Positions 1-12,954 of a DNA stretch of 12,954 nucleotides are shown one piece after another. Source of the DNA: Bacillota bacterium (GTDB lineage Bacteria > Bacillota > Clostridia > Oscillospirales > Oscillospiraceae); contig JAGFXS010000021.1 of assembly GCA_017861415.1 (NCBI GenBank), forward strand, positions 1 through 12,954, read 5' to 3'. Under the pieces are notes generated by a model. The model saw nothing but the letters and a program-made list of their open reading frames with translations. It made no database searches and was not told the DNA's origin. The first letter of the stretch is position 1. Every line of letters starts with the position of its first letter. A program made the translations under genes and the position numbers.

Positions 1-224
1 GGCGGGGCGAGTTTGAGATTCTCCAGCCGGAAGAATATTACCATTTAGTGGCCGATGCTCTGGAAATCCTGCCGGAGCGTATTGTCATACATCGTCTTAC
101 TGGCGACGGGCCAAAAAAAGATTTGATTGCTCCACTCTGGAGCGCCGACAAAAAGCGTGTGCTGAACGATTTGAACCGTGTGTTGAGGCAGCGCGGTATT
201 AGTGTGGCATCAAAGTGCATTTGA
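1..224 (+). CDS. TIGR01212/YhcC-family radical SAM protein, C-terminal end (partial)
   Basis: Only the last 73 codons are in the window; the reading frame begins at base 3 and ends with TGA at 222-224. The visible tail carries the block HRLTGDGPKKDLIAPLWS followed by a VLN..LNRVL helix. I recognise this as the conserved C-terminus of the YhcC/TIGR01212 radical SAM proteins, which are about 300 residues long. The radical SAM Cys motif must lie upstream of the window and cannot be checked. The family's substrate is not firmly known to me. It is followed 86 bp later by another radical SAM gene on the same strand, so the two may be co-transcribed. No terminator is seen between them. If the sigK-splitting element proposed for 4906 is real and its left end lies outside the window, this gene is element cargo. 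Confidence 0.8.
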   Translation, partial: RGEFEILQPEEYYHLVADALEILPERIVIHRLTGDGPKKDLIAPLWSADKKRVLNDLNRVLRQRGISVASKCI

Positions 225-310
225 ACTGCGCATTTTGTTTCATCACGTTTAACGGTCAAGGATAGCTTCTTATACAATAAAATGGTCCTGATACAATGAG
301 GAAATCACAT

Positions 311-1141
311 ATGGAAAAAGAAATTAACGTCGTTATCTGCTCCCTTAATTCACAATACATCCATTCGTCACTTGCTCCGTGGTGCCTATTGGCGGGACTG
401 GAGGAATATGTACGTGATGGGATAAATGCCGGTGTGGTTGAGGGAACCATCAACGAAGCGCCACGGGATGTGCTAGAGCGAATCCTTTCCCGTAGCCCAA
501 CAGTGGTGGGATTTTGCTGTTATATTTGGAACATAACCGAAATATTTGAGCTTGTGAAACAAATAAAGCAAGAATTATGCGAATGTGTCATCGTTCTGGG
601 TGGCCCGGAAGTAAGCTATCACGTAGGAGAGGTTCTTCAGAACACGCCTTTTGTTGATTATGTGATCTCTGGCGAAGGCGAAAAGCCGTTCGCCGAGCTG
701 CTTCTAGCAATTTGCGGCGGCACAGAGGTTGCAGGGATTCCGGGTCTTTGTTACCGCAAAGGCAGTGAAATAGTAATAGCAGAACCCTATACGCCGTGCG
801 AGATCCCACCCAGTCCTTATACCAAACGGTATTTTGCCGCCTTGAACGGGCGTATCGCCTATTTGGAAACCAGCCGTGGGTGTCCTTATTCCTGTGCATT
901 TTGCCTGTCGGGGCGCTGCGGTGGGGTGCGGTATTACGACATGGAACGAGTGAAAAAAGAGCTCTTACTCCTTGCCAATAGCGGAACCCAAACTGTCAAG
1001 TTGGTAGACCGTACGTTCAACGCACACCGCAGCAGGGCGAACGAGTTGTTCCGCTTTATTTCCCGTTGGCTCCATGCAATTCGAAATCGGATTGCAGAGC
1101 TTCAATCCGAAAACACTTGCCGGAGTAAACCGCAGAACTGA
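311..1141 (+). pseudogene. B12-binding radical SAM protein (DUF4080 type), N-terminal fragment of a broken gene
   Basis: The fragment holds the N-terminal cobalamin-binding-like domain (opening NVVICSLNSQYIHSSLAPW, roughly residues 1-125) and the start of a radical SAM core with an intact CxxxCxxC cluster motif (SRGCPYSCAFCLSG, about residues 190-203). Genuine family sequence runs to VDRTFNAHRSRANELFRFI, ending near base 1060. After that the frame reads about 26 unrelated residues to a TGA at 1139-1141. The start ATG at 311 is preferred over the in-frame ATG at 296, because GAGGAA at 298-303 lies 7 bases upstream of 311. The continuation of the protein is in another frame from about base 1062. 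Intact relatives have, as I remember them, some 35 more residues at this point, which form part of the barrel, so this copy is probably inactive. An assembly error is the alternative explanation. Confidence 0.8.
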
Positions 1142-1916
1142 CGTGGACAGACTGAAAGAAAACATATCCGCACTTCGCTTGAAAGGTAACACCCACATCC
1201 ACATTGACCTGATCGCCGGACTGCCTTATGAGGATATGAGCAGTTTCATAGACAGCTTCAACACTGCCTTTGCCCTGCGTCCACATATGCTTCAGCTCGG
1301 CTTTTTAAAGCTTCTTCACGGCTCGCCAATGCGGGAAAACCCCCAGCAGTTCCCCTGTGAATACAGTCAAAATCCACCCTATGAGGTAACCAAAACCCCC
1401 TGGCTCTCTGAAAAAGACCTCGAACAGCTTCATCACACCGAGCACGCACTGAACAAGCTATACAACCGTGGGCGATTTCGCGGCACGCTGGCTTACCTGT
1501 TCAGCCGGATGACGGAAAATCCCTTTGAGCTTTTCTGCCGGTTTGGGGTATTCCTGTCCCAAACAGATCAGAACCAGAAATCTTTGGACGATTTCACCGC
1601 TTTGGTGTTTTCTTATTTCTCTGGTCAATCAAACGTCGATGGGGCCCTCCTCCGAGACTATATGGTATGCGACCGCCTTGCCACAAACGCCTCGGGAAGG
1701 ATTCCAGAAGCGCTCCGGATCGATGATCCAAGGCTTAAATTGGCGATTAGGGCTTTAGAGCGTGAACACGGGCGCAAGAAAGGGATAAAACGAGGTTATG
1801 CCTTGCTTTACAGCGAGAACTGCCTAGCTTATACTGATTATGAAGATAAAAACCCCGTGACAGGGGAGTATCTCATAAGCAAATATCCCTTTGACGTAAA
1901 CTTTGATGCACGCTGA
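1074..1916 (+). pseudogene. B12-binding radical SAM protein (DUF4080 type), C-terminal fragment of the same broken gene
   Basis: Family-like sequence begins at about base 1062 (PVGSMQFEIGLQSF) in a frame different from that of the upstream fragment. It continues through NRRTDVDRLKENI, HIHIDLIAGLPYED and LQLGFLKLLHGSPM, the rest of the radical SAM barrel, and then through the C-terminal DUF4080 region to TGA at 1914-1916. The first ATG (1074) lies inside conserved barrel sequence and has no ribosome binding site, so it is not a real start. The two fragments together make about 540 residues. As I recall, the family has a further stretch between FRFI and the QFEIG strand, containing an FEIAAD-like motif and a helix ending in AP. 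That stretch is missing here, so the lesion is a deletion that shifts the frame, not a simple one-base indel. Codon use looks normal throughout. Confidence 0.78.
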
Positions 1917-2016
1917 AGGTGAAGCAAATCAAATCAAATCTCTTGATCTGTACTATGGAAACAATGATTCCTGGGAACAGGCCGGTCCCTACGTTTAGCA
2001 TAGAGAGGAGTTCTCA

Positions 2017-2958
2017 ATGGCGTATTATGATGAAAGATTACAGCTTCTTTCTCGGCAAGTTGAGCAAAAGAAGCACAAAGCGTCCAAACTAAAAGAATTA
2101 TACATTCAACGCGAGGCTTTGAGCGCCAAGGTAGATGTGCTTAGAGCAACTAAGTTGTACGAACAAGCTGATGTGAAGCGGCTGGAGGGCCGTAGTTTAG
2201 CCGCCTTCTTCTATGGAGTTATTGGAAAGATGGATGAAAAGTTGGATAAAGAGCGCGAAGAAGCCTATGCTGCCAGCGTGAAGTATGACGTTGCAGCACG
2301 TGAACTTTCTGCGGTCGAGGAGGATATCGAACGCTACGAGGCAGAGTTTGCTGAACTGAATGAATGTGAGCAGCAATATGCGCAAATGCTGAAGGATAAG
2401 CTGGAGGCTGTGAAATCCCTCGGCACTCAAGGTGCGGAGGAAATTCTTCGGATGGAGGAGCATATCTCTTATCTGGAGGGGCAGAGGAAAGAAATCCGAG
2501 AGGCGCTTGGGGCTGGTCAGGCCGCGCTTGAGACCACCAATCAGATTCTAGCTAGTCTTAATAGTGCGGAAGGCTGGGGCACTTGGGATTTGATGGGCGG
2601 TGGGCTGCTATCGGATATGGCAAAGCACAGTCATCTGGATAAAGCTCAGCAGCAGGTTGAGTATTTGCAGGTACAGTTGCGCCGTTTTAAAACAGAGCTG
2701 ACCGACGTGACAATTCAGGCAGATATACGGATCAGCATTGACGGCTTTTTGTCCTTTGCGGATTACTTTTTTGACGGACTATTTGCTGATTGGGCAGTGT
2801 TGGATAAAATTAATCAATCCAAAATGCAGGTGCAGGATATCAGGAGCCAAATTGAGCAGGTCATAATCCGCTTGACCGCTATGCTCAGTGCTACGGAGAA
2901 AAATCTTGAAGATGAAAAAGAAGAATTAAATCAATTCATTGTGCGGGCAAAAATGTGA
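2017..2958 (+). CDS. Conserved coiled-coil protein of unknown function
   Basis: A 313-residue, strongly charged protein with no signal peptide or membrane segment, so it is probably cytoplasmic. Long Glu/Lys/Gln-rich helices that read as coiled coil cover about residues 5-60, 75-180 and 210-230, with another at 265-308. They are interrupted by a conserved-looking Gly-rich block at 186-208 (GWGTWDLMGGGLLSDMAKHSH) and a hydrophobic patch at 240-262. I recall similar blocks in unannotated Firmicute proteins but know no function. The start is clear: AGAGGAG at 2004-2010 lies 6 bases before ATG. The gene sits between the broken DUF4080 gene and the serine recombinase on the same strand, and so would be cargo of the proposed sigK element. 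A chaperone-like, structural or stress role would be a guess. Confidence 0.75.
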   Translation: MAYYDERLQLLSRQVEQKKHKASKLKELYIQREALSAKVDVLRATKLYEQADVKRLEGRSLAAFFYGVIGKMDEKLDKEREEAYAASVKYDVAARELSAVEEDIERYEAEFAELNECEQQYAQMLKDKLEAVKSLGTQGAEEILRMEEHISYLEGQRKEIREALGAGQAALETTNQILASLNSAEGWGTWDLMGGGLLSDMAKHSHLDKAQQQVEYLQVQLRRFKTELTDVTIQADIRISIDGFLSFADYFFDGLFADWAVLDKINQSKMQVQDIRSQIEQVIIRLTAMLSATEKNLEDEKEELNQFIVRAKM

Positions 2959-3203
2959 GACAGCGGTGCAGCTGAAACGGAATGGGTAGGCTTTTTAGGC
3001 GACCATTATATTTGTCATGGTTTTGCACTAAGGTGGGTGATTTCCTCGCGCTCCGAAAGGCATGATACTAACAAGACTTTCTGATGCACAGTTAATATGC
3101 TTGGAGTGATCCCCATTATGTTCAGGAGGGTGCTCACCCACTTGCATTTTATTGCGGGACGCTATGATAGGAATGAAAATATTATCACAAATGCGGGGCG
3201 AAC
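2959..3203. other. Intergenic region upstream of the recombinase with a long-range inverted repeat
   Basis: These 245 bases hold no credible gene. GTGGGTGA at 3033-3040 is matched by its complement TCACCCAC at 3134-3141, extendable by two pairs including one G-T pair, with 93 bases between. A shorter repeat, ACCAT/ATGGT, with a short T run lies near 3002-3024 and could be a weak terminator for the preceding gene. TTGCAT (3142-3147) and TATGAT (3163-3168) resemble promoter boxes, but the spacing of 15 is short. I could not place a convincing sigma-E or sigma-K promoter, which is what a skin-type recombinase would be expected to use. Confidence 0.45.
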
Positions 3204-4910
3204 GTGGTGAAAGAACATAAATGCATTGCAATCTACTCCCGAAAGTCCAAATTTACCGGTAAAGGTGAAAGCATCGAAAACCAGATCGAGCTCTGCCGGC
3301 AGTACATTCGGGTGAGCAGTGGGGATGAAGCGGCGGATGGGGCCTTGATTTACGAAGATGAGGGCTTTTCCGGCGGCAATTTAGAGCGCCCGCAGTTTAA
3401 ACGTATGATGCTGGATGCTAAGGGAGGAAAACTCTCTACCATTGTGGTCTACCGCTTGGACCGCATCAGCCGTAACATCGGTGATTTTGCGGGATTGATT
3501 GAGTCTTTAAACGACATGAAGATTTCCTTTGTGTCTATCAAGGAGCAGTTTGACACCAATTCCCCCATGGGCCGCGCCATGATGTATATTGCCTCGGTTT
3601 TCTCACAGCTGGAGAGAGAGACGATTGCCGAGCGGATCAGGGATAATATGCACGAGCTGGCGAAGAGCGGACGTTGGTTGGGCGGGACAACACCGACGGG
3701 GTTTGGCTCTGAACAGGTGCAGAGGTTAACGGTGGATGGTAAGGTACGCAAATCCTGTAAACTGAAAATCATTTCAGAGGAAGCGGAATTGATACGGTTA
3801 ATTTATGCAAAGTTTCTCGAGACACGTTCTATTACCAACACGGATGCGTTCCTGCTTCAGCAAAACTATTTGACCAAGAACGGTAAGAACTTCACTCGAT
3901 TTGCCATCAAGGGTATCCTGACAAATCCTGTCTACGCCAAGGCAGACCCTGCGGTGTGGGACTATTTCCAAGAGCAAGGCGTGGATTTGTTTGCCGAGCA
4001 AGCTGATTTTAACGGGGATCGTGGCGTGATGGCCTATAACCGCACGGAGCAAAAGCCGGGCAGGACCAACCAAATTCGCCCCATGGAAGAGTGGATTGTG
4101 GCACTCGGAGCCCACCAGGGCTTAATTGAAGGTGCTGACTGGGTTAAGGCGCAATATTTGTTGGAACAGAACCGTAGCAAGGGATATCGCAAGCCACGTA
4201 GCAACGTGGCGCTGTTGTCAGGCTTGCTGGTGTGCGGAGACTGTGGTGACTACATGAGGCCTAAGCTATCTAAGCGTGAGAATGCCGCCGGCGAGCGAAT
4301 GTTCTCCTACGTCTGCGAAATGAAAGAGCGAAGCCGCAGTCAGCGCTGCAAGATCCGTAATGTCAATGGCAATCTACTGGACAAAATGGTGGTGGAGGAA
4401 CTCAAAAAGCTGCCCCAGCAGGACAGCCAATTTATGCAGTATTTGAAACAGGGTGAGCAGCTAATCCGGGGCAACCGGGAAGAGTATGATCAGCAAATGG
4501 AACAGCTGCAAAAGGCGATGGGGGAGAAGGAACGAGAAATTAGCGCACTACTGAGCACGCTAGGAAAGGCATATGGTAGCGTTGCCGAAGAGTATCTCCT
4601 GCGCCGTATTGAGGATTTGCACAGCCAAGCGGAAGGATTGCGAATGCAGAGCGAGGAGCTCAGGCGTCTGACCGCAGGCCCTGCTATGGTGGATATGCAG
4701 TTTGACTTGTTACGCCAGATGGTGACCTCCTTCGCCGCAACCATCGACTCCATGACCGTAGAGCAGCAGCGAGCTGCTATCCGCACCTGCGTAAGGAAGC
4801 TGGTCTGGGATGGGGAAAATATTGAGCTCTATCTCTTTGGTTCTGAGGATGAGGTGGACTTCTCAGAACTGAGTGATTCTGATGAGCCGCTCTGTGAGGA
4901 TAGCAAATGA
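3204..4910 (+). CDS. Large serine recombinase, probable sigK-element excisionase (SpoIVCA-like role)
   Basis: A complete 568-residue large serine recombinase. The N-terminal resolvase domain (about residues 7-155) has the YSRKS motif with the presumed nucleophile Ser15, the YRLDRISRN block (83-91) and FSQLERETIAERI (133-145). A recombinase domain follows (about 165-300). A zinc ribbon has Cys344, Cys347, Cys371 and Cys382, and a coiled coil covers about 411-490. All expected parts are present, so it should be active. Such enzymes join short identical core sequences through a Ser-DNA bond. The start is GTG at 3204 or the adjacent GTG at 3207; GGGG at 3195-3198 is only a weak ribosome binding site. 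The stop TGA lies inside AATGA (4906-4910), exactly where SigK coding sequence begins. That position, together with the missing N-half of sigK, points to a skin-type recombinase that rebuilds sigK in the mother cell. A phage or transposon integrase that inserted into sigK is the alternative. Confidence 0.9.
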   Translation: MVKEHKCIAIYSRKSKFTGKGESIENQIELCRQYIRVSSGDEAADGALIYEDEGFSGGNLERPQFKRMMLDAKGGKLSTIVVYRLDRISRNIGDFAGLIESLNDMKISFVSIKEQFDTNSPMGRAMMYIASVFSQLERETIAERIRDNMHELAKSGRWLGGTTPTGFGSEQVQRLTVDGKVRKSCKLKIISEEAELIRLIYAKFLETRSITNTDAFLLQQNYLTKNGKNFTRFAIKGILTNPVYAKADPAVWDYFQEQGVDLFAEQADFNGDRGVMAYNRTEQKPGRTNQIRPMEEWIVALGAHQGLIEGADWVKAQYLLEQNRSKGYRKPRSNVALLSGLLVCGDCGDYMRPKLSKRENAAGERMFSYVCEMKERSRSQRCKIRNVNGNLLDKMVVEELKKLPQQDSQFMQYLKQGEQLIRGNREEYDQQMEQLQKAMGEKEREISALLSTLGKAYGSVAEEYLLRRIEDLHSQAEGLRMQSEELRRLTAGPAMVDMQFDLLRQMVTSFAATIDSMTVEQQRAAIRTCVRKLVWDGENIELYLFGSEDEVDFSELSDSDEPLCEDSK

Positions 4911-5283
4911 AATCCTAATGCATTTCCGGTCGCAGAGAAAGCTGCAAGGAGAGGTTTCCCTGTCCGAAACCCTGGATGCTGATCAGGAAGGGAACTCTCT
5001 TTCTCTCATGGATGTCATCAGCGTAGAGGACAATATGCTGGATGTTTTGGATGCAAGAGATTCCTGCCAAAAATTGCGCCAAAGCATCCAAGATTGCCTG
5101 ACACCCCGTGAGGCTATGGTTATCACTATGCGCTATGGCATGGACAACAAAGCGCCCAGAACACAGCGAGAAATTGCCACCCAATGCGGAATTTCTCGCT
5201 CCTACGTGTCGCGCATCGAGAAAAAGGCACTGGAAAAATTGAAGGTTCAGATGGAGGGGGAACCAGGACGTCGAATGAAGTAA
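4873..5283 (+). CDS. sigK: RNA polymerase sigma-K factor, C-terminal half (SpoIIIC-like, split gene)
   Basis: From residue 12 (base 4906) this is the C-terminal part of SigK, the late mother-cell sigma factor. It begins NEILMHFRSQRK, continues through the acidic linker SLSETLDADQEGNSLSLMDV, and has region 4 with LTPREAMVITMRYG (76-89) and a helix-turn-helix TQREIATQCGISRSYVSRIEKKALEKL (97-123). Regions 1.2-2.4, which bind core polymerase and the -10 box, are missing; about 125 of some 235 residues remain. Residues 1-11 are read from the end of the recombinase gene in another frame and do not resemble SigK, so the ATG at 4873 is only the first in-frame start and probably unused. Homology starting exactly at AATGA is the state expected before excision of a skin-type element. 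After excision, the upstream half would join in frame at Asn-Glu. A plain pseudogene cannot be ruled out without the left flank. Confidence 0.88.
   Translation: MILMSRSVRIANEILMHFRSQRKLQGEVSLSETLDADQEGNSLSLMDVISVEDNMLDVLDARDSCQKLRQSIQDCLTPREAMVITMRYGMDNKAPRTQREIATQCGISRSYVSRIEKKALEKLKVQMEGEPGRRMK
4906..4910 (+). other. Putative recombination core (attachment site) AATGA at the right end of a sigK-splitting element
   Basis: AATGA spans the end of the recombinase gene (its TGA stop is 4908-4910) and the Asn-Glu codons where SigK homology starts. From memory, AATGA at this same Asn-Glu position is the 5-bp crossover repeat of the B. subtilis skin element. The matching left-end copy is not in the window. 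Because the core is shared by both ends, the recombinase would keep its stop codon in the excised circle. Confidence 0.7.
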
Positions 5284-5378
5284 GCAGTAACAATAGAGAC
5301 AGACAAAAAAGATTGTCGAGCAAAGGAGAATCAAAAATCTGATATAACTATGCGCCAGATCACCTGCCCGGAAATATG

Positions 5379-5402
5379 ATGGAGTATAGATGCTATCTCC
5401 AT
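5379..5402 (+). other. Hairpin between the sigK segment and the small downstream gene
   Basis: ATGGAG and CTCCAT (5379-5384, 5397-5402) flank ATAG and CTAT (5386-5389, 5393-5396), giving a 10-bp stem with one bulged T and a 3-base loop. No T run follows, so it is not a standard terminator. It lies about 20 bases before the ribosome binding site of the gene at 5438 and could affect RNA stability or bind a regulator. No promoter was found for that gene in 5284-5437. Confidence 0.35.
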
Positions 5403-5437
5403 GCAAGCAGATACGTCTACTGGGGAGGTGAGGAGCG

Positions 5438-5674
5438 ATGAATCCCTGTGGAGGGACCATAGGTGTCACGGCTCTGGCCAATCTCATTGCAGAGACTATG
5501 TCCGATGAGGAGCTGGAGTTGTTTCTGCTAAGCGTAGTGCAGTTCAAGGTTACCATTGAGAACATCCTCCTCACTCGTGCTGTGATCAAGCGGAAGGGAG
5601 AAGTCCTAGAAGCTGAACCCACATCAGCCCCAGGGGTAACCAGCAGGGCTACACCAAATACAGGCAGACGTTAA
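5438..5674 (+). CDS. Small conserved protein, DUF6774-like
   Basis: A 78-residue protein preceded by a long purine-rich ribosome binding site, GGGGAGGTGAGGAG (5422-5435), which supports real translation. The N-terminal half reads MNPCGGTIGVTALANLIAETMSDEELELF and is followed by a hydrophobic-amphipathic helix (residues 30-50). This resembles the short clostridial proteins I recall as DUF6774, which share a Cys near the start, an ALAN motif and a DDEL/DEEL turn. The C-terminal 25 residues are polar and look disordered. No signal peptide or catalytic motif is visible and the function is unknown. It lies after the sigK segment on the same strand and before the bidirectional terminator, so it may be read from a sigK promoter after rearrangement, but this is inference. 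Confidence 0.6.
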   Translation: MNPCGGTIGVTALANLIAETMSDEELELFLLSVVQFKVTIENILLTRAVIKRKGEVLEAEPTSAPGVTSRATPNTGRR

Positions 5675-5711
5675 ATAACCTAGTTGTTTACCGCAGGTTG
5701 TCTGTCTACAT

Positions 5712-5732
5712 AGGGTCAGAAGAACCCTTTTT
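5712..5732 (+). terminator. Weak hairpin with T run
   Basis: AGGGT (5712-5716) pairs with ACCCT (5724-5728) around a 7-base loop, followed by T5 (5728-5732). Five base pairs make it weak on its own. It stands directly before the strong terminator and may assist it. Confidence 0.35.
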
Positions 5733-5734
5733 AT

Positions 5735-5775
5735 AAAATGGGCTGCCGAAGTTGTGCTTCGGCAGCCCATTTTTT
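5735..5775. terminator. Strong bidirectional intrinsic terminator between convergent genes
   Basis: GGGCTGCCGAAG (5740-5751) pairs perfectly with CTTCGGCAGCCC (5757-5768) around a 5-base loop. Flanking AAAAT and ATTTT extend the stem, and ATTTTTT follows on the + strand. On the - strand the stem is followed by ATTTTATAAAAA. It lies between the end of the + strand gene (5674) and the end of nadA on the - strand (5807), so it can stop transcription from both sides. Confidence 0.9.
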
Positions 5776-5806
5776 GCTTCAAATAAGTTTAAAAATCTAA
5801 TGGCAA

Positions 5807-6733
5807 TTACTTGCCCGGCTGGCTCAGGCGGATCATCTCGTCAATGGGACGTTTGGCCAGAAGGCGTAGGCTCTCTTCCATGACAATCTCCTCACCGCCC
5901 CTGCCCTGAAGACAGCGTAGAACATCAGGCAGGGTGGTGATCTTCATATTCTGACAGATCAAATCCCCGGTGAGAGGGTAGAAGTTTTTGTCAGGGCGCT
6001 GGTACTGAAGGTGGGACACGATGCTGTTTTCGGTTCCGATGATAAAATCCGTGTGGTCGCTCTGGATAGCATAGTCCATGATGGCCGTGGTACTGCCAAC
6101 GAAATCAGCAGAGGCTACCACCTCGGGAAGGCATTCCGGGTGGACAAGCAGGAGGGCGCCTGGATACTCCGCCCGTGTCTTTGCAACGGTGCGTGCATTG
6201 GCCCGAATGTGAGTAGGGCATCCGCCCTGAACCAGTTTAAAGTTCTTATCCGGAAGCTGCTTGGCGATATAATCACCCAGGTTGCAATCGGGAATGAAGA
6301 GAATATCCTTGTTGGGGATGTTGCGAATGATCTCAACAGCGGAAGATGAAGTGACGCAGACATCACAGACGGATTTCACTTCGGCGGTGGTGTTAATATA
6401 GGCCACAACTGTGTATCCTGGATAATGGGCCCGTAGCCCCTCCACCAAGGCCTTATCCATCTGATCTGCCATGGGGCAGCCTGCGTGAGGATTGGGAAGA
6501 TAGACCCGTTTCTCCGGGGCCAGCATTTTGACACTCTCCGCCATAAAGCGAACGCCACACATCATAACGTTTTTGGCATCTGTCTGAGCGGCCTTGAGGC
6601 TCAGACCATAGGAGTCGCCCATGTAGTCTGCGATCTCCACGATTTCTCGGGATTGGTAGGCGTGGGCGAGGATACAGGTGTCGGTCTCTTTTTTTAGTCG
6701 GAGGATCTCCTCCTGGATTTCCTTGATGGTCAT
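5807..6733 (-). CDS. nadA: Quinolinate synthase NadA
   Basis: NadA condenses iminoaspartate with dihydroxyacetone phosphate to quinolinate, the first pyridine of de novo NAD synthesis, in the cytoplasm with a [4Fe-4S] cluster. The 308-residue protein is full length for the short NadA form. The cluster ligands are Cys86 (NPHAGCPMAD), Cys172 (QGGCPTHIR) and Cys260 (LICQNMKITTL), spaced 86 and 88 residues apart as in known NadA. Other family blocks are AHAYQSREIVEIADYMGDS (23-41), CGVRFMAES (59-67), YINTTAEVKS (112-121) and GTENSIVSHL (233-242). GGAGG lies 7 bases before ATG. It is the last gene of the nifS-nifU-nadA operon, 48 bp after nifU, which fits dedicated cluster supply. Its usual partners nadB and nadC are not in the window, so L-aspartate oxidation must be encoded elsewhere. 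Confidence 0.96.
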   Translation of the reverse strand: MTIKEIQEEILRLKKETDTCILAHAYQSREIVEIADYMGDSYGLSLKAAQTDAKNVMMCGVRFMAESVKMLAPEKRVYLPNPHAGCPMADQMDKALVEGLRAHYPGYTVVAYINTTAEVKSVCDVCVTSSSAVEIIRNIPNKDILFIPDCNLGDYIAKQLPDKNFKLVQGGCPTHIRANARTVAKTRAEYPGALLLVHPECLPEVVASADFVGSTTAIMDYAIQSDHTDFIIGTENSIVSHLQYQRPDKNFYPLTGDLICQNMKITTLPDVLRCLQGRGGEEIVMEESLRLLAKRPIDEMIRLSQPGK

Positions 6734-6757
6734 GGTTTAGCCTCCAAAAATATGACT

Positions 6758-6771
6758 CGCCGGGATCGGCG
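6758..6771 (-). other. Small GC-rich hairpin between nifU and nadA
   Basis: CGCCG and CGGCG with a 4-base loop form a 5-bp stem just after the nifU stop. On the coding strand a short T run follows only about 7 bases later and lies directly before the nadA ribosome binding site. It may tune nadA expression or RNA stability; it is too weak to be called a terminator. Confidence 0.3.
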
Positions 6772-6781
6772 GGTGTAACAT

Positions 6782-7162
6782 TCAGGGGGAGACGGCCTGT
6801 TTCTGATGATAATCTTCAATGGCCAGCTTGACAGCCTCTTCCGCCAGTACTGAGCAGTGGATCTTCTCGGGGGGCAGGCCGTCTAAGGCATCTACCACGG
6901 CCTTATTGGATAGGGTGAGGGCTTCCGCCACGGTTTTACCCTTAATCATCTCTGTGGCAATAGAGCTGGAAGCGATGGCGGAGCCGCAGCCGAAGGTATT
7001 AAACTTCACATCAGAGATCACGTCATCATTGATTTTCAGATAGATCTTCATGATGTCGCCGCACTTGGCGTTGCCCACCTCACCAATGCCGTCGGCATCC
7101 TCAATGGTGCCAACATTGCGGGGGTTCATAAAATGATCCATAACTTTTTCACTGTATAACAT
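6782..7162 (-). CDS. nifU: Fe-S cluster assembly scaffold NifU (clostridial short type)
   Basis: A scaffold on which sulfur from the cysteine desulfurase and iron are built into a cluster before transfer to target enzymes. The 126 residues correspond to the IscU-like domain alone, the short clostridial NifU form, without the ferredoxin and C-terminal domains of nitrogen-fixation NifU. The three ligand Cys are present: Cys34 (GNAKCGD, with Asp36 beside it), Cys59 (FGCGSAIASSS) and Cys103 (IHCSVLAEEA). The ATG lies inside the end of nifS, with a 14-bp overlap and a GGGAGA-type site within nifS, so the two are probably translationally coupled. NadA, directly downstream, is the obvious client. 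The IscU HscA-recognition motif LPPVK appears as LPPEK (96-100), and no hscA/hscB is present. Confidence 0.95.
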   Translation of the reverse strand: MLYSEKVMDHFMNPRNVGTIEDADGIGEVGNAKCGDIMKIYLKINDDVISDVKFNTFGCGSAIASSSIATEMIKGKTVAEALTLSNKAVVDALDGLPPEKIHCSVLAEEAVKLAIEDYHQKQAVSP

Positions 7163-8336
7163 AGTTCTTTTCTCCCTTCAGCAACGCGCTCCACACGGGA
7201 GACATATTGCGCAGATAAGTGACGGTTTCAGCAACGGCGGAGATCATGGTCTCGACCTCCTCGGGGGTGTTGTGCTCGGACAGAGACAGCCGTAGGGAGC
7301 CGTGGGCCACCTCGTGGGGCCGACCGATGGCAAGGAGCACATGACTGGGATCCAGAGAGCCGGAGGTGCAGGCGGAGCCCGACGATGCGGCAATGCCCTT
7401 GGCATTGAGGAGGAGCAGCAGGGCCTCACCCTCAATGCCCTCAAAGCAGAAGTTCACGTTACCGGGCAGGCGCCGCGTGGAATCCCCATTTAAGGCGCTG
7501 TGGGAGATGCGTGAGAGGCCGGCAATGAGGGTGTCACGGAGGTTGCGGACATAATCCGTGTTCTTTTCCAAGTCCCGGCAGGCTTCTTCCAATGCGGTGG
7601 CCATACCAGCGATGGCGGGGAGATCCTCGGTTCCGGCACGCTTGCCCCGTTCCTGAGCACCGCCTTCAATGAGGCTGGTCAGTGGAATTCCACTTCTGGC
7701 ATACAGGGCACCCACGCCCCGGGGGCCGTGGAACTTGTGGCCGGACAGGGATAAAAGGTCGATGTTCATATCCTTCACGTCAATATGAAGGTGTCCCGCC
7801 GCCTGAACGGCATCGGTATGGAACAAGATCCCTCTTGCCCGGCAGAGAGCGCCAATTTCTCCGATGGGCTGAATGGTGCCAATCTCATTGTTGGCGAACA
7901 TGACGGTGACGAGTGCTGTATCTTCCCGGATGGCAGCCACAACATCGTCTACCTTCACAATGCCCGATTCATCCACAGGCACCAGAGTGATGTCATATCC
8001 CTGACGTTTCAACGCTTCCAGGCTGTGGAGCACAGCGTGATGCTCAATGGTAGTGGAAATAATGTGGCGCTTGCCCTTTTTAGCACCTAAAAAAGCGGCG
8101 CTATAGATAGCTTGATTATCAGCCTCACTACCGCCGGATGTGAAGTAAATTTCCTTCATATTCGCGCCGATTAGACGGGCAACGGTACTTCTTGATGCTT
8201 GGAGCACCTCTTGCGCCTTTTGTCCTAAAGTATGCAGGCTGGAAGGGTTGCCCCAAAATTGATCCATGGTCTGTAGCATGGTGTCTCTGGCTGCAGTACT
8301 GATCTTGGTTGTTGCAGCATGGTCTGCGTAAATCAT
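7149..8336 (-). CDS. nifS: Cysteine desulfurase NifS/IscS family
   Basis: A PLP enzyme that removes sulfur from L-cysteine and passes it as persulfide to the scaffold. The start chosen is ATG at 8336 (MIYADHAATTK), with AGGAG (+ strand 8345-8349) 8 bases upstream. An in-frame ATG at 8417 would add a hydrophobic 27-residue stretch that overlaps the promoter and is not family-like. The 395 residues fit the family (about 380-400). Visible are His100 (EHHAV), Asp175 (HTDAVQ), the PLP Lys201 in SLSGHKFHGPRG (196-207), GGAQERGKRAGTED (225-238) and the catalytic Cys323 in SSGSACTSGS (318-327). It is first in the operon with nifU (14-bp overlap) and nadA, and has its own strong promoter. No iscR, iscA or suf gene is adjacent. 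In B. subtilis a nifS next to the nad genes serves NAD synthesis, which supports the same role here. Confidence 0.95.
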   Translation of the reverse strand: MIYADHAATTKISTAARDTMLQTMDQFWGNPSSLHTLGQKAQEVLQASRSTVARLIGANMKEIYFTSGGSEADNQAIYSAAFLGAKKGKRHIISTTIEHHAVLHSLEALKRQGYDITLVPVDESGIVKVDDVVAAIREDTALVTVMFANNEIGTIQPIGEIGALCRARGILFHTDAVQAAGHLHIDVKDMNIDLLSLSGHKFHGPRGVGALYARSGIPLTSLIEGGAQERGKRAGTEDLPAIAGMATALEEACRDLEKNTDYVRNLRDTLIAGLSRISHSALNGDSTRRLPGNVNFCFEGIEGEALLLLLNAKGIAASSGSACTSGSLDPSHVLLAIGRPHEVAHGSLRLSLSEHNTPEEVETMISAVAETVTYLRNMSPVWSALLKGEKNYVIQ

Positions 8337-8404
8337 ACAAAACACTCCTGTCCCCAAAAGTGAGAATATTGCGGTAAATCCTAGAAGAAATATGGGTTGA
8401 TTGT

Positions 8405-8433
8405 AGTATACCGCCATAAACCCATAGTGTCAA
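8405..8433 (-). promoter_or_regulatory. Sigma-A-type promoter of nifS-nifU-nadA
   Basis: On the - strand, TTGACA (8433-8428) and TATACT (8410-8405) are separated by exactly 17 bases, a near-perfect vegetative promoter. It lies 69 bases before the nifS ATG. It also rules out the longer nifS start at 8417, which would fall between the two boxes. Confidence 0.9.
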
Positions 8434-8444
8434 TAGGTTTATGG
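8414..8444. promoter_or_regulatory. Inverted-repeat operator over the nifS -35 box
   Basis: CCATAAACC (8414-8422) and its exact complement GGTTTATGG (8436-8444) flank 13 bases that contain the -35 hexamer, so a bound dimer would block polymerase. The regulator is unknown. A NAD-status repressor (NiaR, or another BirA-type helix-turn-helix protein) or an Rrf2/IscR-type Fe-S sensor would fit the operon, but I do not recognise the motif. Confidence 0.65.
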
Positions 8445-8467
8445 AAAAAATGGCATACTTCGAGTTT

Positions 8468-8486
8468 AACCAAATCCAATAGGTTT
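8468..8486. repeat. Second copy of the operator half-site upstream of nifS
   Basis: CAATAGGTTT at 8477-8486 repeats the ten bases at 8431-8440, 46 bp apart. Here too it is paired with an upstream AACC (8468-8471), but with a 10-base instead of 13-base gap and a less perfect match. A second, weaker binding site is likely. The rest of 8487-8553 shows nothing clear, and no strong terminator is seen after the peptidase gene. Confidence 0.45.
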
Positions 8487-8553
8487 TAACACTGCTATTA
8501 AAGACAGGATGCCAGAGGGCCAGAAGGCGGAGAAGGGTGCGTTATGCGGCAGA

Positions 8554-10332
8554 CTAAATGGGGTGGGTGGCCTGCTCCAGCCAGACCCGCTCTGACGGGC
8601 TAAGATAAGGAGAAAGGGTCTCCCGCACTGTCTGATGGTAGCCGTTCAGCAGTTTTGTTTCATGGGGGGTAAGCAAAGTGGGGTCTACCGCGTCCAGATC
8701 AAAGGGAACTAGGGTGAGCGGTTCAAAGCCCAGGAAAGTGCCATAGACGCTCTCGCCCTGGGGTATGCAGAGAAGTAGGTTTTCCAAGCGAATGCCATAT
8801 TGGCCTTCCAAATAAAGGCCTGGCTCATTGGAGATGACCATACCCGCCTCTAGGGGCGGCTCATCCGGCGTGTTGCGAAGGTGGATGGAGACAGGCCCCT
8901 CGTGTACGTTTAGGAGATAGCCCACGCCGTGGCCGGTGCCATGGCCGTAGTCGAGGCCCTCGGCCCAGAGGGGAGCCTTGGCTAAATAGTCGAGATTGGA
9001 GCCGGTGCATCCAGCCTTAAACCGGGCGGCGGTAAGGTTTAGATGCCCCCGCAGGACGGTGGTGTAGTGAACTTTCTCCTTCTGTGACAGAGGGCCTAGA
9101 GCGACGGTGCGGGTGCAATCGGTGGTTCCTTCCCAATAGTGGCCGCCGGTATCCACCAAAAGAAAGCTTTTTGCCTGTAAAGGCTGATTGCTTTTCTCTG
9201 TAGCGGAATAATGGACAATCGCCCCATTTGGGCCGTAGGCAACGATGGGTGGGAAACTGGGGCTTAGATAACCCTCCTGCTCCTGACGTAAGGATTCTAA
9301 ATGGTCGGTGACGCTAAGCTCCGTAGCAACTGACGGGGCGCTGGAGATCTTGAGCCAGCAGAGAAACCTGGTGAGTGTCACGCCGTCTTTCACATGAGCT
9401 GCACGGATGTTCCGAATCTCCACCGGATTCTTCACTGCCTTGCGCTTTTCCGTGGGAGAAGGTCGGTCAATGATAGAAGCCGTAGCAGGAATTGCCTCCA
9501 GCAGGCGGCAGCTGGTCCGGCGTCGATCGGTTAATACGCGGGACAAGGCGGGCAGATTGGCGACATGATGGTAAATACTGTCATAGGAGGCGACAGCAAG
9601 GCCCTCAGCCTCCAGCGCAGCTTTGATGGAAGGGGAGACCGCCTCGGGGGTGACAAACAGGGTTCCCCCTGCAGTCGTCAAAAGCAGGTAAGAGAAAAAC
9701 ACCGGGGTGTGGGGTAAATCGTTTCCTCGAACATTTAACAGCCAGGCGATGTCCTCTAATGTGGCGAGGAGGAAGTGATCTGCCCCCAGACGCTCCATAT
9801 CCGCACGGATGAAGGCAAGCTTTTCTGCCCGAGAGACTCCTGTCCATCGGCAATCCAATTCCCAGAGAGGCTGGGCTGAGCGTGGTGGACGATCAATCCA
9901 CACATCACCTACCAGATCCAGGTCACAGCGCAACGTGATGCCCAGAGGTGTCAGGCGTTTCCGGAGGTCTTCCGCACGGTGGGAACTGACACAGCGACCG
10001 TCACAGGCCAGGGTCTGGCCCTCCTTCAGGGATGTTTCTAGCATGGATTCCAGAGTGGGTGTATCGGGAAGGCCGCTTTTCATCAAAGTGATACCTGTAT
10101 CAGACAGTTGCACCTCGGCCTGCAGGTAGTAACGGCTGTCTGTCCAGAGTCCCGCCCAGTCCGCCAGAATCAGCAAGGTACCGGCGGAACCGGTAAAGCC
10201 GGAGAGCCAGGCGCGGCAAGCAAAGTAAGGGCCGGCATGATCGCTGTCGTGAAAATCCGCGGTGGGTACCAGGATGGCATGGACACCGCGGCTGGCCATT
10301 TTGGCCCGAAGATGATCCAATGGGGTTGACAT
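8554..10332 (-). CDS. Aminopeptidase P family metallopeptidase (M24B)
   Basis: A cytoplasmic dimetal peptidase that removes the N-terminal residue from peptides with proline in second position. The 592 residues match the long, three-domain form (two creatinase-like N-terminal domains, about 1-140 and 160-300, then the pita-bread catalytic domain, about 305-530, and a short C-terminal extension). Metal ligands are Asp394 (LLVDTGGHYWEGTTD), Asp405, His468 (GHGTGHGVG), Glu503 (ISNEPGLY) and Glu517 (IRLENLL); His374 (AIVHYS) and His477 (NVHEGP) are the usual helper residues. All are intact. AGGAG (+ strand 10342-10346) lies 9 bases before ATG. The gene starts 15 bases after the stop of the AEC permease gene and so is the second gene of that operon. 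No signal peptide is present. Confidence 0.93.
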   Translation of the reverse strand: MSTPLDHLRAKMASRGVHAILVPTADFHDSDHAGPYFACRAWLSGFTGSAGTLLILADWAGLWTDSRYYLQAEVQLSDTGITLMKSGLPDTPTLESMLETSLKEGQTLACDGRCVSSHRAEDLRKRLTPLGITLRCDLDLVGDVWIDRPPRSAQPLWELDCRWTGVSRAEKLAFIRADMERLGADHFLLATLEDIAWLLNVRGNDLPHTPVFFSYLLLTTAGGTLFVTPEAVSPSIKAALEAEGLAVASYDSIYHHVANLPALSRVLTDRRRTSCRLLEAIPATASIIDRPSPTEKRKAVKNPVEIRNIRAAHVKDGVTLTRFLCWLKISSAPSVATELSVTDHLESLRQEQEGYLSPSFPPIVAYGPNGAIVHYSATEKSNQPLQAKSFLLVDTGGHYWEGTTDCTRTVALGPLSQKEKVHYTTVLRGHLNLTAARFKAGCTGSNLDYLAKAPLWAEGLDYGHGTGHGVGYLLNVHEGPVSIHLRNTPDEPPLEAGMVISNEPGLYLEGQYGIRLENLLLCIPQGESVYGTFLGFEPLTLVPFDLDAVDPTLLTPHETKLLNGYHQTVRETLSPYLSPSERVWLEQATHPI

Positions 10333-10347
10333 GATAAAGAACTCCTA

Positions 10348-11304
10348 TTACACAAGATAGCCCCAAAACCGGGCCAGGAATATCCAGAAGGTCAGGGTGA
10401 AGGCGGAGAGCGCGGTAGTGAGGACAATAACGCTTACAGAAAGGGCACCCTTGTGCCCCAGATTCCGGGCCATGATGTAGCAGGTGGGGGTGGAGGTGCT
10501 GCCCAGCATAATAATGAGCGCCACAAGGCTGGTTCCAGTAAAGCCTAGGTGCACGGCTAAGGGCAAAAACAGGGCGGGCAAAACGAGAAGCTTCAGGGAG
10601 GCAGCCACAGAGGAAAGAGGAAGCAGATCTAGGGCGCGCCTCCCCTGGAAGCTGGCCCCGATGGAGAGGAGAGCCAAGGGAGTGGCCAGAGCGGAGAGGC
10701 TGCCCAAGGTTTTGTCTATAATGGGCGGGAAGGCGGAGACCCCTAATAAGGAGGGAATCAACCCTGCCAATATGCTGAGAATGATGGGGTTTCTTATAAT
10801 GCTTGCAATGGCACTTTTCAGCCGCAGGGAGAGGGCGCCCTCCCCTGCATGGGGGCCTTCTAGGGTTAGTACCAGAACAGCATATATATTAAACAAGGGG
10901 ACACTACCTAAAATCATGAGGGGCGCCATTCCAACGGTACCATACATCCCCTTTATAATGGCGCAGCCTAGTATGGCGGCGCTAGAGCGGTAGGATACCT
11001 GTACAAATTCCCCCACAAGAGTTTTATCTCGGATCAGCAGCCGGGCGCCGCCCCAGATGGTAAAAAAGATAACAGTGGTGACACCGGCGCAAAAGAGAAG
11101 GTACGTACCATTAAAATTGGTGCGAAGGTCCGTGGTCGCCATATCACAAAAAAGCATTACCGGCAGAGCAACACTGAACACCAAACGGTCACTGGTCTGA
11201 CAAAAAGCCTTGTCCAAAAGCCCAACCTTCCGGAAGAGTCCTCCCAGGACGATGAGCAGGAACACAGGGACGGTGGCCCGCAAACTGAAAAGAAGACTGT
11301 CCAT
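10348..11304 (-). CDS. AEC family transporter (auxin efflux carrier-like permease)
   Basis: A 318-residue integral membrane protein of the AEC/bile-arsenite-riboflavin transporter fold, with about ten hydrophobic segments (near residues 10-27, 41-56, 68-86, 106-122, 127-147, 165-184, 203-220, 233-250, 257-276 and 287-313). The VPLFNIYAVLVL block (135-146) and the repeated Pro/Gly-rich helices are typical; bacterial members carry organic acids such as malate or malonate, but the substrate cannot be read from sequence. ATG at 11304 is chosen because AGGGAG lies 9 bases upstream. The longer in-frame start at 11367 would add 21 polar residues and overlap the promoter. It is the first gene of a two-gene operon with the aminopeptidase. 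Confidence 0.88.
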   Translation of the reverse strand: MDSLLFSLRATVPVFLLIVLGGLFRKVGLLDKAFCQTSDRLVFSVALPVMLFCDMATTDLRTNFNGTYLLFCAGVTTVIFFTIWGGARLLIRDKTLVGEFVQVSYRSSAAILGCAIIKGMYGTVGMAPLMILGSVPLFNIYAVLVLTLEGPHAGEGALSLRLKSAIASIIRNPIILSILAGLIPSLLGVSAFPPIIDKTLGSLSALATPLALLSIGASFQGRRALDLLPLSSVAASLKLLVLPALFLPLAVHLGFTGTSLVALIIMLGSTSTPTCYIMARNLGHKGALSVSVIVLTTALSAFTLTFWIFLARFWGYLV

Positions 11305-11355
11305 GATGGCGGGCTCCCTTCTTTTGCCCGCCGGATACGCGGGATTTTGTAAACC

Positions 11356-11384
11356 AGTATAGCACAAGGCTACCAGCCTGTCTT
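11356..11384 (-). promoter_or_regulatory. Probable promoter of the AEC permease-aminopeptidase operon
   Basis: On the - strand, TATACT (11361-11356), preceded by TGC as an extended -10, lies 17 bases from AAGACA (11384-11379), a partial -35 match. The spacer carries the small palindrome GGCT-ACC-AGCC (+ strand 11368-11378). The position, about 50 bases before the chosen ATG at 11304, supports that start. Confidence 0.65.
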
Positions 11385-11614
11385 CCCCAATTGATTTTTT
11401 TAGATAAATGGCACGCAGTTAAAAGGAACTAAACGGTCTCCACGATTCACTGATGGCGGAAATTTTGAAGGGTAAAATGGAAAACAGTTGACAATCTGTT
11501 GAACCATAAAACGAGATGCCAACATGGTTTTGAAGTTTTTTCGTGATAACAGACAAGGAAGATGAATCTACTTTGAATAAAATTGCATTTTCATATTAAA
11601 TTTAGCTGGGATGA
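11385..11614. other. Divergent intergenic region without a gene
   Basis: AT-rich sequence between the permease promoter and the ilv promoter. It holds no credible coding region on either strand. AACAG/CTGTT (11483-11487, 11496-11500) flank a TTGACA that has no -10 partner at normal spacing; it could be an operator or chance. A poly-T-rich stretch near 11536-11541 has no good stem before it. Confidence 0.5.
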
Positions 11615-11643
11615 TTGACACATTCGCCTGCAGGTGCTATCTT
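11615..11643 (+). promoter_or_regulatory. Promoter of the ilv leader and ilvB
   Basis: TTGACA (11615-11620) is followed after exactly 17 bases by TATCTT (11638-11643), with TGC directly before it as an extended -10. The spacer contains the 8-base palindrome CCTGCAGG (11627-11634). Transcription would start near 11650, giving a leader of about 300 bases before ilvB. Confidence 0.78.
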
Positions 11644-11692
11644 AAATAAAAAGCAAATGCCAAGGAAACAACACACATTGGAGTATATAATT

Positions 11693-11812
11693 ATGAACAA
11701 GTTCTTGCATACAATTAAGGTGCGGCTTGTCAGCATTATTCTAGTACTAGTATCCGTAGTACGAATTAGAATAATGCCTAAAGTCATACCCATGTTGGAT
11801 TGTAACGCGTGA
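11693..11812 (+). CDS. Ile/Leu/Val-rich leader peptide of ilvB (attenuation peptide)
   Basis: A 39-residue reading frame with a ribosome binding site, GGAG at 11680-11683, 9 bases before ATG. Eighteen of 39 residues are Ile, Leu or Val, and residues 12-27 (LVSIILVLVSVVRIRI) have 12 of 16. Several codons seem chosen to be slow: GTA is used four times here but only about three times in the 336 visible ilvB codons, and CTA twice against once. This is the design of the leader peptides of proteobacterial ilv operons: when charged branched-chain tRNA is short, the ribosome stalls and changes the RNA fold. The peptide itself probably has no function. It lies between a good promoter and a strong terminator before ilvB. 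An in-frame ATG at 11615 lies inside the promoter and is ignored. Confidence 0.8.
   Translation: MNKFLHTIKVRLVSIILVLVSVVRIRIMPKVIPMLDCNA
11733..11777 (+). promoter_or_regulatory. Long leader hairpin over the Ile/Leu/Val codons
   Basis: GCATTATTCTA (11733-11743) pairs perfectly with TAGAATAATGC (11767-11777). Directly inside, GTACTA (11744-11749) pairs with TAGTAC (11757-11762), with a 7-base loop and a 4-base bulge GAAT on the 3' side. The 17-bp stem covers codons 14-28 of the leader peptide, so a translating or stalled ribosome would open it. It would serve as the pause or anti-antiterminator structure. Confidence 0.72.
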
Positions 11813-11821
11813 GAATTATAA

Positions 11822-11856
11822 GGGAAGCTGCATTCGTAGAAATCAGAAAAGCTCCC
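11822..11856 (+). promoter_or_regulatory. Second leader hairpin upstream of the ilvB terminator
   Basis: GGGAAGCT (11822-11829) can pair with AGCTCCC (11850-11856) with one bulged A and a 20-base loop. It lies just after the leader peptide stop and before the terminator, so it is a candidate alternative partner. I could not find a strong match to the terminator's 5' arm, so the antiterminator remains undefined. Confidence 0.4.
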
Positions 11857-11880
11857 AAATAAATTTTACAGTGAACTTAC

Positions 11881-11919
11881 AAGCCCTGCGGTCTGACGAA
11901 AAGACCGCAGGGCTTTTTT
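11881..11919 (+). terminator. Intrinsic terminator (attenuator) upstream of ilvB
   Basis: AAGCCCTGCGGTCT (11881-11894) pairs perfectly with AGACCGCAGGGCTT (11902-11915) around a 7-base loop, with a run of six T (11914-11919). It stands between the leader peptide stop (11812) and the ilvB ATG (11947) on the same transcript, with no other gene in between to terminate, so conditional read-through into ilvB is the natural reading. Confidence 0.9.
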
Positions 11920-11946
11920 AAATGTTTGAGAGGATGAGATTACAGT

Positions 11947-12954
11947 ATGGAAATGACCGGCGCAAAGATATTGATGGAATGCCTCTTGGAGCAGGAGGTA
12001 GACACCATCTTCGGCTATCCTGGGGGTACCATCCTGAATGTGTATGATGAGCTTTATCACTACCAGGATCGCATCCGGCACATTCTGACCTCCCACGAGC
12101 AGGGGGCGTCCCACGCAGCGGACGGCTATGCACGCAGTACAAATAAGGTAGGGGTCTGTTTTGCCACATCCGGCCCCGGTGCCACCAATCTGGTTACCGG
12201 CATCGCCACTGCCTACATGGACTCCGTCCCCGTGGTTTTTATCACCTGTAACGTTTCCGAAGAGCTCATAGGCAAGGACTCCTTCCAGGAGGTGGACATT
12301 GTGGGCATCACCATGCCTATCACAAAGTGCAACTATTTGGTGCGGGATGTGGGCAGCCTGGCCGATATCATCCGTGAGGCCTTCGCCGTTGCAAAGGGTG
12401 GTCGGCCCGGCCCTGTTCTGATTGACATTATGAAGAACGTGACGGCGGAGCGGGCAGATTACATCCCTCTTTCCAGAGAGAAGCACGCTTCCAGCGGACG
12501 GCTCCGGGCCCTCATTCGCCGATCCTCCACCCACACCCATGACCTGAAAAACCCGGAGCCGGATCACGAAGATTTAGATAAGTTGGTGGATATGATCGCG
12601 GCCTCGAAAAAGCCCCTGATAATGTGCGGCGGCGGTGTGGTGAGAAGCAGAGCCCATCGGGAGTTTAAGACCTTCGCTGAGCGGATTGATGCACCAGTAG
12701 CCCTGACTCTAATGGGTGCCGGTGCCATCGAGGGGAGAAATCCTCTGGTCACTGGTATGATCGGCATGCATGGTACTCAGGCATCCAACACAGCCTGTGA
12801 CCGTTGCGATCTCCTCATTGCCATCGGCTGCCGCTTCTCCGATCGGGTGGCCCTGAAGCTCGACACCTTTGCCCGACACGCCAAAATCGTTCATATCGAC
12901 ATTGACCGCTCCGAAATTAACAAGAATGTTGATACCGACCATCACATTGTGGGG
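11947..12954 (+). CDS. ilvB: Acetolactate synthase large subunit IlvB, N-terminal part (cut by window end)
   Basis: A thiamine-diphosphate and FAD enzyme joining two pyruvates to acetolactate, or pyruvate and 2-ketobutyrate to acetohydroxybutyrate, the first common step of Val, Leu and Ile synthesis. The 336 visible codons start MEMTGAKILMECL and include GYPGGTILNVYDEL (23-36), the catalytic Glu51 in SHEQGASHAADGYAR (49-63), TSGPGATNLVTGIA (74-87), DSFQEVDIVGITMPITK (111-127) and the start of the central domain with LLIAIGCRFSDRV. The gene runs off the window, so the cofactor-binding C-terminal domain is unseen. GAGAGGA (11928-11934) lies 12 bases before ATG, and a second GAG is closer. The anabolic type is inferred from the Ile/Leu/Val-rich leader. 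The regulatory subunit ilvN/ilvH would be expected just downstream. Confidence 0.95.
   Translation, partial: MEMTGAKILMECLLEQEVDTIFGYPGGTILNVYDELYHYQDRIRHILTSHEQGASHAADGYARSTNKVGVCFATSGPGATNLVTGIATAYMDSVPVVFITCNVSEELIGKDSFQEVDIVGITMPITKCNYLVRDVGSLADIIREAFAVAKGGRPGPVLIDIMKNVTAERADYIPLSREKHASSGRLRALIRRSSTHTHDLKNPEPDHEDLDKLVDMIAASKKPLIMCGGGVVRSRAHREFKTFAERIDAPVALTLMGAGAIEGRNPLVTGMIGMHGTQASNTACDRCDLLIAIGCRFSDRVALKLDTFARHAKIVHIDIDRSEINKNVDTDHHIVG

Follow-up and report, generated by a model that had tools for sequence, protein, structure and literature searches.

Sequence evidence for skin-type elements at up to three sites of the sporulation gene sigK in an Oscillospiraceae-type genome and its relatives

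The sporulation gene sigK of an Oscillospiraceae-type bacterium appears to lie in three pieces. One element at a site termed A and another at a site termed B would separate these pieces, each excised by its own recombinase, and SigmaK could form only after every cut has been closed; we put the probability of this reading at about 0.75. The stretch of DNA analysed here (the window, 12,954 nucleotides of GenBank contig JAGFXS010000021.1) supports a skin-type element within sigK, of which it contains the right end. Across the family, sequence comparison shows that three families of site-specific elements have repeatedly targeted sigK, which in some genomes is multiply cut. Skin elements as such, and several elements in one gene of cyanobacteria (nif), are already known.

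The window carries a complete large serine recombinase of 568 residues (LSR-B, Table 1). A Pfam search of the window ORFs identifies its Resolvase (1e-33), Recombinase (1.1e-16), and zinc-ribbon (1.6e-11) domains, and PHROGs assigns it to the integrase family phrog_95 (1.9e-103). SigK models match the ORF at 4873-5283 from profile position 109-111 almost to its end (3.2e-40 and 6.6e-38), the piece covering positions 109-225 of the SigK family model. The two genes overlap at their junction: the final LSR-B codons are GAG GAT AGC AAA TGA, and the SigK frame through the same bases is ATA GCA AAT GAA ATC CTA ATG. The LSR-B stop TGA is found at 4908-4910, the SigK Asn codon at 4906-4908, and AATGA, encoding the Asn-Glu of NEILM (site B), at 4906-4910. 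A preliminary description of this DNA had placed the end of a complete serine recombinase at the start of the SigK C-terminal homology, at AATGA, and this is confirmed to the base. It had also equated AATGA with the crossover repeat of the B. subtilis skin, and the accessible text of PMC10745906 gives AATGA as the core repeat of that element. The sigK N-terminal half, which it had noted as absent from the window, is absent in a SigK model search as well, which finds no further sigK piece on the window contig.

The element-side string GAGGATAGCAAA occurs in 19 distinct contexts within 3.41 Mb of DNA enriched for sigK/recombinase loci, and all 19 are sigK junctions, which exceeds chance expectation. 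A third site (site C, between YVSR and IEKK, see below) is uninterrupted in the window 3' exon, which covers columns 1-89 of the C-terminal profile. The three non-recombinase ORFs in the visible 4.9 kb of the element have no PHROGs match. The coding region of the B12-binding radical SAM/DUF4080 protein is disrupted, its two frames (296-1141 and 1074-1916) overlapping. Host sigK bases complete the stop codon of LSR-B both in the window (4894-4910) and in a same-genus genome, G006 (locus L044, ~4850-4900 and 15550-15566). After excision, the LSR-B frame would continue into the other element end in the circle, gaining a tail.

Table 1. Features of the site-B element and of sigK, in window positions.
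Feature	Position	Strand	Remarks
Site-B element, visible right part	1..4905	+	At least 4.9 kb; right end set by the sigK junction; left end beyond the window
B12-binding radical SAM/DUF4080 cargo	296..1916	+	Pfam B12-binding, Radical_SAM, DUF4080
313-aa cargo protein	2017..2958	+	No Pfam or PHROGs match
LSR-B, site-B recombinase	3204..4910	+	Same direction as sigK; junction completes its stop codon
attR-B element half GTGAGGATAGCA	4894..4905	+	Inverted counterpart TGCTATCCTATCAC in attL-B of G006; string specific to sigK junctions
Presumed crossover dinucleotide AA	4906..4907	+	First two bases of the SigK Asn codon; presumed in the own genome
sigK 3' exon, NEILM to C-terminus including stop	4906..5283	+	NCBIfam SigK match

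The whole site-B arrangement is found in G006 (6 contigs), in which a 5' piece (..CVENAIL), ~10.7 kb, and a 3' piece follow one another on one contig. The G006 site-B recombinase is 89% identical to LSR-B of the window. At the DNA level, only positions 3165-4905 of the window align with the G006 element (84.5%), the remainder being private cargo. The G006 attachment sites attL-B (GAAAATGCTATCCTATCAC) and attR-B (GTGAGGATAGCAAATGAGATCC) display inverted arms flanking AA, and the string GAAAATGCTATCCT is present in 10 contexts, all sigK, in the 3.41 Mb enriched for sigK/recombinase loci. Insertions inside the sigK frame with SigK on both flanks are seen in G006, G014, and G020; for the window element, the 3' flank is SigK, and the left-flank piece was not found in the window's own genome. 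A sigK piece abuts LSR-B at site B in 29 of 30 loci, these being the best 30 by similarity and not a random sample. In 76 genomes of the same class outside the order's sample, judged by profile columns alone, at least 11 matches break off at the columns of site B, whereas none of the matches listed begins at site A; site B therefore looks old and widespread, and site A local. A Terrisporobacter phage with an integrase 38.5% identical was rejected, as no site-B half-site was found in the 241 bases at its integrase end.

The cargo of the G006 site-B element (L044 5357-13644) includes an SLH protein, msrA, pantoate ligase, aspartate decarboxylase, and a LysM protein; vitamin-synthesis genes are thus harbored within a skin-type element. 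That of Anaeromassilibacillus sp. An200 (L222 11845-13862) includes a chloramphenicol acetyltransferase family gene (Pfam CAT, 2.3e-77) and an ADP-ribosylglycohydrolase. In another genome, G128, LSR-B (G128:C29 38075-39100) is shortened in frame, lacking most of its C-terminal half and retaining the att end.

The window's own genome (G000) is a draft of 1.27 Mb in 152 contigs, 73% complete and with 2.2% contamination. A profile search of its contigs reveals another sigK piece on contig C77, matching positions 3-68 of the SigK family model. This piece reads ..NLRLVAHIIKK and then departs from SigK, ~40 codons before the window break, at a site A (HI.K|KYY). A 551-residue recombinase (LSR-A) on the opposite strand converges on it and ends at the break. 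Upstream are found a PAP2 phosphatase, a small exporter, and proC, a neighbourhood shared with the same-genus G003, where sigK is also broken at HIIKK, and G008, where it is uncut. The C77 piece was also considered as a paralogous fragment, which was rejected on the basis of this neighbourhood, that of sigK in G003 and G008, and of its best score, which is to SigK. A MotA/MotB-like pair and a two-component system lie beside LSR-A on C77 (L011 7676-11452), the far end of this element not being in view.

In this 73%-complete assembly, the middle exon (SigK positions 69-108) was not found, and the profile search returned no intact sigK. Contig C47, examined as a second, intact sigK, holds the sole full-length match, which is SigE, above both SigE cut-offs. 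The preliminary description would have yielded to an intact second sigK beside decayed exons; neither is observed, the only full-length match being SigE and the exons being without decay. Its expectation of a 5' piece ending in SRCIE followed by AATGA fared less well: the 5' piece of G000 ends in HIIKK, and the expected ending could not be encountered because the middle exon is absent from the assembly. The skin-like right end is supported, G006 having the whole arrangement. A lone skin element fails to account for the locus, in that the 5' piece stops at another site, against another recombinase. With two breaks at different codons and different recombinases, sigK of G000 is probably cut at both A and B.

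We infer that C77 and the window contig form one locus with an unassembled middle exon, the double cut being pieced together from these two contigs. Ten window proteins gave no match in the 15 relative loci compared, and hence synteny does not tie the window contig to C77; tetranucleotide composition leaves their linkage undecided. A SigK model search of G000 finds neither a 5' exon ending at site B nor a 3' part starting at site A.

A search for relatives of LSR-A covered 400 genomes of the family (E <= 1e-60 in 128). A sigK fragment is present at LSR-A in 30 of 30 loci, selected as the best 30 by similarity and not at random, the arrangement being either a 5' exon ending at KK (convergent) or a sigK part starting there (same direction). 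In a second set of 80 loci, drawn from named one-per-species records, sigK lies within 400 bp of the LSR-A 3' end in 73. These 73 pieces comprise 30 5' exons, 28 remainders extending past residue 200, 14 middle pieces only (one of which, L173, runs into a contig end), and one unclear case. As for the other seven loci, L189 and L218 meet contig ends, L223 has 686 bases left, and sigK is 2.4 kb away in L239 and 4.7 kb away in L210; L174 (Flintibacter muris) and L236 have no sigK in 10 kb. The LSR-A relative of Flintibacter muris is 62% identical. More distant relatives (~44% identity or less) are present in G025, G077, G111, and G153, with an uncut sigK on another contig, and those of G070 and G179 (47-50%) accompany a sigK uncut at site A. 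Three strong LSR-A matches (G152, G240, and G104) contain an in-frame stop.

Site C came to light from aberrant SigK C-termini. Among the fetched loci, 18 odd SigK ends face 84 normal ones, some of the counted ends belonging to other sporulation sigma factors; the odd ends show ISRSYVSR and a stop in place of IEKKAL. In 12 of the 18, the sequence continues with TAATGTAA at a constant distance, and in the other 6 with a variant, a regularity that dismisses sequencing error and led to site C. The missing exon 4 (VSRIEKKALEKL..) sits behind mirror-image sequence, beside a third recombinase family (LSR-C). Of the best 30 LSR-C loci, 27 abut exon 4, two face exon 3 (one of these, L295, through a lax motif match inside exon 3), and one does neither, placing 29 of 30 at sigK. 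The site-C arm TAATGTAAACGA occurs in 10 contexts in 3.41 Mb, seven of them exon 3 junctions and three reading as exon 4 junctions on the opposite strand. The site-C element of L177 (12226-15398) harbors a GmrSD-type restriction gene and an AAA/DUF4143 gene. An isolated SigK C-terminal fragment (positions 195-226) occurs at G031:C59 9659-9754. In the same-genus G002 (100% complete; contig C44, L316), exon 4 and LSR-C are present, and sigK exons 1-3 were not found in this assembly.

Taken together, these comparisons delineate the anatomy of sigK as read from its DNA, i.e., three sites with one recombinase family each, inverted arms, crossover bases common to both ends, and frames restored by joining. 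LSR-A, LSR-B, and LSR-C are mutually 23-25% identical, and both element orientations occur at each of the three sites. The middle piece (~residues 80-129) is an exon with the site-A break on one side and the site-B break on the other. Three exons follow in order on one contig in G149, separated by elements of ~8.4 and 7.7 kb (A+B), and in G128, with elements of ~11.2 and 6.9 kb (A+B), exon 4 and LSR-C of G128 being on a separate contig. In An200, a record without a MAG tag, sigK exons lie at 5409-5606, 11629-11793, and 18017-18346 of L222, with the A and B elements plus only the left end of C. The closed 4.3 Mb genome G115 carries B and C on one chromosome, its pieces being 10.9 and 21.7 kb apart. 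L177 and Flavonifractor sp. An100 are cut at both A and C, with all pieces on a single contig or on two stretches of it, and Pseudoflavonifractor capillosus An386a is cut at A. Five of 52 viral loci (L320-L323 and L361) contain a clear sigK piece; L361, filed as viral in IMG/VR, bears LSR-A, the sigK middle exon, and the site-B break. It thus appears that sigK can lie in up to four pieces and that three recombinase families each own one sigK site.

The exons were joined in silico at the presumed crossover bases, namely the AA of the first Lys codon (A) and the AA of the Asn codon (B). At site A, all 11 genomes tried regain HI.KKYY and a SigK that is in frame, G218 up to its own site-C break. 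The joins of L177 and An100 compared below used the second Lys codon for site A, which gives the same frame as the crossover-base rule. Site-B joins restore an in-frame SigK in all four relatives tried, and the window itself carries attR-B. Taking the longest shared core as the join point was abandoned, as it gave wrong joins for G006, G401, G237, G427, and G149. The double join of G149 yields 236 residues in frame, 142/226 identical to the uncut SigK of G008; the corresponding identities are 170/224 for G115, 157/222 for L177, 158/227 for An100, and 160/227 for G128, as compared to 165/226 and 160/226 for two uncut SigKs of the same genus. The exons are under constraint, with pN/pS of 0.06-0.37 over the pairs computed, synonymous sites being often saturated.

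The frequency of these cuts was assessed with profiles of SigK region 2 and of the C-terminus in 84 genomes of the family with a completeness of at least 95% and in the own genome; 17 genomes were followed up, and all states given here hold among the matches listed. No SigK- or SigE-level match was listed in five census genomes (G023, G079, G090, G097, and G146). Among the 79 genomes with such matches, sigK is interrupted in 26, of which 19 are cut once, five (5/79) at least twice, and two have the rest unfound. Single cuts are at A in seven genomes, at B in nine, and at C in three. The multiple ones are A+B in G149, B+C in G062 and G115, A+B+C in G128, and at least A and C in G126; G159 and G183 are cut at least at C. 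Also among the matches listed and with the own genome included, a strong recombinase match coincides with a cut in 11/11 cases for A, 14/14 for B, and 9/9 for C (C break or exon 4), at thresholds of 1e-160, 1e-120, and 1e-200, respectively, chosen after the data were seen. G137 (a site-C-like end without a strong LSR-C) and G179 (ending at column 83) were not scored as cut, and the SigK C-terminus of G270 was not recovered.

The window element resembles the skin of B. subtilis (recombinase SpoIVCA) by its target gene, by AATGA at the site-B junction, and by a serine recombinase inside the element at the junction. In contrast to skin, LSR-B of the window lies by the 3' exon instead of the 5' exon, the cargo is different, and second and third sites with other recombinases exist in relatives. 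The position of the recombinase immediately upstream of the sigK 3' part is that of C. difficile skinCd (recombinase CD1231, directionality factor CD1234), as described in the accessible text of PMC5025042; the position of skinCd in sigK differs from that of the B. subtilis skin (accessible parts of PMC5025042 and PMC6957869). Other serine-recombinase elements that split sporulation genes and are excised, viz. gin (gerE), vfbin, SP-beta (spsM), and yin (yabG), are reported in the available portions of PMC5595907 and PMC10747680; they differ by the genes concerned and by having one element per gene. For gin, the text available from PMC5595907 indicates that phage genes are not required in such an element. 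One element per sporulation gene, at sigK positions varying across species, is also the picture in the accessible parts of PMC5025042, PMC10782964, PMC13141910, PMC5553647, and PMC6957869, and searches of the open-licence literature gave no description of a sigK with more than one element. Several elements in one developmental gene are likewise known from the heterocyst elements (nifD, nifH, hupL) of cyanobacteria, which belong to another phylum, other genes, and another cell type; according to the available part of PMC4874684, 10 of 87 interrupted genes hold multiple elements, with four in nifD of Rivularia PCC 7116.

In the mechanism that we propose, sigK of G000 would comprise a 5' exon, a middle exon of ~44 codons, and a 3' exon. 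Each recombinase would pair attL and attR of its own element, with strand exchange at the shared dinucleotide, presumably AA at both sites, within the first Lys codon at A and the Asn codon at B. The element would be released as a circle and the sigK frame restored, SigmaK becoming available, we suppose, only once all cuts are healed. By analogy with the skins of B. subtilis and C. difficile, excision would take place in the mother cell only, so that spores would keep the elements. That excision occurs, when and in which cells it does so, and that a directionality factor takes part are presumptions. As regards the last, a small ORF ~45-260 bases upstream of LSR-C (L286, L295, and others), common to up to 17 other loci of the 30, may be a candidate. 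For LSR-A and LSR-B, no conserved small ORF was found in the upstream DNA; the apparent "conserved ORFs" at their 5' ends proved to be antisense shadows. With sites near HI.KKYY in region 2 (A), at NEILM (B), and inside the last helix-turn-helix (C), sigK might act as a combination lock, in which two to three independent mother-cell excisions would bring up to four pieces together and the elements would form an AND gate on late sporulation; to this extension we give even odds.

The double cut in G000 has to be weighed against a mixed bin, C77 and the window contig (C67) coming from two strains or species, one cut at A only and the other at B only, with no doubly cut cell. The state of the draft, with its 152 contigs, 73% completeness, and 2.2% contamination, is in keeping with such a mixture, as are contigs that neither sequence nor synteny links, an undecided composition, and the greater frequency of single over multiple cuts in the census (19 vs. 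5 of 26, among the matches listed). Yet doubly cut sigK genes on one contig are real in other genomes, so that nothing special is needed in G000, where the search found no rival 5' exon that stops at B and no 3' part that begins at A; we hold a mixture to be unlikely. The elements could also be dead insertions, fixed in a permanently broken sigK of bacteria that have given up spore formation. Sporulation does seem to be in the process of being lost in the family, given the five census genomes without a listed SigK/SigE-level match; some recombinases are broken (LSR-B of G128, the LSR-A stops), and G002 has exon 4 and LSR-C without exons 1-3 having been found. This is very unlikely, since joining restores the frame and yields genes that match an uncut SigK as closely as those of uncut relatives do, pN/pS is 0.06-0.37, and the recombinases are mostly full length, with strong recombinase and cut coinciding.

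Plain parasitism, in which conserved codons merely serve as attachment sites, excision occurs without sporulation control, and spores arise only from cells that lose the elements by chance, is in keeping with a cargo that varies among elements at one site (msrA/pantothenate, GmrSD, CAT family), for both orientations at each site, and for sites A and B falling within invariant SigK residues. Elements would nevertheless be too common (26/79, among the matches listed) if spores always lost them, and in both precedents, B. subtilis and C. difficile, excision is under mother-cell control according to the accessible text of PMC5025042 and PMC6957869; by analogy, we consider uncontrolled excision rather unlikely. 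Excision of both elements by their own recombinases remains the reading that we favour for G000.

Skin elements have so far been studied one per gene. In this major gut family, sigK can acquire as many as three elements, each at a site of its own, and is cut in about one third of the sampled genomes. These cuts explain apparently missing or truncated sigK genes in gut genomes and call for caution before gut bacteria with a cut sigK are termed asporogenous. They also yield three recombinase families with defined sites. Finally, the natural combinations (none, single, pairs, and triple), some of them in cultured isolates, allow a direct test of the role of skin elements, as a timing device or as a tolerated parasite.
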